Below, in pieces: positions 1 to 64,000 of a stretch of DNA of 64,000 nucleotides. Under the pieces are notes generated by a model that searched no databases, was not told the origin of the DNA, and saw nothing but the letters and a program-made list of their open reading frames with translations. Positions within the stretch are counted from its first letter, which is position 1; each line of letters begins with the position of its first letter. The DNA lies in assembly GCA_030650395.1 (NCBI GenBank), contig JAUSDY010000102.1, forward strand, positions 1-64,000, read 5' to 3'. The translations under genes were made by a program, and so were the position numbers. Origin of the DNA: Acidobacteriota bacterium. Lineage in GTDB: Bacteria > Acidobacteriota > Vicinamibacteria > Vicinamibacterales > UBA2999.

Positions 1-1
1 C

Positions 2-505
2 ACGATCGACAGGTTGATGCCGGCGATCGCGCGGACCGTCGCCGAAATCAATCCGGCGATCAGCCTCGAGCTCGAGGTGCTCAGCCAAACGGTCAGCAAG
101 GGTCTCGTGCGTGAGCGCCTGATGGCGGCCCTGTCAGGCGCGTTCGGCGCCCTCGCCGGGTTGCTGGCCGCGGTCGGTCTCTATGGGGTGATGTCGTACA
201 CCGTCGCCCGCCGCTCGAATGAGATCGGTATTCGCCTGGCGATGGGGGCCAAGCGCAGCGCGGTACTCAGCATGGTGCTGCGAGAGGCCGGCGTACTGGT
301 GACGATCGGGTTGATCGCCGGCACGGCGCTCGGTCTCGGCCTGATGCGCTACGCGCGGACGTTGCTGTTTGGCTTGCAGCCAACCGATCCGGTCACAGTC
401 GCGGCGGCAGTGACGCTGCTTGCGGTGATCGGCCTCGGCGCCAGCTACCTACCCGCCCGCCGCGCCTCACGTTTGGATCCGATGCGGGTCCTCCGCGACG
501 AATGA
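2..505 (+). CDS. ADOP/MacB-like ABC transporter permease, C-terminal part (5' end outside window)
   Basis: Only the last 167 codons are present; the frame is open to the window edge, so the true start lies upstream. The visible part is a FtsX-type permease module: helix GAFGALAGLLAAVGLYGVMS, the conserved segment EIGIRLAMGAKRSAVLSMVL, two further hydrophobic segments, and the tail LPARRASRLDPMRVLRDE that typifies acidobacterial orphan permeases. The protein sits in the cytoplasmic membrane; the substrate is unknown. Two full-length relatives occur at 44675-47125 and 47213-49921. No ATPase gene is next to it, which fits the orphan-permease label. The family call is firm; the function is inferred only from the family. 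Confidence 0.85.
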   Translation, partial: TIDRLMPAIARTVAEINPAISLELEVLSQTVSKGLVRERLMAALSGAFGALAGLLAAVGLYGVMSYTVARRSNEIGIRLAMGAKRSAVLSMVLREAGVLVTIGLIAGTALGLGLMRYARTLLFGLQPTDPVTVAAAVTLLAVIGLGASYLPARRASRLDPMRVLRDE

Positions 506-530
506 ATTTGAATTTGATCCCGACAAGGAG

Positions 531-579
531 TGCCCTCCCGACAGTTGGTGCCCTCCCGACAAATGTTGCCCTCCCGTCA
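531..579. repeat. three 18-bp direct repeats upstream of the aminotransferase pair
   Basis: The 13-mer TGCCCTCCCGACA starts at 531, 549 and 567, exactly 18 bp apart; the third copy has one change. The array lies between the permease stop (505) and the aminotransferase start (658), just upstream of a possible -10 (TAAAAT, 592-597). The spacing could suit a regulator that binds every two helical turns, but no binding protein is identified. Confidence 0.6.
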
Positions 580-657
580 CAGTCAGGTCGTGTAAAATCC
601 ACGGCACGGCAACCCAATCGGTAGCGTAGCAACCGCCGTTCACCAAGGAGGCAGCGT

Positions 658-1845
658 ATGTCGCTGACCCGTCGGCGACTCTTCCAGCGGCTCGTGACTC
701 CCGACGCCAACCAGCTGAATCCCGAGGTGGTTTCCGATCGAGGGCGTGAGGCGCGGGTCGGGTTCGCGGAACAGGCCACGCCCGCAGGCGCGAAGGTCGT
801 TCGCATTTCGAGCAACGAGAACCCGCTTGGTCCCGGTCAGCACGTGCTGGACGCCCTCGTCGGCAAGTTCCCTGAAGCCGGGCGCTATCCGTTCAACGCG
901 ACGCAGCACGAGGGCACGCTCCCGGCTGCCATCGCGGCCAAGTTCCCCGGCGCGAAGGCCGAGAACGTGGTCATGGGCGCGGGGTCAGGAGAGATCCTGA
1001 CCAACGCGGTTCGCGCGTTCACCTCCGCGGCCAAGCCGCTGGCGACGCCGTGGCCATCGTTCGAGAACCCCACCGACACGGCCCGGAAGATCGGCACGCC
1101 GGTGCGCCAGGTCAAGCTCACTGACAGGCTGCAGATCGATATCGAGAAGACGATCGACGCGTCCAAGGGCGCCGGCCTCGTGTTCTTCTGCAACCCCAAC
1201 AACCCGACCGCGACTGTGCATGGTAAGGCGACCGTTGCCGACTTCGTGAAGCGCGTCCGCGCGGCTTCACCCGACACGATCATCCTGATCGACGAGGCGT
1301 ATCATGACTACGTCACCGACCCGAATTACTCGAGCGCCGTCGACCTCGCGCTCAGCACGCCGAACGTGTTCGTGACGCGGACCTTCTCGAAGGCCTTCGG
1401 GATGGCCGGCCTGCGCATCGGCTACGCCATCGGGCATGCGCCGACGATCAGGCGGTTGAACGACTTCAAGTTGCCCTACGGCATCGGCACGCCGCACATC
1501 GCCGCGATGCTCGCGGGCCTCAACAACCCGGCGCACATCGAGCAGGAGCGCAAGCGCAACACCGACGTGAAGGCATTCACCCTCAAGGCGTTTGCCGACC
1601 TGGGGTTTACGGCCACCGACTCGCAGTCCAACTTCATCTTCGTCAATCTCAAGCGGCCCGCGGCCCCGTTCCGGGATGCCTGCGCGGCGGCCGGCGTGCT
1701 GGTGGGCCGTGACTTCCCGCCTTACGAAAAAACCCACTGTCGCTTCTCGATCGGCACGATGGCCGAAATGCAGTGGGCCGTTGACGTGTTCCGCAAGGTG
1801 CTCGGGACCACGACGACGACCGCCAGCAAAGAAAGGAGACGGTGA
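658..1845 (+). CDS. HisC-like PLP-dependent aminotransferase (class I/II), first of a tandem pair
   Basis: This is a 395-aa fold-type I aminotransferase resembling histidinol-phosphate aminotransferase. Visible motifs are SSNENPLGPG near residue 50, FFCNPNNPTAT, LIDEAYHDYV, and the PLP-lysine motif TRTFSKAFGMAGLRIGY with Lys245. The start is fixed by a strong Shine-Dalgarno AAGGAGG (645-651). The N-terminus SLTRRRLFQRL recalls a twin-arginine motif but is not followed by a hydrophobic stretch, so export is doubtful. Its stop overlaps the ATG of a paralogue, so the two are cotranscribed. No other his genes are near; the amino acceptor is unknown, and HisC activity is only one possibility. Confidence 0.85.
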   Translation: MSLTRRRLFQRLVTPDANQLNPEVVSDRGREARVGFAEQATPAGAKVVRISSNENPLGPGQHVLDALVGKFPEAGRYPFNATQHEGTLPAAIAAKFPGAKAENVVMGAGSGEILTNAVRAFTSAAKPLATPWPSFENPTDTARKIGTPVRQVKLTDRLQIDIEKTIDASKGAGLVFFCNPNNPTATVHGKATVADFVKRVRAASPDTIILIDEAYHDYVTDPNYSSAVDLALSTPNVFVTRTFSKAFGMAGLRIGYAIGHAPTIRRLNDFKLPYGIGTPHIAAMLAGLNNPAHIEQERKRNTDVKAFTLKAFADLGFTATDSQSNFIFVNLKRPAAPFRDACAAAGVLVGRDFPPYEKTHCRFSIGTMAEMQWAVDVFRKVLGTTTTTASKERRR

Positions 1846-3005
1846 TGTCTCTGTCGCGACGGTCATTCGTGCAGACGCTGGGTGCAGGCGCGGCCGGTGC
1901 GTGGGTCGGCGGACGTGGCCGCGAGGCGGGGATGTTCGGCCTCGAGGCCCTCGACGCCGCCGAACAGAACGCGGCCGGCCCGCGGATCATCCTCTCCAGC
2001 AATGAGAACCCCAACGGTCCCGGCAAGGCCGTGCTCGACGCCGTTCGCGGCGTCTTCACGAACACGGGCCGCTACCCGAACGACAGGGTCGACGAGATCG
2101 CCGAGATGATCGCCAGGAAGCATGGCGTGAAGCCGGAGAACGTGCTGGTCGGATCCGGCTCGACGCAGTTGCTGCGCACGATCACCCACGTCTTCTGCTC
2201 GAAGACCGCCGGGCTCGTCGCCGCCATTCCCGCCTACGAGGAGTGCGCGGGCTACGCGCAGTTGATGGGCTATCCGGTGACCGGAGTGAAGTTAAACTCC
2301 GAGCTCAAGATGGACCTCGACGCCCTGCTCGGCGCCTCGAAGGGCGCGGGCATGGCGTTCTACTGCAACCCCAACAACCCGGTGGCGACGGCCATCGGCG
2401 GCAAGGCGACGCGCGACTACATCGCCGCCGTCAACAAGTCGTCACCGAACACGACCATCCTGGTGGACGAGGCGTACTTCGAGTACGCCACGATGCCCGG
2501 CTACGAGACCATGATTCCGCTCGCCGTCACCAACCCGCGCGTCGTGGTGGCCCGGACGTTCTCGAAGGCCTATGGCATGGCCGGCCTGCGCGTCGGCTAC
2601 GCGGTGGGTCACAAGGACTCCATCAGGAAGATGGCCGACTGGGACGGCATCAGCGCGGTGAACACGCTGGGCGTCGCGGCGGTTCGCGCGGCGCTGCAGC
2701 TCGACCCGGCCGTGCTCGCGGCCGAGTCGAAGCGCAACACCGAGGCGCGCGCCTTCACCATGAAGTGGTTCACCGATCGCGGCTACAAGCCGACCGATTC
2801 GCAGACCAACTTCATCTTCGTCGACATCAAGCGCCCGGCGGCGCAGTTCCGCGCGGCCTGCGCCGCCGAGAACGTCATAGTTGGCCGTAACTTCCCGCCG
2901 TATGAGAAGTCGCACGCCCGCATCTCGATCGGCACGATGGCCGAAATGCAGCGCGCCGTCCAGACCTTCGAGCGCGCGCTCGCCACCAAGACAGCGGCTG
3001 CATAA
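1845..3005 (+). CDS. Tat-exported HisC-like PLP-dependent aminotransferase, second of a tandem pair
   Basis: This 386-aa paralogue of the preceding gene has the same motifs: SSNENPNGPG, FYCNPNNPVAT, LVDEAYFEYA and ARTFSKAYGMAGLRVGY, with PLP-binding Lys241. Here the N-terminus MSLSRRSFVQTLGAGAAGAW is a good twin-arginine signal (SRRSFVQ followed by a short hydrophobic region), which predicts folded export with its cofactor. The start is ATG 1845, overlapping the upstream TGA by one base, with Shine-Dalgarno AAAGGAG at 1832-1838. The pair probably arose by tandem duplication. A strong terminator follows at 3024-3076. Substrate specificity cannot be read from sequence. Confidence 0.87.
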   Translation: MSLSRRSFVQTLGAGAAGAWVGGRGREAGMFGLEALDAAEQNAAGPRIILSSNENPNGPGKAVLDAVRGVFTNTGRYPNDRVDEIAEMIARKHGVKPENVLVGSGSTQLLRTITHVFCSKTAGLVAAIPAYEECAGYAQLMGYPVTGVKLNSELKMDLDALLGASKGAGMAFYCNPNNPVATAIGGKATRDYIAAVNKSSPNTTILVDEAYFEYATMPGYETMIPLAVTNPRVVVARTFSKAYGMAGLRVGYAVGHKDSIRKMADWDGISAVNTLGVAAVRAALQLDPAVLAAESKRNTEARAFTMKWFTDRGYKPTDSQTNFIFVDIKRPAAQFRAACAAENVIVGRNFPPYEKSHARISIGTMAEMQRAVQTFERALATKTAAA

Positions 3006-3023
3006 ACGGCGAACGACCGATAT

Positions 3024-3076
3024 AACACCGGGTTCATTTTCCGCGGGCGACTCCGAAAAATGAACCCGGTGTTTTT
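3024..3076 (+). terminator. intrinsic terminator after the aminotransferase operon
   Basis: A perfect 17-bp inverted repeat (3024-3040 with 3057-3073, core AACACCGGGTTCATTTT) with a 16-nt loop ends in a T-run at 3072-3076. It lies only 7 bp before the next start codon, so it also forms the immediate leader of the APC transporter gene. Confidence 0.85.
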
Positions 3077-3082
3077 GTACCT

Positions 3083-4417
3083 ATGAGCACACTTCAGCGG
3101 GGAATCGGTCTGCCAACTGCGACGGCCCTCGTGGTCGGGACGATCATCGGGTCGTCGATCTTCGTCCAGGCCTCCGAGATCACGAACCTGGTGCCATCGC
3201 CACTAGCCGTGGTGCTGGCCTGGGCCACGGCGGGCGTGCTGACGCTGATCGGCGCGCTCGTCTGCGCGGAGCTGGCGTCGGCCTACCCGCGCACGGGCGG
3301 CGTGTACGTGTTCCTGAAGGAGATCTATTCGCCGATCGTCGGATTCGTCTGGGGCTGGGCGACGTTCTGGTCGATGCACACCGGCATTCTGGCGGCTATC
3401 GCCACCGTGTTCGCGCGCTACGCCGCCTATTTCGTGCCGCTGGACGACACCGGCCTGAAGGTGGTGGCGGTCTCGTCAATCCTGGTGCTCTCGGCAATCA
3501 ACTACGTCGGCGTCAAGTTTGGCGGCGGCGTGCAGACGGCGTTCACGGCGGTGAAGGTGGTGGCGGTGGTGGCGATCATCCTGCTCGGGTGGGCGATGAG
3601 CGGCAGCGTGCCGGCGTCGCCAGCGCCGGCCGCCGATATTGGCGCCGGCAATTTCCTCCTCGCGGTGGCGGCGGGTCTGTTCGCCTTTGGCGGCTGGCAC
3701 ATGGTCACCTATACCGCCGAAGAGACCATCGATCCGACGCGCACGATCCCCCGGTCGTTGATGATCGGCGTGGTCGTGGTCACGGTGTGTTACATCGGCC
3801 TGAACGCCGTCTACCTGCGCGCGCTGCCAATCGAGAAGGTGATGACCTCGTCGCGCGTCGCGGCGGATGCGTTCGAGGTGCTGGTGGGCGCCGGCGGCGC
3901 CGGCGTGATCTCGGCGCTCGTGATGTTCAGCGCGTTCGGCGCGCTCAACGGCATCGTGCTCGTCGGCCCGCGGGTCTACTACCAGATTGCGCAGGACTAC
4001 CCGTCGTTCCGCTGGTTCAACCACCTGCACCCGTCGTATCAGACGCCCGACCGCGCGATCCTCCTCCAGGCGATCTGGGCCTCGGTCCTGGTGGCCACCG
4101 GCAGCTACCGCGCACTCTTCACGCGCGTGATCTACACGGAGTGGATCTTCTTCGCGCTGCTCGCGCTGGGCGTAATCGTGTTGCGGCGCCGCCCCGGCTA
4201 CGCGCCCGCCTGGCGCATGCCGCTGGTTCCCATCGCGCCGATCGTGTTCGTGATCGTATCAGCCTTGATCGTCGTCAACCAGATCGGCGCCGACCTCACC
4301 AACAGCGCGATCGGATTGGCGATTGTGGCCTCGGGAATCCCCGCATATTATTTGTGGGCTTCCAGATCGGGCTCCGGCCGCCGGGCTCCGCGAACCCCTG
4401 AACCCCTGAACCCCTGA
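3083..4417 (+). CDS. APC-superfamily amino acid permease
   Basis: This 444-aa polytopic protein has about 12 predicted membrane segments. The N-terminus carries the APC signature VGTIIGSSIF in helix 1 and an AELASAYPRTGGVYVFLKE segment after helix 2, as in amino acid/polyamine transporters of the APC and LAT branches. It acts in the inner membrane, probably in proton-coupled amino acid uptake or exchange. ATG 3083 follows a terminator hairpin directly and has no clear Shine-Dalgarno. The last codons (PEPLNP and the stop) are encoded by an 8-bp tandem repeat (4393-4444), so the repeat has replaced or extended the natural C-terminus. Substrate unknown. Confidence 0.88.
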   Translation: MSTLQRGIGLPTATALVVGTIIGSSIFVQASEITNLVPSPLAVVLAWATAGVLTLIGALVCAELASAYPRTGGVYVFLKEIYSPIVGFVWGWATFWSMHTGILAAIATVFARYAAYFVPLDDTGLKVVAVSSILVLSAINYVGVKFGGGVQTAFTAVKVVAVVAIILLGWAMSGSVPASPAPAADIGAGNFLLAVAAGLFAFGGWHMVTYTAEETIDPTRTIPRSLMIGVVVVTVCYIGLNAVYLRALPIEKVMTSSRVAADAFEVLVGAGGAGVISALVMFSAFGALNGIVLVGPRVYYQIAQDYPSFRWFNHLHPSYQTPDRAILLQAIWASVLVATGSYRALFTRVIYTEWIFFALLALGVIVLRRRPGYAPAWRMPLVPIAPIVFVIVSALIVVNQIGADLTNSAIGLAIVASGIPAYYLWASRSGSGRRAPRTPEPLNP

Positions 4418-4444
4418 ACCTCTGAACCTCTGAACCTCTGAACC
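4393..4444. repeat. six tandem 8-bp units (AACCCCTG then AACCTCTG)
   Basis: Three copies of AACCCCTG are followed by three of AACCTCTG and a partial AACC. The array supplies the TGA stop of the APC gene (4415-4417) and ends 3 bp before the ATG of the amidohydrolase. No inverted partner is present here. It is one of the microrepeat arrays found through the window. Confidence 0.9.
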
Positions 4445-4447
4445 GAC

Positions 4448-5422
4448 ATGAAAATAGACTTCCACAATCATTACTATCCGCCCGAGTATCTGGCTGCCGT
4501 CAAGAAAGGTCCGACGAAAGTCCGGATGGACTATGACGGTGACGGCAATCCCCGTCTTCACTATCCGGGCGACTACAACATCCTGGTGCCGGGCCATCGC
4601 GATCTCGATTATCGCGAGGGCGTGCTGAAGAAGCACGGCGTCGACAAGCAAGTGATCACGTTCACCACGCCCGGAACGCATTTCGAGGAACCGGCGACGG
4701 CCGTGGAGATGGCGCGGCACATCAACGACGCGTTCGCCGCGGCGGTCAACGAGCGCCAACACTTTCTGTCACTGGCGACGCTGCCGCTCAACGACCCGGC
4801 CGCGTCGGTGATCGAGCTCGATCGCGCGATGACCACGCTCGGTCTGCCCGGCGCGATGGTGTTCAGCAACGTCAACGGCGTGGCGCTGGCCGACCAGGTC
4901 TACGAGGCGCTGTGGACGAAGGCCAACGAGCGTGAAGCCGTCATCTACATCCATCCCGCGCATCCGGTTGGCGTCGAGGCGATGAAGCAGTATTGGCTGA
5001 TGCCGCTGGTCGGCTTCCTGATGGACACCACGCTCGCCGCCGCGCACCTGGTGTTTGCCGGCGTGCCGGAGCGCTACCCGAAGATCAAGTGGGTGCTCTG
5101 CCACATGGGCGGCGCCGTGCCGTACCTCGCGGAGCGGCTCGATCGCGGCTACGAAGCGTTTGCCGAGTGTCGCGCGAATATCAGCCGGGCGCCGAGCTCG
5201 TACTTGAAGCAGTTCTATTACGACACGGTGAACTTCGACCTCAATTGCATCGAGCTGGCCATCAAGTTCGCCGGCGCCGATCACATTCTGGCGGGCAGCG
5301 ACTATCCGCATCAAATCGGCAGCATCCCGAAGATGCTCGATGCGGTGAGCCGCTTGCCCGTATCGCCCGCCGAGCGCGAGGGCATCGCGGGCCGCAACGC
5401 CGCAACGCTCTTAGGGGTCTGA
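4448..5422 (+). CDS. amidohydrolase 2 family protein (ACMSD-like metal-dependent hydrolase/decarboxylase)
   Basis: This 324-aa TIM-barrel protein opens with MKIDFHNHYYPPEYL; His6 and His8 form the HxH metal site. Further ligands expected for the family are visible: His169 in YIHPAHP, His219 in CHMGGAVPY, and Asp285 in GSDYPH. These match the amidohydrolase 2 / aminocarboxymuconate-semialdehyde decarboxylase group, which uses one divalent metal to decarboxylate or hydrate aromatic or ring-cleaved acids. The start is ATG 4448, immediately after an 8-bp repeat array and without a Shine-Dalgarno. The stop TGA lies inside the first GGGGTCTGACCCC palindrome. The substrate is unknown, as no catabolic cluster surrounds it. 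Confidence 0.85.
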   Translation: MKIDFHNHYYPPEYLAAVKKGPTKVRMDYDGDGNPRLHYPGDYNILVPGHRDLDYREGVLKKHGVDKQVITFTTPGTHFEEPATAVEMARHINDAFAAAVNERQHFLSLATLPLNDPAASVIELDRAMTTLGLPGAMVFSNVNGVALADQVYEALWTKANEREAVIYIHPAHPVGVEAMKQYWLMPLVGFLMDTTLAAAHLVFAGVPERYPKIKWVLCHMGGAVPYLAERLDRGYEAFAECRANISRAPSSYLKQFYYDTVNFDLNCIELAIKFAGADHILAGSDYPHQIGSIPKMLDAVSRLPVSPAEREGIAGRNAATLLGV

Positions 5423-5481
5423 CCCCGAGCAAGCAACGAGGGGTCTGACCCCGAGCAAGTAATGCCGAGGGGTCTGACCCC
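5414..5481. repeat. three copies of palindrome GGGGTCTGACCCC
   Basis: Copies at 5414-5426, 5440-5452 and 5469-5481 share flanks (GAGCAAG). Each is a 6-1-6 palindrome. The first copy provides the stop codon of the amidohydrolase and the last ends 5 bp before the Shine-Dalgarno of the cupin gene, so the array fills the intergenic space. Confidence 0.9.
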
Positions 5482-5497
5482 TACGCAGGAGGACAGT

Positions 5498-5884
5498 ATG
5501 AAGATCAAGGTGATGGTTGGAATGACGGTGCTGGTCACCGTGTTTGCCGCTGGTGTGGTCGTCGGTCAACAAGGGGCCGCGAGCCGCCGCGAGCCGCAAT
5601 TCGAGAACAGTGAAGTCCAGGTGTGGAAGTCGATCATCATGCCGAACCAGCCGCTGGCGCTGCACCGCCACGACCACGGCCGCGCGCTGATTGCGCTCAA
5701 GACCGGCAGCCTCGACGTGGTCGATGCCGCCGGCAAAACCCTCGACACCTACAAATGGGAAGCGGGGAAGGCCTATTGGCTCGACGCCGACAAGGCCGGC
5801 ACGCAGCACGCCGACGTGAACCGCGGCAAAGAGCCGATGGAAGTCATCGTCGTCCAGCTGAAGAACGACAAGCCGAAGATGTAG
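5498..5884 (+). CDS. secreted single-domain cupin protein
   Basis: This 128-aa protein starts with a hydrophobic signal peptide or anchor (MKIKVMVGMTVLVTVFAAGVVVG). A small double-stranded beta-helix follows: HRHDHGRALIALKTGSL, a TYKWEAGKAYWL turn, then AGTQHADVNRG and EVIVVQLK. The His residues of HRHDHG and the later QHADVN suit a cupin metal site. The start is ATG 5498 behind AGGAGG (5487-5492). The molecule it binds is unknown; a sensor or lyase role in the periplasm are both possible. Its stop TAG is the left border of the palindromic element at 5881-5964. Confidence 0.75.
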   Translation: MKIKVMVGMTVLVTVFAAGVVVGQQGAASRREPQFENSEVQVWKSIIMPNQPLALHRHDHGRALIALKTGSLDVVDAAGKTLDTYKWEAGKAYWLDADKAGTQHADVNRGKEPMEVIVVQLKNDKPKM

Positions 5885-5964
5885 AGGCGGGTCTTTCCAC
5901 CTTCGCGCGCGAAGCGCTTCGGTGGAGCGCCGTAGCCTTGGCGGAGGCTGGTAGACCCGCCTAC
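5881..5964. repeat. cruciform-like palindromic element between convergent genes
   Basis: The outer arms GTAG(A)GGCGGGTCT and AGACCCGCCTAC pair over 12 bp with one bulge. They enclose two smaller hairpins (CCACC...GGTGG around 5898-5926, and AGCCT...AGGCT around 5934-5949), giving a three-way junction. The left border TAG is the cupin stop and the right border CTA is the stop of the convergent racemase. It is a likely bidirectional terminator or repeat-derived element. Confidence 0.7.
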
Positions 5965-7202
5965 ACAATACGCCGAACCAGCAACGGATTGAGGTGCATC
6001 GTCAGGTCGTAGACCGATGCCGCCGACGCGGCGGCGACGTCTTCGGGCCGCGACCCGTCCTGCCAGTCGAACAGTGTGGCGATGTCGCCGGCCCGCACGG
6101 TTTGCTCGCCGCCGATCTCGACAATCGTGTGGCTCGCCGACACCGAGGCCACGACCGGATACATCCGGCCGTTGATGCGGACGCGCGCGCCCTTGGCGGC
6201 CAGGCGCGGCCAGCCATCGGTGTGGCCGATCGGCAGCGTCGCGATCCAGGTGTCCTGCTTCGCCATGTAGGCGCGCTCGTATCCCGCGCTCGTGCCGGCG
6301 GCGAGTTTCTTGACGTAGGCCACCCGCACGCGCAGCGCCAGCGCCGTGCGCAGGTCGAGCCGCCCGAGCGCCTTGAATCTCGCTTCCGGATAGATGCCGA
6401 GCAGCGCCATGCCCGGCCGCACCATGTCGAACGCCGCGTCGTCGTGTTGAAACAGCGTATACGTCGATGCGGCGTGCAGCCGGCCAAGACGGACGCCCGC
6501 AACCCTGAGGTCGTCGGCGAGCGCCGAGAAGCGGCGGCGCTGCTCCTTGTCGAACTCCAGATCCTCGGTAAAGGTCATCATCGTGCCTTCAATCGTGATG
6601 CCCTTGCGCGAGGCGAGGTCGCGAATGAGGGGTGCCGCCGACAGGTACGGCACACCGACCCGGCCGATCCCGGTATCAACGCAGACGTGAATCGGGATCG
6701 ATCGGCCCAGGCGTGCCGCTTCGCGTTGCAGCAGGTCGCCGATCGGCGTGTAGACCATCGGCATGATGCTGCGCGACACGATCAGCCGGAGATCGACCTC
6801 GTCGACAGGGCCCATCAGCAACACGGGCTTCGTGACGCCCTCGTCGCGCAGGTTGAGCGCTTCCTGCAGCTTGACGACCGCGAAGCCGGCGATCGCGGCC
6901 TGGCCGTCGAGCACCTTCGCGACGTTGACGGCGCCGAGCCCGTAGCCGTTGTTCTTGATCACCGCGAGCACGGGCCGCTTGGTCAGCCGTGCCACGTCAG
7001 CGGCGTTGTGCCGGAGGTTAGCGGCGTGCACTTCGATCCACGGATCGAACGCCGAGACGTGGCTCGCACTCGCCGGCGCGCTTTGAGCCTGCCCTGAGCG
7101 AGACCAAGTCTGGCCGTCAGCCAGACTCGGTCGAGTCGAATGGGTCGAAGGGGCCGGCATCAGCGCGGCCAGGGGAGCGGCAAGAAAAGTGCGTCGTTTC
7201 AC
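5961..7202 (-). CDS. alr: alanine racemase with N-terminal export signal
   Basis: This 413-aa protein matches fold-type III PLP racemases. The cofactor lysine is Lys83 in LAVIKNNGYGLG. The C-terminal beta domain contains AGYERAY, which likely supplies the catalytic tyrosine, then LPIGHTDGWPR. The normal family length is about 370 aa. The extra N-terminus is a signal-like MKRRTFLAAPLAALMPAP followed by an in-frame palindromic repeat (residues about 19-41). Export is unusual, since alanine racemase for cell-wall synthesis is cytoplasmic; a periplasmic broad-spectrum racemase is one reading. GTG 7202 lies 6 nt from a TATACT box shared with the divergent gene, suggesting a leaderless mRNA. Confidence 0.85.
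   Translation of the reverse strand: MKRRTFLAAPLAALMPAPSTHSTRPSLADGQTWSRSGQAQSAPASASHVSAFDPWIEVHAANLRHNAADVARLTKRPVLAVIKNNGYGLGAVNVAKVLDGQAAIAGFAVVKLQEALNLRDEGVTKPVLLMGPVDEVDLRLIVSRSIMPMVYTPIGDLLQREAARLGRSIPIHVCVDTGIGRVGVPYLSAAPLIRDLASRKGITIEGTMMTFTEDLEFDKEQRRRFSALADDLRVAGVRLGRLHAASTYTLFQHDDAAFDMVRPGMALLGIYPEARFKALGRLDLRTALALRVRVAYVKKLAAGTSAGYERAYMAKQDTWIATLPIGHTDGWPRLAAKGARVRINGRMYPVVASVSASHTIVEIGGEQTVRAGDIATLFDWQDGSRPEDVAAASAASVYDLTMHLNPLLVRRIV
7083..7150. repeat. palindromic repeat read in frame in alanine racemase
   Basis: The outer part CCTGCCCTGAGCGAG / CGAGTCGAA...CGAAGGGG encloses an inner 12-bp stem (ACCAAGTCTGGC with GCCAGACTCGGT, one mismatch). On the minus strand it encodes residues about 19-41 of the racemase, including STR and RSGQA. 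The same borders and frame recur in mnmA at 57118-57170. Confidence 0.8.
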
Positions 7203-7208
7203 GCGCGC

Positions 7209-7216
7209 AGTATACT
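7209..7216. promoter_or_regulatory. shared divergent -10 box AGTATACT
   Basis: The octamer palindrome AGTATACT gives TATACT on both strands. The distance to the start codon is exactly 6 nt in each direction (GTG 7202 on minus, ATG 7223 on plus). Both genes therefore appear to be transcribed as leaderless messages from overlapping promoters. Confidence 0.7.
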
Positions 7217-7222
7217 CCCGCG

Positions 7223-8161
7223 ATGCGCGCCATTTTTTCGTGGGGCACCCCTTTAAGGGGTGCCCTATTTACAGCCATGAGCGTTGGATTCCTGCAAGCG
7301 CCGCAGCCCGCTCCCGCTCCACCACCGGCCACCGACATCTATCTCGTGCCGCTCAGCGGCGGGGTAGCCTCGATGAAGACCGCGAAGCCCGCGCCGGTTT
7401 CGGTCGCACCCGGCTACGACAACCAGCCGATGTTCAATCTGGCTGGAACGCGGATCCTCTTTGCCGCCAACCACGACGGCAAGCAGACCGACGTCTTCGT
7501 GTTCGATCGCGCCGGCGGCCGCGTGTCGCAGCTCACGCAGACGCCTGAAAACGAAAACTCACCAACGGTCCTGCCCGCCGGCATCGGCGAGGCCGGCGGC
7601 TTCAGCGTGGTGCAGACCGAACCGGACCGGACGCAGCGCTTGTGGCGATTTAACGCGCAGGGCAAGAATCCGCAACTGGTGCTGGCAGATATCAAGCCGG
7701 TCGGCTATCACGCGTGGGTCGACGCGGACCACCTGGCGCTGTTTGTCCTCGGCCAACCGGCCACCTTGCAACTGGCTCGCGTCAGCACCGGCAAGGCTGA
7801 TGTGGCCGCGAGCAACATCGGCCGATCGCTGCATCGCATCCCGGCGACGCGTATGGTCAGCTTCGTGGAGCGCGAGGCGTCGGGCGAGTACTGGATCAAG
7901 TCGATCGACATCGACTCCAAGAAGATCGATCCGCTCGTGAAGACCGTTGAAGGCAGCAGCGATCGCGACTACGCGTGGATGCCGGACGGCAAGACAGTGC
8001 TGATGTCGGCGGGAACGAAGGTGTGGTCGTGGACCCGGGGCGGCCCAGGGTGGACCGAGGTCTTCGATGCGGCGTCGCACAAACTCGGGAACGTCAGCCG
8101 GCTCAACGTGTCGCCGAAGGGCGACGCCGTGGCCATCGTCGTGGCCGAATTGTCAAAGTGA
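7223..8161 (+). CDS. TolB-like PD40 beta-propeller protein, exported
   Basis: This 312-aa protein has blades typical of PD40/WD40-like periplasmic proteins, for example YDNQPMFNLAGTRILFAANHDGKQTDVFVFD, YAWMPDGKTVLMSAG and NVSPKGDAVAIVV. The first ~28 residues (MRAIFSWGTPLRGALFTAMSV) can act as a signal peptide. ATG 7223 is preferred because a TATACT box ends 6 nt upstream; ATG 7277 is the alternative. A palindrome at 7242-7266 lies just inside the N-terminal coding region and encodes WGTPLRGAL. No enzymatic motif is visible; a scaffold or binding role in the periplasm is likely. Confidence 0.65.
   Translation: MRAIFSWGTPLRGALFTAMSVGFLQAPQPAPAPPPATDIYLVPLSGGVASMKTAKPAPVSVAPGYDNQPMFNLAGTRILFAANHDGKQTDVFVFDRAGGRVSQLTQTPENENSPTVLPAGIGEAGGFSVVQTEPDRTQRLWRFNAQGKNPQLVLADIKPVGYHAWVDADHLALFVLGQPATLQLARVSTGKADVAASNIGRSLHRIPATRMVSFVEREASGEYWIKSIDIDSKKIDPLVKTVEGSSDRDYAWMPDGKTVLMSAGTKVWSWTRGGPGWTEVFDAASHKLGNVSRLNVSPKGDAVAIVVAELSK
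7242..7266. repeat. palindrome GGGCACCCC-TTTAA-GGGGTGCCC
   Basis: A perfect 9-5-9 hairpin (core 7243-7265) overlaps the N-terminal codons of the PD40 protein. The TTTAA loop resembles the loops of the other GC-rich palindromes at 8180 and 17683. Confidence 0.8.
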
Positions 8162-8179
8162 CGGTGCGGACGAGGACAT

Positions 8180-8204
8180 GTAGCGCGGAACTTTAGTTCC
8201 GCGA
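8180..8204. repeat. GTAG-type palindrome at convergent gene ends
   Basis: GTAGC is followed by the stem-loop GCGGAACTTTAGTTCCGC and then GA. It lies between a plus-strand stop (8161) and a minus-strand stop (8193-8195, inside the palindrome). The membrane-protein C-terminus SRKSRN is thereby encoded by the repeat and its flank. The same element with a two-base compensatory change is at 17727-17750. Confidence 0.85.
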
Positions 8205-9968
8205 TTTCCGCGATTCTCCAAAGGTCCGCCTCCGCCACAACACCGTCGATAGCGCGATCGCCGCAACGAAGATCGCCAGGCCGGCGTACAGACCCGGCGG
8301 CACGAACGAGAATACGTAGTCACCGGACTGCCCAGGCTGCATGACGACGAATGCCATGACCTCCCTGGACGTCGCATCAACCGGCCCCGCCGTGCTGGTC
8401 CACCCGGGCGACCAGTTGTAGTTCAAGTAGATACGCGTCGGCTTTTCGCCGCCGGCAAACGTGAACGCGATGCGGTTCGGCGAAAACCGCTGGTTCACGT
8501 TCGCAGGTCCTTCCGCAAAGACCTGCGATTGATCGGCGCCCGCCGTCCGAAACGTCTGCAGCGACTCGTAACAGTGGAAGAACGCGCGGTCTTCCGTGAG
8601 CGCGCGCAGCATCGGCGAGCCGGGCGCGTAGGCACTCGACTCGCTATCAGTAGTGATTCGCGACGGCCCCGCCATCAATGGGAACGAGGTGTCAAAGGCG
8701 GGCTCGCCGAAAACCCGCGTGAAGTTCGCCCGGTTCATCACGATCAGGTGCGCCGAGGCGCCCAGGCAGGCGATCGTGACCACTGCGCGGGCCCATCCCG
8801 AGAAACGCAGGCCGCCGAGCCACGCGGCCGACGCCCAGGCGAGCGTCAGCGCCGCGAACTGAATGAACGGGATGGTGTAGCGGCTCGGAATCCTGAAACT
8901 CGAGAACAGCGGAAGGTGAGTGGCCAGCGACGCCGGCGCAAAGCGGCTGAACTCGCCAAGCGACAGCGTGAAGAGAACCACCGTCGTCAACGCCAGGGAC
9001 AGCCCGAACCATCGATCGGCCGTTCGCCGCCGCAACAGTGCCCAGATCAATCCGACCCCCACGGCCAGCACGCCGGCGGGGCCGATGTAGTTGCCGTACT
9101 CATGCCAGCCGTGGCGTTGTTGAGGCAATCGCCCGCCGACGACTTGCGTCGGCACCAGGTAGGTTTGCCGCAGGATATCGAGCGTCACGCGGTCCGGATG
9201 TTCGGTGGGATTACGCGTGTCCCAGAAACGCTCTCCGCTCACGAACAAACCGACCGGCAGCAGCTTCGGCGCCGAATAGGCAAGGCCCGCGACCGTAAAC
9301 GCGGCGACGATCATCAACGGGCGCCAGTCGCGCTTGGCGATCGCCGCAACAATCGAGAAGGTGCCGAGGGCCGCGAACGACATCGGCAGGATGTGGGTGC
9401 CGCCGTTGGCCACCATCAGCGCGAGCGTGCCCGCTGCCAGGAAAATATCGCGCCACGCGCCCGTTCGAAAGGCGCGGAAGAAAAAATACAGCTGAAGCGG
9501 CAGGTAGAAGCCGGGCAGGAACACGCTGTGGCCGACCCGCACATGGATCGCCGGCGCGCCCGACGCCGTGACGAGCGTGGCCAGGTAAATCACCGCCGGC
9601 AAGAACGTCAGCCCGATCACCCGCGTCAGCAGCAGGTGCATGCCAACGAACCCGATCCAGTAATGAAGAACGATGTTCACCTTCATCGCCAGTTGCAGCG
9701 ACATCAAGGCGGTCAACGGATAGACCGGGCTCAAGAGCGCGATCTGCGGGTTCTGCCACAGCACATTGCCGCCGCAGTACCACGGATTCCAGAACGGGAG
9801 CTGGCCGTACTCGACGACGCTCTTCAGGACCGAGCCGTAATAAAAGAGGTGCTGGTCCCAGTCGTTGGTGCCGAGCGCGTTGGGTTGATCGAAGAGCGGC
9901 AGGCAGAAGACCACGCTGAGGACGCCGTAGATTGCGCACAGCGCCACTGGCCGCAGTCGAGCAGGCAT
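8193..9968 (-). CDS. YfhO-like polytopic membrane protein
   Basis: This 591-aa protein has about 11-12 hydrophobic segments and a periplasmic C-terminal part. After helix 1 comes NDWDQHLFYYGSVLKS and then LPFWNPWYCGGNVLWQNPQ, close to the WNP-x-GG loop of YfhO/GT-C type membrane proteins that handle lipid-linked sugars. The start is set at ATG 9968; longer frames would run into the divergent gene. A GATTAT box precedes it. The C-terminal six residues come from a palindromic repeat. Function is inferred from fold only; a glycosyltransferase or polymer-modification role is possible. Confidence 0.6.
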   Translation of the reverse strand: MPARLRPVALCAIYGVLSVVFCLPLFDQPNALGTNDWDQHLFYYGSVLKSVVEYGQLPFWNPWYCGGNVLWQNPQIALLSPVYPLTALMSLQLAMKVNIVLHYWIGFVGMHLLLTRVIGLTFLPAVIYLATLVTASGAPAIHVRVGHSVFLPGFYLPLQLYFFFRAFRTGAWRDIFLAAGTLALMVANGGTHILPMSFAALGTFSIVAAIAKRDWRPLMIVAAFTVAGLAYSAPKLLPVGLFVSGERFWDTRNPTEHPDRVTLDILRQTYLVPTQVVGGRLPQQRHGWHEYGNYIGPAGVLAVGVGLIWALLRRRTADRWFGLSLALTTVVLFTLSLGEFSRFAPASLATHLPLFSSFRIPSRYTIPFIQFAALTLAWASAAWLGGLRFSGWARAVVTIACLGASAHLIVMNRANFTRVFGEPAFDTSFPLMAGPSRITTDSESSAYAPGSPMLRALTEDRAFFHCYESLQTFRTAGADQSQVFAEGPANVNQRFSPNRIAFTFAGGEKPTRIYLNYNWSPGWTSTAGPVDATSREVMAFVVMQPGQSGDYVFSFVPPGLYAGLAIFVAAIALSTVLWRRRTFGESRKSRN

Positions 9969-9993
9969 CGGAAGATGATAATCTCGATCCCTT

Positions 9994-10605
9994 ATGTCCG
10001 AGTTCCGAGTCGAAAAACGGCGCGAGGCCGCCGAGCTGACGCTCAGCACCGGCGCGACCGTGGCCGGCTACTTCTTCTTGGCGGGGTCAAGCCAGCTGCA
10101 TTCCGGTCCCGAGCGCGTTGGCGATGTGCTCAATCTGGAAGCGGGGTTCTTTCCCTTTGAGGCGGGCGTTGGCGACACGGCGTTATATAACCGCGCGCAG
10201 GTGCTGATGGTCTCGCTGCCGACGCCGGTGATCGAGGCCCAGCTCGACGCCGGCTACGACGTCGCCACGCGCCGGACCGTCAGGGTACTGTTGTCCAACG
10301 GCGAAACGGTCACCGGCAACGTCGTCGTGTATCGTCCCCCGGGGCGGGATCGGCTGAGCGACTACGCGCACATCGACGAGCGTTTCCGCTACGTCGAGCT
10401 GCCTGATCGTACGATTCTGATCAATTCCGCGCACATCGTGGCGCTTACCGAGGTGACTGCTCAAGCGGGCCAACATCGATACCAAGTTCGTGCAGGCGGT
10501 GGCCGCGGGCTAACGGGCGCCGATGCTACCTCATCTATAAGAGAGAGTTGGTCTTTGAATCCGCATGTGCAATTAGGAACAGCCGAAGCGGAGTCGCAGC
10601 GGTAG
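9994..10605 (+). CDS. conserved hypothetical protein, 203 aa
   Basis: I do not recognise the family with confidence. The protein is mainly beta-rich: ELTLSTGATVAGYFFLAG, RRTVRVLLSNGETVTGNVVVYRPPG and YVELPDRTILINSAHIVALTEV look like two small repeated barrel-like units. No signal or membrane segment is seen, so it is probably cytoplasmic. The start is ATG 9994, with GATAAT at 9977-9982 overlapping the divergent -10 of the YfhO-like gene. The last ~35 residues are of low similarity to the rest and could be a late extension. Confidence 0.55.
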   Translation: MSEFRVEKRREAAELTLSTGATVAGYFFLAGSSQLHSGPERVGDVLNLEAGFFPFEAGVGDTALYNRAQVLMVSLPTPVIEAQLDAGYDVATRRTVRVLLSNGETVTGNVVVYRPPGRDRLSDYAHIDERFRYVELPDRTILINSAHIVALTEVTAQAGQHRYQVRAGGGRGLTGADATSSIRESWSLNPHVQLGTAEAESQR

Positions 10606-10686
10606 GGTTATGGACGGCTTGGACTGGCGTGCTGCCGACCGAGCAGTTCTATTTACCGGCTCGCCGGAAACCCGAAGGAGTTCGCG

Positions 10687-10833
10687 ATGAATCTGATCGT
10701 TCTGCTCATCATTCTTCTGTTGCTGTTCGGCGGCGGCGGTTTCTACGTCGGTGGCCCGGCCGTGGGCGGCAGTCTTGGCGGCCTCATTCTCATCATCCTG
10801 ATTGTCCTGCTGATAAGCGGCAAACGGTTTTGA
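10687..10833 (+). CDS. small hydrophobic protein, DUF3309-like, 48 aa
   Basis: The 48-residue product begins MNLIVLLIILLLLFGGGGFY and ends LILIILIVLLISGKRF: two hydrophobic stretches around a Gly-rich centre (VGGPAVGGSLGG). This is the layout of DUF3309-type small membrane proteins. A Shine-Dalgarno AAGGAG at 10675-10680 fixes the ATG. It stands alone between a hypothetical gene and a lipoprotein. Function unknown. Confidence 0.7.
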   Translation: MNLIVLLIILLLLFGGGGFYVGGPAVGGSLGGLILIILIVLLISGKRF

Positions 10834-10906
10834 GGAGTCGCCGGGCATAGAGGGCACGCGTGCGACCAGGCAGGAGTGACAGACCTGCAGTGGTATGGTA
10901 GTTGTC

Positions 10907-11410
10907 ATGATCGAGCGCATGCGATTGACGTCAGTCGCGACGGTCATGGCGCTGCTTGTGATGAGCGCCTGTGGATCTCCGGCCGCGCCGAGCGCGGTCG
11001 GCAGTCTCGCGATCTCAACTCCCACGCCCGCTCCGGGCAGCATCATTCCTGTCACCCAGAATGGGTCACAGTATTTCCTGGCGCGCGGTTCAGGCCTCTT
11101 TTCCATTCCGATTGCGGTGTCGTCCAATCGCGAGGCTGCGTGGGCGCAACTCAGCGTGTATCTCTATGACGGGAGCGCAGGCCTCGGGTATTGCGGGCAG
11201 AATATCCCCGACGCGCCGACTTGGGGGCCATTCTCCAAAGGCCAGACCGCCGCTGTGACGATCAGCGGATTCCAGATCTCACGCGTGCCGTGCCAGGTCA
11301 CGTCGATTCGCGCCTTCCTGCACACCAGAAACAGCGGCCTTCTCATTCCGCCGACCGCAAGCGAAACGGTGGCCGACGGCAGCCTGGCGGTCAGCTACAC
11401 GTTCCGCTAG
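10907..11410 (+). CDS. small lipoprotein of unknown function
   Basis: The N-terminus MRLTSVATVMALLVMSACGS has a clear lipobox (VMSAC), so the mature protein is lipid-anchored. The rest is a ~140-aa beta-rich domain with two cysteines (GYCGQN and RVPCQV) that could form a disulfide, and it ends with SYTFR. The start is uncertain: ATG 10895, 10907 or 10919 are in frame, and a TATGGT box at 10894-10899 would support 10907 or 10919. The family is not recognised. It is probably exposed at the periplasmic or outer surface. Confidence 0.6.
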   Translation: MIERMRLTSVATVMALLVMSACGSPAAPSAVGSLAISTPTPAPGSIIPVTQNGSQYFLARGSGLFSIPIAVSSNREAAWAQLSVYLYDGSAGLGYCGQNIPDAPTWGPFSKGQTAAVTISGFQISRVPCQVTSIRAFLHTRNSGLLIPPTASETVADGSLAVSYTFR

Positions 11411-11442
11411 GCCTGCGCGCTTCGCGAAGACCTCATTATCGG

Positions 11443-11468
11443 TGGCGTCCCCGACGGGATTGGATCCC
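11443..11468. repeat. fragment matching the 3' end of tRNA-Glu (att-like direct repeat)
   Basis: TGGCGTCCCCGACGGGATT here is identical to 14504-14522, the CCA end, acceptor strand and T-arm side of tRNA-Glu, and 24 of 26 bases match in the same orientation. No other part of a tRNA is present. The two copies bracket the kinase gene, 3061 bp apart, as att sites would. Confidence 0.75.
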
Positions 11469-11578
11469 TTCCGCGTGAACGGGTCCGTGCTCCTCCGCGT
11501 GGCTTGACCTGCGTGAACCAGCTGCTTCGCGTCCGCAGGCCGGCAGCCGAAGTGCGTACCGGGCGAGGTGAGGCCACC

Positions 11579-11584
11579 TATAAT
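11579..11584 (+). promoter_or_regulatory. -10 box TATAAT of the kinase gene
   Basis: The consensus TATAAT ends 7 nt before the in-frame TTG at 11592, which I take as the start of the kinase. There is no Shine-Dalgarno, so a leaderless transcript is likely. Confidence 0.6.
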
Positions 11585-11591
11585 CACGTCG

Positions 11592-14312
11592 TTGACCCTT
11601 GGCACCCGGCTCGGCCCCTACGAAGTCCTGTCGCTCCTCGGCGCCGGCGGCATGGGCGAGGTGTACCGGGCCAAGGACTCGAAGCTGAAACGCGAGGTCG
11701 CCCTCAAAGTCTTGCCGGCCGACGTGGCGAAGGATCGCGAGCGGCTGGCGCGGTTCCAGCGCGAGGCCGAAGTCCTCGCCTCGCTCAACCATCCCCACAT
11801 CGCGCAGATCTACGGCCTCGAACAAGCCGGAGACACGTTTGCACTCGTCATGGAGCTGGTCGAAGGCGAAGACCTCGCGCAGCGGATCGCGCGCGGTCCC
11901 GTCCCTCTCGATGAGGCCCTGCCGATCGCGCGGCAAATTGCCGAAGCCCTTGAAGCCGCGCACGAGCAAGGGATCATCCACCGCGACTTGAAGCCCGCCA
12001 ATGTCAAGGTGCGTGCGGACGGCACCGTGAAGGTCTTGGATTTCGGTCTGGCGAAAGCGATGGCCCCCGCGGGCGCGGCTGGCGCCAACGCGATGAACTC
12101 GCCGACGCTGTCCATTCACGCCACCGAGGCGGGACTCATTCTCGGCACCGCGGCCTACATGAGCCCCGAGCAGGCGGCCGGCAAGGCGGTCGACAAGCGC
12201 AGCGATCTCTGGGCGTTCGGTGTTGTGCTGCTGGAGATGCTGACGGGTCGCCAGGTATTCGCGGGCGAGACGGTGTCGCACGTCCTCGCGGCGGTGCTGC
12301 GAGCGGAGCCGGATTGGAGCGCGTTGCCCGCCAACACGCCCCCGCCGATCCGGCGATTGTTGCGGCGCTGTCTCGACAAGGACCGCAAGCGCCGCCTCGA
12401 TTCGGTTGCCGATGCGCGATTGGAGATCGACGACGCGCTCACGCCAATCGGTGAAACGGGAACGGTGAGCGAGTCGACGCAAGGGGCCGCCTGGCGACGC
12501 GCATTACCGTGGGCCGTCGCTGCCGCAGGTCTCGTAGTGGCGGCCGTGGCGATCACACTCTGGGTGCCGTGGCGGAAGGCGTCACCGCCCGCGCCGCTGC
12601 GTCTCAGCACCGAGCTGGGCGCGGACGTCTCGCTGACGGTCGGTCTCGGAGACGCCACGAGCCTCTCGCCCGACGGCGCCGTCATCGCGTTCGTCGCGCA
12701 GAAGAGCGGGGGAGGCAGTCCCCAGCTCTACGTGCGACGACTCACCCAACTACAGGCCACCCCCTTGTCGGGGACCGACGACGCCGAGAGTCCGTTCTTT
12801 TCGCCGGACGGCCAGTGGATCGCGTTTTTCGCGGGCGGCAAGCTGAAGAAGATCGCCGTCACGGGCGGCGCCACCGTCACACTCTGCGACGCCCCAGACG
12901 ACCGTGGCGGCGCCTGGGGCGAGGACGGCACGATCGTGTTCCTGCCCAACACGAGGGGAAGCTTGATGCGGGTGTCGTCAGCCGGCGGGACGCCAGAACC
13001 GCTGACGTCCCTCGCTGAGGGCGAGGCCACCCAGCGGTGGCCCCAGGTGTTGCCGGGTGGCAAGGCAGTGCTCTTTACGAGCAGCGGCGCCACTGTCGCT
13101 TACGACGACGCGAACCTCGTGGTGCAGGCGCTGCCCACGGGCGCGCGCACCGTCGTGCAGCGCGGGGGCTATCACGGCCGGTATCTGCCGAGCGGCCATC
13201 TGGTGTACCTCCACGCCGGAACGCTCGTTGCGGCGCCCTTCGATCTGGAACGGCTGGCGGTAACCGGGCCGCCGGTACCCGCGCTCGAAGGCGTGACGTC
13301 GAACGCGGATACCGGCGGCGCGCAGTTTGCGGTGTCGGCCAGCGGCACGTTGGTGTATCTGCCTGGGCACAGCACCGGCAGCGGACTACCGATTCACTGG
13401 ATGGATCACGAGGGGAAGACGCCGCCGCTGCGGGCCACGCCCGCGAACTGGTCCAATCTCCTCTTCGCGCCCGATGGCCGCCGGCTCGCCATACAAATCC
13501 TTGAGCGATCCACGAACGACATCTGGGTCTACGAGTGGGCGCGGGACACGCTGACCCGCTTGACGTTCGATCCGGCCAATGACCTGAAGCCGGTGTGGAC
13601 CCCCGATGGCCGCCGCCTCGTGTTTGCGTCAGCCCGCGCGGACCAAGCGATGCCGAACCTGTATTGGCAGCGCGCCGATGGGACCGGCGACGCGCAGCGC
13701 CTCACCGAGAGCAAGAACCTCCAGTGGCCCGCCTCGTGGCATCCGAGCGGCACGGTCCTGGCGTTCGAGGAGCAGACCCCGCAAACGGCCACCGACCTGA
13801 TGATTCTGCCTCTGGAAGGGGACGAGGCGTCGGGCTGGAAGCCCGGCAAGCCCACCGTGTTTTTGAACAGTCCGTTCACGGAGCGCGAGCCGATGTTCTC
13901 GCCGGATGGGCGGTGGCTCGCGTATATCTCGAACGAATTCGGACGCCCTGAAGTGTACGTCCGGCCGTTTCCCGGGCCGGGCGGCAAGTGGCAGATCTCG
14001 ACCGGCGGCGGCAGCTATCCCACCTGGTCGCAGACCAAACGAGAACTCTTCTACGGCACACCCAACGGCCAGATCATGGTCGCGCCCTATGCGGTGGAGG
14101 GCGACTCGTTCCGCGCCGAGAAGCCGCGGCTCTGGTCCGAGGGGCGCCACGTGGTGCGTGGGCTAACCCGGATGTTCGACCTGCACCCCGACGGGGAGCG
14201 GGTCGCGCTCGCGCCCGCCGCGCAAACAAGCGGTGTGAAGCAGGACCACGTCACGTTCCTCTTCAACTTCTTCGACGAACTGCGCCGCATCGCACCGGTG
14301 ACGAAACCATGA
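11592..14312 (+). CDS. PknB-type Ser/Thr protein kinase with C-terminal PD40/TolB-like propeller
   Basis: This 906-aa protein (TTG start) has a cytoplasmic kinase domain at about residues 8-280: glycine loop LGAGGMGEVY, ATP lysine Lys39, catalytic HRD at 130-132 (HRDLKPANV) and DFG at 150-152, all intact. A membrane helix follows at about 306-328 (LPWAVAAAGLVVAAVAITLWV). The remainder is an extracytoplasmic propeller with repeated SPDG motifs (LSPDGAVIAF, FFSPDGQWIAF, FSPDGRWLAYIS). Acidobacteria carry many such sensor kinases; the ligand is unknown. The family usually begins GTRLGPYEIL, supporting TTG 11592 over GTG 11568. It is followed by a decayed kinase start and tRNA-Glu. Confidence 0.9.
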   Translation: MTLGTRLGPYEVLSLLGAGGMGEVYRAKDSKLKREVALKVLPADVAKDRERLARFQREAEVLASLNHPHIAQIYGLEQAGDTFALVMELVEGEDLAQRIARGPVPLDEALPIARQIAEALEAAHEQGIIHRDLKPANVKVRADGTVKVLDFGLAKAMAPAGAAGANAMNSPTLSIHATEAGLILGTAAYMSPEQAAGKAVDKRSDLWAFGVVLLEMLTGRQVFAGETVSHVLAAVLRAEPDWSALPANTPPPIRRLLRRCLDKDRKRRLDSVADARLEIDDALTPIGETGTVSESTQGAAWRRALPWAVAAAGLVVAAVAITLWVPWRKASPPAPLRLSTELGADVSLTVGLGDATSLSPDGAVIAFVAQKSGGGSPQLYVRRLTQLQATPLSGTDDAESPFFSPDGQWIAFFAGGKLKKIAVTGGATVTLCDAPDDRGGAWGEDGTIVFLPNTRGSLMRVSSAGGTPEPLTSLAEGEATQRWPQVLPGGKAVLFTSSGATVAYDDANLVVQALPTGARTVVQRGGYHGRYLPSGHLVYLHAGTLVAAPFDLERLAVTGPPVPALEGVTSNADTGGAQFAVSASGTLVYLPGHSTGSGLPIHWMDHEGKTPPLRATPANWSNLLFAPDGRRLAIQILERSTNDIWVYEWARDTLTRLTFDPANDLKPVWTPDGRRLVFASARADQAMPNLYWQRADGTGDAQRLTESKNLQWPASWHPSGTVLAFEEQTPQTATDLMILPLEGDEASGWKPGKPTVFLNSPFTEREPMFSPDGRWLAYISNEFGRPEVYVRPFPGPGGKWQISTGGGSYPTWSQTKRELFYGTPNGQIMVAPYAVEGDSFRAEKPRLWSEGRHVVRGLTRMFDLHPDGERVALAPAAQTSGVKQDHVTFLFNFFDELRRIAPVTKP

Positions 14313-14480
14313 GTCTCAGCGCCGGCACTTGCCTCGGTCCGTATGAAATTCTCTTTGCCCTCGGGGCCAGCGGCATGGGCGAGGTCTATCGCGGCGGGAC
14401 GTCAGCGTCGCGATGATCTCGCGGCTCACATCGCGCGAGGACCGACGCCGATCGGAAGCGCTACAGTTGCGCGTGTGTGG
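14309..14480 (+). pseudogene. remnant of a second PknB-type kinase
   Basis: ATG 14309 overlaps the stop of the intact kinase (ATGA). The first codons give MSLSAGTCLGPYEILFALG and then SGMGEVYRGG, a normal kinase N-terminus with glycine loop, before a stop at 14416. In the +1 frame just downstream, DLAAHIARGPTPIGSATVAR aligns with DLAQRIARGPVPLDEALPIA of the intact kinase. The intervening ~70 codons, including the ATP lysine, are missing. A deletion and frameshift have therefore destroyed a tandem kinase copy. Confidence 0.75.
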
Positions 14481-14503
14481 CGAGATTCTTCGGATGATAT
14501 TTT

Positions 14504-14579
14504 TGGCGTCCCCGACGGGATTCGAACCCGTGTTTTAGCCTTGAAAGGGCCACGTCCTGGGCCTCTGGACGACGGGGAC
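14504..14579 (-). tRNA. tRNA-Glu (anticodon TTC)
   Basis: On the minus strand a complete cloverleaf runs from 14579 to 14504: acceptor GTCCCCG pairing with CGGGGAC, an anticodon stem and loop with CTTTCAA, T-arm GGGTTCGAATCCC, discriminator G and an encoded CCA. Its 3' end is duplicated at 11443-11468. Confidence 0.95.
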
Positions 14580-14674
14580 GCGCGGTGAGAAACATCGATT
14601 GTAGCATGCGGCTCACCGCCGCCTGTAGCTACGGCAGCTGCGTCAGGCGTATCGCTAGTGGGTCCGCTCGGCGA

Positions 14675-14782
14675 CTAACCAGCGTTACAGCTGCGCATCA
14701 GCAAAATCAGGACTGCCGAGAGCACGATCGAGATGCCGATCGACCCGAGACAGCCGGCGCGATTTGAGAAAAACAGGAACAT
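14675..14782 (-). CDS. small single-span membrane protein, 35 aa
   Basis: The product begins MFLFFSNRAGCLGSIGISIV and continues LSAVLILLMRSCNAG: an aromatic N-terminus, an SNRxGCLGS motif and one hydrophobic helix. Very similar short proteins are annotated across several phyla as I recall, but without known function. It lies divergent from the ABC transporter. A GATACT sequence precedes the ATG by 9 nt. The call rests on composition and motif only. Confidence 0.45.
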   Translation of the reverse strand: MFLFFSNRAGCLGSIGISIVLSAVLILLMRSCNAG

Positions 14783-14800
14783 CGATCAACAGTATCCGGG

Positions 14801-16282
14801 TTGACCGTGCTTTTTCGCCTCCTGGTGATTTCCGCCGCGGCCGCCAGCCTGTTGCCGGCCCCCGCGATGGCACAGCCCCAGGTGCTGCGATGGGGCGGCG
14901 ACGCCGAGGGCGGCGCGCCGTTTGTGGAAGCCGATCCCTCTGACCCCTCGAAGCTCACCGGCTTCGACGTCGAGATCGCCGAGCTCATTGCGCGCAAGCT
15001 CGGGCGGACACCGCAGTTTCTCCAGGTCCAGTTCACCTCGCTCGATCAGTCCGCCAGGCGAGGCGACTTCGACATCGGCCTGAGCGGCATCGAAGACATT
15101 CCCGCCCGGCGCGCGTCGCTCGCCGCCAGCATTCCGTATTACGAGTTTCGCGAGGTCATGACCGTCCGCGACGGCGATCGCGATCGCTACCGGTCGCTCG
15201 CCGATTTGCGGGGAAGGAAAGTAGCTACACTCGGCGGCACCATCGCCTACGACTTGCTGCTCGAGGCCGAGCGCAGCCACGGCCTCACCGCCGTGTCGTA
15301 CGACGATGACGTGCATCCGTATTCGGATTTGCTTCTCGGCCGCGTCGACGCCGTCGTGCTGGACAACGTGCTGGCCGATCGGGCCATGAGGCGCAACCCC
15401 GGGCTGGCCACCCATGCTGATGCGCTCGCCACCGGCCACTACATCATCATCACCGCGCCGGAGAACACGCAGCTGCGAGATCAAGTGGATGCGATCCTGC
15501 GCGAGGCCATGCGCGACGGCACGCTCGAAGCGATCTTCCGCAAGTGGAACGTGTGGAATGACGACCAGCCGAGACTATTTGCGCGCGTGGCTGAATCCGG
15601 TCAGTCCGGGTCCGAGCCTGTAGCTTCGCCGGCAATCTCGAGTGCCACGATGCGCTATCTGCCGTCGCTGCTCCGGGCGGCAATCGTGACGCTGGTGCTG
15701 TCTTGTTTGGCGATGGCGCTGGCAGTCGCGCTGGGAATGTCCATCGCGATCGGACGTGTTTACGGCGGCCCGATCATCCGTCTGGTTCTGACCGTATACG
15801 TCGAAGTCATGCGCGGCACTCCGGTGCTGCTGCAGCTGTTCGTGATCTATTACGGACTCGCAGCGGTGATCCGCCTGCCCGCCTTCATCGCCGCGCTGCT
15901 CGGTCTCGGTTTGAACTATGCTGCGTACGAGAGCGAGATCTACCGCAGCGCCCTCGAAGCCGTGCCGCGCGGCCAGCTCGACGCCGCACGGATTCTCGGC
16001 TTCTCGCGCGGTCAGACGCTGCGATTGATCCGCGCGCCACAGGCGTTCAGGCTCGCGTTGGCGCCGATGACCAACGACTTCGTCGCGCTGCTCAAGGACT
16101 CCTCCCTCGTCTCGATGCTCACCGTCGTCGAGCTGACGAAACAGACCCAGATCTTCGCCACCAACATCGGCAGCTGGGTCGTCCCGGGCCTGCTGTGCGC
16201 GGTGCTCTATCTCGCCATGTCGCTGCCGCTTGGGCACCTGGCGCGACGCCTCGAAGCCCGGTGGAGGCTGCCGACACCATGA
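14801..16282 (+). CDS. polar amino acid ABC transporter, substrate-binding protein fused to permease
   Basis: This 493-aa fusion has three parts. Residues 1-24 are a signal peptide (ending PAPAMAQ). Residues 25-262 are a type II periplasmic solute-binding domain (LTGFDVEIAELIARKLGR, GDFDIGLSGIEDIPAR, FRKWNVW). From about 283 there is a GlnP/HisM-type permease with the EAA loop EAVPRGQLDAARILGFSRGQ. Such fusions tether the receptor to its own channel. The start is TTG 14801 or GTG 14807; no Shine-Dalgarno is visible. It overlaps the next gene by 4 bp (ATGA), so transporter and ATPase are cotranslated. The ligand is probably a polar or basic amino acid, inferred from the family. Confidence 0.88.
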   Translation: MTVLFRLLVISAAAASLLPAPAMAQPQVLRWGGDAEGGAPFVEADPSDPSKLTGFDVEIAELIARKLGRTPQFLQVQFTSLDQSARRGDFDIGLSGIEDIPARRASLAASIPYYEFREVMTVRDGDRDRYRSLADLRGRKVATLGGTIAYDLLLEAERSHGLTAVSYDDDVHPYSDLLLGRVDAVVLDNVLADRAMRRNPGLATHADALATGHYIIITAPENTQLRDQVDAILREAMRDGTLEAIFRKWNVWNDDQPRLFARVAESGQSGSEPVASPAISSATMRYLPSLLRAAIVTLVLSCLAMALAVALGMSIAIGRVYGGPIIRLVLTVYVEVMRGTPVLLQLFVIYYGLAAVIRLPAFIAALLGLGLNYAAYESEIYRSALEAVPRGQLDAARILGFSRGQTLRLIRAPQAFRLALAPMTNDFVALLKDSSLVSMLTVVELTKQTQIFATNIGSWVVPGLLCAVLYLAMSLPLGHLARRLEARWRLPTP

Positions 16283-16974
16283 CGAACGCCCTCACCGTCC
16301 GCGGGCTCCGGCTGACGCGCGGCTCGCGCGAGATTCTGAAAGGCGTCGACCTGCAGGCGCGCGAAGGCGAAGTGGTGGCCCTGATGGGACTGTCCGGGTC
16401 TGGCAAGACCACCATCCTGCGCGTGATCGCCGGACTCGAGCCGGCGGATGGCGGCGACGTGCAGGCCGCCAAGGTGGGAATGGTGTTCCAGTTCCATTAC
16501 CTCTTCGAACATCTGTCGGCGATTGACAACGTGACGCTGGCGCCGATGCAGGTCCAGAAGGTGTCGCGGCGCGAGGCGGAAGACCGGGCGAAAGCGCTGC
16601 TCGACCAACTCGGTGTCGGCCACCGCGCCCATGCACTGCCACGCGAACTGTCGGGTGGGGAGGCCCAGCGCGTGGCCATCGCGCGGGCGCTGGCCGTCGA
16701 CCCGCCATTGCTGTTGCTCGACGAGCCCACGGCATCGCTCGATCCGGCGAGGCGACATGACCTCGGCGATGCGCTCCACGCGCTGGCGGCGACCGGCCGC
16801 GCGCTCGTGATGACGTCGCATGACGCTGATTTTGTTCGCGATCATGCGACCCGCGTCGTGGTGCTGGCCGACGGACGGGTGGTGGAGGAAGGCGATCCGC
16901 ATCAGGTGCTCGGCCATCCGCAACATCCCGCGACGCGCGAGCTGTTGCAAGTGGAACGCGCGCGCCGGAGGTAA
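16279..16974 (+). CDS. amino acid ABC transporter ATP-binding protein (GlnQ-type)
   Basis: This 231-aa ATPase has Walker A GLSGSGKTT at residues 37-45, Q-loop MVFQF near 68-72, signature LSGGEAQ at 124-130, Walker B with DEP at 148-150 (LLLLDEPTASLD) and H-loop TSHD. It is slightly short for the family because the segment between Walker A and the Q-loop is compact. ATG 16279 overlaps the stop of the binding protein-permease fusion, so the three domains form one complete importer energised in the cytoplasm. tRNA-Lys follows 26 bp later. Confidence 0.92.
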   Translation: MTNALTVRGLRLTRGSREILKGVDLQAREGEVVALMGLSGSGKTTILRVIAGLEPADGGDVQAAKVGMVFQFHYLFEHLSAIDNVTLAPMQVQKVSRREAEDRAKALLDQLGVGHRAHALPRELSGGEAQRVAIARALAVDPPLLLLDEPTASLDPARRHDLGDALHALAATGRALVMTSHDADFVRDHATRVVVLADGRVVEEGDPHQVLGHPQHPATRELLQVERARRR

Positions 16975-16985
16975 AAGCGTCCGTG

Positions 16986-16991
16986 TACAAT
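16986..16991 (+). promoter_or_regulatory. -10 box TACAAT of tRNA-Lys
   Basis: TACAAT ends 9 nt before the tRNA 5' end; the -35 region is weak. Confidence 0.5.
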
Positions 16992-17000
16992 AGACAGTTC

Positions 17001-17073
17001 GGGCCGGTAGCTCAGTTGGTAGAGCAGCGCCCTTTTAAGGCGTTGGTCGTGGGTTCGAGTCCCACCCGGCTCA
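17001..17073 (+). tRNA. tRNA-Lys (anticodon TTT)
   Basis: The cloverleaf begins GGGCCGGTAGCTCAGTTGG, has anticodon stem-loop CGCCCTTTTAAGGCG, T-arm GTGGGTTCGAGTCCCAC and acceptor 3' strand CCGGCTC with discriminator A. CCA is not encoded, unlike the tRNA-Glu in this window. Confidence 0.95.
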
Positions 17074-17270
17074 ATTCATGAACAGTCGAACGTCGTGGCT
17101 CGGCGCCGTCCGGATCGACCTATGGATGAGGTCGCGCCAGCGTTTTCACGGGGTCCGGACCACATCAAGACGCGTTCTGTCCGCCTTGTCTGTTAAAGGC
17201 CCATGGCGGACGTGATTGTCTTAGCATTCGGGTATATCTTCGGGGCGGGGAAGGGACGATAATCAACGCC

Positions 17271-17675
17271 GTGGTGCGCGAAACATCTCCCGTCATTCTG
17301 GTCGTCGAAGACGACAGCGCTGTCCGTCAGCCGCTCGTCAAGTTCCTGCAAATGCGGCAGTACACCGTCGTCACGGCGGAGACGGCGGATGAGGGGCTCG
17401 ACGCGCTCAAGACGCACCGGCCCGCGGCGGCGATCATCGACCTGCGGCTGCGCCGCGGATCGGGACGCGAAGTCGTGGTGTCGACGCCGCCCGAAGTGCC
17501 CGTGATCATCTTCTCGGGCCTGCGCTCGGAATCCGCGGACCTCGAAACGATCCGCCCCAACACGCGGCTGGTCGAGAAGCCCTACTCGCTGGTGATGCTG
17601 ATGGACACGCTCGAAGACATGCTCGAGCAGTCGCGAGGCAACCAAAGCGGCTTTGGCCGCATCGCTGCTTCGTAG
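17271..17675 (+). CDS. stand-alone response-regulator receiver protein
   Basis: This 134-aa protein is a single receiver domain. Acidic residues Glu13-Asp15 (VVEDD), the phosphoacceptor Asp57 in AAIIDLRL, and the EKP lysine near the C-terminus are all present. There is no output domain, so it probably works in a phosphorelay or by protein contact, like CheY or Spo0F types. No kinase gene is adjacent. GTG 17271 is chosen because a GATAAT box ends 7 nt upstream, suggesting a leaderless mRNA. A palindromic repeat follows the stop. Confidence 0.85.
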   Translation: MVRETSPVILVVEDDSAVRQPLVKFLQMRQYTVVTAETADEGLDALKTHRPAAAIIDLRLRRGSGREVVVSTPPEVPVIIFSGLRSESADLETIRPNTRLVEKPYSLVMLMDTLEDMLEQSRGNQSGFGRIAAS

Positions 17676-17682
17676 CTCCTGA

Positions 17683-17750
17683 TCGCGGACCTAAAGGTCC
17701 GCGCTACGTACCCGACCACGATGCTGTAGCGCGGACCTTCAGGTCCGCGA
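17683..17750. repeat. double GTAG-type palindrome between convergent genes
   Basis: Two palindromes, GCGGACCTAAAGGTCCGC (17685-17702) and GCGGACCTTCAGGTCCGC (17731-17748), are inverted relative to each other with GTAG borders facing inward, so the 68-bp unit is itself palindromic. It fills the gap between the receiver gene and arginase and could act as a bidirectional terminator. Confidence 0.85.
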
Positions 17751-17759
17751 TCCGATCCC

Positions 17760-18665
17760 TCATAGAATGTTCTTGCCCAATGCGGAAAGCGCGAGCTCCG
17801 TGCCGAGCTCCGCTGTCGTGTTCCGAATGTCCAGCGTCGGGTTGACCTCAACGAGATCGAGCGACGTCAACTTGCCGGACTCGGCCACCATTTCCATGAC
17901 GACGTGGGCTTCGCGGTAGCTGAGGCCGCCTTTGACCGGGGTGCCGACGCCGGGCGCGACGGTGGGATCGCAGACATCGAGATCGTACGATACGTGAAAG
18001 CCGCCGGTGCCGCGGCTGGCGAGCGAGATCGCGCGTTCCATCACCTCCGCGATCCCCAGGCGATCGATCTCCTTCATCGTGAAGACGTGCACCTTCGCGG
18101 CGCGCACGATCTCTTTCTCGCGCTCGTCGAGGTTGCGGATGCCAACGAGCACGGTGTGCCTGGCGAGCACCGCCGGGCCGCCATCGCCGAACTGAAGCTC
18201 CGCGGGCTCGCGGCCAAGCAGCGCGGCGAGCGGCATGCCATGCACATTGCCCGAGGTGGTGGACGCGGGGCCGTTCATGTCGCCATGCGCATCGACCCAG
18301 ATCAACCCCAGCGGCTTGCCGCGCTTTCGCACGTGCACGGCCGCGGCGGCCACCGACCCCGCGCCGAGACTGTGATCGCCGCCGAGCGCGATCGGCAACG
18401 CGCCCTCATCGAACGATGCCAGCGACGCTTGGTACAACCGCTGGCAGACCTTGGCGATCTCCCTGACGTAGCGCTTCTTTGCATCGCCGGGTCCTTTCGC
18501 CTCAGGAATCGGCGACGCAATGTCGCCCTTGTCGGTCACCGCGAGACCGAGCGCCGCGATCTGCTCGCCGATACCCGCGATGCGAAACGCGGACGGACCC
18601 ATGTCGGTGCCGCGGCGATTGCCGCCGAGATCAAGAGGAACACCGATGATGTGAACAGCGCGCAT
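17760..18665 (-). CDS. rocF: arginase / ureohydrolase family protein
   Basis: This 301-aa protein shows the binuclear manganese site motifs of ureohydrolases in order: ALGGDHSLGAGS, WVDAHGDMN and SYDLDVCDP. It also has the N-terminal VPLDLGGNRRGTDMGPSAFR typical of arginases. The expected reaction is L-arginine to ornithine and urea in the cytoplasm. ATG 18665 lies downstream of the O-methyltransferase gene on the same strand; the 28-bp gap consists of a 7-bp repeat array, so the two are probably cotranscribed. Agmatinase is the main alternative, but the length and VPxDLGxxRRG motif favour arginase. Confidence 0.9.
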   Translation of the reverse strand: MRAVHIIGVPLDLGGNRRGTDMGPSAFRIAGIGEQIAALGLAVTDKGDIASPIPEAKGPGDAKKRYVREIAKVCQRLYQASLASFDEGALPIALGGDHSLGAGSVAAAAVHVRKRGKPLGLIWVDAHGDMNGPASTTSGNVHGMPLAALLGREPAELQFGDGGPAVLARHTVLVGIRNLDEREKEIVRAAKVHVFTMKEIDRLGIAEVMERAISLASRGTGGFHVSYDLDVCDPTVAPGVGTPVKGGLSYREAHVVMEMVAESGKLTSLDLVEVNPTLDIRNTTAELGTELALSALGKNIL

Positions 18666-18677
18666 AGGTAAAGCGTT

Positions 18678-18705
18678 GGTTATTGGTAATTGGTTATTGG
18701 TTATT
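18678..18705. repeat. four 7-bp units GGTTATT
   Basis: Units GGTTATT, GGTAATT, GGTTATT, GGTTATT fill the gap between the O-methyltransferase stop and the arginase start. The last two encode the O-methyltransferase C-terminus NNQ and its TAA stop on the minus strand. The same unit, with an inverted partner, recurs at 60961-61044. Confidence 0.9.
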
Positions 18706-19368
18706 ACGCTTCTTATACGTCATGGAAATCCCCTCGTGGCCCGGCGAGACGGTGGTGTTGAACGCCATCGGATGCGCCTGAATGGCCGCAAGAAAATCCG
18801 GCATGTCGTTCTTCTTGTTGATGACGTTGTGCGCGAGGAACAGCCCGCCCGGCGTCACGCGCGGAAACACCAGGTCGAAGAATTTCTTGTAGTCGGGTTT
18901 CCACGCATCGAGAAACACGAGGTCGAAGTTGCCCGGCACCCTGGGGATCTCCTTGAACGCATCGCCCGCCACGACACGGACGATATCGGACAGGCCGGCC
19001 CTGGCGACATTGCTCGCGGCTTCTTTCGCGCGCACCGGGTCGTATTCGATCGTGGTCAGCCGCCCGCCGGTTTGCCGCAGTCCCAACCCAATCCAGATGG
19101 CGCTGTAGCCGCTGGCGGCGCCGATCTCCAGCACCTGTTTGGCATTGGTGGCGCCGACCAGCAGGCGCAAGAAGCGCCCGTCCTCTTCCGACACCGCGAG
19201 CTGGCCCTTGTCGGCCGCGCGAATCGAGTCGAGCAGCCTTGCCACTGCCGGCTCGACGCCGGCGGCCGGCTGCGCCGCTTTGGGCTGCGGCAGCGTCGCT
19301 TTGGGCTGCGCCGATGCGGCGCCGGCCAGAATGAGTGCAGAGAACAGGGCAAATCGGCGCAAAAGCAT
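18694..19368 (-). CDS. exported SAM-dependent O-methyltransferase-like protein
   Basis: This 224-aa protein has a signal peptide (MLLRRFALFSALILAGAASAQ) followed by a class I methyltransferase domain of the caffeoyl-CoA/catechol O-methyltransferase group. Visible motifs are VLEIGAASGYSAIWIGLGL (motif I), TIEYDP, VVAGDAF and FDLVFLDAWKPDY, with PGGLFLAHNV. A secreted SAM-dependent enzyme is odd because SAM is cytoplasmic; the signal may be a membrane anchor, or the enzyme may act before export. The final residues NNQ and the stop derive from a 7-bp repeat. The substrate is unknown. Confidence 0.8.
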   Translation of the reverse strand: MLLRRFALFSALILAGAASAQPKATLPQPKAAQPAAGVEPAVARLLDSIRAADKGQLAVSEEDGRFLRLLVGATNAKQVLEIGAASGYSAIWIGLGLRQTGGRLTTIEYDPVRAKEAASNVARAGLSDIVRVVAGDAFKEIPRVPGNFDLVFLDAWKPDYKKFFDLVFPRVTPGGLFLAHNVINKKNDMPDFLAAIQAHPMAFNTTVSPGHEGISMTYKKRNNQ

Positions 19369-19453
19369 CCCATCATTCTAGAACAGTAATTCCTCACCCG
19401 CGGGTAGCGCGTGATATAGTGGCGCGTTTTCCACAAGTTTCTGGAGGCATGGT

Positions 19454-20167
19454 TTGCCGATTCTCACCCGGCCGGTCCGAGAGCAGCTCGAGCACGACCG
19501 CGTTATTCGACTGCTCCAGCCCAAGTACAAGCGCAAGACCGACGTCATCATCAATCCCGGGTCGGAACAGAACCAGTCGGTGATGGTCGGCGAGCTCGCC
19601 GTATTTCCCGACGTGCTGATCTTCGCCGAAGGCGGCCGCAAGCTGCTGGGCATGGTTGAAGTCGAGACCGGCGAATCCGTCAACCAGCTCGAAGCGCTTG
19701 CCGAGTGGAACGTCTTCAGCAAACTGAAGGTGCCGCTGCATTTGTACGTGCCGCCCTCATCGGTTGACGCCGCGCGGCGGCTGTGCGCCGAGCACCAGAT
19801 CCCGATCGCCGAAATGTGGACGTTCCACACCAACTTCGACCAGGTGCGATTCACGTTGATCCATCGCTCGCCCGACGCGGCGATACCGAGATCGAAGGCC
19901 GTGGCGAAACCCGCCGCCAAGCCGACGCCCGTCGCGACCCTTCGACAAGCTCAGGGTCGTCCCGACCTTTCGACAGGCTCAAGGTCGCCCCGAGCGCAGT
20001 CGAGGGGCGAGCAAGGTCGAGGGGCGAAGGCCAAGCCGGCCCCGAAACCCGTCGCCAAGCCGAAGCCCGCCGCCAAGAAAGCGGCGGCCAGGAAGCCGGT
20101 AAAGAAGGCCGCGCCGAAGAAGCCGGCCAAGCCGGCCAAGAAGAGCACGGGAAAGAAACGCCGCTAG
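19454..20167 (+). CDS. unknown protein with possible nuclease-like N-domain and histone H1-like Lys-rich tail
   Basis: The 237-aa product starts at TTG 19454 behind GGAGG (19443-19447). Residues 1-140 form an alpha/beta domain with FPDVLIFAEGG and LLGMVEVETGES, resembling the PD...ExE pattern of PD-(D/E)xK nucleases; the final lysine is not evident, so activity is uncertain. Residues about 162-190 are encoded by an in-frame palindromic repeat (ATLRQAQGRPDLSTGSRS). The C-terminus is a Lys/Ala/Pro-rich tail (KPAAKKAAARKPVKKAAPKK) like histone H1-type DNA-binding tails. A DNA-associated role is inferred. Confidence 0.55.
   Translation: MPILTRPVREQLEHDRVIRLLQPKYKRKTDVIINPGSEQNQSVMVGELAVFPDVLIFAEGGRKLLGMVEVETGESVNQLEALAEWNVFSKLKVPLHLYVPPSSVDAARRLCAEHQIPIAEMWTFHTNFDQVRFTLIHRSPDAAIPRSKAVAKPAAKPTPVATLRQAQGRPDLSTGSRSPRAQSRGEQGRGAKAKPAPKPVAKPKPAAKKAAARKPVKKAAPKKPAKPAKKSTGKKRR
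19938..20027. repeat. TTCGACA-GCTCA palindromic repeat cluster inside a coding region
   Basis: Three consecutive hairpins share related loops: GACCC-TTCGACAAGCTCA-GGGTC, GACCTT-TCGACAGGCTC-AAGGTC and CGCCCC...GGGGCG. All are translated in frame within the Lys-rich protein and add about 28 residues without a stop. Confidence 0.8.
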
Positions 20168-20189
20168 CCGCGACGCTCCAGGACCTGCC

Positions 20190-20948
20190 TTGCCGTTTCT
20201 CCGCCTGACCCGCGACCGACGCGGCTTCGAAAACACCTTTCTGATGCACGCCGATCGCCCCGGCGATCGGCCGCGGCTGTTGTACTGGTATCGCACCGCG
20301 CCGGGCATCCTGCTCGGCCGCGCGCCGCTCGACGAAGACGCCATCCGCACGATTGAAGAACAGCATCCGGATATCGACTTCGACTGGCCGGCGATCCTCG
20401 CGCTGAGCGAGGTGATGACGCCGGAAGAAGAAGCGCCGGCGCCGCGCCGCGAACGCAAGGCCAAGCCGCAGAGGCAGAGGGAACGGCGTCCCGACCCGCG
20501 CGCCGCAGATGACGCAGAGCCAAATGCAGCCGCAGATGACGCAGATAACGCAGATCTAAACGCCGCCGCAGATAACGCAGATAACGCAGACGACGCAGAT
20601 AACGCAGACGACGCAGATCGGCTGGCGCCGGCGCATGCGTTCCCCGAAGAAGCGCAGCCCGACGCGCTGGAACACGTCGCGCCGCGCAAGCATACCTATG
20701 GGTTGCTCGAGGAGCTAGTGGGGCGCGAGATCGCGACGCGGCTGCGCGCGCGGTATTCGGAGATCGGCGCGCGCATTCACGAGCAGTACGCCGAGGCGCC
20801 GGTGCGCGATGCGTGGCTGAAGCGGGCGGAGCCGCTCAACCCCGACCTGTGGCTCACGCCCGAGGCCATTCTCGACGGCGTGCGGCGTGCCGATGGCCTG
20901 TTCGATCGGCTGCGGAGCGAGCTGCTCGGTCACGCGTCGCGCGAGTAG
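20190..20948 (+). CDS. hypothetical protein with Asp/Ala/Asn repeat linker
   Basis: This 252-aa protein (TTG start) is not recognised. The N-terminal 75 residues (PFLRLTRDRRGFENTFLMHA, then RPRLLYWYRTAPGILLGR) and the C-terminal ~95 residues (GLLEELVGREIATRLRARYS, LNPDLWLTPEAILDGVRRAD) look like two folded parts. They are joined by a basic stretch and a low-complexity linker of ADN/ADD units. That linker is encoded by a 9-bp repeat (GCAGATAAC family) that elsewhere in the window is intergenic. The 3' end overlaps the convergent rpiB gene by 19 bp. Cytoplasmic, function unknown. Confidence 0.6.
   Translation: MPFLRLTRDRRGFENTFLMHADRPGDRPRLLYWYRTAPGILLGRAPLDEDAIRTIEEQHPDIDFDWPAILALSEVMTPEEEAPAPRRERKAKPQRQRERRPDPRAADDAEPNAAADDADNADLNAAADNADNADDADNADDADRLAPAHAFPEEAQPDALEHVAPRKHTYGLLEELVGREIATRLRARYSEIGARIHEQYAEAPVRDAWLKRAEPLNPDLWLTPEAILDGVRRADGLFDRLRSELLGHASRE
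20511..20622. repeat. 9-bp repeat array (GCAGATAAC / GCAGATGAC / GCAGACGAC) within a CDS
   Basis: About ten degenerate 9-bp units are read in frame as ADN or ADD tripeptides. The same unit makes up the intergenic elements at 44615, 47148 and 50341. Confidence 0.9.
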
Positions 20949-21388
20949 CGCGATTCGATCGCGTCGATCTTCGCCAGCCGCGCCATGTGGCGCTCTTCAC
21001 CCGAAAAGGTCGCGGCCAGAAAGGCGTCGATGAGCGTCCGCGCGAGCGCAGGGCCAATCACCCGGGCGCCGAGGCACAGGATGTTGAGGTCGTCGTGCTC
21101 GACCGCCTGCCGCGCGGTGTAGGCGTCGTGGCAGACGGCGGCCCGGACGCCGGGAAACTTGCAGGCCGCCACCGACGCGCCCGCGCCGCTGCCGCAGACG
21201 AGCACGCCGCGATCGGCTTGCCCGTTGCGGATGGCCTGGGCCACCGCTTCAGCGAGGTCCGGATAGTCCACAGGCGCCGTCGAATGGGTGCCGAGGTCGG
21301 TCACCTCGTGCCCGCCCTGGGCGAGATATCCGGCCAGGTCGCGTTTCATCTCGAATCCGGCGTGGTCGCCCCCAATAGCGATGCGCAT
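20930..21388 (-). CDS. rpiB: ribose-5-phosphate isomerase B
   Basis: This 152-aa protein begins MRIAIGGDHAGFEMKRDL and matches the RpiB/LacAB family throughout: GHEVTDLGTHSTAPVDYPDLA, GVLVCGSGAGASVAACKFPG, and NILCLGARVIGPALA. It interconverts ribose-5-phosphate and ribulose-5-phosphate in the cytoplasm. One detail differs: the usual GSGxGxxxxANK loop here reads GSGAGASVAACK, and the expected catalytic cysteine lies in VLVCGSG. The start is ATG 21388; longer frames would run into the divergent VWFA gene. The 3' end overlaps the convergent neighbour by 19 bp. Confidence 0.92.
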   Translation of the reverse strand: MRIAIGGDHAGFEMKRDLAGYLAQGGHEVTDLGTHSTAPVDYPDLAEAVAQAIRNGQADRGVLVCGSGAGASVAACKFPGVRAAVCHDAYTARQAVEHDDLNILCLGARVIGPALARTLIDAFLAATFSGEERHMARLAKIDAIESRYSRDA

Positions 21389-21429
21389 TTCCCCATAGCT
21401 TAACCGCCAAAAACACTGCCGCAGCGTCT

Positions 21430-21435
21430 TATACT
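21430..21435 (+). promoter_or_regulatory. -10 box TATACT of the VWFA gene
   Basis: TATACT ends 6 nt before ATG 21442, with no Shine-Dalgarno between them; this is a leaderless-type promoter. Confidence 0.6.
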
Positions 21436-21441
21436 GTGACC

Positions 21442-22719
21442 ATGAGGAAAATATCCCTTCGACTTGCAGGCGTGGCCGTCTTGGCCCTGAGCGCAACCCT
21501 GTCCGCCGTCCTGGGCGCCCAGGCGCCGGGCCAGGCGCCCGCCGCTCCGCCGCCCGCCCAGCCGGCCAGGCCGACATTCAGGGTCGCGATCGATTACGTC
21601 ACGACCGATGTGATCGTGCGGAACAATCAGGACCAGTTCATCGCCGACCTGACCAAGACGGACTTCGAAATCTACGAAGACGGCGTCAAGCAGGAGATCA
21701 CCGGCCTGACGCTGGTGCACGGCGGCCGCGTGCACAACCTGGCGGCGCCGCCGCCCGCCGCGGCGCAGGAAGGCATCATCCTGCCGCCCTCGCGCCCGAA
21801 GAACGACACCGCCGGCCGCATCTTCCTCATCATCGTCGACGATCTGCACCTGGACTTCCGGAACACCGGGCGCATCCGCGATCTGTTCAAGAAGATCTCC
21901 AAGACGCTGGTGCACGAAGGGGACATGTTTTCGATCGTCTCCACGGGCCCTTCGTCGCTGGCGATCGATCCGACCTACGACCGCAAGATTCTGGACGAGG
22001 CGATCAAGAAGATCACCGGCAACGGCTTGAAGCCGTCAGACGTGATCCAGGGCGCCGAAGGCGCTGACGGGCCGAGCGAAGTCCGCTATCGTGCGCATGT
22101 CGCGTTCTCGACCGCCTACGACATGCTCGGCCAGATGGAAAAGATCAACAACCGCCGCAAGGCGGTGATCTGGGTCAGCAACGGCTACGACTTCAACCCG
22201 TTCGCCGAATCACGCCTCGGCGAAGACCCGGTGTTCGGCGGCCGCTTCGGCCAGACGCGCGAAGAAGGCCGGCAGCAGCAGGATCAGTTCAAGGGCAGCC
22301 AGTTCGCCGAAGCCGACCTGGCGCGCGAGCTGGCCGAGATCACCCGCACCGCCAATCGGGCCAACGCCACGCTCTACACCATCGACCCGCGCGGCCTGGT
22401 GGCCGGCGCCGACCTCGACGAGCAACTCGATCCGGTGGAATACGGGGAGTACGTGCGCAAGACGCAAGACAGCTTGCGGGTGCTCGCCGAAGAGACCGGC
22501 GGCATCGCCGTGGTCAATCAGAACAACTTCGATAAGGCGCTCAAGAAGATCGATGCCGAGACCAGCGACTATTACATCCTCGGCTACTCGTCCACCAACC
22601 CCGATCCCCTCAAGCGCACGCGCAAGATCGAAGTGAAGCTGGTGAACAAGCCGGGCATCAACGTGTGGTCGCGGACGTCGTATTCGCTGCGGCAGCTGCC
22701 GGTGCAAACGCAGAAATAG
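21442..22719 (+). CDS. secreted VWFA-related protein, acidobacterial type
   Basis: This 425-aa protein has a signal peptide (MRKISLRLAGVAVLALSATL) and a Pro/Ala spacer. A domain follows beginning FRVAIDYVTTDVIVRNNQDQ with LTKTDFEIYEDGVKQEITG, the hallmark of the acidobacterial VWFA-domain family. The von Willebrand fold follows (RIFLIIVDDLHLDFRN). The usual DxSxS metal site is replaced by DDLHLDF, as in many members. The C-terminal part contains LRVLAEETGGIAVVNQNNFD and YYILGYSSTNPD. It is periplasmic or cell-surface, and probably binds proteins; its partner is unknown. ATG 21442 is chosen from the adjacent -10 box. Confidence 0.85.
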   Translation: MRKISLRLAGVAVLALSATLSAVLGAQAPGQAPAAPPPAQPARPTFRVAIDYVTTDVIVRNNQDQFIADLTKTDFEIYEDGVKQEITGLTLVHGGRVHNLAAPPPAAAQEGIILPPSRPKNDTAGRIFLIIVDDLHLDFRNTGRIRDLFKKISKTLVHEGDMFSIVSTGPSSLAIDPTYDRKILDEAIKKITGNGLKPSDVIQGAEGADGPSEVRYRAHVAFSTAYDMLGQMEKINNRRKAVIWVSNGYDFNPFAESRLGEDPVFGGRFGQTREEGRQQQDQFKGSQFAEADLARELAEITRTANRANATLYTIDPRGLVAGADLDEQLDPVEYGEYVRKTQDSLRVLAEETGGIAVVNQNNFDKALKKIDAETSDYYILGYSSTNPDPLKRTRKIEVKLVNKPGINVWSRTSYSLRQLPVQTQK

Positions 22720-22864
22720 GCTCGGCGCCGGCCGGAGCGGGCGAAATCGTCTCCTGGATGCGCTCGCGCAGCCACACCACCGGCTGCGGGTGGACGCGGA
22801 CAAACGCCTGCCATTCCTGCTCGTTCAGGACGATCGAGATGACGCGCTCGCGGGTGGATTCCAT
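22658..22864 (-). CDS. small hypothetical protein, 68 aa
   Basis: The product starts MESTRERVISIVLNEQEWQA, continues with FVRVHPQPVVWLRERIQETI, then has a Pro/Ala-rich tail. A TAGGAT box ends 6 nt before the ATG, matching the leaderless promoters elsewhere in the window. Its 3' part overlaps the end of the VWFA gene by 62 bp on the opposite strand. The helical, non-low-complexity N-terminus argues for a real protein, but no family is recognised. Confidence 0.45.
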   Translation of the reverse strand: MESTRERVISIVLNEQEWQAFVRVHPQPVVWLRERIQETISPAPAGAEPISAFAPAAAAANTTSATTR

Positions 22865-22894
22865 GACGCGATCCTAGCGATCACTCTCGCAACA

Positions 22895-22936
22895 CAAAAA
22901 TAGAATGATCGGATTGGAGCGATGCGCTCCGATCAT
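22895..22936 (-). terminator. intrinsic terminator of the LysR gene
   Basis: On the minus strand a 12-bp stem (arms within 22905-22936, GATCGGAGCG with CGCTCC...CCGATC and a 5-nt bulge) is followed by TCTATTTTTGTG. It lies directly after the LysR stop at 22940. Confidence 0.7.
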
Positions 22937-22939
22937 CGA

Positions 22940-23842
22940 CTACGGCGCGAGTTTCAGTTTTGGCCGGACCTTCTCGAAGGCCTTGATCACTTCCTGAACG
23001 GCTCGGGGCGTGCGGCTCATCTTCGGGTAGATCCAGCCGGTTTCGCGCACCAGCGACCGGCCTTCGATGCGGGCGCAGAACAGTTGCCCGCTCGTCACAT
23101 CCCGCGCCACCGCCTGGTAGGGGATCACCGTGATGCCGAGGCCGTTTCTGACCAGCGCCTTGATGATCTCGACGTTCTCGGTTTCCATGACAATCTGCGG
23201 CTCGATGCGGGCGGTCATGAAGAACTCGTCGACCGCGCGCCGCGTGTTCGAGCCCGGCTCGAACAACACGAAGGGTTGCCGGACCAGGTCCTGCGGCACG
23301 ATCTTGCGCTTGCGCGACAGCGGATGCTTCGCCGCCGTCACCACGAGCAGCTCCTCCTGGAGCACCGGGACGGTCACCAGGTCCGGCTGATCGACCGGCA
23401 GCGTCAGCAGCGCGAGGTCGCCGGCGCCCGACCGCAGCCGCGCCAGGCACTGTTCGGAGCTGCCCGACATCAGCTTGAGGTCGATTTCCGGGTGCTGGCG
23501 TTTCAACTCGGTCAGCAGCGGCGGAAACACATACAGGCACACCGTCATCCCGCCGAGCAGGCGCACCGTGCCGCGCAGCGACTCCTGGCTGTCGGTGATG
23601 CCGGCGGTGGTGTCTTTCAGGTCCTGGAAGACGCGGTGGCTCAATTGCAGCAGCGACTCGCCGGCAGGCGTGATGCGAATGCGCCGGCCGACCCGCAGGA
23701 ACACCGGCTCCTTCAACTCGTCTTCGAGCAGCAGGATCTGGCGGCTGATCGCCGACTGCGAGACGTGCAGCTTGTGCCCGGCGGCCGTGAATGACCCGGC
23801 TTCCGCGATGGCTCGTATGATTTCTAGTTGTCGAAGGTCCAC
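22940..23842 (-). CDS. LysR-family transcriptional regulator
   Basis: This 300-aa protein has the N-terminal winged helix-turn-helix of the family (DLRQLEIIRAIAEAGSFTAA, then HKLHVSQSAISRQILLLEDE) and a C-terminal effector domain of the periplasmic-binding type (VRLLGGMTVCLYVFPPLL; RNGLGITVIPYQAVARD). It resembles CysB/Cbl/CbbR-like members in length. GTG 23842 gives the standard N-terminus; longer frames only add unrelated sequence. The adjacent divergent or upstream genes do not reveal the regulon. It is probably autoregulated, as is usual for the family. The effector is unknown. Confidence 0.88.
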   Translation of the reverse strand: MDLRQLEIIRAIAEAGSFTAAGHKLHVSQSAISRQILLLEDELKEPVFLRVGRRIRITPAGESLLQLSHRVFQDLKDTTAGITDSQESLRGTVRLLGGMTVCLYVFPPLLTELKRQHPEIDLKLMSGSSEQCLARLRSGAGDLALLTLPVDQPDLVTVPVLQEELLVVTAAKHPLSRKRKIVPQDLVRQPFVLFEPGSNTRRAVDEFFMTARIEPQIVMETENVEIIKALVRNGLGITVIPYQAVARDVTSGQLFCARIEGRSLVRETGWIYPKMSRTPRAVQEVIKAFEKVRPKLKLAP

Positions 23843-23868
23843 GTAACTCTCCACAGATGGATGGCAGC

Positions 23869-24774
23869 TTATATCTGCGGGAGAGATGGATTCAACAAAA
23901 ACAATTGCGTGGGCTTCTGAAGCACGGCTTCCGTTCTCTTGACCGCCTCGGCGAGATAGTGCTCGTCGAGCTCGATGCCCACGAAACTGACCCCAAGATC
24001 CGCACAAGCCACAGCCGTGCTGCCGAGTCCAAGGAACGGGTCGGCGACCAAGCGGAGACGTCTCTGTCCGTGAAGCCGCAGGCAATAAGCGGGCAGCCGC
24101 CAGGGAAACGTGGCGGGGTGCGGCCGCTCCTTATCGCGGCTTTGAATGGTGTCGTAGGGGATGAACCACGTGTTGCCGCGGCACCGCAGCCCCGAACCGG
24201 CCTTCTGCCAGCGGGTGACGTTCGACTGGTCCTGGTACTTGACGCCAACCGCCCGCCGATCGAGGGGCGTATCGCCCTGAGGCGAAAAGTGGAAGACGAA
24301 CTCGTGACAGTCGTTCAGAAAGCGCTCGCTGTTGATTGGTTTGTAGTGCCCGACGGCTAAGTCATCCGCCAGGCCGGCCCGCGACCCGGCCAGCGCCTTC
24401 TCGATGGCGATCGACTTCACCCAATGGATGATGTTCTGCAGCTCGAGGTGCGGCCGCGCCGCCTGGGCAACGTCGAGCGCGGTCCAGGGGTCTTTCGGCT
24501 TGGCGCCGACGTTGAGAAACAGCGACCCCTTGGCCTGAAGGACCCGCGCCACTGCCTGGACCCATTCACCGGTCCACTCCAAATACTCTGCCCTCGGCAG
24601 CCCATCGTCGTACGACCGATACCGGATGCCAAGATTGTAGGGAGGCGAGGTCACGACGGCGTCGACTGACGCTTTTGGAAGGAGGTTGAGGATTTCGAGG
24701 GCGTCGCCGTGAAAGAAGCGCAGGCTGACCCGGCCGCGTGTCAGAACTTTGAAGGGTTTGGGAAGGCGAGGCAC
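23869..24774 (-). CDS. orphan site-specific DNA methyltransferase (N4-cytosine/N6-adenine type)
   Basis: This 301-aa protein carries methyltransferase motif IV TSPPYNLGIRY near the N-terminus and motif I DPFLGLGSTAVACA with VGIELDEHYLAEA near the C-terminus, the beta-class order. TSPPY points to N4-cytosine or N6-adenine methylation of duplex DNA. GTG 24774 is preferred: a TACAAT box ends 9 nt upstream and the extra codons upstream are not conserved-looking. There is no restriction endonuclease gene next to it, so it looks like a solitary methylase acting in regulation or protection, or a remnant of a system. The recognition site is unknown. Confidence 0.85.
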   Translation of the reverse strand: MPRLPKPFKVLTRGRVSLRFFHGDALEILNLLPKASVDAVVTSPPYNLGIRYRSYDDGLPRAEYLEWTGEWVQAVARVLQAKGSLFLNVGAKPKDPWTALDVAQAARPHLELQNIIHWVKSIAIEKALAGSRAGLADDLAVGHYKPINSERFLNDCHEFVFHFSPQGDTPLDRRAVGVKYQDQSNVTRWQKAGSGLRCRGNTWFIPYDTIQSRDKERPHPATFPWRLPAYCLRLHGQRRLRLVADPFLGLGSTAVACADLGVSFVGIELDEHYLAEAVKRTEAVLQKPTQLFLLNPSLPQI

Positions 24775-24846
24775 GTGCGCGCGATTGTACCGCGCAGGCG
24801 AACGTGCAGGAATTACTCCGGCCAAGGCCGGAGCGGACCGGTCGAA

Positions 24847-25062
24847 TTAGGACGCCCGGGCTGTCAGCGTGGTGACGGCGACGGCGGCAAACCGCTCGCG
24901 CTCGGCCGAAATCGTATGATTCCGGCTATGCGCCTTGCTTTCGCAACCGACGCCTTTCTCTTCCACGTAGACCACTTCCCGCGTGCTGGCAACGTCGCGA
25001 TACCGCCCGACTACACAGCCGCAAGAAAGCGTCGAGAACCCCAGAATGCGAACGACGCTCAT
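24847..25062 (-). CDS. small putative lipoprotein, 71 aa
   Basis: The product begins MSVVRILGFSTLSCGCVVGR: a short hydrophobic stretch ending in LSCGC, which can serve as a lipobox. It continues DVASTREVVYVEEKGVGCES. A perfect Shine-Dalgarno (GGAGGA, complement of 25071-25076) 8 nt upstream supports translation from ATG 25062. No family is recognised. It sits upstream of the methyltransferase gene on the same strand, with 72 bp between them. Confidence 0.5.
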   Translation of the reverse strand: MSVVRILGFSTLSCGCVVGRYRDVASTREVVYVEEKGVGCESKAHSRNHTISAERERFAAVAVTTLTARAS

Positions 25063-25260
25063 TGAATTGCTCCTCCCGATACCGCTACTTAGCAAGAGCT
25101 GTGCCGCAGGCTGATCCGTGAGTCTTCAGAGGAGAGGAACGATTCCGTGCTCTACGCTTGTGCGGGAACGTGTCACTTCTTAAGAAAAGTGTCACTCCAC
25201 CCACACGACCGATCAGCAGGCCGCTTGGATTTCACTTCAGCGATTTGGATGGGGGGCGAA

Positions 25261-25316
25261 GGCAAAAGGCAAAAGGCAAAAGCGTTTCTGCCTTGAGCCT
25301 TCTGCCTTCTGCCTTG
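25261..25316. repeat. 7-bp repeat hairpin (GGCAAAA x3 / TTCTGCC arm)
   Basis: Three GGCAAAA units are followed after a short loop by TTTCTGCCTTGAGCC and two TTCTGCC units, so the array pairs with its own inverted partner. It ends 2 bp before the stop of the large membrane fusion protein (minus strand). It is probably a 3'-end hairpin. Confidence 0.9.
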
Positions 25317-25317
25317 A

Positions 25318-28300
25318 CTAGCGGAGAGCGGCCAGACCCTGGCGTGCCGCCTCGTTCGTCGGATCGATCGTGAGGGCCTCGGCAAAGTAGCGGCGGGCGC
25401 GATCCGGGTTGCCCGTTTGCAGCTCGAGGGTCGCGAGGTTGGTGTAAGTCCCTGGTTCACGAGGGTCGGCGGCGATCGAGGCGGTAAAGGCCTGGCGGGC
25501 CTGGTCGTGCTGACCCATGCTCGCGAGGCTGGCGCCAATCAAGTTGAGCGCCTTGGCATGGTTCGGATCGAGCGAGACGGCATTTCTCGCCGCTTGCAGT
25601 GCCTGATCGGGCCGGTCCTTGAGGAAGAAGAGCGAGGCGGCGTAATAGTGGCCCCACGGGTTGGACGGGGCCTCGCGGACCAGCCGCGCGACCACAGGCT
25701 CGAGGCGTTCGGCATCGCCGGCGTCAGACAGGACTGAGGCGAGCTGTTCGAGCGCCGCCACGTTGCCGGGCTCGGTCTGCAGGATGCTGAAGGGAATCCT
25801 GACGGCCTCATCGGTCGCGCCTTGCGAGGCGAGCAGGCGCGACAGCGCCAGCTTGGCTCCCGGATGGGCGGGGTCGGAGGCCAGCCGGGTCAGCAGCGCC
25901 CGGGCATCGCCCAGCCGTTCCAGGGCGGCGGCCGCCCGAACCAGGCCGTCGAGCGCGGCCGGGTCGTTGGGGCTCGATTCGAGGGCGCGGGCCAGGTCTT
26001 CGTAAGCCGGTCGATGCGCGTCAGCCCTCAGGAACATCAGGCCGCGATCGCGCCACTCCACGGGAGTGGCCGCGTTGATCGCGCTTTGCACCGCGGCCGG
26101 CTTCGGGCTTGCGGCCGCCAGTGCGCGCACGCTGGCGGCGTTGTCGTCGCGCGAGGCGCCGAAGATGCTGCGCGGCCCGGAAAACTCCAGCCGCGATCGG
26201 TCGTCGGTCTGCAGCGCGACGCCTGCGGCCCACGCCGCCAGCGTGGGGCCTTGAGCCACGAACAACGACGTCACCGAGAAGGGGTTCTGGATCCCGACCG
26301 ACGCGAGATCATCGGCGACGCCCGGCCGTTGCCACGACTCAGTGATGCCGGAGATGCGATCGCCCAGCGGTTCGGTGGATCCGATCAGCAACACGTCCGC
26401 GTCGCCAACCAGCCACATCGTGCCGTGCGGAAACACCGAGAGGAAGGTGGCGACGATCGACTTCAAGTCGTCGTTGCTGATGTCGTAGGTGTGGGCCCAC
26501 TGGCAAAGTACGCCGCCCGGTGCCAGCCGCGCCCTCGCGCCCTCGAAAAATTCTTTCGTGAAGAGCGACGCGATACCGGCCATCCATGGGTTCGACGGCT
26601 CCGAAATGATCACGTCGTAGCTGGCGCGACCGAGCATCAAGTGCGTGCGGCCGTCGCCGACCACCAGCCGGGTCCGCGGATTGGCGAGCGCGCGGTGGTT
26701 TTCGGTTTCGAAGAAACGCGAGGCGTCGACGACCTCCGGTGAGATCTCGAGCACGGTGGCGTCGCTCAGCGGATGCGTCAACGCCGAACCGAGTGTGACG
26801 CCGCTGCCGAGCCCAAGCACAGCGGCGCGTTTGGGATCGGGATGCAGCAGAAGAGGCAGGTGCGCCAGCAGCCGCTGTGTCAGCATGTCGCCGGCATTCG
26901 ATGCATCGACTTTGCCGTCGATTGCCAACGACATGGTGCCGGCCAGCCGGCGCACCGCAACAGTGCCCGTCGATCCTTCGCGATACGACAGCAGCTCGCC
27001 GGCGGTGAGCGCCGTCTCCAGGCTCGGGCCGCGCATGGCGATCGCGTACTTGTAGGCGCCGCTTGAAAGCAACAGGCGATCCCACTGGGGCAAGCGGTTT
27101 GACGCCATCAGCACCAGCAGCGCGGCGATCAACGCGGCGACTCGGCTGCGGCCCTGTTGCGCCGCTGCCAGAAGGAGCAGAATCGCCGCTATTGCAACCA
27201 GGGTGGCCACCATGCCGATCGTCGCGCGGAGGCCGATCCGGGGAATCAGTATGAATCCGGTCAGCAGCGCGCCGGTCACCGCGCCGATCGTATTGACCGC
27301 GTAGATGCGTCCGATGTTCTCGGTGACGGTGTCGTCTGTATTCGACTGCGACGCGAGCGACACGGCAAACGGGAACGCCGCGCCGAAGGCGAGTGTCATC
27401 GGCAGCAACAACGCCGACACGATCATCACTTCACGCAGCATCACCTCGTTGAACTCAATGCCGGGCCGCGCCACGATTTCCGCCAGGATGAGGAGCGTCG
27501 CGTCTACCGCCCACGCTGCCGCAATCGCGAAGCCGGCGCTGGCCAGCAGGCACAGCGCGAGTCCCCGGGCCGGTTGCCAGCTGCGTGCGGCCAATCGCGC
27601 GCCGATGGCCGCGCCGCCGGCCAGGCCGACGATGAAGATCGAGACGACGATGCTGAAGGCGTAAGTGGTGGGGCCGAGGATGAGAACGAGCAGGCGCGTC
27701 CACACCACCTGCAGCGTGAGCGATGCAAACCCCGACGCGCCGAGGGCCAGTGCCGCGACCCACGGATCGGTGCGTAGGGGCGGGACTTCAGTCCCGCCCT
27801 TGACACGTAGGGGCGGGACTTCAGTCCCGCCTTTGCCGGTCCCGCCCTTGACGCGCGCGGCCTCGGTTGGAAGCTTCTCGGATTCGTCGGCGATCGCGGT
27901 TCGCGCGATCGCAAAAGCGCCCGCGGCGGCGATCACATTGAGCACCACCGCGACCCATGTCGAGCCGCTCAGTCCAAGCGTGGGAATCAACACGAAGCCC
28001 GCGAGCACGGCGCCAATCGCCGCGCCCAGCGTGTTGGCCGCATACAATCCGCCGGCATCCCGGGCGGCGTGCGACGCCACACGCACCATCCACCGCGACG
28101 CGATCGGAAAGGTCGCGCCCATCGCCGCCGCCGGCGCGGCCAGCAGCAGCACGCTCGTCGCCAGCCGCAGCATCGCGAACGTCGTGCCGCCGTTGCCTTC
28201 GGCGTACGCACTGCTCAACATCGGGCGCAGTGCCGCCAGGCCAAGCGGCAGCAACAAGGCGAGGACGGCGATGGTCAGTTCGAGTGACGCGTAGATCGAA

Positions 28301-28509
28301 AGCGCCCGCTGCGGCGACAGCCGGCCGCCGATCCGCCCCGCGATCGCCGAGCCGATCGCCAGGCCGCCCATGAACGCCGCGAGTACCGTGCTGGCGGCGG
28401 CCACGCCGTGACCCATCTGCAGCGTGAGCAGGCGGGTCCAGACCACTTCGTAGATCAGAGCCGCGGCGCCAGAGACCGCAAAGAACACCAAGAACGGGCC
28501 ACGACGCAT
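25318..28509 (-). CDS. MFS-like membrane domain fused to spermidine-synthase-like domain and TPR repeats
   Basis: The 1063-aa protein has three parts. Residues 1 to about 490 carry two similar membrane halves (ALIYEVVWTRLLTLQMGH and SLTLQVVWTRLLVLILGP). About 500-800 is a SpeE-type Rossmann domain (VLGLGSGVTLGSAL, LVVGDGR, YDVIISEPSNPWMAG). The C-terminus has TPR helices (NHAKALNLIGASLASMGQHD; PGTYTNLATLELQTGN). Such fused spermidine synthases are common in Acidobacteria; the product is not established. In the central loop, residues about 220-245 are two in-frame copies of KGGTEVPPLR encoded by a palindromic repeat. ATG 28509 follows a GATACT box at 9 nt. Confidence 0.85.
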   Translation of the reverse strand: MRRGPFLVFFAVSGAAALIYEVVWTRLLTLQMGHGVAAASTVLAAFMGGLAIGSAIAGRIGGRLSPQRALSIYASLELTIAVLALLLPLGLAALRPMLSSAYAEGNGGTTFAMLRLATSVLLLAAPAAAMGATFPIASRWMVRVASHAARDAGGLYAANTLGAAIGAVLAGFVLIPTLGLSGSTWVAVVLNVIAAAGAFAIARTAIADESEKLPTEAARVKGGTGKGGTEVPPLRVKGGTEVPPLRTDPWVAALALGASGFASLTLQVVWTRLLVLILGPTTYAFSIVVSIFIVGLAGGAAIGARLAARSWQPARGLALCLLASAGFAIAAAWAVDATLLILAEIVARPGIEFNEVMLREVMIVSALLLPMTLAFGAAFPFAVSLASQSNTDDTVTENIGRIYAVNTIGAVTGALLTGFILIPRIGLRATIGMVATLVAIAAILLLLAAAQQGRSRVAALIAALLVLMASNRLPQWDRLLLSSGAYKYAIAMRGPSLETALTAGELLSYREGSTGTVAVRRLAGTMSLAIDGKVDASNAGDMLTQRLLAHLPLLLHPDPKRAAVLGLGSGVTLGSALTHPLSDATVLEISPEVVDASRFFETENHRALANPRTRLVVGDGRTHLMLGRASYDVIISEPSNPWMAGIASLFTKEFFEGARARLAPGGVLCQWAHTYDISNDDLKSIVATFLSVFPHGTMWLVGDADVLLIGSTEPLGDRISGITESWQRPGVADDLASVGIQNPFSVTSLFVAQGPTLAAWAAGVALQTDDRSRLEFSGPRSIFGASRDDNAASVRALAAASPKPAAVQSAINAATPVEWRDRGLMFLRADAHRPAYEDLARALESSPNDPAALDGLVRAAAALERLGDARALLTRLASDPAHPGAKLALSRLLASQGATDEAVRIPFSILQTEPGNVAALEQLASVLSDAGDAERLEPVVARLVREAPSNPWGHYYAASLFFLKDRPDQALQAARNAVSLDPNHAKALNLIGASLASMGQHDQARQAFTASIAADPREPGTYTNLATLELQTGNPDRARRYFAEALTIDPTNEAARQGLAALR
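27776..27850. repeat. GC-rich palindrome, two copies plus a partial, in frame in the fusion gene
   Basis: GGGCGGGACTTCAGTCCCGC-type palindromes with GTAG borders occur twice, with a third partial copy. On the minus strand they are translated as KGGTEVPPLR repeats and introduce no stop. The loop and border match the intergenic GTAG family. Confidence 0.85.
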
Positions 28510-28532
28510 TGGCGACAGAGTATCAGAGCCAT

Positions 28533-28634
28533 TGTGCGTACAGTGCGTACAGTTCCTAAAGTGCGTACTGTGCTCGGGTGCCAAGCGTGCCAAGGCACCC
28601 TATGCACGAGTGCACTGTACGCACCGTACGCACC
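28533..28634. repeat. 9-bp repeat hairpin (GTGCGTACA units)
   Basis: Left arm GTGCGTACA x2 plus two variants; right arm TGTACGCAC, CGTACGCAC. The centre forms its own 7-bp stem (GGGTGCC...GGCACCC). It fills the gap between two minus-strand membrane-protein genes. Confidence 0.88.
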
Positions 28635-30587
28635 CTATCGTTTGGCGGGTCTATACAGGGTGAGGTGCTGGTCGCGCTCGAGTTCTTCGAGGTGCCACGC
28701 CTCGATCACCGCCTGCCGCGACGCGGCCGACACGAACCGCGCGTCGATCACGACGTAGCCGAGATCGGTGCCGCTGACGAACCGATCGCCACGCGCCACG
28801 AGCGTCGCACGCTCGGCATCGCTCAGGGGGTTCGCCTCGCTCATCGTAATCAGGATCGCGAGCGTCGGGTATTCGGTCCGCATCTTCTCGATGCGGCGCC
28901 GCGAAATGCGCGACAGGTACCCGCCGATCAGTGGCTTTTCATGCCGCGTCTGGTTGAATTGCGATCGCGGCCGGAAGTTGCCGGCCGACGACACGCCGTC
29001 CCGCACGCCGAACGGCAGGCTCAAGACCCGCACCGGGCGGGGATCCTGCGCAATGGTGTCGTAGACGCGCGAGATTTCTGCCGAGTAGAGAATCCGCGGC
29101 GACGGCCACAGCTCGATCGCCAGCAGCAGCGCCACCACCGCCACGATCAGACGCCGCCGTCGCGGCCAGCGCGCGCCGATCGCGGCCAGCGACCCCGCCA
29201 GCAACACCGCCACGCCCAGCGACACGACGATCGCGAAGCGCGATGGCATCCGCGCGAGGCCGATCGGGGTGACATACCGGAGCAGCGCCCACGGGCCCGG
29301 CACGAATGTGTTCTGGCCGGCAACGTAGACGAACGGCCCCAGCGCCAGTAGCGCGAACCCGATCGTCAGCCACAGCCATCCCACGCGCGGCCGGAACTTC
29401 GCGACGGCGAACGCGCTGATGACGATGATGAGCGCGACCAGGCTGAGCGACGTGGTGTATTCGACGAACACGGTCGGCGCCGCCGTTTGGAGATCGCCGA
29501 ACAACGCCCGCATCACGGGGTGATTGGGATTGGGGTCGAAGAATGACAGCAGGTCTGCGCCGCGCGGGCTGCTGCGCCAGAATACCTTCGGGCTCACGAA
29601 GCGGCCGTCGGCGATTCGCTCGACCGTGCCGTAGAGCACCGGTGCGAGCGGGCCGATGAACGCGAGCACGCCGACCAGCACCGCCTTGAGCGGCAGCGGT
29701 CCCAGATTCGGCATGCGCACCACTCGCGGCCGCCACCACAGCATCAGACGCGCCACGACCAACACCGTCAGGATCAAGACGGGCGTATACAGGCTGCGCG
29801 CCTTGATGGCGATCCCGAACACCGCGAACTCGCCGCCGAGGCCGACCATCAGGCCGCCGACGAGGCCGCCGAAGCAGACGATCAGGATATCGAGCAGCCA
29901 GGTCCATGGCCGCCGGCCCGCCGGCGCGGCGCGGGTGATCCGAACCATCGTCGTGGCCACATACAGGCCGGCGATCATCAGGCAGTAGACGCCGAAGTAG
30001 GCATCGCAGAGCGCGGCCCACGCCATGCACAGTCCGACCAGCACCGCGTTCTTGATCAAGCGATCGTGCTCCGCGTTGATCAGCGCCCACAGGAACGCGG
30101 GCAGCGGCGCCGCCGCCGCGAGGCTGAAATGGCCCGTGCTCCTGGCCACCAGCACCGGCGACCAGGCGAAGACCATGCCGGCGAGGAACGCTTCGAATCG
30201 CGTTGCCGCCGTCGCCCGCCTGACCAGGCCGTAAGTCATGAGCGCCGTCAGTACGCACATCGCCAGGTAGACGAGATTGAACGACGTGACGACGCCAAAT
30301 GCCGAGATCAGCGGCAGGGCCAGCACGTTCAGGAAGACCGTGTAGTTGTGCTGCGACAGATCGATCCGGCCGGTCAGCGACAGAATCTGCTCGGTCCCGA
30401 ACGGGTTGTGGCCCTGCGACACTTCCTTGTGGAAGACCCACTGGTTCCACACGTACGCACTGGTATCACCGCCGGGGTCACCCGTCAGGTGGGACCCGAG
30501 TTGGACGGGCAATGGCCACGTGAAGGCGCAGGCCACCAACACGTAGCCAAGCACGACGGCGAGCTGGGAGGCACGCACGCGTCGCAT
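28635..30587 (-). CDS. large polytopic membrane protein, GT-C glycosyltransferase-like
   Basis: The 650-aa product has about 11-13 membrane helices in the first ~480 residues and a soluble C-terminal domain. The first periplasmic loop has LTGDPGGDTSAYVWNQWVFHKE, with an acidic pair as in GT-C lipid-linked glycosyltransferases. The tail contains a segment DRFVSGTDLGYVVIDARFVS. ATG 30587 is preferred over GTG 30611 because a TGATACA box overlaps the latter. It resembles the YfhO-like gene at 8193-9968 in layout, but sequence similarity is low. No sugar or lipid partner genes are adjacent. The role is inferred from fold class. Confidence 0.55.
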   Translation of the reverse strand: MRRVRASQLAVVLGYVLVACAFTWPLPVQLGSHLTGDPGGDTSAYVWNQWVFHKEVSQGHNPFGTEQILSLTGRIDLSQHNYTVFLNVLALPLISAFGVVTSFNLVYLAMCVLTALMTYGLVRRATAATRFEAFLAGMVFAWSPVLVARSTGHFSLAAAAPLPAFLWALINAEHDRLIKNAVLVGLCMAWAALCDAYFGVYCLMIAGLYVATTMVRITRAAPAGRRPWTWLLDILIVCFGGLVGGLMVGLGGEFAVFGIAIKARSLYTPVLILTVLVVARLMLWWRPRVVRMPNLGPLPLKAVLVGVLAFIGPLAPVLYGTVERIADGRFVSPKVFWRSSPRGADLLSFFDPNPNHPVMRALFGDLQTAAPTVFVEYTTSLSLVALIIVISAFAVAKFRPRVGWLWLTIGFALLALGPFVYVAGQNTFVPGPWALLRYVTPIGLARMPSRFAIVVSLGVAVLLAGSLAAIGARWPRRRRLIVAVVALLLAIELWPSPRILYSAEISRVYDTIAQDPRPVRVLSLPFGVRDGVSSAGNFRPRSQFNQTRHEKPLIGGYLSRISRRRIEKMRTEYPTLAILITMSEANPLSDAERATLVARGDRFVSGTDLGYVVIDARFVSAASRQAVIEAWHLEELERDQHLTLYRPAKR

Positions 30588-30612
30588 GGCAGGCGCAGGG
30601 AGTTGTATCACA

Positions 30613-30729
30613 GACAGGGCGGGTCGGGCGGGTCAGGCGGGTGGGGCAGGTGGGAAAAACTTCTCCGTACGCAAGTAGGGCGGATGGTTTCCCACCCGCC
30701 CTACCAGCCCTACCTGTCTTACCCGCCCG
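30613..30729. repeat. 9-bp repeat hairpin (GGCGGGTCG-type units)
   Basis: Left arm carries GGGCGGGTC-like units (30613-30656); right arm carries CCCTACCAG/CCCTACCTG units (30690-30729). The arms are complementary and the element ends 2 bp before the stop of the TonB receptor on the minus strand. It is the likely 3' hairpin of that gene. Confidence 0.85.
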
Positions 30730-30731
30730 AA

Positions 30732-33620
30732 CTAGAAGTCGTAACGGAAGCCGAAACGCACAATCCGCGGATCGAGCAGCTCGGTGACCTCTTTGTAAGT
30801 CGGACCAGTGGCATTGCGGAAGGTCGTCACTGTGCCGGCGTTAGTCAGGTTAAAGGCGTCGAGCATGGCGGTCAGTTTGCCGAGCTTGCCAAATTTGAGC
30901 GTCTTGTCGAGGCGCACGTCCAGAATTTGGACCATCTCGCTGCGATTCGCCGTAATGGGTTCCACACGGACCGTGCGAGTTCCATCCCCCGGGAATGGCA
31001 CGCTGACCGATCGGCCCCAACCCCTACCGCTCTGCACCTTCCACGAACCGGAAAAGCCGATATCGAACGGCAGCGTGCGACGGCCGATGACCTTGTAGTT
31101 CCAGAGCGTAGATGTCTCGTAGCCGTTGTCGCCGAACATGAGGTCCGACGGCCGGTAGCTGTAGGTCTGTCCGTTGCCGCTCGACACGCTCGTGGACGAG
31201 GCATGAATCTGATTCAGCCACGTGTAACCGAACGACGTGAGCAGCATCCACTTACCCTGGAAGCGTCGGTTCAGCCCGATCTCAACGGTCTGAAAGTCCG
31301 CTTTGTTGTTGGCCGGGTTGGTGTAAAGCCGATCCGACCCGATCTGTGAGGAGGGCGGGCGGTCGAAGGTCTGGAAGGTCTTGTCATCGCCGGTGCCCAC
31401 GACATTGTCCGCGCCGCGATCGACGATGGTGTAGGGCACGGTGTAGGCCGGCGTGCGAATCGCGTCGATCTCGCCCCAGACGTTGCGCATGTTCTTGTAG
31501 ACCCACGACACGCGGCCGGACAAGGCCGGCACGATTTCGCGCTCGACGTTGACCGATAGCTCCTGGGCAGTTGGGCGCTTCAGGCCGCGGTCGATTTTAA
31601 CGAATCCGCCGCCGCCCAGCGTCTGGTTAAGCGTCCCGAGCTCGGACGGCCCATCCAGAATCCGGTTCCCATTCTGGTCGAGGAAGTTGTAGCGCAACTG
31701 CGCCCGTCCCACGGGGTTCTCCTTGTCGGCAAGCTCGTCAGCCGAATTGAAGTTGAACATGCCCCAGAAGACTTTCAACACTGTCCGGTTGTCCCCAAGC
31801 AGGTCGTAGGCAAAGCCGGCGCGCGGCGCGAAGTCCGTCGTCTTGGCGACGGTCCGTGCTTCAACAGTCCGCGGCGCCACAAAAGCCCGGTAGACCGGGT
31901 CTGCCCAGTTTGCAAGCACCGGGTGGCCGTTTGGGGTGAACTCCTGATCCTTCCAGCCGTCCTCGTACATCTCGAGCCGGCCGCCGAGGTTGAACGTCAG
32001 ACGGTCGGTGATTTTCCAGGTGTCGCTGATCCAGGCGCTGTTGTAGACCACATCGTTGGTCGGCGACGTCGGCGTGTTGTAGAGGTCCACGAAATTCACG
32101 CGATTGTTGTTGTCGCGGTAGAAGATGTCGAACGGCTGATCGTTGAAGAGATTGCGCCGATCGCGCTTCCAGTCGTAGCCGAACTTGAAGTCATGGCTGC
32201 CTCTCCAGCCATCCTTGAAGTACGACAGCGCAACGTAGACCTGGGGTTTGTATCGCTTCTGATCCTGGTAGCTCGAGTTGGCGCCGCCGTCGAACAGCAC
32301 ACCGGTCGTGGCCTCAGCCCGGCCGGGCCCCCAGGGGCCATCGTACAGGCCGAAGTCGCGCGTCGGCCGCAGCGGGAAGAAGTTGTACCAGTTGGCATAC
32401 ATCACGTCGAGAAACGCGCGGCTGCCGAGCACGCTCGTCCACTCGCCCTTCCACGGGTAGTTGCGCGAGGCCTGGTACTGCGCCGCCGACAGCGGCGTGT
32501 TCGGGCCCAGGCCGCGGGTCTCCTGCAGTTTCTCTCGCTTGTTCAGGAACAAGATGGCCTGGTTGTTCCTGTTCAACTGGAACGTGCCCTTCAGGGTGTA
32601 CTTGTTCGAGAGTTTGGAACGCTCGATCAGGTCCGAGCCCAATGAGAACTTGTACTGGTCGTTCAGGCGCCAGCTGGTGAAGAACCACGCTTTCTGCTTC
32701 CACAGCGGGCCGCCGACGTTCCAGTTGATGTCGTACTGGCGGTCGATCGGATTGCCGCGCGCGAGTGCATTGCGGACGAAGTATCCCTTGTCGTCTCTAG
32801 TGTTGGCGCTCCGCAGGTTGTCGGGAACGTTGTCGCTGATGGTGGAGTCGTTCTCGTAGTCGCTGTACCAATTGCCGGAAAAACGATCCCCGCCAGACTT
32901 GACGCTGATGCTCATCGACGCGCCGCCGGCGAAGTTCGAGGCGTCGCTGCCGGCGCCGCCGATCTGGAACTCCTCGAAGCTGCCGAAGTCGAAGTAGCCC
33001 GCGTTGGCATTCGCGCCCTCCGTCGTATCGATGCCTTCCAGCTTCGTCTGGTTCTGGCCGCCGAAACCATAGGTCAGGAAGCCCGTCTGCGTGCCGGTGT
33101 GCGAGCCACCCACGTCGTACGATGTCATCTGCAGGCCGGGCGCCTGCGACATGGCGGCCCAGATGTCCCGAGCGTTCGGGATTTCGGTCAGCAGTTCCTT
33201 GGTGAAGTTGGTGCCCATCGTGGTCGTCGAGGTGTCGACGATGGGTGAGGCGCCCGTGACGGTGACGGTTTCCTGCAGCGTCGCGACCTGCATCTGCATG
33301 TCCACCGCCAGGGTCTGGTTGATCACCACGCGGATATCCTGGCGCTGAATCTTCTGGAACCCGGCCAGCTCGAACTCGATCTGGTACACGCCGGGGGGCA
33401 GCGCGAGGAAACGGTAGCCGCCGTCAGCGCCGGTGACCTGCACCTGCGGCTGAATGAGCGCGGGGCTCTTCGCCGTCACTGTTACACCAGGCAGGATTGC
33501 GCCGGTGTTATCGGTGACCGTGCCGTTGATTCGGCCTCGAAAATCCTGTGCGAAAGTGGGAGCTGCTATTGCGAGCAGCGTCACGCACAGGCAAAACACT
33601 GTCAGCCTGTTCAGCCTCAT
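30732..33620 (-). CDS. Oar-like TonB-dependent receptor (paralogue 1)
   Basis: This 962-aa outer-membrane protein has a signal peptide (MRLNRLTVFCLCVTLLAIAA) and then a carboxypeptidase-regulatory beta-sandwich (INGTVTDNTGAILPGVTVTA, GGYRFLALPPGVYQIEFELA). A plug-like region follows (TVTGASPIVDTSTTTMGTN; ELLTEIPNARDIWAAMSQAP), then a large beta-barrel ending RFGFRYDF, whose C-terminal Phe suits BAM recognition. ATG 33620 is 5 nt from GGAGGA; the ATG 3 nt upstream is the alternative. Its tandem neighbour is highly similar. Substrate unknown; the family imports or exports polysaccharides, peptides or proteins using TonB energy. Confidence 0.9.
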   Translation of the reverse strand: MRLNRLTVFCLCVTLLAIAAPTFAQDFRGRINGTVTDNTGAILPGVTVTAKSPALIQPQVQVTGADGGYRFLALPPGVYQIEFELAGFQKIQRQDIRVVINQTLAVDMQMQVATLQETVTVTGASPIVDTSTTTMGTNFTKELLTEIPNARDIWAAMSQAPGLQMTSYDVGGSHTGTQTGFLTYGFGGQNQTKLEGIDTTEGANANAGYFDFGSFEEFQIGGAGSDASNFAGGASMSISVKSGGDRFSGNWYSDYENDSTISDNVPDNLRSANTRDDKGYFVRNALARGNPIDRQYDINWNVGGPLWKQKAWFFTSWRLNDQYKFSLGSDLIERSKLSNKYTLKGTFQLNRNNQAILFLNKREKLQETRGLGPNTPLSAAQYQASRNYPWKGEWTSVLGSRAFLDVMYANWYNFFPLRPTRDFGLYDGPWGPGRAEATTGVLFDGGANSSYQDQKRYKPQVYVALSYFKDGWRGSHDFKFGYDWKRDRRNLFNDQPFDIFYRDNNNRVNFVDLYNTPTSPTNDVVYNSAWISDTWKITDRLTFNLGGRLEMYEDGWKDQEFTPNGHPVLANWADPVYRAFVAPRTVEARTVAKTTDFAPRAGFAYDLLGDNRTVLKVFWGMFNFNSADELADKENPVGRAQLRYNFLDQNGNRILDGPSELGTLNQTLGGGGFVKIDRGLKRPTAQELSVNVEREIVPALSGRVSWVYKNMRNVWGEIDAIRTPAYTVPYTIVDRGADNVVGTGDDKTFQTFDRPPSSQIGSDRLYTNPANNKADFQTVEIGLNRRFQGKWMLLTSFGYTWLNQIHASSTSVSSGNGQTYSYRPSDLMFGDNGYETSTLWNYKVIGRRTLPFDIGFSGSWKVQSGRGWGRSVSVPFPGDGTRTVRVEPITANRSEMVQILDVRLDKTLKFGKLGKLTAMLDAFNLTNAGTVTTFRNATGPTYKEVTELLDPRIVRFGFRYDF

Positions 33621-33810
33621 CATCGTCCTCCAACAGCAACGCGAATTTAAGTCGCCAATCCAATGCGGGTCCGCCTCGACGCCCGCCAGGGACACTACAG
33701 ACAAGCCATGAGTATTCGGCCAAGAATGTCTGTATACCGGTGGCATGGTAGCTCTCAGCCCTTGGGCATTGCAAGCCTGAGAGCGCGATTCGATATCCGT
33801 GTTTTTGGAT

Positions 33811-33848
33811 CAAAAAGAAAGGCCGGAAGACCCGAAGATCTCCCGGCC
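33811..33848 (-). terminator. intrinsic terminator with UUCG tetraloop after TonB receptor 2
   Basis: On the minus strand GGCCGGGAGATC and GGTCTTCCGGCC pair over 12 bp (two wobbles) around a C-TTCG-G tetraloop and are followed by TTTCTTTTT. This is an unusually stable, classic terminator. Confidence 0.9.
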
Positions 33849-33876
33849 CGACACTGCTGAAGGCGGGTATCTCTTG

Positions 33877-36759
33877 CTAGAAGTCGAACCGAATGCCGAA
33901 GCGCACGATGCGCGGATCGAGCAGCGCGGTGACCTCTTTGTAGGTCGCGGTCGTGGCGTTCCGGAACGTCGTTACCGTGCCGGCGTTGGTCAGGTTGAAG
34001 GCGTCGAGCATAACGGTCGCCTTGCCGAGCCGGCCAAACCTGACGGCCTTGTCGAAGCGCAGGTCCAGGATCTGGACGGTTTCGCCGCGGTTCGCGGTGA
34101 CCGGCTCTACGCGCACGGTCCGTGTCCCATCACCGGGGAAGGCCACGCTGAGCGCCCGGCCCCAGTTGCGGCCGCTCTGCACCTTCCACGATCCCGAGAA
34201 CCCGATGTCGTAGGGCATCGTATAACGGCCGATCACCTTGTAATTCCACATCGTCGACGTCTCGTAGCCGTTGTCGCCGAACATCAGGTCGGAGGGCCGA
34301 TAACTGAAGCTCTGTCCATTTCCGCTCGAGACGGTCGTGGACGAGCCATGAATTTGATTCAACCACGTGTACCCGAACGAACCAAGCAACATCCACTTAC
34401 CCTGGAAGCGCCGGTTCACGGCGACCTCCACCGTATTGAAATCTGCCTTGTTGTTCTCGGGGTTCGTCCAGACGCGATCCGACCCGATGCTTGCGGGACG
34501 GTCGAAGGTCTGGAACCTCTGATCGTCGCTCGTGCCGGTCACGTTGTCCGGCCCGCGGTCCACGATGGTAAAGGGTACGGTATAGGCCGGCGCCCGGACC
34601 GCGTCGACCTCGCCCCACAGGTTGCGAATGTTCTTGTAGACGTACGACACCCGGCCCGAGAGCGCCGGCACGATTTCGCGCTCGAGGTTGACCGAGATCT
34701 CCGAGGCCGTCGGCCGCTTCAGCCCACGGTCGATGCGGACGAATCCGCCGCCGCCCTGCGTGGAGTTGAGCGTGCCAAGCTCGGAGGGCCCGTCCAGGAT
34801 CCGGTTGCCGTTCTGATCGAGGAAGTTGTAGCGCAGTTGCGCGCGACCGACCGGGTTCTCGCGATCGGCGAGCGTGTCGGCCGAATTGAAATTGAACATC
34901 CCCCAGAACACTTTCAGGACCGTGCGGTTGTCCCCGACCAGGTCGTAGGCAAAGCCGAGGCGCGGCGCGAAATCGGTCGTGTTGGCGACGGTGCGGGCCT
35001 CGATGGTGCGCGGCGCGACAAACGCGCGGTAGGCCGGGTTGGTCCAGCTCGCGAGGACCGCGTGGCCGTTGGGCGTAAATTCCTGTTCCTTCCACCCATC
35101 CTTGTACATCTCGAGCCGGCCGCCGAGGTTGAACGTCAGACGGTCGGTGAACTTCCAGGTGTCGCTGATCCACGCGCTGTTATAGACCACGTCGTTGGTC
35201 GGCGAGGTGGGCGTGTTGTACAGATCGACCTGATTCACCCGGCCGTTGGTGTCGCGGTAAAAAATGTCGAACGGCTGATCGTTGAACAGATTGCGGCGGT
35301 CGCGCTTCCAGTCGTAGCCGACCTTGAGGTCGTGGCTGCCTTGCCAGCCATCCTTGAAGTAGGCCAGCGAGACGTAGACCTGCGGCTTGTAGCGCTTCTG
35401 ATCCTGGTAGCTGGAATTGGCGCCGCCGTCAAACAGCGTGCCCGTCGTCGTTTCAGTGCGGCCCGGGCCCCAGGGGCCATCATAGAGGCCGAAGTCGCGC
35501 GTCGGACGCAGCGGGAAGAAGTTGTACCAGTTGGCGTACATCACGTCCAGGAACGCCCGGCTGCCGAGCACGCTCGTCCACTCACTCTTCCACGGATAGT
35601 TACGGGAGGCCTGGTACTGCGCGGCCGACAGCGGCGTGTTCGGGCCGAGGCCACGGGTCTCCTGGAGTTTCTCGCGCTTGTTCAGGAAGCCGATGATCTG
35701 GTTGTTCTGGCTGATCTGGAAGGTGCCCTTGAACGTGTACTTGTTCGACAGCTTGGATCGCTCGATCAGATCCGAGCCGAGCGAAAACTTGTACTGGTCA
35801 TTGATGCGCCAGCTCGTGAAGAACCACGCCTTCTGCTTCCACAGCGGGCCGCCGACGTTCCAATTGATGTCGTACTGTCGATCGATCGGGTTGCCGCGCG
35901 CGAGCGGCGTGCGGACGAAGAAACCCTTGTCATTCTTCGTGCTGGCGGTGCGCAGGTAGTCCGGCACGTTGTCGCCGATCGTGGCGTCGCTCTCGTAGTC
36001 GCTGTACCAATTGCCTGAAAAACGGTCGCCGCCCGATTTCACGCTGATGCTCATCGAGGCGCCGCCCGAAAAATTCGAGGCGTCGCTGCCCGCGCCGCCG
36101 ACCTGGAATTCCTCGAAGCTGCCGAAGTCGAAGTAGCCGGCGTTGGCGCCCGTCCCTTCGGTGGTATCGATGCCTTCGAGCTTGGTCTGATTCTGTCCGC
36201 TGAACCCGTAGGTCAGAAACCCGGTTTGGGTACCGGTGTGCGATCCGCCGACGTCGTAGGCCGTCATCTGAAGACCGGGCGCCTGGGACATCGCCGCCCA
36301 GATATCACGCGCGTTAGGGATCTCGGTCAGCAGTTCCTTGGTGAAGTTCGTGCCCAGCGAGGTCGTGGTCGTGTCGACGATGGGGGATTCGCCCGTCACC
36401 GTGACGGTTTCCTGGAGCGTCGCCACGTTCATCTGCTGATCGACGGACAGCGTCTGGTTGATGACGACGCGAATGCCTTCGCGCTTGGTCGTCTGGAAGC
36501 CCGCCAGCTCGAAGCTGACGTCATAGACACCGGGCGCCAGCGCGAGGAAGCGGTAGCCGCCGTCAGCGCCGGTCACCTGCACCTGGGGCTGAATCAGCGC
36601 GGGGCTCGACGCGGTTACCGTCACGCCCGGGAGTACCGCGCCCGTGTTGTCGGAGACGGTGCCATTAATCCGGCCGCGAAAATCCTGGGCGGTGATGGGG
36701 GCCGTCCACAGCATTGCCAGAGCCATCAGGACTCCGAGTCGCCGAGGGCATGTGTTCAT
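33877..36759 (-). CDS. Oar-like TonB-dependent receptor (paralogue 2)
   Basis: This 960-aa receptor has the same architecture as the neighbouring gene: signal peptide (MNTCPRRLGVLMALAMLWTA), carboxypeptidase-regulatory domain (INGTVSDNTGAVLPGVTVTA), plug-like region (TVTGESPIVDTTTTSLGTNF) and barrel ending RFGIRFDF. Long stretches of barrel are identical to paralogue 1, so a recent tandem duplication is clear. ATG 36759 has a Shine-Dalgarno GGGAGGAA. Directly before it lies a terminator-like hairpin (36771-36799), so expression may be controlled by attenuation. A strong terminator separates it from paralogue 1, so each is probably its own unit. Confidence 0.9.
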   Translation of the reverse strand: MNTCPRRLGVLMALAMLWTAPITAQDFRGRINGTVSDNTGAVLPGVTVTASSPALIQPQVQVTGADGGYRFLALAPGVYDVSFELAGFQTTKREGIRVVINQTLSVDQQMNVATLQETVTVTGESPIVDTTTTSLGTNFTKELLTEIPNARDIWAAMSQAPGLQMTAYDVGGSHTGTQTGFLTYGFSGQNQTKLEGIDTTEGTGANAGYFDFGSFEEFQVGGAGSDASNFSGGASMSISVKSGGDRFSGNWYSDYESDATIGDNVPDYLRTASTKNDKGFFVRTPLARGNPIDRQYDINWNVGGPLWKQKAWFFTSWRINDQYKFSLGSDLIERSKLSNKYTFKGTFQISQNNQIIGFLNKREKLQETRGLGPNTPLSAAQYQASRNYPWKSEWTSVLGSRAFLDVMYANWYNFFPLRPTRDFGLYDGPWGPGRTETTTGTLFDGGANSSYQDQKRYKPQVYVSLAYFKDGWQGSHDLKVGYDWKRDRRNLFNDQPFDIFYRDTNGRVNQVDLYNTPTSPTNDVVYNSAWISDTWKFTDRLTFNLGGRLEMYKDGWKEQEFTPNGHAVLASWTNPAYRAFVAPRTIEARTVANTTDFAPRLGFAYDLVGDNRTVLKVFWGMFNFNSADTLADRENPVGRAQLRYNFLDQNGNRILDGPSELGTLNSTQGGGGFVRIDRGLKRPTASEISVNLEREIVPALSGRVSYVYKNIRNLWGEVDAVRAPAYTVPFTIVDRGPDNVTGTSDDQRFQTFDRPASIGSDRVWTNPENNKADFNTVEVAVNRRFQGKWMLLGSFGYTWLNQIHGSSTTVSSGNGQSFSYRPSDLMFGDNGYETSTMWNYKVIGRYTMPYDIGFSGSWKVQSGRNWGRALSVAFPGDGTRTVRVEPVTANRGETVQILDLRFDKAVRFGRLGKATVMLDAFNLTNAGTVTTFRNATTATYKEVTALLDPRIVRFGIRFDF

Positions 36760-36770
36760 GAATTCCTCCC

Positions 36771-36799
36771 AAAAAAAAAGGGGGCGGTCTGTCGCCCCC
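36771..36799 (-). promoter_or_regulatory. terminator-like attenuator in the leader of TonB receptor 2
   Basis: On the minus strand a perfect 7-bp stem GGGGGCG/CGCCCCC with a 6-nt loop is followed by nine T, ending just before the Shine-Dalgarno. Upstream, another hairpin (CGCGG-C-TCC-GAAA-GGA-CCGCG, 36807-36827) could be an alternative fold. No minus-strand gene lies upstream, so this is a leader element rather than a gene end. Confidence 0.6.
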
Positions 36800-37006
36800 A
36801 ACAAGCGCGGTCCTTTCGGAGCCGCGACTCTTGGGCTTGCGGCAGAGGACGGTGAATGCCGAAACCCGTGCACGTCTTGTACCGCGCGTCGTCTGTCGCG
36901 CGCAATCCGGCCTCATCCGCCGCGAAAATACCGGGTTGTCGGGAGGGCAGCACGCGGCGTGCGCAAGCGGCGCGACGATGGCTCGTGCCTCTGGTATACA
37001 GGGTCA

Positions 37007-37399
37007 ATGACTTTGCACCCTGCCTTCTTTCTGCTGTTGGCAATCGGCCTCGGCGCCGGGCTGCTGTCGGGACTCTTCGGGGTCGGTGGTGGCGTCGTGA
37101 TCGTGCCGGCGCTGATCTATCTCGCCGGCTTCGATCAACGCCTGGCCACCGGCACCAGTCTCGCGGTGCTCTTGGCGCCTGTCGGCCTCGGCGCCGTCAT
37201 CGAGTATTACCGGCAAGGCAACGTCGCTGTGCCGGCGGCCGTGGTTCTCGCGGTTTCGGTGATGGCGGGAGCGCTGGCAGGCGCCGTCATCGCGCCCAGG
37301 ATTCTCGAGACATATCTGCGACTGAGCTTTGGGATCTTCGTGTTGGTGCTGGGTGTGTATCTCGTGTGGGGCGCCGTCCGGCACTTGGGCTGGATCTGA
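37007..37399 (+). CDS. half-size TauE/SafE-like membrane exporter
   Basis: The 130-aa protein has four hydrophobic segments and the first-repeat signature of the TauE/SafE family, LLSGLFGVGGGVVIVPALIY. Family members of about 250 aa contain two such repeats; this one has a single unit and would need to dimerise, as other half-size members do. It acts in the inner membrane on anions or sulfonates, by family inference. ATG 37007 is 6 nt from a TATACA box (36995-37000), a leaderless-type start. It is divergent from TonB receptor 2. Confidence 0.8.
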   Translation: MTLHPAFFLLLAIGLGAGLLSGLFGVGGGVVIVPALIYLAGFDQRLATGTSLAVLLAPVGLGAVIEYYRQGNVAVPAAVVLAVSVMAGALAGAVIAPRILETYLRLSFGIFVLVLGVYLVWGAVRHLGWI

Positions 37400-37584
37400 C
37401 TCGCGCCGCCCCGCCCCATCCCGACAAGTCTGTATTTTTGCCGGCGGCCGCACCGGATTGTTTCCTCACCGGCCACGAGGTACAAAAGCCGCGTTGATCG
37501 GGCGGCGGCACAGCGGCGGTGTGTCTGCTCCGGTGGTATTGCGTTTAAGCGGGCGCGGCTCGGGCGCGCTCACAGGAGGCAGGT

Positions 37585-40422
37585 ATGAGGCTCCCCAGGC
37601 TCGCGAGTTGGGTCGTGTCGTTGGCATTGGCCACGGCCACGTCGGCGTTTGCACAAGGCGGCGGTGCCAGCAGCACGGGCACCATTCAGGGACGCGTATC
37701 AGACGCGCAGGGCGCCGTCCTGCCCGGCGTGGCGGTGACGGCGACCAGTCCGTCGATGCCAGGCGTTCAGACCGCCGTGTCGTCCGAGACGGGCAACTAT
37801 CGCTTTCCCGCGTTGCCTCCGGGCACCTACGCGCTGACCTACGAGCTGGCGGGATTCAACAACCTGAAGCGCGAGGGGGTCGAGATTCGACTGGGGTTCA
37901 CCGCCACCGTCAACGTGGATCTGGCCCTGGCCACGCTCCAGGAAACGGTGACGGTGAGCGGGCAGTCCCCCATTATCGACACCACGACGACGCGCACCGT
38001 GCAGAACTTCACGCTGAGCGAACTGCAGTCGATCCCCAACGGGCGCGACATGTGGTCCCTGCTCGCCGTGACACCGGCCGTGCAGATGTCGCGCATCGAC
38101 GTGGGCGGCAACCGCGCCGGCACGCAGACCGGCTACGTGGCGTATGGGTTTGGCGGCCAAGTGCGGGTGCTGATCGAGGGCATCAACACGACCGAAGGCA
38201 CCGGCGGCGCGGGCTTCTACTTCGACTACTCGTCGCTCGAGGAGGTCTTCATCGGCACGTCGGGCCAGTCGGCAGAAATGCCGAACCCCGGCGTGCAGAG
38301 CCAGTTCATCGCCAAGTCGGGCGGCAACCAGTTCGGCGGCGAAGTGTACATGGATTGGTATAACAACTCGCTGCAGGGCACCAACATTCCCGATTCGTAC
38401 ACGGCGCCGACGGCCTTCAACAACAGCCCGATCCGCGCGCACAGCAATGAAATCGACGGCTATCGCGACTGGGCGCTCAACATCGGCGGGCCAGTCGTCA
38501 AGGACAAGTTGTGGTGGTTTGGCACCTATCGCAAGCAGTTCAACGCGGTGGCGCAGCCCAACTTCAACTTCGACTCGACGTTCGACACGACGTTGTGGAA
38601 TGCGGTCGGCAAGGCTACTTATCAGGTCAACCAGCGTCACAAGTTCATCGGCTACTACCAGTGGGGGCAGAAGCTCCAGCCCACCCGGCTCCCGTTCGGC
38701 ACCTCGATCTACAACTCGGCCGGTCCCACGTTCAAGCAGGATTCGGGCAGCTGGGTGTGGAAGGGCGAGTGGAACGGCACGCTGAGCGACAAGCTCTATG
38801 TCGAGGCGCGCTACGGCGACTTCGGCTACTACTTCCCGACGATCGCTAATAGCGAAGAGAACTACTTTTTCCGCGATTCGGGCACGCTGGCCATTGACGG
38901 CGCGCACCGCAAGTGGCAGTTGGACCGCGATCGCAAGCAGGCCACCGGGGCGGCCACGTACTTCCTGGACACCTCGCAGGGCAGCCACACATTCAAGTTC
39001 GGTGGTGAAATTCTTCAGGAAATCGGGTGGGAAGGCTTCCTGCAGGGTGTCGGCGGCAATATCGAGCACGTCTACAACAACGGCGTCTCCAACCAGGTGA
39101 TCTTCCGCATCCCGACCGCGACCGACGCCGGCAAGCTCGGCCTCGGCAAGTCGGGCGCCCTCACGTCGGCGTCGGCCCTGGACGTGTTCAGCTTCTTCGC
39201 CAACGACACGTGGAGCCACGGCCGGATGACGGTGAACGCCGGGCTCCGCTACGACTACTACAAGAGCACGCTGCCCGAACAGCAGCAGTTGGCCGGCTCC
39301 GTCGGCCCGACCTCGGTCGCCGCACTAACGTTCCCCGAGACGGAGATGTTCTCGTGGAGCGGGTTGGCCCCGCGCGTCGGCGTGGTGTTCGACCTGAGCG
39401 GTGACGGCAAGATCGTGCTCAAGGCCAACTACGGTTACTTCCTGCACAACCCGGGCGTGGGCGTGGGCAGCACGGCCAACCCCAACACCGCGGGCAAGCA
39501 GGCGACCTACAGCTGGAACGACGTCAACGGCGACCGCCGCTGGCAGCAGGGTGAGCAAGGGAACCTCCTGAGCGCGGCGTTGCAGGGCGCGATCGGACTC
39601 GACCCCGGCATCACGCAGCCGTACACGCACGAAGGCAGCTTCTGGCTCGAGCGCCAACTGGGCGACGCGCTCGGCCTGCGCGCCGGCTTCGTCTACAAGA
39701 CCGAAGACGACCTGATCGCGACGCATCAACCGCTCCGCGTCGCCGGGTACACCGTCCCCTACACCTACGTGGACATCGGTCTCGATGGCCGCCGCGGCAC
39801 GAGCGACGACCGCAACCTCACCTTCCTCGGCCTGCCGTCGGCGCTGGCGTCGCAGTTCCCGGCGACGCAGGTCGTGCAGAACGTGGACAGGTTCTCCCGG
39901 GCGAAGACGGCCGAATTGTCTTTCACCAAGCGCTACAGCAACCGCTGGTCGGCGTCGATTGGCGGCGCGTACACGATGATCACCGACTTCCCGAATGGCT
40001 TCCCGCTGAACCCGAATCAGCCCGGCGCGGATGACCGCACGACGTGGAACCTGAAGGCTACCGGCAGCTACGACGCGCCCTATGGCATTCGCCTCTCGCC
40101 CGTCCTGCGGCACCAGTCGGGCGGCAACTACGCGCGTACACTCGCCATCAGTGCGGCCACCGGACTGATTGCCACGGGTACTGCCTACGCCGAGCCGATG
40201 AACAGCAACCGTGAGGACAACATCTGGGTCTTCGACGTGCGCGCCGAGAAGACCGTCCCGTTCGGGTCGCGCACACGCGCGCGCCTCTTCTTCGACCTGT
40301 TCAACATCACCAACAGCCATGCGTCCGAGACGATCAGCCGGGCGACGGGCCTGGGGTACCAGAAGCCATCCGCGATTCTCGCGCCCCGCACGGCGCGGGT
40401 CGGCTTTCGTTTCCTCTGGTAG
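37585..40422 (+). CDS. Oar-like TonB-dependent receptor (third, divergent)
   Basis: This 945-aa protein is organised as the other two: signal peptide (MRLPRLASWVVSLALATATS), carboxypeptidase-regulatory domain (IQGRVSDAQGAVLPGVAVTA), plug-like segment (TVSGQSPIIDTTTTRTVQNF) and barrel ending RVGFRFLW. Sequence similarity to paralogues 1 and 2 is limited to the domain signatures, so it is an older relative. ATG 37585 has AGGAGG about 8 nt upstream. An intrinsic terminator follows (40497-40540), ahead of a histidine kinase gene. The transported compound is unknown. Confidence 0.9.
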   Translation: MRLPRLASWVVSLALATATSAFAQGGGASSTGTIQGRVSDAQGAVLPGVAVTATSPSMPGVQTAVSSETGNYRFPALPPGTYALTYELAGFNNLKREGVEIRLGFTATVNVDLALATLQETVTVSGQSPIIDTTTTRTVQNFTLSELQSIPNGRDMWSLLAVTPAVQMSRIDVGGNRAGTQTGYVAYGFGGQVRVLIEGINTTEGTGGAGFYFDYSSLEEVFIGTSGQSAEMPNPGVQSQFIAKSGGNQFGGEVYMDWYNNSLQGTNIPDSYTAPTAFNNSPIRAHSNEIDGYRDWALNIGGPVVKDKLWWFGTYRKQFNAVAQPNFNFDSTFDTTLWNAVGKATYQVNQRHKFIGYYQWGQKLQPTRLPFGTSIYNSAGPTFKQDSGSWVWKGEWNGTLSDKLYVEARYGDFGYYFPTIANSEENYFFRDSGTLAIDGAHRKWQLDRDRKQATGAATYFLDTSQGSHTFKFGGEILQEIGWEGFLQGVGGNIEHVYNNGVSNQVIFRIPTATDAGKLGLGKSGALTSASALDVFSFFANDTWSHGRMTVNAGLRYDYYKSTLPEQQQLAGSVGPTSVAALTFPETEMFSWSGLAPRVGVVFDLSGDGKIVLKANYGYFLHNPGVGVGSTANPNTAGKQATYSWNDVNGDRRWQQGEQGNLLSAALQGAIGLDPGITQPYTHEGSFWLERQLGDALGLRAGFVYKTEDDLIATHQPLRVAGYTVPYTYVDIGLDGRRGTSDDRNLTFLGLPSALASQFPATQVVQNVDRFSRAKTAELSFTKRYSNRWSASIGGAYTMITDFPNGFPLNPNQPGADDRTTWNLKATGSYDAPYGIRLSPVLRHQSGGNYARTLAISAATGLIATGTAYAEPMNSNREDNIWVFDVRAEKTVPFGSRTRARLFFDLFNITNSHASETISRATGLGYQKPSAILAPRTARVGFRFLW

Positions 40423-40496
40423 AGATGCTGGCGTCCCTGGTGCGGAGGATCGCGCCCGGGACGCCGCAACGAGCGACTCCTGTGGGGGAGTCCTTT

Positions 40497-40540
40497 GCGG
40501 GAGGGCCAATTCGACGTCCTCATTGCCCTCCCGCTTTTTT
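40497..40540 (+). terminator. intrinsic terminator after TonB receptor 3
   Basis: Perfect 10-bp arms GCGGGAGGGC (40497-40506) and GCCCTCCCGC (40525-40534) with an 18-nt loop are followed by TTTTTT. It lies 32 bp before the kinase ATG. Confidence 0.88.
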
Positions 40541-40571
40541 CCGCCACCCCGTGTTCGGCGGAGGGAGTAAC

Positions 40572-41939
40572 ATGCCCTCCGCTGTGCTCAGTGGCGCGCC
40601 TCTTGAACGCCTCTCCATTCGAGCCGCGCTCGCCATCGGCATTGCCGTGACCCTCGGCCTGTGGCTCGTCACCGGCTATACGTTCGCTCGTCGGATCGAT
40701 GATGTGGAGCGGCAGGCGTCGGTCGTGGCCGCGCGCTACATGCGTGCCCAGGAACTGCTTGGCACGGTCCGCACCCAGGTACTCTTGAGCTCCGTTCGAG
40801 TCCGCGATGCGTTGCTCAATCCCGATCCGTCATCCGTCGACGGTTACCGAGACCAGATTCAAGTCATTCAGCAGGTCATCGTCAAGGCTCTCGACGACTA
40901 CGAGCCCGTCCTGGGCTCGGCGGTCGAACAAGAGCAGATCGTGACGATGCGCTGGGAGGTGGATGAATTCCATCAAACGAGCCTCGCCGTGCTCGCCGAC
41001 GCGCGGGGACAATCGGCCGCGGCGGTCCGGGACGTGCTTAACCACTACATCGTCCCGAGGCGAGAGGCGGCCGTCAAAATTTCTGAGGATATCCAGACGC
41101 TGAATCGCCTGGCCTTCATTCGACAGCAGACCGACATTGGAGCGATTCATCGTGCGGCGGATCGCCAGAGCTGGCGCCGGCTTGGGCTAGCCCTCGCGAT
41201 CAGCTTAGGCGTACTCATACTGGCGGGAACCTACTCGGCCCGCCTCGAGGGCCGACTGCGCCGGCAGCTGGACCGCGACGCTCGCTTGACGCAAGAACTG
41301 CACGGCGCGACGGTCAAACTACTGGGCGCCCAAGAAGAGGAACGGCGGACGATCGCCCGCGAGCTGCATGACGAGGTCGGACAGGTCTTGACCGCCATCA
41401 AGGTCGAACTGGGCATCGCGCAACGCCACATCGAGGCCGCTGGTCTGTCGGCGGAGCCGCTGACCGAAGCCCAGGCCATCGCCGATGGCGGGCTGTGCAC
41501 CGTTAGGGACATTACCCAGCTCCTGCATCCCGCGGCCCTCGACGATCTGGGCCTGGCCGCCGCCATCGACGCATCGCTGCGCGGCCTCGCCAGACGGCAC
41601 GACATCAAGGTGGAGTTATCGCAGGTAGACATGGGTCAGCGACTCGCTCCAGTGACCGAAGTCGCGGCGTATCGCGTCGTGCAGGAGGCTCTCACCAACG
41701 TGGCGCGTCATTCGAGGGCCGCTCATTGCTGGGTTAAATTGATCCGGTTGTCATCGAAGCTCGTGGTCGAAGTCCAGGACGACGGTGCCGGGTTTGATCC
41801 CGTCGCGGTCCGCAACGCAGGTGGCTTCGGCCTGATTGGCATTCGCGAGCGTACGGGGCATCTGGGCGGCACCCTCCGCATCGACAGCGCACCCGGCTGT
41901 GGTACTCGCCTGAGCGTGGAATTGCCCGTGGAGGCGTGA
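40572..41939 (+). CDS. NarL-type sensor histidine kinase (HisKA_3)
   Basis: This 455-aa kinase has an N-terminal helix (AALAIGIAVTLGLWLVTGYT), a ~130-aa helical periplasmic sensor, and a second helix (LGLALAISLGVLILAGTYS). It then has the HisKA_3 dimerisation motif EEERRTIARELHDEVGQVLT with phosphorylated His266, and an HATPase domain (VVQEALTNVARHSRAA; DDGAGFDP). It phosphorylates the response regulator that follows directly. ATG 40572 has GAGGGAG upstream; an in-frame earlier start would read through the terminator. The sensor resembles four-helix bundle input domains; the signal is unknown. The nearby TonB receptor is a possible but unproven target. Confidence 0.9.
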   Translation: MPSAVLSGAPLERLSIRAALAIGIAVTLGLWLVTGYTFARRIDDVERQASVVAARYMRAQELLGTVRTQVLLSSVRVRDALLNPDPSSVDGYRDQIQVIQQVIVKALDDYEPVLGSAVEQEQIVTMRWEVDEFHQTSLAVLADARGQSAAAVRDVLNHYIVPRREAAVKISEDIQTLNRLAFIRQQTDIGAIHRAADRQSWRRLGLALAISLGVLILAGTYSARLEGRLRRQLDRDARLTQELHGATVKLLGAQEEERRTIARELHDEVGQVLTAIKVELGIAQRHIEAAGLSAEPLTEAQAIADGGLCTVRDITQLLHPAALDDLGLAAAIDASLRGLARRHDIKVELSQVDMGQRLAPVTEVAAYRVVQEALTNVARHSRAAHCWVKLIRLSSKLVVEVQDDGAGFDPVAVRNAGGFGLIGIRERTGHLGGTLRIDSAPGCGTRLSVELPVEA

Positions 41940-42590
41940 TTGCCTAAGCTGCGGTTGATGCTCGGAGACGACCACACGCTGATGCGGCAGGGGCTGCGTA
42001 AGATTCTCGAGGAACGGCCGGACTGGGAAGTCGTTGCTGAAGTCGGCGACGGCCGCGACGCGGTCCGGCGGGCGGTCGCCCTCAAGCCCGACGTCGTGAT
42101 TCTGGATGTCGGCATGCCGCTGTTGAACGGCATAGACGCGACGCAGCAGATTGTCCGCAAGGTGCCCGAGACCCGGGTCCTGATTCTCAGCATGCATTCC
42201 GATGAGGCCTACGTGACGCGCGCCCTGCAGGCGGGCGCCACCGGCTACATGCTCAAAGATTCGGCCGGGAAGGATCTGTTGAAGGGGGTCGCCGCCGTCG
42301 CGGCGGGCCAGTCCTATTTCAGTCCGGCTGTGGCCAAGCTCATGCTCGACGACTACGTCCGGCGCGTCGCGGGTAATGGTGTCGCCGACCGGTACGAAAC
42401 GCTGTCGGTCCGCGAACGCGAGATCTTCCAGTTGATAGCCGAGGGTCGGACCAACCGGGCGGTGGCGGAGCTATTGGAGATCAGCCCGGCCACCGTCGAA
42501 ACCCATCGTGCCCATATCCTCGAGAAACTCGACATTCACAATACCGCGGCGCTGGTGCTCTACGCCGTCCGGAAGGGCATCATTTCCTAG
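41940..42590 (+). CDS. NarL/FixJ-type response regulator
   Basis: This 216-aa regulator has a receiver domain (phosphoacceptor Asp56 in VVILDVGMP; GDDHTLMRQG; GYMLKDSAG) and a LuxR-type helix-turn-helix (LSVREREIFQLIAEGRTNR, then LLEISPATVETHRAHILEKL). TTG 41940 immediately follows the kinase stop codon with no gap, so translation is coupled and the two form one operon. It is expected to act as a transcription factor after phosphotransfer from His266 of the kinase. Targets are not evident. Confidence 0.92.
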   Translation: MPKLRLMLGDDHTLMRQGLRKILEERPDWEVVAEVGDGRDAVRRAVALKPDVVILDVGMPLLNGIDATQQIVRKVPETRVLILSMHSDEAYVTRALQAGATGYMLKDSAGKDLLKGVAAVAAGQSYFSPAVAKLMLDDYVRRVAGNGVADRYETLSVREREIFQLIAEGRTNRAVAELLEISPATVETHRAHILEKLDIHNTAALVLYAVRKGIIS

Positions 42591-42768
42591 AACGACGGCC
42601 GACCGGCTCTGGGCCGGCAATACAGCCTCGACTCCGGATTCCATACAGACACTTCGGGATAGCGCCGTGCGCGCGGGCGCGACACAGTAGCGGCTTGTGA
42701 AGCCAACTATAGCCGCACGAGGCGATAGCTCCGCGGATGTGGCCGGCCGGATGTCTAGGAGAGGTGTC

Positions 42769-43245
42769 ATGCACAAGCGATGTCGGATGATGATGGTCGT
42801 GATGATTGTGGTAGGGCTACTCCAGGGCGGGCTGTTTCGCGCGGCCGCTCAAGGCCCGGGCGCTGTGCAGGCGGAGGCCGCGAAAATCGTGTTTGCGCTC
42901 AATGGTGACGCCGCCATCGTCACGATGCTGATTAAGCCTGACAAGACCGCTGACTTCGAGTACGTGCTGACCCGCCTCAAAGACGCGCTCCAAAAGAGCG
43001 AGAACCCGCGCTGCCGCGAACAGGCCGTCGGCTGGCGAGTCTTCAAGTCGGCGCAAATGGCGCAAGGTAATGCCGTCTACGTGATGCGGATCGATCCGGT
43101 CATCAAAGGGGAGGAGTACGATATCACCCGCCTGATTGCGGAGGTCTTCCCGGTCGAAGTCCAGGAATTGTTCGTCAAGTACAGGGACTCGTTTGCGGGG
43201 AGCGGCGTGACGGAGCTGACCGCCGTCATGTCGATGCACCCGTGA
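42769..43245 (+). CDS. secreted hypothetical protein, 158 aa
   Basis: ATG 42769 follows an AGGAGAGG Shine-Dalgarno. The N-terminus (MHKRCRMMMVVMIVVGLLQG) is a signal peptide with cleavage likely after AAAQ. The mature part is alpha/beta with AKIVFALNGDAAIVTMLIKP, ADFEYVLTRLKDALQKSE and YDITRLIAEVFPVEVQELFV. It resembles a small stress-response barrel (ferredoxin-like) unit in layout, but I cannot assign a family. It sits between the two-component system and a peptidase gene, each in the same direction but with separate promoters. Confidence 0.6.
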   Translation: MHKRCRMMMVVMIVVGLLQGGLFRAAAQGPGAVQAEAAKIVFALNGDAAIVTMLIKPDKTADFEYVLTRLKDALQKSENPRCREQAVGWRVFKSAQMAQGNAVYVMRIDPVIKGEEYDITRLIAEVFPVEVQELFVKYRDSFAGSGVTELTAVMSMHP

Positions 43246-43332
43246 GCCGAGGCTGCAGCGTCACGCGGGATTGTCCCGACTGATCTGTTGCTTTCCCTTC
43301 GATTCCCTGGTGCCCGGATATACTTTTTGCGC

Positions 43333-44601
43333 ATGACGAAACCGACCCTCTCCCCCGGTCTTCTTGCGGCTGCGCTCGTCGTGAGCACGGCCGGCACTGT
43401 CTTCGCGCAGCAGGACGCCGCGAACATCGGTACGAAACTCATGAACGACGCCGCGGTCAAAGCCGCGGTGGACACGATTCGCGCCGCTGAGCCGCAGACC
43501 ATCGAGAACCAGATTCGGATTTGCGAGGTCGAGGCGCCGCCGTTCAAAGAGGCCAAGCGCGCCGAGATGTACGCGCGGATGTTTCGCGAGGCCGGCCTGC
43601 AGAACGTGCGCATCGACAAAGAAGGCAACGTGCTGGGCGATCGCCCGGGCGCGCAACCGCGGCCGCGGCTGGTGTTTACCGCGCACCTCGACACCGTGTT
43701 TCCCGAAGGCACCGACGTGCGTGTCAAGCGCGACGGCGCGATTCTTCGCGGCCCGGGCATCGGCGATGATTGCCGCGGGCTCGCGGTGCTGCTGGCCGTC
43801 GTGCATGCGATGAATCAGGCCAAAGTGCAGACGCCGGGCAGCATTACCTTCGTCGGTACTGTCGGCGAAGAGGGGCTCGGCGATCTGCGCGGCGTGAAAT
43901 ACCTCTTCAACGAAGGGATGAAGGGCCAGATCGATCGCTTCGTCTCGATCGACGGCACCGGCCTCGGCATCACGCACATCGCCGTGGGCAGCTTGCGCTA
44001 CCGCGTCACCTTCAAGGGACCCGGCGGCCACAGCTACGGCGCGTTCGGCCTGTCGAACCCGATGCACGCGCTCGGCCGCGCGGTCGCCACGATCTCGCAG
44101 TTCGAGGTCCCGCTCGATCCCAAGACCACCTTCAACGTCGGCCGCATCGGTGGCGGCACGTCGGTGAACGCCATACCGTTCGACGCCTGGATGGAAGTCG
44201 ACATGCGATCCGCCAGCCCCTCGGCACTCGAGGCGCTCGACACGAAATTCAAGCGCGCGGTCGACGAGGCGGTGCGCGACGAGGATGCGCGGTGGAAGAA
44301 GAACGTGCTGTCGGTGGATAAGGCGCTGGTCGGCATGCGCCCGGCGGGTCAGACGTCGGCCAATTCGCCGATCGTGCAGGCCGCCGTATCGGTGACCCGC
44401 GCGCTCGGCTTTCCGATCGCGCTCGACGAAGGGTCAACCGACTCGAACATCCCGATCAGCCTCGGCATTCCCGCGATCACGATCGACGGCGGCGGCCGCG
44501 GTACTGGATCGCATGCGCTGGACGAAGCGTTCGATCCGACGAATTCGTGGATGGGTTCGCAGCGGGCGCTGCTGCTGGCGATTGCGCTTGCCCAGCAATG
44601 A
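43333..44601 (+). CDS. M20-family metallopeptidase, exported
   Basis: The 422-aa protein has a signal peptide (MTKPTLSPGLLAAALVVSTA) and M20 motifs: HLDTVFPEG (metal His and catalytic Asp), RGPGIGDDCRGLAVLL (bridging Asp), and GTVGEEGLGDLRG with the catalytic and metal Glu. A dimerisation lid (VGSLRYRVTFKGPGGHSYGA) follows, and a final metal His in GTGSHALDEAF. It acts as a zinc exopeptidase or deacylase in the periplasm, most similar to peptidase T/carboxypeptidase G2-like enzymes. ATG 43333 is 8 nt from a TATACT box (43319-43324). Confidence 0.88.
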   Translation: MTKPTLSPGLLAAALVVSTAGTVFAQQDAANIGTKLMNDAAVKAAVDTIRAAEPQTIENQIRICEVEAPPFKEAKRAEMYARMFREAGLQNVRIDKEGNVLGDRPGAQPRPRLVFTAHLDTVFPEGTDVRVKRDGAILRGPGIGDDCRGLAVLLAVVHAMNQAKVQTPGSITFVGTVGEEGLGDLRGVKYLFNEGMKGQIDRFVSIDGTGLGITHIAVGSLRYRVTFKGPGGHSYGAFGLSNPMHALGRAVATISQFEVPLDPKTTFNVGRIGGGTSVNAIPFDAWMEVDMRSASPSALEALDTKFKRAVDEAVRDEDARWKKNVLSVDKALVGMRPAGQTSANSPIVQAAVSVTRALGFPIALDEGSTDSNIPISLGIPAITIDGGGRGTGSHALDEAFDPTNSWMGSQRALLLAIALAQQ

Positions 44602-44614
44602 ACGCCGACGCCGC

Positions 44615-44662
44615 AGATAAAACAACGGAGCCGCAGATGACGCAGATGACGCAGATCAATCA
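44615..44662. repeat. 9-bp repeat array, left-arm type (GCAGATGAC units)
   Basis: ACAACGGAGCCGCAGATGAC followed by further GCAGATGAC units and CAA is nearly identical to the left arm of the complete element at 50341-50460. Here the right arm is missing locally but present at 47148-47205, on the far side of the permease gene. Confidence 0.9.
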
Positions 44663-44674
44663 AGGCGGCACACG

Positions 44675-47125
44675 ATGTTTGAGGCTCTGACCCACGATGC
44701 GCACCAGGCGTTTCGGCATCTCCGGCGGTCACCGGGATTCGCGGCCGCTGCGGTACTGACTCTCGCCTTTGGCATCGGCGCGAACGCCGCGATGTTCAGC
44801 GTTCTGAACGCGCTGGTGCTCAGGCCTCTTCCGATTCGAGACCCCCACGGTCTCATCGGCGTCTCGGGTCGAACTGCAAAAGAGCAACTTCGGCTCACGC
44901 CGATCCCTGCCGTCGACGAGCTGACCCGTAACGATGGTCCTCTGCAGAACGTCTGCGGCTACAACGGGGGCGTCGTTCTTGCCGTCGAAGCCGGCGGCAC
45001 ACCGACGCAGGCCATCGGTGCGTTAATGACGGGCCAGTGCTTTCACGCCTTCGGCGTTGCTCCGATCCTCGGCAGACCAATCCTCGATCAAGATGCACCG
45101 CTCAACAGACCGGGCAACCGTGTCGCGGTCATTGGCCACCGGTTCTGGACCCGAATGTTTGGCGCCGATCCAAACGCGCTGGGAAAAACTATTCGCACCG
45201 AAGGCGTTGATCTGACGGTGATTGGCGTGATGCCGCCCGGATTCGGCGGTCTGCACGCGGATGTCGGCGCGGATCTGTTTGCGCCGTTCGACACGATCTT
45301 CCCTGCGCGAACGGATCGCCGTCCCGCGGCAAGCCACATCCTGGCGCGACTTCGTCCGGGCGTGTCACTGGAACAGGCGGCAGCGCAACTCGAGACGCGC
45401 TGGCCGGGCGTGCTCGAGGTCGTGGTGCCAGCGACGCTCTCGCCTGCCGAAAGAGCCGACATGCGCGACGCGCGGCCCAGAGTCGAGCGGATCGGAACCG
45501 GGACCTCGTTTTATCGGGATCGCTACGTGCGTCCGCTCACCATCATCATCGGGTTAACCGGCTCGCTCCTGTTGCTCGCGTGCGTGAATCTCGGCGGTCT
45601 ACTGATCTCGCGATTGGCCGCGCGCGCACCGGAGATCGCCGTCCGGTTAGCGCTTGGCGGGAGCCGGAGGCGAATCGCACAGCAGATGTTGGTTGAGGGC
45701 CTCCTGCTGTCAATGGGTGGCGCGACGTTGGCGATTCCCCTGTCGTTCGCGATCGTAGGGGTGCTGGCATCGTTTCTCCCCAGTGCTCTTGTGGAACGCA
45801 CCGTGACGTTCACTCCCGATCTTGGTGTGCTCAGCGCTACCGCGCTCGTGGGGGTGGTCGTAGGTGCGATGATGACCGCACTGCCCGTTGCGCTTGCCGG
45901 CCGGCAGCAGAAAGCCGCGCACGGTGGATGGAACCGGACCATCGCCGGCACGACGAGCCGCTGGGCGCGAGCAATGCTGGTCGCCCAAGTAGCCCTCTCG
46001 GTCGTCATACTGACCGGCGCAGGACTCTTGATCCGCTCTCTCTATCTGTTGCAAGAGGTCGACCCCGGGGTGCGGCGGCAGGGCGTGGCGATCGTTCGGG
46101 TGATGCCATTGCCGAATGCGTACCGTGATCTGAATAACGCCTCTTACTACCCGGCCTTACTCGATAAGCTCGCCTCGCTTCCAGGAATTCAATCGGTGGG
46201 GCTGGCGCGCATCTTCCCGCGCATGACCACCGAATCTCCGGGACAACCGATTGCGTTCGTGGGTGATGCGCCCGGAGATGCCAGGGCTTACCTGGAAAGC
46301 GCCTCGCCCGCGTATTTCGAGACGTTGGGTATTCCGCTGCTGCGCGGGCGTCTTCCAGCGTGGTCCGACACCGAGAAGTCTCTACAAGTAGCCGTCGTCA
46401 GCGAGAGTCTCGCGCAAGCTCTGGCGTCAGATGGTGACGTCGTCGGCCGTCGCGTCCGCTTCGGCAGCAGTCGCGACCATCAGGACGTTGTCGTTGTCGG
46501 CGTCGTACGAAACGCGACCATGGGGAACCCGCGCCAACCCGCGCTGCCGGTGTTTTACAGGCCAACGCTTCAGGCGGGCCGCTTCGCCAACTATCCGAGT
46601 TTGGTGATCTCGACAGACGGCGACCCGTTGGCGATTGCGCCAGGCGTAAGACAGCTGTTGAAGGAAACCCGGCGTGAGTACGCCCACGACATCGGCAGGC
46701 TCGACGACATTCTCCGGCAAGCGCCCGCAAGCGAGCGAATGAGCGCGACGATCGCCGGCGCGCTCGCGGTACTGGCACTCGCGCTGGCGTTCATCGGCGT
46801 CTTCAGTTTGCTCGCCTACGCCGTCTCACGCCGCACACGCGAGATCGGCGTGCGAGTCGCGATCGGCGCCAATCCTCGTGCTGTGCGCACCATGGTGATG
46901 CGTGAAGGGTTTCTGTTGACCCTCACTGGCGTGGCGATCGGATTACCGGTCGCATTGCTGGCTGCTCGGGCGCTGCGAACAGTGATGTTTGGCGTTTCGG
47001 AATCTGATCCACTGACGTTGGCCGTTACCGTCGGATTCTTCCTCGCGCTCGGCCTCATTGCGGGTATCGTTCCGGCGCGACGCGCCGTCGCAGTCGATCC
47101 GATCGTAGCGTTGAGAGCAGAGTGA
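44675..47125 (+). CDS. ADOP-family MacB/FtsX-like permease
   Basis: The 816-aa protein has the two-module layout of acidobacterial duplicated orphan permeases. The N-terminal MacB core follows a first helix (LTLAFGIGANAAMFSVLNAL), then a large periplasmic domain. The FtsX module near 280-400 contains EIAVRLALGGSRRRIAQQML. A second periplasmic and FtsX module (EIGVRVAIGANPRAVRTMVM) ends with ARRAVAVDPIVALRAE. No ATPase is encoded nearby. AAGGCGG before ATG 44675 may serve as the ribosome site. The gene is bracketed by opposite arms of a 9-bp repeat element. Unlike the next permease it lacks the short N-terminal PadR-linked domain. Confidence 0.88.
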   Translation: MFEALTHDAHQAFRHLRRSPGFAAAAVLTLAFGIGANAAMFSVLNALVLRPLPIRDPHGLIGVSGRTAKEQLRLTPIPAVDELTRNDGPLQNVCGYNGGVVLAVEAGGTPTQAIGALMTGQCFHAFGVAPILGRPILDQDAPLNRPGNRVAVIGHRFWTRMFGADPNALGKTIRTEGVDLTVIGVMPPGFGGLHADVGADLFAPFDTIFPARTDRRPAASHILARLRPGVSLEQAAAQLETRWPGVLEVVVPATLSPAERADMRDARPRVERIGTGTSFYRDRYVRPLTIIIGLTGSLLLLACVNLGGLLISRLAARAPEIAVRLALGGSRRRIAQQMLVEGLLLSMGGATLAIPLSFAIVGVLASFLPSALVERTVTFTPDLGVLSATALVGVVVGAMMTALPVALAGRQQKAAHGGWNRTIAGTTSRWARAMLVAQVALSVVILTGAGLLIRSLYLLQEVDPGVRRQGVAIVRVMPLPNAYRDLNNASYYPALLDKLASLPGIQSVGLARIFPRMTTESPGQPIAFVGDAPGDARAYLESASPAYFETLGIPLLRGRLPAWSDTEKSLQVAVVSESLAQALASDGDVVGRRVRFGSSRDHQDVVVVGVVRNATMGNPRQPALPVFYRPTLQAGRFANYPSLVISTDGDPLAIAPGVRQLLKETRREYAHDIGRLDDILRQAPASERMSATIAGALAVLALALAFIGVFSLLAYAVSRRTREIGVRVAIGANPRAVRTMVMREGFLLTLTGVAIGLPVALLAARALRTVMFGVSESDPLTLAVTVGFFLALGLIAGIVPARRAVAVDPIVALRAE

Positions 47126-47147
47126 TGGCGTGACGCAGTTGTAGGTT

Positions 47148-47205
47148 TAGATCTGTGTAATCTGCGTCATCTGTGGCTGGCTGGATATCTGCGTTATCTG
47201 CGGCT
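47148..47205. repeat. 9-bp repeat array, right-arm type (ATCTGCGTT units)
   Basis: TAGATCTGTGTAATCTGCGT followed by CATCTGTGGC and a second ATCTGCGTTATCTGCGGC matches the right arm of the element at 50341-50460. It follows the permease stop by about 22 bp and precedes the convergent permease stop at 47213. Confidence 0.9.
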
Positions 47206-47212
47206 GTCTCAC

Positions 47213-49921
47213 TCAATCGTCCCTGAGCGCAGTCAGCGGATCAACCCGCGACGCTCGCCACGCCGGCAGATAGCCGGATGATGCGCCCACGACGAGCAAC
47301 GCCAGCATCGCGGCGGCGACCGTTGCCGGGTCGGTCGGGCTGACTTCGAACAGCATCGTCCCAATCAGCCGCGACACCACGACCACGGCAGGCAAGCCGA
47401 TCGCGAGTCCCACCACCACGAGCGTCAGCGACTCGCGGAAGATCATCCAAAGTACGCGTATGCGCGGCGCCCCGAGCGCGAACCGGATGCCGAGCTCCGC
47501 TGTCCGCTGCTTGACGGCATATGACATCAATCCATAGAGGCCAAGACACGCCAGCCCCAGCGCAAGCGAGCCGAGCACCGTCGTCAGCCTCGCGATCAGG
47601 CGCTCCTGCCGCAAGGTGTTCGCGGCGAGGACGTCGAGCGTCGTTACCTGGGCGACGGGCAATCTGGGCTCGACCTCCTGCAGCGCTTTGCGCAGCGCCA
47701 CGCCCGTCGACTCGGGATCGCCGCTGGCGCGCACGTGCATCGTGCCGACATAGGACGGCGTCGAATCCAGCGGATAAAACACCATCGGCACCGCCGATTC
47801 GCGAACCGAATTCACGCGGGCGTCGCGGACGATACCGATGATCTCGACGTCGGGTTGGTCGTAGCCGAAGCGCTGGCCGATCGGATCGCGGCCCTTGAAA
47901 TACTTCTGCGCCATCGCTTCATTGACGATCGCGATCTTCGCGTCGCCGCCGATCTCGCGCGCCTCGAAGTCGCGGCCGGCGACCATCGACATGCCGACCG
48001 TCGGGAAGTAGCGAGGGCCGACGCGGTTCTCCTGCACGGCCACCTGCTCGCCGGGCTGGCTCGTGTAGCCGGTAATCGCGAGGCCGTCGGCGCCCGATCG
48101 GCATCCCGTCATCAGGCCGCACATCGCGATCGTCGCCGACTCCACGCCCGGCAACGCCTCGGCGCGCGCGATGACGCCCTGATACAGCGCCGGTAATTCC
48201 CGGACCTCGTATCCGCCGACGCTCGGATTGACCGCCGCCGAGAGCACGTGCGGCTCGAACCCCAGTGGCAGCGACGCCAAGTTGCCGAAGCTGCGGAGAA
48301 ACAGCCCGGCGCCAACGGCCAGCAACAACGACAGGGCGACCTGCGCGACGACGAGAATCTTCGAGAGGCTCAGCCGCGCGCCGTGAGGCGTGCCGCGACC
48401 GCTCGACTTGAGGGCGGTGGCGAGCGACAGGTCGGTCGCGCGCCACGCCGGCGCGAAGCCGAACAGGATGCTCGTGACCAGCGTGATGATCGCCGTGAAG
48501 ATAAGCACGCGTGTATCGAGGCCGACGGAGAAGGGCAGCGGGCCGCTGTCCTGGCCAATCGTCATGCGCACCAGCAGCTCGCTGGCGAGCGGCGCAATCG
48601 CGAGACCGACCGCGGCCGCGATGGTGCCCAGCAACAGGCTTTCGATCAGCAGCTGGCCCATGACGCGGGTGCGGCTGGCGCCAATCGACAACCGCACGGC
48701 CATCTCACGCTGGCGGCTCGTGGCACGGGCGAGCAGCAGGTTGGCGGTGTTGGCGCAGGCAATGAGCAGCAGCAGCGCCACCATCGCCATCAGGGCGAAC
48801 AGCGGGGTGCGGAACTGCGTGCGCAGCGCGGACGATCCGCGCGAGAACGGCTCGATCGTCAAGCGCCGATCGAGCGTCAACTGCCGTGCGGCGGGATCGT
48901 CGAGGCGATCGGCCTGCTGGAGCAGGATCGGCCGGAAGACGGCGTTCAGAGCGACGACCTCCGGCCCGTCCGCGCGATCGGCGCGCAGCACCAGCTCGAG
49001 CCACCGGAGACCGTCTTGCGGCACCCAGGGCTGCAACATATCCGCGTCGCTGGCGCTGAAGTTCTGCATGTACTTGACGTCGGCCTGCATCATCACAGGG
49101 ATCCACACCTCGACCGGCGACTCGAGCCAGACGCCGGTGAACCCGGAGGGCGCCACGCCAATGATCGTGAACCTTGCGCCGTTCAAGGCCAGGTCGCGGC
49201 CAATCGCGTCGGCCGCGCCGTTGAAGCGCCGCCGCCAGAACGCTTCGCTGATCACCGCCACCGGATGACCGCCGACGGCGCGATCGTCTTCGGGCGAAAG
49301 GAATCGTCCTAGCTGCGGCTGCAGGCGCAGGACGCCGAAGAATTCTCCCGACACCAGCTGCAGGCTCGCCGTGTCGGGCTCGCCCGACGGCAGGCCCGTG
49401 CGGCCGCGCGCGACGCGGCTCATCGCGGCGAGGCCGCGCGGGTCGGGGAACCCGGCGCGCAGCTGCGCGAAGAACGGATAAGAAACGCGCGGCGCCACTG
49501 GCAGCCGTGATTGATACCGCGTCGCGTAGAGATGGTCGGCCTCGGGAATGGGCAGCGTCCGGAACAACAGGGCGTCGGCGACCGAGAAGATCGCGCTGTT
49601 GGCGCCGATACCGGCCGCGAGCGACAGCACCACCACGAACGTGAACCCCGGATTGGCGCGAAGCATGCGGAAGGCGTAGCGGATGTCTCGCAGGCACATC
49701 TCCACGAAAGCCCCGGCGCGCTGTTCGCGGACCTGTGCAGTGACCGAATCCACGCCGCCCAGCTCCAGGGTGGCGGCGCGGCGCGCCTGCTCGGGCGACA
49801 GGCCGGACTGGATTTTTTCGTCGACCAGCAGCGTGTGGACCGCGCGCACCTCGTCATCCAGGTCCTGGTCGACGCGGTCTCGGTAAACAAGATTCCGGAA
49901 CAGGCTACGCAGGCGTGACAT
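47213..49921 (-). CDS. ADOP-family permease linked to a PadR regulator
   Basis: This 902-aa permease begins with a soluble N-domain ([40 protein letters not shown]), typical for ADOP members encoded beside PadR genes. It then has the MacB core ([20 protein letters not shown]), an FtsX module ([20 protein letters not shown]), a second large periplasmic domain, and a final FtsX module ([20 protein letters not shown]) ending [16 protein letters not shown]. It lies 12 bp after the PadR stop and is clearly in the PadR operon. ATG 49921 or 49924 are equally possible. The ATPase partner is not local; substrate unknown. Confidence 0.9.
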
Positions 49922-49933
49922 CATGGCCTAGGC

Positions 49934-50263
49934 CTAGGTCTCCAGCGCCCGCGCCATCGCGAGTGCAATGCGGTTCCACTGGGCCGTTTCCTGGCTCAGC
50001 TGCTTTCGACCCGCGCGGGTCATCTCGTAGTACTTGGCGCGCCGGTTGTTCTCCGACGGTTGCCAATCCGACTCCAGCCAGCCGGCCTCCTCGAGGCGAT
50101 GGAGGGCGGGGAAGAGCGAGCCGGGTTGGACGACGAACGTGCCGCCGGTCATTTGCTCGACGCGGCGCGACACGCCGAGCCCATGCAGCGCGCCGGTGGC
50201 GAGCGCTTTGAGGATGAGCAGGTCGAGCGTTCCTTGGAGCAGGGTGGTACGTGAAGCGGCCAG
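49934..50263 (-). CDS. PadR-family transcriptional regulator (CTG start)
   Basis: The 109-aa protein has the PadR winged-helix: TTLLQGTLDLLILKALATGA, then GTFVVQPGSLFPALHRLEEA, GWLESDWQPSENNRRAKYYE and MTRAGRKQL. The conserved N-terminal helix is only included if translation starts at CTG 50263, because no ATG, GTG or TTG exists upstream in frame. A perfect AGGAG lies 7 nt before that CTG (complement of 50271-50275), so CTG is the likely start. It is cotranscribed with the ADOP permease. A perfect 11-bp palindrome (50279-50308) covers its promoter, implying negative autoregulation. Confidence 0.85.
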   Translation of the reverse strand: MAASRTTLLQGTLDLLILKALATGALHGLGVSRRVEQMTGGTFVVQPGSLFPALHRLEEAGWLESDWQPSENNRRAKYYEMTRAGRKQLSQETAQWNRIALAMARALET

Positions 50264-50278
50264 GTTGGTTCTCCTATC

Positions 50279-50308
50279 GACATTCGATACGAGTTCCTAT
50301 CGAATGTC
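50279..50308 (-). promoter_or_regulatory. PadR operator and promoter
   Basis: A perfect inverted repeat GACATTCGATA - 8 nt - TATCGAATGTC overlaps a minus-strand promoter: -35 TTGACA (complement of 50305-50310), 15-nt spacer, -10 TATCGA (complement of 50284-50289). The ATGT...ACAT symmetry fits PadR binding. The start codon lies about 20 bp downstream. Confidence 0.75.
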
Positions 50309-50340
50309 AATAGGAACGCCGATGGAGGCAGATGAAGAAA

Positions 50341-50460
50341 CAACGGAGCCGCAGATGACGCAGATAACGCAGATCAAAAAAGCGTTTGGTATTTCGAGTA
50401 TTTAGATCTGCGTAATCTGCGTTATCTGTGGCTTCGTTAGTTTTTCTGCGTTATCTGCGG
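50341..50460. repeat. complete 9-bp repeat hairpin (GCAGATAAC family)
   Basis: The left arm (50341-50376, with CGGAGCCGCAGATGACGCAG) and right arm (50402-50460, with GATCTGCGTAATCTGCG) are complementary around a ~25-nt loop. The right arm encodes the last residues PQITQKN and the stop of the neighbouring membrane protein. Confidence 0.9.
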
Positions 50461-51009
50461 CGCATCTCGGAGCTCACGGAATCGCGCGAGCTCTACCGTC
50501 CGTTGCGTGCGCATCGCTCTATCGCTGTAGAGCAACCACACCACAAACGCGATGTGCGGCACGGCGATCGTCCCGAGCTCGACGGGCAGCGCCGCAGGTC
50601 TGGCGAGAAGAACGGGAAGGTAGTTCACGATCGTCGCGATGAAAAAGAGCGGGACGAACAGCGGATGTCCGCCGGCGCCCGGAACGGAGCCCAAGCTCAT
50701 CGCGACGCGCTCCCACGAAGGCACGTCAGACAGCGAACGGCCGGGCTGGCCCTGCTCTTCGTAGAAGACCTGCAGGTATCGTCCGATTCGTTCCGCGCCA
50801 AAATGTAAAGGCCTGATCGCTTCGAAGGTTGCGGCTAAAACGACGAGAGGAACCGCGACCGCGAGCGGATAGGGAAGGAAGGCGAGTACGGCTATGAGAA
50901 GAACGGCCCAAATACCCAGGCCGGTCAGCAACAGAACGGCGCGGAGGCTGCTCCGGGACGCGATGGTCTGTCGAAGGACGAGGTACTCGGCGGATGACGG
51001 CCGATCCAT
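50437..51009 (-). CDS. hypothetical membrane protein, 190 aa
   Basis: ATG 51009 gives a protein beginning MDRPSSAEYLVLRQTIASRS with four hydrophobic segments (AVLLLTGLGIWAVLLIAVLA; PYPLAVAVPLVVLAATFEAI; FVPLFFIATIVNYLPVLLA; ELGTIAVPHIAFVVWLLYS). Its C-terminus (APQITQKN) is encoded by a 9-bp repeat element, so the natural end may have been altered. I do not recognise the family. It is divergent from the carboxypeptidase gene that starts at 51091. Confidence 0.6.
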   Translation of the reverse strand: MDRPSSAEYLVLRQTIASRSSLRAVLLLTGLGIWAVLLIAVLAFLPYPLAVAVPLVVLAATFEAIRPLHFGAERIGRYLQVFYEEQGQPGRSLSDVPSWERVAMSLGSVPGAGGHPLFVPLFFIATIVNYLPVLLARPAALPVELGTIAVPHIAFVVWLLYSDRAMRTQRTVELARFRELRDAPQITQKN

Positions 51010-51046
51010 TAGGGGTCCCAGTCTACTCCAAGAACGATAAACCCTC

Positions 51047-51075
51047 TTGATTCTTGGAGATACTGTGGCTACAAT
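51047..51075 (+). promoter_or_regulatory. sigma70-type promoter of the carboxypeptidase gene
   Basis: -35 TTGATT (51047-51052) and -10 TACAAT (51070-51075) are separated by exactly 17 nt; the start codon follows 15 nt after the -10. Confidence 0.65.
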
Positions 51076-51090
51076 GCCGTCAAGCTGACA

Positions 51091-52170
51091 ATGAGAACGC
51101 CAAACCGCCTCACGAAACTGCTCGTGTGCATGACGCTCGTGGGCGCAGCGTACGTGGCTGTGCCGGCGCCGTCGTTTGCGCAAGGTGCGGCGGCATCGGC
51201 TCCCAAAGCCACCAAGACTCCGGCCCGCGCCACCGGCGCGAAAAAGAAGAAGCCGGCCTACTCGGCCACGAGCGCCCGCAACCGCCGTGCTCAGCTGGCC
51301 AGGGCCCGGGCCGCGGCTCGTGCTCGCGAGCTGCGCGAAGTGCAGACCCCGCGGTTCCGCGTCGACGAGTTCGGCCGCGAAGTGCCGGACGTTCGCGCCG
51401 AAGCCGCCATCATCTACAACCCCGTCACCGGCGAAGTGTTGTGGGAAGACCACGCGCAGGATCAGCGCTCGATTGCCAGCATCACCAAGGTGATGACCGC
51501 GCTGGTGTTCCTCGAAAGCGGCGCCGCCCTGTCAACGCCGGTCACGGTGCAGAAGTCGGACGTGTCGCGCGCGTCGACCACGTACCTGCGCACTGGCTTC
51601 CAGCTTACCGCGGATGAGTTACTGAACCTGCTGCTGGTCGGTTCCGACAACGCCGCGGCCCGCGCGCTGGCGCGCATCTCGCCGTTTGGCTCCGACGGCT
51701 TCATTCAGATGATGAACGAGAAGGCCCGCGCGCTCGGCCTCGACAATACCCGCTACGCCGATCCGTCAGGCTTGATGGCCGAGAATGTCTCGTCCGCCTT
51801 CGACCTGGCTCGCCTCATCTCCTACGCCTCGGCGGACGCGCGCGTCACCGGCATCATGCGCAAGACGTCCTACTCGATGCAGGTCGGCACGCGCACCATC
51901 AGCGCCAACAGCACCAATCAGCTGATCAAGACCGGCGACATCGACGTGCTGGCCGGCAAGACCGGCTTCATCAGCCGCTCCGGCTATTGCCTGGCCACGT
52001 TGCTGCGGCTGCCGCAGTCAGGCCAGCAGGTTGCGGTGGTCGTGCTCGGCGCGAAGAGCAATGCCAGCCGTTTCTGGGAAACCCGCCATCTGTTCAACTG
52101 GATGAGCACGCGCACCAAGGCGCTGCTCGAAGGCGAATTCCAAAACCAATCTCAGCAAGAGCAGCAGTAA
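51091..52170 (+). CDS. D-alanyl-D-alanine carboxypeptidase (peptidase S11, PBP5/6-like)
   Basis: The 359-aa protein has a signal peptide (MRTPNRLTKLLVCMTLVGAA) and a Lys/Ala-rich linker, then the S11 active site: SITK at 130-133 (catalytic Ser130), SDN at 185-187 and KTG at 290-292. It trims the terminal D-Ala from peptidoglycan pentapeptides in the periplasm. The usual C-terminal PBP5 beta domain and amphipathic anchor are missing, and the protein ends in a Gln-rich tail (QNQSQQEQQ), so it may be soluble. The stop TAA touches a 7-bp repeat hairpin. Confidence 0.9.
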   Translation: MRTPNRLTKLLVCMTLVGAAYVAVPAPSFAQGAAASAPKATKTPARATGAKKKKPAYSATSARNRRAQLARARAAARARELREVQTPRFRVDEFGREVPDVRAEAAIIYNPVTGEVLWEDHAQDQRSIASITKVMTALVFLESGAALSTPVTVQKSDVSRASTTYLRTGFQLTADELLNLLLVGSDNAAARALARISPFGSDGFIQMMNEKARALGLDNTRYADPSGLMAENVSSAFDLARLISYASADARVTGIMRKTSYSMQVGTRTISANSTNQLIKTGDIDVLAGKTGFISRSGYCLATLLRLPQSGQQVAVVVLGAKSNASRFWETRHLFNWMSTRTKALLEGEFQNQSQQEQQ

Positions 52171-52249
52171 GAGTTCAGAGTTCAGAGTTAAGAGTTAAGA
52201 GTTAAGAGTTAAGAGTCTTTTTCTTAACTCTGCACTCCTAACTCTGCAC
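52169..52249. repeat. 7-bp repeat hairpin (AGTTAAG units) between convergent genes
   Basis: Left arm AGTTCAG x2 and AGTTAAG x4, loop CTTTTT, right arm CTTAACT, CTGCACT, CCTAACT, CTGCACT. The left end meets the carboxypeptidase TAA. The right arm encodes the last residues VQS and the stop of the FdhE-like gene. It is probably a bidirectional terminator. Confidence 0.92.
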
Positions 52250-53074
52250 TCGCTTCATCACCGCGGCATCCAGCGGTAGCGTCACAATCGAATCGGCATA
52301 CGGTAAGAGCGGGCGCGACGCGTGCCTGGCGTCGAGCGCTTTGATGTAACGCCCGCACGGTTTGCAGATCATCACGCGATAGATGCCGTCGGGCGTGGCC
52401 ATCGACGTGATCGTCCGCCGATCGTCGTTGCCGCAGTACGGGCACGCGATCGGGTCGAACGGCCAACGCACGTGGCATCGCCCGCAGACCAGCAGCCGCG
52501 CGCCGCTCGAGGTGATCACCGAAAAATCCGGCTCGGCCGCGCACATCGGGCAGGTGCGGCCTTTCCATTCGTCCAGGCTGACCCGCTGCTGCAGCACTTC
52601 AACGGTGCGCTGCAAGTACGGGCGCGCCGCCCAGCTCAAGACTTCATCGAGCATCTCGATCGGCGGGAGCGGGGTGGCCTCGAACCAGCGCCGCATGGTG
52701 TCGGGTAATTCGGCGCTGCGTCCCACCGCGTGCAGCGCGAGCGACGTGTCGCCGTCGACGGCGTCGTGGCGACGGAGGATGTCGGCGATCTGCCGGATCA
52801 GCAGCCGCACGTCGTTCCATTCGAATGCGATCTGATCGAAATCGAGCAGCGGCCGCCCGGCCGCCAGACGTGCGGCGAGCGATTCGGCGCTCGCCTCGAT
52901 CCAGGGCGTGCTCAGTCGGCCCTGGACGCGGCGGACCGCTTCGATCAATCCAATCTGGAGAGCCGCCGCCGGGCCCAGTTCAGGCTGGCGTTCGGCCAGC
53001 GCCCTGAGCTCAGCGATGTCACGCGGCGCCGGGCGCGATCCGCTGGCGGGAGGCCCAGTCACGGCTAAGATCAT
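52238..53074 (-). CDS. fdhE: FdhE-like formate dehydrogenase accessory protein
   Basis: This 278-aa protein shows the double zinc-ribbon of FdhE: CPMCAAEPDFSVI, LLVCGRCHVRWPF, CPYCGNDDRR and MICKPCGRYIKALDAR, four CxxC pairs in the expected order. FdhE acts on Fe-S/molybdopterin formate dehydrogenases before export. No fdh genes are in this window, so its partner lies elsewhere. ATG 53074 (MILAVTGPPASG) is right: frames further upstream would translate the 7-bp repeat array that separates it from glgA. The last residues VQS and the stop are encoded by a repeat arm. Confidence 0.82.
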   Translation of the reverse strand: MILAVTGPPASGSRPAPRDIAELRALAERQPELGPAAALQIGLIEAVRRVQGRLSTPWIEASAESLAARLAAGRPLLDFDQIAFEWNDVRLLIRQIADILRRHDAVDGDTSLALHAVGRSAELPDTMRRWFEATPLPPIEMLDEVLSWAARPYLQRTVEVLQQRVSLDEWKGRTCPMCAAEPDFSVITSSGARLLVCGRCHVRWPFDPIACPYCGNDDRRTITSMATPDGIYRVMICKPCGRYIKALDARHASRPLLPYADSIVTLPLDAAVMKRVQS

Positions 53075-53081
53075 ACAGGAA

Positions 53082-53109
53082 GGCAGAAGGCAAAAGGCAA
53101 AAGGCAGAA
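53082..53109. repeat. four 7-bp units (GGCAGAA/GGCAAAA) in a divergent intergenic region
   Basis: GGCAGAA, GGCAAAA, GGCAAAA, GGCAGAA occupy most of the 49 bp between the fdhE and glgA start codons. No inverted arm is present. In the glgA direction the units provide GAAGG sequences that could act as ribosome sites. Confidence 0.9.
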
Positions 53110-53123
53110 GGTAAGCTAGCAAT

Positions 53124-54614
53124 ATGGCCCGCGCACTTGCGGCGAGCAAAGCGCCAAGTAAGGCGCCGAAGAAGGCGGCAGGCCTTCGCATTCTGATGGT
53201 CGCATCAGAAGCGCAGCCCTTCTCGAAGACCGGCGGGTTGGCCGATGTCGCGACGGCCCTTGCGAAAGCGCTCGGCCGGCTCGGTCACGACGTCACGGTC
53301 ATGACGCCGCGTTACCGGGCCGTCGCGGCCGGAGCCATCGTCGGCACCGTGACGATCGAAGTGGCATCGCACGCGTTCAGGGCCGACCTGCATGAAGTGA
53401 CGCTGGGGCCCGGCGCGCGCGTCCTCCTGGTCGATTGCCCGGAGCTCTACGATCGGCGCGGCATCTACAACGAAGACGGCAAGGACTATCCCGACAACGC
53501 CGTGCGGTACGCCTTTCTGTCTGCGGCGGCCGTCAACTGGGCATCGCAACAAGCCAAGCCGTTCGACGTTCTTCACGCGCACGACTGGCAGAGCGGCCTC
53601 GTGCCGGTCTACGCGCGCTCGCTGACGGGAAAGATCCCCGGCACCGTCTTTACGATTCATAACCTGGCCTATCAAGGGCTGTTCAGCAAAGCGTGGGTGC
53701 CGCGGCTTGGCTTGCGGTGGCAGGACTTCACGATCGGCGGCTTTGAGTTCTACGACCAGCTCAGTTTTCTCAAGGCCGGGCTCGCGTTCGCCAGTGCGAT
53801 CACCACCGTCAGCCCGACCTACGCGGAAGAGATCCAGCGGCCCGAATACGGCCACGGCCTTGATGGCGTCGTCCGCGCGCGCCGCGATGTGCTCGCGGGC
53901 ATGCTCAACGGCATCGATACCGACGAGTGGAATCCCGCGACCGACCCGCTGTTGCCGCAGCCGTTCGATGCCGCGCACCTCGGGCGCAAGGCGGCGTCAA
54001 AAAAGGCGCTGCTGGAGATGTTCGGCCTGCCGGCCGACGAGCACTCGCTCGCGCGGCCGGTGATCGGGATGGTGTCGCGGATGGTGGATCAGAAAGGCCT
54101 CGATCTCATCGCCGCGGTGGCCTCCGTCTTGCCCGCGCTCGGCGCCTCCTTCGTCATCGTCGGCACGGGCGAGCCGCGCTATCAAGGCATGTGGACGCGC
54201 CTGTCGGAGCTGCATCCGGATCGCATCAGCGCGTTTATCGGGTTCGACGAGCGCCGCGCTCATCTCGTCGAAGGCGGCGCCGACATCTTTCTGATGCCGT
54301 CGCGCTTCGAGCCGTGCGGCCTCAACCAGATGTACAGCATGCGGTACGGCACGGTGCCGGTGGTGCGCGCGGTCGGCGGGCTGGTCGACACCGTGCGGCC
54401 CTACAACCCGCGCAACGGCCAGGGCACCGGGTTGCTGTTTTCGGAGTATCGGCCCGACGCGATGCTTGACGCGCTTGGCCGCGCGCTGTCGGCGTTCGGC
54501 AACAAGAAGCTCTGGACGCGGCTTCAGAAAAATGGCATGCGCGCCGACTTCTCATGGGACCGCTCGGCAGCCGAGTATGTCAAGATGTACAAACGCGTCA
54601 GGCGCATCAAATGA
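53124..54614 (+). CDS. glgA: glycogen synthase (ADP-glucose, GT5)
   Basis: This 496-aa protein is a GT-B starch/glycogen synthase. The ADP-glucose site KTGGLADV (in EAQPFSKTGGLADVATALAK) is near residue 40. HDWQSGLVPVYAR, TVSPTYAEEIQ, GMVSRMVDQKGLDL and the catalytic PSRFEPCGLNQMYSMRYGT are all present. It elongates alpha-1,4-glucan in the cytoplasm. A short Ala/Lys-rich leader (about 18 residues) precedes the domain. ATG 53124 is 14 bp after the 7-bp array. No other glg genes are adjacent; trxA and trxB follow after an 8-bp repeat hairpin. Confidence 0.93.
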   Translation: MARALAASKAPSKAPKKAAGLRILMVASEAQPFSKTGGLADVATALAKALGRLGHDVTVMTPRYRAVAAGAIVGTVTIEVASHAFRADLHEVTLGPGARVLLVDCPELYDRRGIYNEDGKDYPDNAVRYAFLSAAAVNWASQQAKPFDVLHAHDWQSGLVPVYARSLTGKIPGTVFTIHNLAYQGLFSKAWVPRLGLRWQDFTIGGFEFYDQLSFLKAGLAFASAITTVSPTYAEEIQRPEYGHGLDGVVRARRDVLAGMLNGIDTDEWNPATDPLLPQPFDAAHLGRKAASKKALLEMFGLPADEHSLARPVIGMVSRMVDQKGLDLIAAVASVLPALGASFVIVGTGEPRYQGMWTRLSELHPDRISAFIGFDERRAHLVEGGADIFLMPSRFEPCGLNQMYSMRYGTVPVVRAVGGLVDTVRPYNPRNGQGTGLLFSEYRPDAMLDALGRALSAFGNKKLWTRLQKNGMRADFSWDRSAAEYVKMYKRVRRIK

Positions 54615-54619
54615 CGCGC

Positions 54620-54695
54620 GCTTGGACTTGAGGGCTTGGGGGCTTGGGACTTGGGTTTTCTCCAGCCCTCAAGCCCGTCAAGCCCTCAAGCCCTG
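54620..54695. repeat. 8-bp repeat hairpin (CTTGAGGG / CCCTCAAG)
   Basis: Left arm CTTGGA, CTTGAGGG, CTTGGGGG, CTTGGGA, CTTGGG; loop TTTTCTCC; right arm CCCTCAAG, CCCGTCAAG, CCCTCAAG, CCCTG. It begins 6 bp after the glgA stop and is probably its 3' hairpin. Confidence 0.9.
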
Positions 54696-54744
54696 CTAAG
54701 ACACCCGGCGTCTGATGCCGGCATCAAAACAGGCAGAGGGGTTC

Positions 54745-55068
54745 ATGGCATCTGAGAAGGTCAAGACGTTTACCGACGCGGATTTCAAGGATTCGGTGAA
54801 GAGCGGCGTCGTGCTGGTGGATTTCTGGGCAACCTGGTGCGCGCCGTGCCGGCGCCTGGCGCCGACCGTGGATCAGCTGGCCGAGGAGTACAGCGGCCGC
54901 GTGACCGTCGCCAAGGTCGACATTGACGAGAACCCGATGACGCCAGGCTCGTTCATGGTGCGCGGCATTCCGACGCTGCTGTTGTTCAAAGACGGCGACC
55001 TCAAGGAAACCGTCGTCGGCCTCGCCAACAAGGACGATCTCTCCAAGCTGATCGACAAACATCTGTGA
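54745..55068 (+). CDS. trxA: thioredoxin
   Basis: This 107-aa protein has the thioredoxin active site WCAPC with Cys32 and Cys35, a cis-proline in RGIPTLLLF and the usual length. The active-site dipeptide is Ala-Pro instead of the commoner Gly-Pro. It reduces protein disulfides in the cytoplasm using electrons from the reductase encoded next. ATG 54745 (after GAGGGG) gives the normal N-terminus; an upstream in-frame ATG at 54715 would add ten residues. The stop overlaps the GTG of trxB (GTGA), so the pair is translationally coupled. Confidence 0.94.
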   Translation: MASEKVKTFTDADFKDSVKSGVVLVDFWATWCAPCRRLAPTVDQLAEEYSGRVTVAKVDIDENPMTPGSFMVRGIPTLLLFKDGDLKETVVGLANKDDLSKLIDKHL

Positions 55069-56027
55069 GCGAGCGGCAGGTCATCATCATCGGCTCCGGC
55101 CCGGCCGGGCTGACCGCCGCGCTGTACGCGGCGCGCGCCAATCTCAAGCCGCTGGTGATCGAGGGCATCGATGCGGGCGGCCAGCTGATGCTCACGACCA
55201 TGGTCGAGAACTGGCCCGGCTATCGCGACGGCATCATGGGCCCCGACCTCATGGCCGAACTGCGCGCCCAGGCCGAGCGCTTCGGCGCCGAGTTCATCCA
55301 GGGTGACGTCACCGCCGTCGATTTGTCGAAGCCGCCGTTCAATGTCTCACTGGGCAAAACCAACTACCTCGCGCACACGCTGATTCTCGCCACCGGCGCA
55401 TCGGCCAAGTGGCTCGACCTCGGCGTCGACAAGAAGTTGTCCGGCCGCGGCGTCTCGACCTGCGCCACCTGCGACGGCTTTTTCTTCAAGGGCCTGCCGG
55501 TCGCGGTGATCGGCGGCGGCGACACCGCGATGGAAGAAGCGATCTACCTATCGAAACTGGCCACTTCCGTCACCGTGATCCACAGGCGCGACACGCTGCG
55601 CGCGTCGAAGGTGATGCAAGACAAGGCGATGTCGATTCCCAACATCTCGTTCCTGTGGGACACCGAGGTCCTCGACATCAAGGACGTCGACAAGGGCGCG
55701 GTCTCGTCGCTCGTGCTGCGAAACCTCAAGACCGGCGAGCGCAGCGAGCTGCCGATCGACGGCGTGTTCATCGGCATCGGCCACACGCCGAATACGGTGC
55801 TCTTCAAGGGCCAGTTGGCAATGCACGACAACGGCTACCTGAAGACGCACGACGGCTCGCGCACCAGCGTGTCAGGGGTGTTTGCGGCAGGAGACGTGCA
55901 GGACCATGTCTATCGCCAGGCCGTGACCGCGGCCGGGTCAGGCTGTATGGCGGCCATTGATGCAGAGCGGTTCCTCTCGGGCACTCTCCACGACAGCAGT
56001 GCCGCACACCTTGTAACTAACAGTTAA
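55065..56027 (+). CDS. trxB: thioredoxin reductase (NADPH)
   Basis: This 320-aa flavoprotein has an FAD-binding IIIGSGPAGLTAALYAARAN, the redox-active CATC at 133-136 (STCATCDGFFFKG), an NADPH site IGGGDTAMEEA with HRRD, and the C-terminal FAD motif VFAAGDVQD. It transfers electrons from NADPH to thioredoxin. GTG 55065 overlaps the trxA stop. The final codon and stop TAA lie in a 7-bp repeat array (AGTTAAG), so the C-terminus is set by the repeat. Confidence 0.95.
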   Translation: MSERQVIIIGSGPAGLTAALYAARANLKPLVIEGIDAGGQLMLTTMVENWPGYRDGIMGPDLMAELRAQAERFGAEFIQGDVTAVDLSKPPFNVSLGKTNYLAHTLILATGASAKWLDLGVDKKLSGRGVSTCATCDGFFFKGLPVAVIGGGDTAMEEAIYLSKLATSVTVIHRRDTLRASKVMQDKAMSIPNISFLWDTEVLDIKDVDKGAVSSLVLRNLKTGERSELPIDGVFIGIGHTPNTVLFKGQLAMHDNGYLKTHDGSRTSVSGVFAAGDVQDHVYRQAVTAAGSGCMAAIDAERFLSGTLHDSSAAHLVTNS

Positions 56028-56152
56028 GAGTTCAGAGTGCAGAGTTAAGAAGAAATACGCTCTTAACCCTTAACTCTTAACCCTTAACTCTTAACCCTTA
56101 ACTCTTAACCCCTTAACTCTTAACTCTTAACTCTAACTCTGCACTCCTAACT
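56023..56152. repeat. long 7-bp repeat hairpin (AGTTAAG / CTTAACT) between trxB and mnmA
   Basis: Left arm AGTTAAG, AGTTCAG, AGTGCAG, AGTTAAG; loop AAGAAATACG; right arm of more than ten CTTAACC/CTTAACT units ending CTGCACT, CCTAACT. The arms are very unequal, showing unit-number change. It spans the whole gap between convergent genes. Confidence 0.92.
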
Positions 56153-56155
56153 CCG

Positions 56156-57271
56156 TCAGTCGATCCAGCCCCCGCCAAGTACTTCGTCTCCCTCGTAAAA
56201 CACGACGGCTTGGCCTGGCGTCACGGCGGTCTGTGGCGCGCCGAACTCGACCTCTGCGTGTCCTTCATCTGTCGCGCGCACCCTCGCCGGGGCGGCGGCA
56301 TGACGATGGCGGATTTGGGCGGAGACCGTGCGCCAGTCGGGTTCCGCGACGCCGCTGACCCAGTTCACCCCTGACGCCGTCAGCGTCGTGCGCCCGAGCG
56401 CTTCGCGCGGACCGACGACAACCTGCGCCGTGTCGGGCTTGATCTCCAACACATACAACGGCTCGTTCGACGACAGCCCGAGGCCCTTGCGCTGGCCGAT
56501 CGTGAAGCGGTGCACGCCGCCGTGCGTGCCGAGCACGCGGCCGTCGTTATTCACCATCGTGCCGGCCCGCGCGGCGCCGGGCGCCTGGCGCTCGACGAAC
56601 GCCGCGTAGTCGCCATCGGGAACGAAGCAGATCTCCTGGCTGTCGGGTTTGGACGCCACCCGCAGCTTGAGGCGATGGGCGTGCTCGCGGACCGTGTCCT
56701 TGTCGAGATGCCCGACGGGGAACGACGCCCGCGAGAGTTGCGCCTGCGTCAACGAAAACAGGAAGTAGGTCTGATCCTTGGAGTGGTCGGCGCCGCGATG
56801 GAGGTGAGAGCCGCCGGCGTCGTCCTGTTCGATCCGGGCGTAATGCCCCGTGGCCAGCCGCTCGGCGTCGTAGGCCTTCGCGCGGTCGAGCAGCTCGGCG
56901 AACTTGAGATCGCTATTACAGTGCGAGCACGGAATGGGCGTGCGGCCCGACACATACTCGCGGACGAAGTTCGACACGACATGCTCGCCGAACTGCGATT
57001 CGAAATTGACGATGTAGTGGGGGATGCCGAGGGTGGCGGCCACGCGGCGCGCATCGTAGAGATCGTCGATGGTGCAGCAGGTGCCCCAGCGCTGGACCGG
57101 GTCTTCATCCGCCGCAGTCGCCTGCCCTGAGCGAGCGGCGGCATTGTTGCCGTCGCGAGTCGAAGGGTAGAGCTGCATCGATACACCGATGACGTCATGA
57201 CCCTGCTCGGCGAGCAGGGCCGCGGCCACGGATGAATCCACGCCGCCCGACATGGCTACGACAATTCGCAT
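56156..57271 (-). CDS. mnmA: tRNA-specific 2-thiouridylase MnmA
   Basis: This 371-aa enzyme adenylates U34 of Glu, Gln and Lys tRNAs and adds sulfur. Motifs: ATP pyrophosphatase loop SGGVDSSVAA at residues 8-17, catalytic-cysteine segment TPIPCSHCNSDLKF, and PDSQEICFVPDGDY. Residues about 36-51 (STRDGNNAAARSGQAT) are an in-frame palindromic repeat absent from typical members, between VSMQLYP and the tRNA-binding CCTIDDLYDARRVA. ATG 57271 is chosen for the canonical MRIVVAMSGGVDS start. It lies downstream of the cysteine desulfurase gene, which supplies the sulfur. Confidence 0.93.
   Translation of the reverse strand: MRIVVAMSGGVDSSVAAALLAEQGHDVIGVSMQLYPSTRDGNNAAARSGQATAADEDPVQRWGTCCTIDDLYDARRVAATLGIPHYIVNFESQFGEHVVSNFVREYVSGRTPIPCSHCNSDLKFAELLDRAKAYDAERLATGHYARIEQDDAGGSHLHRGADHSKDQTYFLFSLTQAQLSRASFPVGHLDKDTVREHAHRLKLRVASKPDSQEICFVPDGDYAAFVERQAPGAARAGTMVNNDGRVLGTHGGVHRFTIGQRKGLGLSSNEPLYVLEIKPDTAQVVVGPREALGRTTLTASGVNWVSGVAEPDWRTVSAQIRHRHAAAPARVRATDEGHAEVEFGAPQTAVTPGQAVVFYEGDEVLGGGWID
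57118..57170. repeat. palindromic repeat in frame within mnmA
   Basis: CCTGCCCTGAGCGAG at one end and CGAGTCGAAGGG at the other enclose a small hairpin (CGGCGGCA...TTGCCGTCG). The borders and reading frame (STR...RSGQA) equal those of the copy in alanine racemase at 7083-7150. Confidence 0.85.
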
Positions 57272-57286
57272 GTATCCAAAACCAAA

Positions 57287-57336
57287 AACCAACAGGAGGT
57301 TAGGAGTGCCTCCTGGTCTCCTGATTCTCCTGTTGA
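57287..57336. repeat. 8-bp repeat hairpin (CTCCTG units) between iscS and mnmA
   Basis: CAACAGGAGGTTAGGAG pairs with CTCCTG-type units ending in CTCCTGTTG. It lies immediately after the iscS stop (57338-57340, minus strand) and within the mnmA leader. Confidence 0.8.
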
Positions 57337-57337
57337 G

Positions 57338-58501
57338 TTATTTTCTACCGCCGACGGTGGTCAGGCTCCGCAATTTCTCCACCAGCGGCGGCAATACCTC
57401 GATCACCCGATCGATGTCGGCCTCCGTGTTCGAGGCGCCGAGGCTGAAGCGGATCGATCCCAGCGTGCGCAGGTGCGGCAGTCCCATCGCCTTGAGCACG
57501 TGCGACGGTTCGAGCGTCCCTGACGAACACGCCGAGCCGGACGAGACGGCTATCCCCGCCAGATCCAAACCGATCAACACCGACTCCGACTCGATGCGCT
57601 CGATGCTGATGTTCGACGTGTTCGGCACCCGCGGCGCCTGGGCGCCGTTACGCGCGCTGCCGGGGATAGCCGAGAGAATGCCGGCCTCGAGGCGATCGCG
57701 TAGCGCCGTGAGGCGCTCGCCCTCGACCGCCAACGTCCGGCCGGCGGCTTCCGCCGCCACGCCGAGCCCGACGAGCGCGGGGACGTTTTCCGTCCCGGCG
57801 CGGCGGTTGCGTTCCTGCCGTCCGCCCGTCAGCGGCGACAGCAGGCGCACGCCGCGGCGAATCCACAGCGCGCCGGTGCCCTTGGGGCCATAAAACTTGT
57901 GGCCCGCGATGGTGAGCAAATCGACGCCAAGCTCGCGGACGCCCAACGGCAGCTTGCCCGCCGTCTGCACGGCATCAGTGTGCACGAGCGCGCCGTGCTC
58001 GTGGGCGATGGCCGCGATCTCCGCGACCGGCTGGATCGTTCCGATCTCGTTATTCGCATGCATCACCGACACGAGCGCCGTGTCGTCGGTGATCGCCTCA
58101 CGCAGGCGATCCGGTGAGACGATGCCGGTGGCGTCGACGGGGAGCGTAGTCACGCGCCATCCGCGGCGCGCGAGCGACTTCATCGTGTTCAACACCGCTT
58201 CGTGTTCGATCGCCGTCGTGATCAGATGTTTCCGCCCCGCGGCCTCGAGCGCCTCGGCAGCGCCGCGAATGGCAAGGTTGTCGCTCTCGGTTCCGCCCGC
58301 CGTAAAGACAATTTCGGCGGCGTCGGCGCCCAGCAGGGTGGCAATCGAGCCGCGCGCTTCGTCCAACGCGGCTTTGGCCTGTTGACCGAAATGGTGCACG
58401 CTGGAGGCGTTGCCCCACACCTCGCGCATCGCCTGGGCCATCCGGTCGGCGACCAGCGGGTGGAGGGGCGTTGTCGCGTTGTGGTCCAGATAGATACGCA
58501 T
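57338..58501 (-). CDS. iscS: cysteine desulfurase (IscS/NifS-like)
   Basis: This 387-aa PLP enzyme shows IYLDHNATTPLHP at the start, TESDNLAIRG, the cofactor lysine Lys202 in AGHKFYGPKGTGAL, and the catalytic loop SSGSACSSG with Cys325. It takes sulfur from cysteine for Fe-S clusters and, judging from its position just before mnmA, for tRNA 2-thiouridine. ATG 58501 is the family start (MRIYLDHNATTP). The gap to mnmA contains a repeat hairpin, so expression of the second gene may be uncoupled. It is divergent from bactofilin. Confidence 0.93.
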   Translation of the reverse strand: MRIYLDHNATTPLHPLVADRMAQAMREVWGNASSVHHFGQQAKAALDEARGSIATLLGADAAEIVFTAGGTESDNLAIRGAAEALEAAGRKHLITTAIEHEAVLNTMKSLARRGWRVTTLPVDATGIVSPDRLREAITDDTALVSVMHANNEIGTIQPVAEIAAIAHEHGALVHTDAVQTAGKLPLGVRELGVDLLTIAGHKFYGPKGTGALWIRRGVRLLSPLTGGRQERNRRAGTENVPALVGLGVAAEAAGRTLAVEGERLTALRDRLEAGILSAIPGSARNGAQAPRVPNTSNISIERIESESVLIGLDLAGIAVSSGSACSSGTLEPSHVLKAMGLPHLRTLGSIRFSLGASNTEADIDRVIEVLPPLVEKLRSLTTVGGRK

Positions 58502-58661
58502 TTGGGGCTCTAGTGGAGTGTATGTTCGAGAGTGCACGCGGCCGTTCCGTAGGAACGGCCCCAAAACGTTGTCGAGCACCGTTGGCCGTACGAGCGAAAT
58601 CCTCGATACGCTCCACTAAACCGACTGTAGCATTCCTGCTAACTCTCAGCAATAAAAGGAC

Positions 58662-58691
58662 TAGACAACGCTTTACAGGGGCTTCTATACT
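58662..58691 (+). promoter_or_regulatory. sigma70-type promoter of the bactofilin gene
   Basis: TAGACA (58662-58667), 18-nt spacer, TATACT (58686-58691). The transcript would have a leader of about 80 nt with a Shine-Dalgarno before ATG 58779. Confidence 0.55.
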
Positions 58692-58778
58692 GGCGGGACT
58701 TCAAGTCGAAGCCCACTCCCCGGGTTTCATAATTAGGCACCCTCAGCAGGATTTCCGGCAGAGGGGGAGGTTTCAGCG

Positions 58779-59363
58779 ATGTGGAAGCGTGATGAGTCGG
58801 TCAAACCGGCCACGCCACCGGCGCCCAGTCCGGCGGCTGCGCCCTCGGCGCCTGCTTCGGCTGCGCCGGCTGCGAGCGAGCCGCGCGCCCAACTTGGGAG
58901 GGATAACGTGAATATCGGCAAGTCAGTCATCATCAAGGGCGAGCTCAGTGGCAGCGAAGACCTCACCATCGAAGGTTCTGTCGAGGGGACAATCGACCTC
59001 AAAGATAACGTCTTGACGATCGGCCCGAACGGCAAGATCAAGGCCGAAGTCTTTGCCAAGTCGGTCGTCGTGCTCGGCGAGGTGACCGGCAACGTCACGG
59101 CGTCCGAGAAAGTTGACATTCGCGACAACGGCTCGGTAGACGGCGACATCGCATCGCCGCGCGTCGCGATCGCCGAGGGCGCGCATTTCCGCGGCAGCGT
59201 GGATATGCAGCGCGCAGGCGCCAAACCGGGTGGCAAGCCGAACGTGCCTGGATCGAACCCCCAGGCCCCCCAGCAGGGTGGCCAGCAGCAGGCCGGCCAG
59301 CAACAGGGTGGGCAGCAGCAAGGCGGACAGCAGCAGCCCCACAGACAGAGGGTCGGGGCTTAG
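58779..59363 (+). CDS. bactofilin-family cytoskeletal protein
   Basis: The 194-aa protein has a Pro/Ala-rich N-terminus, a right-handed beta-helix typical of bactofilins (IGKSVIIKGELSGSEDLTIE, GTIDLKDNVLTIGPNGKIKA, VVVLGEVTGNVTASEKVDIR), and a disordered tail with four GGQQQ-type repeats. Bactofilins polymerise without nucleotide and organise cell-shape or polar complexes at the membrane. ATG 58779 is supported by GAGG upstream and a promoter at 58662-58691. No M23 peptidase partner gene is adjacent. Confidence 0.9.
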   Translation: MWKRDESVKPATPPAPSPAAAPSAPASAAPAASEPRAQLGRDNVNIGKSVIIKGELSGSEDLTIEGSVEGTIDLKDNVLTIGPNGKIKAEVFAKSVVVLGEVTGNVTASEKVDIRDNGSVDGDIASPRVAIAEGAHFRGSVDMQRAGAKPGGKPNVPGSNPQAPQQGGQQQAGQQQGGQQQGGQQQPHRQRVGA

Positions 59364-59365
59364 AA

Positions 59366-59460
59366 GAAGGCAGAAGGCAGAAGGCAAAATGCAGAAAGCA
59401 GAAAGCCAGGCGGCGAGCAGCAGGAATTCGTTCTGCCTTGAGCCTTCTGCCTTCTGCCTT
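59366..59460. repeat. 7-bp repeat hairpin (GGCAGAA / TTCTGCC)
   Basis: Left arm GGCAGAA x2, GGCAAAA, then decayed units; about 35 nt of loop; right arm TTCTGCC-TTGAGCC-TTCTGCC-TTCTGCC. The right arm is almost identical to that at 25290-25316. It fills the gap between bactofilin and the next gene. Confidence 0.92.
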
Positions 59461-59468
59461 TGACGTAT

Positions 59469-60149
59469 ATGGCCGACGCCACACGATCGCTGACCGATCT
59501 CTTTGGCATGCTTGGTCCCCGCAGGGGGACCGAGACGGATGCCGCTGCGGAGTTGTCGGTCACGAACGTGTCTGAAGCGGCCTATCCGAGCCAGTCTCTT
59601 CACAAGTTTCTTCGCTGCCTGCAGTCGACCGACAATCCACTGCTTCTCGACCTCGGCCCTGTCGTCGGCAGCAACGTCACGTTTTTCGGCGAGCAGCTTG
59701 GCTGCCGCATTCGCGTCGAAGACATCGCCGCCGACATCGATCGCCACGTCAAGGCCGGCACGGTCGACCAGCTCGCGGAGTTTTTCCCGAAGCGATTCAC
59801 GCAAGACCCCGGCACGGTGGACGGCATTCTGTGCTGGGATGTGCTCGACTATGTCGATCGCCCCGCAGCGCAGGCGCTGGCGAAATCCTTGTGCCGGCTG
59901 TTGCGGCCCGACGGGTGCCTGCTTGGTTTCTTCAGCACGGCCGAAAGCGCCGAGAAGGTCTACACCAAGTACGTCGTCGTCAACCAAACGACCCTCCGCT
60001 ACCGGACCTATCCGGCGCTGCGTCCCCGGCAGCGAAGCCTGTTGAACGGCGACATCATCAAGCTGTTCAAAGACCTTCGCGTCACCGATTCATTCCTGAT
60101 GAAGAGCAAGCGCCGCGAAATGCTCTTCCGCAAGCCCACTTCCCGCTGA
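59469..60149 (+). CDS. class I methyltransferase-like protein
   Basis: The 226-aa product has a Rossmann-type core: LLLDLGPVVGSNVTFFGEQL (motif I region), IRVEDIAADID, VDGILCWDVLDYVDRPAAQA and LCRLLRPDGCLLGFF. These match a SAM-dependent methyltransferase, but the glycine-rich loop reads DLGPVVGSN instead of GxGxG, so activity is uncertain. ATG 59469 directly follows the repeat hairpin. The next gene (60163) starts 13 bp downstream, so the two are likely cotranscribed. Substrate unknown. Confidence 0.7.
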   Translation: MADATRSLTDLFGMLGPRRGTETDAAAELSVTNVSEAAYPSQSLHKFLRCLQSTDNPLLLDLGPVVGSNVTFFGEQLGCRIRVEDIAADIDRHVKAGTVDQLAEFFPKRFTQDPGTVDGILCWDVLDYVDRPAAQALAKSLCRLLRPDGCLLGFFSTAESAEKVYTKYVVVNQTTLRYRTYPALRPRQRSLLNGDIIKLFKDLRVTDSFLMKSKRREMLFRKPTSR

Positions 60150-60162
60150 GGTCCGGGCGCCA

Positions 60163-60957
60163 ATGGCCCGCCCGACCGTCGCCTTTCTGAGCGATTTCGG
60201 TACCCGCGATCATTACGCCGGCACCCTGAAGGCCGTGGTGCTGAGCGTGTGCCCCGACGCGACGCTGGTCGACATCGGCCACGAGATTCCCGCGCACGAC
60301 GTGCTGGCCGGCGCGCTGGAGCTTGCCGCGTGTTACCGCTACTTTCCGGCGGGCACCGTGTTCCTGGCGGTGGTCGATCCGGGTGTCGGCTCGGCGCGCC
60401 GCGGCATTGCGGCCGAGACCGGCGACTATCGATTCGTCGCACCCGACAACGGCGTGCTCTCTGCCGTTTTCCACGACACCCACCCGAAGCGCGTCGTCGA
60501 GCTGACCGAGCGCAAGTACGCGCGCCCGACGGTGAGCCGCACGTTCGAAGGGCGGGATCGGTTTGCGCCTGCCGCGGGGTGGCTGGCCAAGGGCATCGCG
60601 CTCAGCTCGCTCGGCAAGACCATCAAGGACTTCCGCATGCTCGACCTGCCGAGCCCGAAGGTGAGCGCCGACGAGCTGAAGGGCGAAGTCGTGCGGATCG
60701 ATCGCTTTGGCAACCTCATCACGAATATCGATCGGCGGACGTTCGAGCACCTGGCGAATGGCGGCGCCATATCGGTCAAGGCGGGCACGCAAGACATCCC
60801 CCGCGTCGTCGCGACCTACGCCGAGGCGCCGGCGGGTGAGCTCTGCGCATTATTCGGCAGCACCGACCATCTGGAGATCGCGGTGAATGCCGGTGACGCG
60901 GCGGCGCACTTGAAGCTGTCGCGAGGTGCGCCGGTGATCGTTCGCCGTGGCCCGTGA
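60163..60957 (+). CDS. SAM hydroxide adenosyltransferase (DUF62 family)
   Basis: The 264-aa protein matches the DUF62/fluorinase-like family. It has FLSDFGTRDHYAGTLKAVVL at the N-terminus, VDPGVGSARRGIA and FVAPDNGVLS in the N-domain, and a small C-terminal barrel with VRIDRFGNLITNI. The established activity in this family is hydrolysis of SAM to adenosine and methionine; halogenase members have extra features not evident here. It is cytoplasmic and likely linked in expression to the methyltransferase-like gene upstream. Together they could adjust SAM use, but this is only inferred from position. Confidence 0.9.
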   Translation: MARPTVAFLSDFGTRDHYAGTLKAVVLSVCPDATLVDIGHEIPAHDVLAGALELAACYRYFPAGTVFLAVVDPGVGSARRGIAAETGDYRFVAPDNGVLSAVFHDTHPKRVVELTERKYARPTVSRTFEGRDRFAPAAGWLAKGIALSSLGKTIKDFRMLDLPSPKVSADELKGEVVRIDRFGNLITNIDRRTFEHLANGGAISVKAGTQDIPRVVATYAEAPAGELCALFGSTDHLEIAVNAGDAAAHLKLSRGAPVIVRRGP

Positions 60958-60960
60958 TGG

Positions 60961-61044
60961 AAATAACCAATAACCAATAACCAATAACCAAGCAGCAACA
61001 ACCAAAGAGTGATTTGGTTATTCGCAATTGGTTCTTGGTTATTA
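60961..61044. repeat. 7-bp repeat hairpin (AATAACC / GGTTATT)
   Basis: Left arm AATAACC x4 with two decayed units; right arm GGTTATT, CGCAATT, GGTTCTT, GGTTATT. It starts 3 bp after the adenosyltransferase stop. The same unit occurs singly at 18678-18705. Confidence 0.92.
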
Positions 61045-61098
61045 ACCCGACGGCGCGGGGAGCCGGAACATGTTACGATCGGCCGTTTGCCCACCGAT

Positions 61099-61128
61099 TC
61101 TGAACTCCTAACTCTGAACTCTTAACTA
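61099..61128. repeat. four 7-bp units (CTGAACT/CTTAACT) before acyl-CoA dehydrogenase
   Basis: CTGAACT, CCTAACT, CTGAACT, CTTAACT end 3 bp before ATG 61131, where a ribosome site would be expected. It is the right-arm type of the AGTTAAG family. Confidence 0.9.
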
Positions 61129-61130
61129 CC

Positions 61131-62336
61131 ATGATCGACCTGTCGTTGACCGACGAGCAGAAGCTGCTCGAACAGACCGTCCGGGAATGGGGCGCGCGAG
61201 AGATCGCCCCCAGGATTCACGACCTCGACAACGAACACCGCTTCGACAAGGCCCTCGTCATCGGGGGCATGAAGAAGCTGGGCCTGCTCGGCATCTCCGT
61301 GCCCGAAGAGTACGGCGGCGCCGGTATGGACTACCTGTGCCTGGGCCTGGCCAGCGAAGAGCTCGAGTACGTCGACACGCATCTGCGCGTGATCATGTCG
61401 GTGCATGCCGGCCTGAACTGCCTGTCGCTGCTGACGTGGGGCACCGAGCAACAGAAGCAGAAGTATCTCGTGCCGCAGGCGCAGGGCGACCAGCTGGCGA
61501 CCTATGGCCTGACCGAGCCGTCGGCGGGCAGCGACGTCCGCGGCATGCAGTCGAGCGCCGTCAAGAAGGGCGACCGGTGGATCCTGAACGGCGAGAAGAT
61601 GTGGATCTCGCTCGCCGATGTAGCCGACAACTTCGTCGTGTTCGTCTGGACCGATGTCGAGAAGAAGAAGAAAAAGGATCCATCCGGTATCAGCTGCTTC
61701 ATCATCGAGCGCGGCTTCAAGGGATTCTCGAGCGGCACGCTCAAGGAGAAGTGGGGCATCCTCGCGGGCAACACCGGCTACTTCAAGATGGACGACATGG
61801 AGGTGCCGGCGGAGAACCTGCTCGGCCGCGAGGGCGAGGGCTTCAAGATCGCGATGTTCGCCCTCGATCAGGGCCGCTTCACCGTGGCGGCCGGCGCGAC
61901 GGGGCTGGTGCGCGCCTGCCGCGACGCCAGCGCGCGCTACGCGCTCGAGCGCAAGACGTTCGGCCAGGCGATCGCCGAGCATCAGCTGGTGAAGCAGATG
62001 ATCGCGCGCATGGAATCCGACTACCAGGTGTCGCGCCTGCTGTGGCAGCGGAGCGGCTGGCTCAAGAACATCGGCCAGCGCAACACCCAGGAGACCAGCC
62101 TCGCGAAGTGGTACGCCACCGTGGCGTCGGAGCGGGCCTCGGGCGACGCGGTGCAGATTCACGGCGCCAACGGCTATTCGAACGAGTACCCCGTCGGCCG
62201 CTTCTATCGCAACTGCAAGGCCGCGGTGATCTACGAAGGCACGCGCGAGATTCACACCCTGATGCAGGCCGACTACGTGCTCGGCTTCCGCCAGGACAAA
62301 CCGCTGCGGTGTTCGCTGCCGCCATACGGTAAATAA
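61131..62336 (+). CDS. acyl-CoA dehydrogenase
   Basis: This 401-aa flavoprotein shows the whole family pattern: [13 protein letters not shown], the FAD/substrate segment [52 protein letters not shown], and the catalytic Glu369 in [19 protein letters not shown]. It oxidises an acyl-CoA to the enoyl-CoA with electrons to ETF; the chain length or branched substrate is not deducible. ATG 61131 has no Shine-Dalgarno but follows a 7-bp array by 2-3 bp. No beta-oxidation genes are adjacent. Confidence 0.93.
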
Positions 62337-62364
62337 AGGCAAAAGGCAAAAGGCAGAAGGCAAA
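62337..62364. repeat. four 7-bp units (GGCAAAA) before glpX
   Basis: GGCAAAA, GGCAAAA, GGCAGAA, GGCAAAA occupy the whole gap between the acyl-CoA dehydrogenase stop and the glpX ATG. GAAGG in the third unit lies 7 nt before the ATG and may serve as a ribosome site. Confidence 0.92.
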
Positions 62365-63354
62365 ATGGAATCCGATCTTTCGCTGGAATTCCTCCGCGTA
62401 ACGGAGCAGGCCGCCGTCGCGTGCGCGCACACGATGGGCCAGGGCGATCGGCATGGCTCCGATCAGGTGGCCGTCGAGGCCATGCGCCGCGAAATGGACA
62501 CGGTGCCGATCGACGGCACCATCGTGATCGGCGAGGGCGAGCGCGACGAGGCGCCGATGCTCTACATCGGCGAAAAAGTCGGCATGGCCCACCAGGGCAA
62601 GGCCAACGGCCGCGTCTGGGACCAGATCGACATCGCGGTGGATCCGCTCGAGGGCACGAACCTGTGCGCCACCGGCGCGTCGAACGCGATCGCCGTGCTG
62701 GCGGCGTCCGAAAAGGGCGGGCTGTTGCACGCGCCCGACCTCTACATGGAAAAACTGGTCGTCGGCCCGACCTCGAAGCACCTGGTCGACCTCGACGCCC
62801 CGGTGCGCGAGAACGTGCGGGCCATCGCCCGCAGTCTCGGCCGGCAGGTCGACGAGCTGACGGTGGTCGTGCTCGATCGCCCGCGGCACGAGAAGCTGAT
62901 CGCCGAAATTCGCGCGACCGGCGCGCGCATCCGGTTGATCGGCGACGGCGACCTCTCGGCCGGTATTGCCGCGGCGGTCTCGGGCACCGGCGTGCACGCC
63001 GTCATGGGCACCGGCGGCGCGCCCGAAGGCGTGTTGACCGCAGCCGCCATGCGGTGCCTCAACGGCGAGATCTTCGCGCGCCTGGTCGTCGCCAAGCCCG
63101 AAGACGAGGCGCGCTGCCGCGCGATGGGCATCAAGGACTTCAAGAAGATCTACAAGTCGTCCGACCTCGCCTGCGGCAAGGACATCGTGTTTGCGGCCAC
63201 GGGCGTCACCGACGGCTCGCTGATGAAGGGCGTGCAGTTTTTCGGCGCCGGCATCCGCACCAGCTCGCTCGTGATGCAGACGACGCCCCATCGCATCCGC
63301 TTCATCGACAGCATCCAGGTCTATCCGGGCCCGTCCGTGAAGATCAGATTCTGA
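62365..63354 (+). CDS. glpX: fructose-1,6-bisphosphatase class II
   Basis: This 329-aa enzyme matches GlpX. It has [39 protein letters not shown], the metal site [33 protein letters not shown] and [20 protein letters not shown]. It dephosphorylates fructose-1,6-bisphosphate in gluconeogenesis, in the cytoplasm. The start is ATG 62365, abutting the 7-bp repeats. Its stop is followed without a gap by the TTG start of an MFS transporter, indicating an operon. The length is normal for the family. Confidence 0.95.
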
Positions 63355-64000
63355 TTGGACGCCAAGCAGAGCCAGCGCAACATCTTCGCTGCGGCGGCGG
63401 CAGGGTGCATCGGATCCACCGGCTTCACGCTGGTGATGCCGTTCCTGCCTCTCTACATCGCCGAGCTTGGTACGACCGACTTTGGCGAGATCGCGATGTG
63501 GTCGGGCCTGACGCTCGCCGCCACACCCGCGGTGACGGCGATTTCCGCGCCGCTGTGGGGGCGCGTCGGCGACCGCTACGGCAGCAAGGTCCTCGTCATC
63601 CGCTCGATCGCCGCGTTCATCCTGACCAAGGCCGCGATGGCGTTCGTGACCGCGCCGTGGCAGCTGCTGGCGCTGCGTGCGCTCCTCGGTGTGTTCGCCG
63701 GCTACGGCGCGCTCACCATCTCGATGGCCGCCGAGTCGGCGCCGCGCCATCGCATGGCGCATGCGATTGGCATCGTGCAGACCGGTCACCGGCTGGGGCC
63801 GGCGATCGGGCCGGTGATCGGCGGCGCGCTGGCGCCGCTGGTTGGCTTGCGTAATGTGTTTCTCGCCGCATCGGTCTTCTACACCGCGGCCCTTCTGCTC
63901 GTGGTCTTCATCTACCGCGAGCCGCGTGAAGGCCGGGCGCCCCGCGCGCTGAGGGCCGGCCGTGAAGTCTTTGCTCAGCTCTTGCGCCTGCCCGGATTCG
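63355..64000 (+). CDS. MFS transporter (3' end outside window)
   Basis: The frame opens at TTG 63355, directly after the glpX stop, and runs to the window edge (215 complete codons). It encodes hydrophobic helices: STGFTLVMPFLPLYIAELGT, LTLAAATPAVTAISAPLWGR-like core, then the MFS motif A in GRVGDRYGSKVLVIR, followed by AAFILTKAAMAFV, LLALRALLGVFAGYGALTIS and GPAIGPVIGGALAPLVGLRN. The motif and helix spacing fit the N-terminal half of a drug:proton antiporter-like member. Translational coupling to glpX is suggested by the lack of a gap. Substrate unknown. Confidence 0.85.
   Translation, partial: MDAKQSQRNIFAAAAAGCIGSTGFTLVMPFLPLYIAELGTTDFGEIAMWSGLTLAATPAVTAISAPLWGRVGDRYGSKVLVIRSIAAFILTKAAMAFVTAPWQLLALRALLGVFAGYGALTISMAAESAPRHRMAHAIGIVQTGHRLGPAIGPVIGGALAPLVGLRNVFLAASVFYTAALLLVVFIYREPREGRAPRALRAGREVFAQLLRLPGF

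Follow-up and report, generated by a model that had tools for sequence, protein, structure and literature searches.

Inward-facing arms of a 9-nucleotide-repeat hairpin element around an acidobacterial permease gene, and similar arms at genes for the predicted nuclease GxxExxY

MITEs and REPINs are short, multi-copy, inverted and non-autonomous, and the arms described here share these properties; they differ in being tandem arrays, in having a predicted PD-(D/E)XK protein as partner rather than a transposase, and in that no target duplication is seen (none clean by eye at the junctions compared, in relatives that have diverged). Rickettsia palindromic elements are repeats that enter coding sequences in frame, and the in-frame arrays reported below are similar. 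A different kind of likeness is offered by the intervening sequences of 23S rRNA that carry an S23 ORF, lie in helix 45 and are excised by RNase III, and whose mobile origin is discussed in the relevant section of the published account (PMC4990558). As far as that section describes them, they share with our case a long inverted repeat whose loop contains an ORF. Our arms, by contrast, are tandem 9-mers at an intergenic site and enclose ADOP or GxxExxY. Rfam, applied at gathering scores to the window (the whole analysed stretch of 64,000 nucleotides), finds two tRNAs and no rRNA, and the 23S location is not shared.

Intergenic heptamer repeats occur in Xanthomonas and Nostoc, with convergent inverted pairs in Xanthomonas (PMC4692102), and TAACTGA repeats in Beggiatoaceae (PMC4679880). 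They resemble our arrays as short tandem units found mostly between genes; they differ in that their units are of 7 nt and that the parts of the two papers which treat them name no cognate protein, whereas here the unit is of 9 nt and goes with GxxExxY. Palindromic units of the REP/BIME type bear a GTAG or CGTC tag at one end, according to the pertinent part of PMC3733652. Such an identity was considered and set aside, as the arms carry neither tag and their outer ends, by eye, read GCCGCAGAT.

The family unit is CRCAGATNN, 9 nt long. With up to three mismatches allowed, the window has 25 matches to CGCAGATNACGCAGAT; 100 shuffles gave 2.88 on average and never more than 8. In the whole genome (G000 below; Cn denotes a contig, Lnnn a locus and G001 the sister species, the closest congener at this locus) exact motif matches number 40, against none for a reversed-pattern control, and matches with up to two mismatches 194, against 10. 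Since nine bases make three codons, arms could sit in frame inside ORFs, as does the first of the following features of the window.

20504-20618, + strand: CRCAGATNN-family array, in frame inside ORF 20190-20948, where it reads (ADN/ADD)n
43288-44601, + strand: M20-type peptidase gene (Pfam PF01546 and PF07687), left neighbour at the ancestral junction
44607-44664, + strand: left arm L1, with outer unit GCCGCAGAT (44610-44618), a spacer, then GCCGCAGATGACGCAGATGACGCAGATC
44675-47125, + strand: ADOP1, ADOP-family duplicated permease of 816 aa, the bracketed gene
47146-47205, - strand: right arm R1, facing L1 and made up of two repeat blocks
47213-49924, - strand: ADOP2, second MacB_PCD/FtsX permease gene (PF12704 and PF02687), convergent with ADOP1
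49934-50173, - strand: PadR-like regulator (PF03551, 2e-16), start codon ambiguous
50325-50380, + strand: L2, left arm in the complete short-loop element, repeat units at 50350-50374, direct repeat of L1
50381-50400, no strand: short loop of the complete element
50401-50460, - strand: right arm R2, reaching into the 3' end of X338
50437-51453, - strand: X338, stop codon inside R2, right neighbour at the ancestral junction

ADOP1 belongs to TIGR03434 (684.6 bits against a cut-off of 622.3), and X338 has no Pfam match at E 0.001. The original prediction had L1 and R1 facing inward around an ADOP gene and a complete short-loop copy at 50341-50460. These positions were found as predicted, and the complete copy has a folding energy of -73.6 kcal/mol (z -10.8); to be added are the extra outer unit of L1, the two blocks of R1, and the presence of ADOP2 and PadR between R1 and the complete copy. 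Upstream of PadR, positions 50272-50315 hold a 21-nt inverted repeat, perhaps the PadR operator.

Comparison of the arms indicates how the block might have been assembled. Over 29 shared nt, L1 and R1 are 90% complementary; identity is 84% between L1 and L2 (58 nt) and 94% between R1 and R2 (33 nt). Local scores for the six arm pairs are 77 for L1-L2, 73 for R1-R2, 60 for L1-R2, 55 for L2-R2, 46 for L2-R1 and 43 for L1-R1. The two arms on either side of ADOP1 are thus the poorest pair of the six, and this argues against their being the halves of one hairpin that was simply split, with the reservation that the score differences are small. The scores would fit an integration at the left arm that left L1 and L2 as direct repeats, and they would fit equally well two copies of the element, one of them with ADOP1 in its loop. 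GC3 of ADOP1 (0.714) is the lowest among ten genes compared, seven others having 0.83-0.89; as low values are also found for X338 (0.728) and for a histidine kinase (0.752), the figure is weak evidence of foreign origin. Outside G000, the best match to ADOP1 among the 162 genomes searched in the order is 58% identical.

The state of the junction in relatives was followed by searching 60 genomes, G000 included, with the 7.2-kb stretch. Thirty loci were fetched, 26 of them M20 loci of relatives, each with about 1.5 kb or less beyond the match. ADOP1 and ADOP2 have no match in the fetched DNA of these 26 loci, and one of the right-hand neighbours, X338 or DacA, is present in 24 of them (L066 and L071 show neither). 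In G001, which has 86% DNA identity at this locus (L047), the matches to M20 and X338 end about 50 bases apart, and the junction is occupied by a short hairpin, GCCGGAGATGACACAGATG ... CATCTGTGTCCTCTGCGGC, folding at -55.4 kcal/mol (z -7.9), whose outer ends are those of L1 and R2 to within a few bases. As its units are degenerate, L047 yields no arm to the strict pattern, and the hairpin was spotted by reading. At the same junction G004 has another hairpin and G036 a CACGAAG repeat. The sister species therefore has a short-loop hairpin of the same build at its M20-X338 junction, and G000 has about 5.8 kb extra there, comprising ADOP1, R1, ADOP2, PadR and L2. Most likely, the element was at this junction before G000 and G001 separated.

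These findings largely agree with the expectation that a relative would have the same junction with a short-loop element and no permease; G001 has one, with degenerate units. The idea that a gene was captured in the loop gains from this hairpin and loses in another respect: the gain amounts to about 5.8 kb and not to one gene, and L1 and L2 may equally be read as direct repeats. Capture of a single gene in the loop was dropped as the sole account, for the gain also includes PadR, another permease gene and one more arm. ADOP1 is most likely a passenger that arrived with the larger block, and not the element's own gene. ADOP genes were likewise rejected as the usual cargo, for inverted flank repeats accompany 1 of 20 long ORFs in ADOP loci (direct repeats also 1 of 20, score at least 40), and none of 11 ADOP1 homologues is bracketed by the CRCAGATNN family. 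Two homologues (L384 and L385) have loose motif matches inside the gene. An ADOP gene from another genus (L381) is bracketed by an inverted 8-nt repeat resembling AATCGGGT.

It might be argued that solo arms fell by chance on either side of ADOP1 and that the bracket is a coincidence. Solo arms are indeed common: among the 46 strict arms in the fetched G000 stretches, which were chosen partly from the first 100 listed of the 194 loose matches, 12 are solo, 16 belong to short-loop pairs, 7 lie within predicted ORFs, and for 11 the facing arm is 250-7000 bases off (for some by the loose pattern only). Arms also stand downstream of two other ADOP genes (L116 and L117) with no strict partner. In a hand count over G000, G001, G008 and G036, pairs at most 250 bases apart were inward in 17 cases and outward in none, whereas pairs 250 bases to 6.5 kb apart were inward in 5, outward in 1 and same-direction in 9; the far-apart pairs show no clear or significant inward bias, and chance could yield such counts. 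What makes coincidence unlikely at this locus is the sister species, where both halves lie close together at the junction with nearly identical outer boundaries, and where a short-loop element is found at three of the four G000 brackets.

These four long brackets with strict arms on both sides are the ADOP1 locus and one each on C35, C37 and C9. The C35 bracket encloses a GmrSD-like gene in two overlapping frames, its C-terminal part below the cut-off of its family; the C37 bracket an ORF slightly below the DUF2007 cut-off; and the C9 bracket a GxxExxY gene. In G001 the corresponding flanks are 7 (C35), 20 (C37) and 123 (C9) bases apart, with short-loop elements at C35 and C37 (one weak arm each) and a CACGAAG hairpin instead at C9. 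The short-loop elements of G001 at the ADOP1 locus, C35 and C37 thus each include one or two degenerate arms. The C9 bracket is shared by G004, while G003 and G007 lack the CRCAGATNN family there. It follows from the G004 copy that C9 is old and no new gain of G000, and G001 may have lost it. At C35 the gene content varies among relatives: G008 has DUF1801, and G004 has DUF2161, an AAA protein and others. In either genome only the left arm is seen. Other genes between opposite arms, for which the original prediction had called, thus exist in G000 (GmrSD-like, DUF2007-like, GxxExxY); the far-apart pairs, the solo arms and the ADOP1 homologues show that this is no general rule.

The same brackets bear on a technical explanation, namely that L1 and L2, short and nearly identical over much of their length, caused unrelated pieces of a draft genome of 180 contigs to be joined. 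We regard such an artefact as very improbable, given that the same kind of split recurs at three other loci of G000 and that repeats such as L1 and L2 are shorter than the usual long assembly k-mers.

Another proposal was that the hairpins act as bidirectional terminators or protectors of mRNA ends, selection keeping an arm at each end of the gene as the border of a transcription unit. The very stable folds (z -7.9 at the G001 junction and z -10.8 for the complete copy) and the location of R1 between convergent genes are consistent with this. Against it, L1 and R1 are 2.5 kb apart, 7 of 46 arms lie inside predicted ORFs, and most of the ADOP genes tested have no such arms. On balance we find this proposal a poor candidate, somewhat less credible than coincidence.

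A partner gene for the arms was pointed to by two brackets, those of C9 and of G008:C7, both enclosing GxxExxY (PF13366, TIGR04256). The gene of the latter locus (L162) is the only GxxExxY gene found in G008 and lies between left-type (>) and right-type (<) arms. The whole arrangement (G008:C7:74170-75347) consists of five tandem left arms at a spacing of about 58 bases, then the GxxExxY gene, then a right arm. At L157 and L196, further long inverted repeats of different sequence lie inside the arms around GxxExxY genes.

Within the order, 55 PF13366 matches were collected, of which 8 fragments or weak matches were omitted, 47 tested and 46 scored. The best repeat between their 700-base flanks reached a score of at least 40 in inverted orientation at 28 of 46 loci and in direct orientation at 6, whereas other genes of G000 gave 4 of 91 for each orientation, ADOP1 and ADOP2 being among the four with inverted flanks. 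Scores above 37 were obtained for 29 of 47 true pairs, against 15 of 300 pairings across different loci.

The association extends well beyond the order. A query from the GAT-class subfamily, to which the window's repeats belong, gave 573 matches in named genomes; the best 80 come from Verrucomicrobia, Planctomycetota, Bacteroidota, Proteobacteria, Chloroflexi, Acidobacteria, Spirochaetes and others, and 74 of them had enough flank to be scored. Among these 74 of the best 80, inward arms are present on the left at 57, on the right at 58 and on both sides at 51, and reversed arms at 14, 11 and 5, respectively; in control stretches 1000-1700 bases out, inward arms on both sides occur at 0 of 56 and any single kind at no more than 2. 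By score (at least 40), the same 74 loci give 43 inverted and 23 direct repeats. One motif is common to these loci, which raised the mismatched-pair control for this best-80 set (46 of 300 pairs reached score 40); hence the oriented-arm count with its control stretches. Downstream of the GxxExxY domain, the median distance from the domain end to the outer edge of the nearest unit pair of the right arm is 39 bases (74 loci, from the best 80 of 573), and many GxxExxY C-termini can be read as translated arm, NLRESAKSADD for example. Inward arms of the CRCAGATNN type are, then, the usual flanks of the GxxExxY gene, which encodes a predicted PD-(D/E)XK nuclease, in many phyla.

Of 72,556 plasmid records, 8 have a relative of the GxxExxY nuclease; phage records have none, and three stretches in viral contigs have one 28-nt arm sequence. 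PADLOC matched neither GxxExxY nor S23. In the open-licence PMC literature we found no report of GxxExxY with 9-mer arms and nothing relevant on the repeat unit sequence.

The assignment of GxxExxY to the PD-(D/E)XK nucleases is based on a structural model and on conserved residues. The structure, predicted with confidence (pLDDT 94.2), matches PD-(D/E)XK proteins, among them SSO0001 (Z 9.8), which we take to be a Cas4 protein, and the Holliday junction resolvase Hjc (Z 7.3, where values below 8 are weak evidence). By sequence, the PDB gave no match for GxxExxY at E up to 1. Residues D72, E82 and K84 are invariant in 40 GxxExxY sequences; the core fold with D ... E-x-K is present, and the protein is predicted to be a nuclease.

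Repeat unit and protein have changed in step. When the unit classes of the 36 loci counted (3 'other' and 8 unlabelled loci left out) are placed on a tree of 47 GxxExxY domains, 5 changes are needed, the minimum possible being 3; shuffled labels needed 18.7 on average and came as low as 5 in 0 of 200 trials. Labels had been assigned by hand ahead of the tree building, that of L203 from separate data, and those of L198 and L204 are doubtful. The GAT class, which includes the window's arms, forms one side of a branch with support 100/100, and the GAA class one side of a branch with support 100/99; GAG and AAG need 4 changes each. The class of the repeat unit thus follows the nuclease tree.

The window's arms face inward and have at least two CRCAGATNN units each, as those of the class do. 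As the gene between them is ADOP and not GxxExxY, they can be at most a non-autonomous relative of the GxxExxY 9-mer hairpin element, and the lack of a GxxExxY gene in the ADOP1 bracket counts against reading the locus as such an element. With this in mind, the account that seems to us fairly probable is that the arms represent the non-autonomous version of a hairpin element which, when complete, has a GxxExxY gene between inward 9-nt arrays, that the extra DNA entered by way of the element, and that the nuclease drives its spread. Entry could have taken place by integration at the left arm, L1 and L2 being left as direct repeats; alternatively, insertion into the loop combined with a second copy of the element might have produced the same arrangement. 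The nuclease would recognise the repeat units or the hairpin, and in this way might drive both the spread of the element and recombination between arms. Three of these steps are inferred: the element moves, its arms are a substrate of the nuclease, and recombination between arms brought the block.

A parallel may exist in the S23 genes, which encode four-helix bundles (PF05635; L216-L245). Of 30 loci fetched, 29 were tested (L244 omitted) and 27 scored, with flank repeats of score at least 40 inverted at 20 and direct at 2. The units, by eye, are mostly of 7 nt and differ from locus to locus. In the open-licence PMC literature nothing was found that pairs S23 with heptamer repeats. The window itself has five heptamer arrays with a nearby inverted partner, at 25258-25315, 52168-52251, 56018-56153, 59365-59460 and 60962-61043; they resemble the arms around S23 genes with a loop that holds no gene, the count being an uncontrolled one. 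Five of 12 heptamer rows in the window have no partner.

Taken more broadly, GxxExxY nucleases may drive a widespread class of mobile hairpins with inverted 9-nt arrays that coevolve with the nuclease; S23 would drive a parallel class with units mostly of 7 nt, intergenic short tandem repeats would be empty copies, and recombination between arms would gather passengers such as ADOP1. We put this forward tentatively, with our doubts slightly the stronger. Short tandem repeats with units of 7 to 9 nt between bacterial genes have been on record with no known cause, as in the portion of PMC4692102 devoted to them. One such family is now tied to a specific nuclease family across phyla, repeat and protein covarying, and at the locus described here an element of this kind seems to have made room for a transporter gene. 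The idea of the nuclease as driver and that of gene capture thereby become testable, and the bracket around ADOP1, together with the arms of the same kind around GxxExxY genes in many phyla, hints at a little-noticed kind of mobile element.
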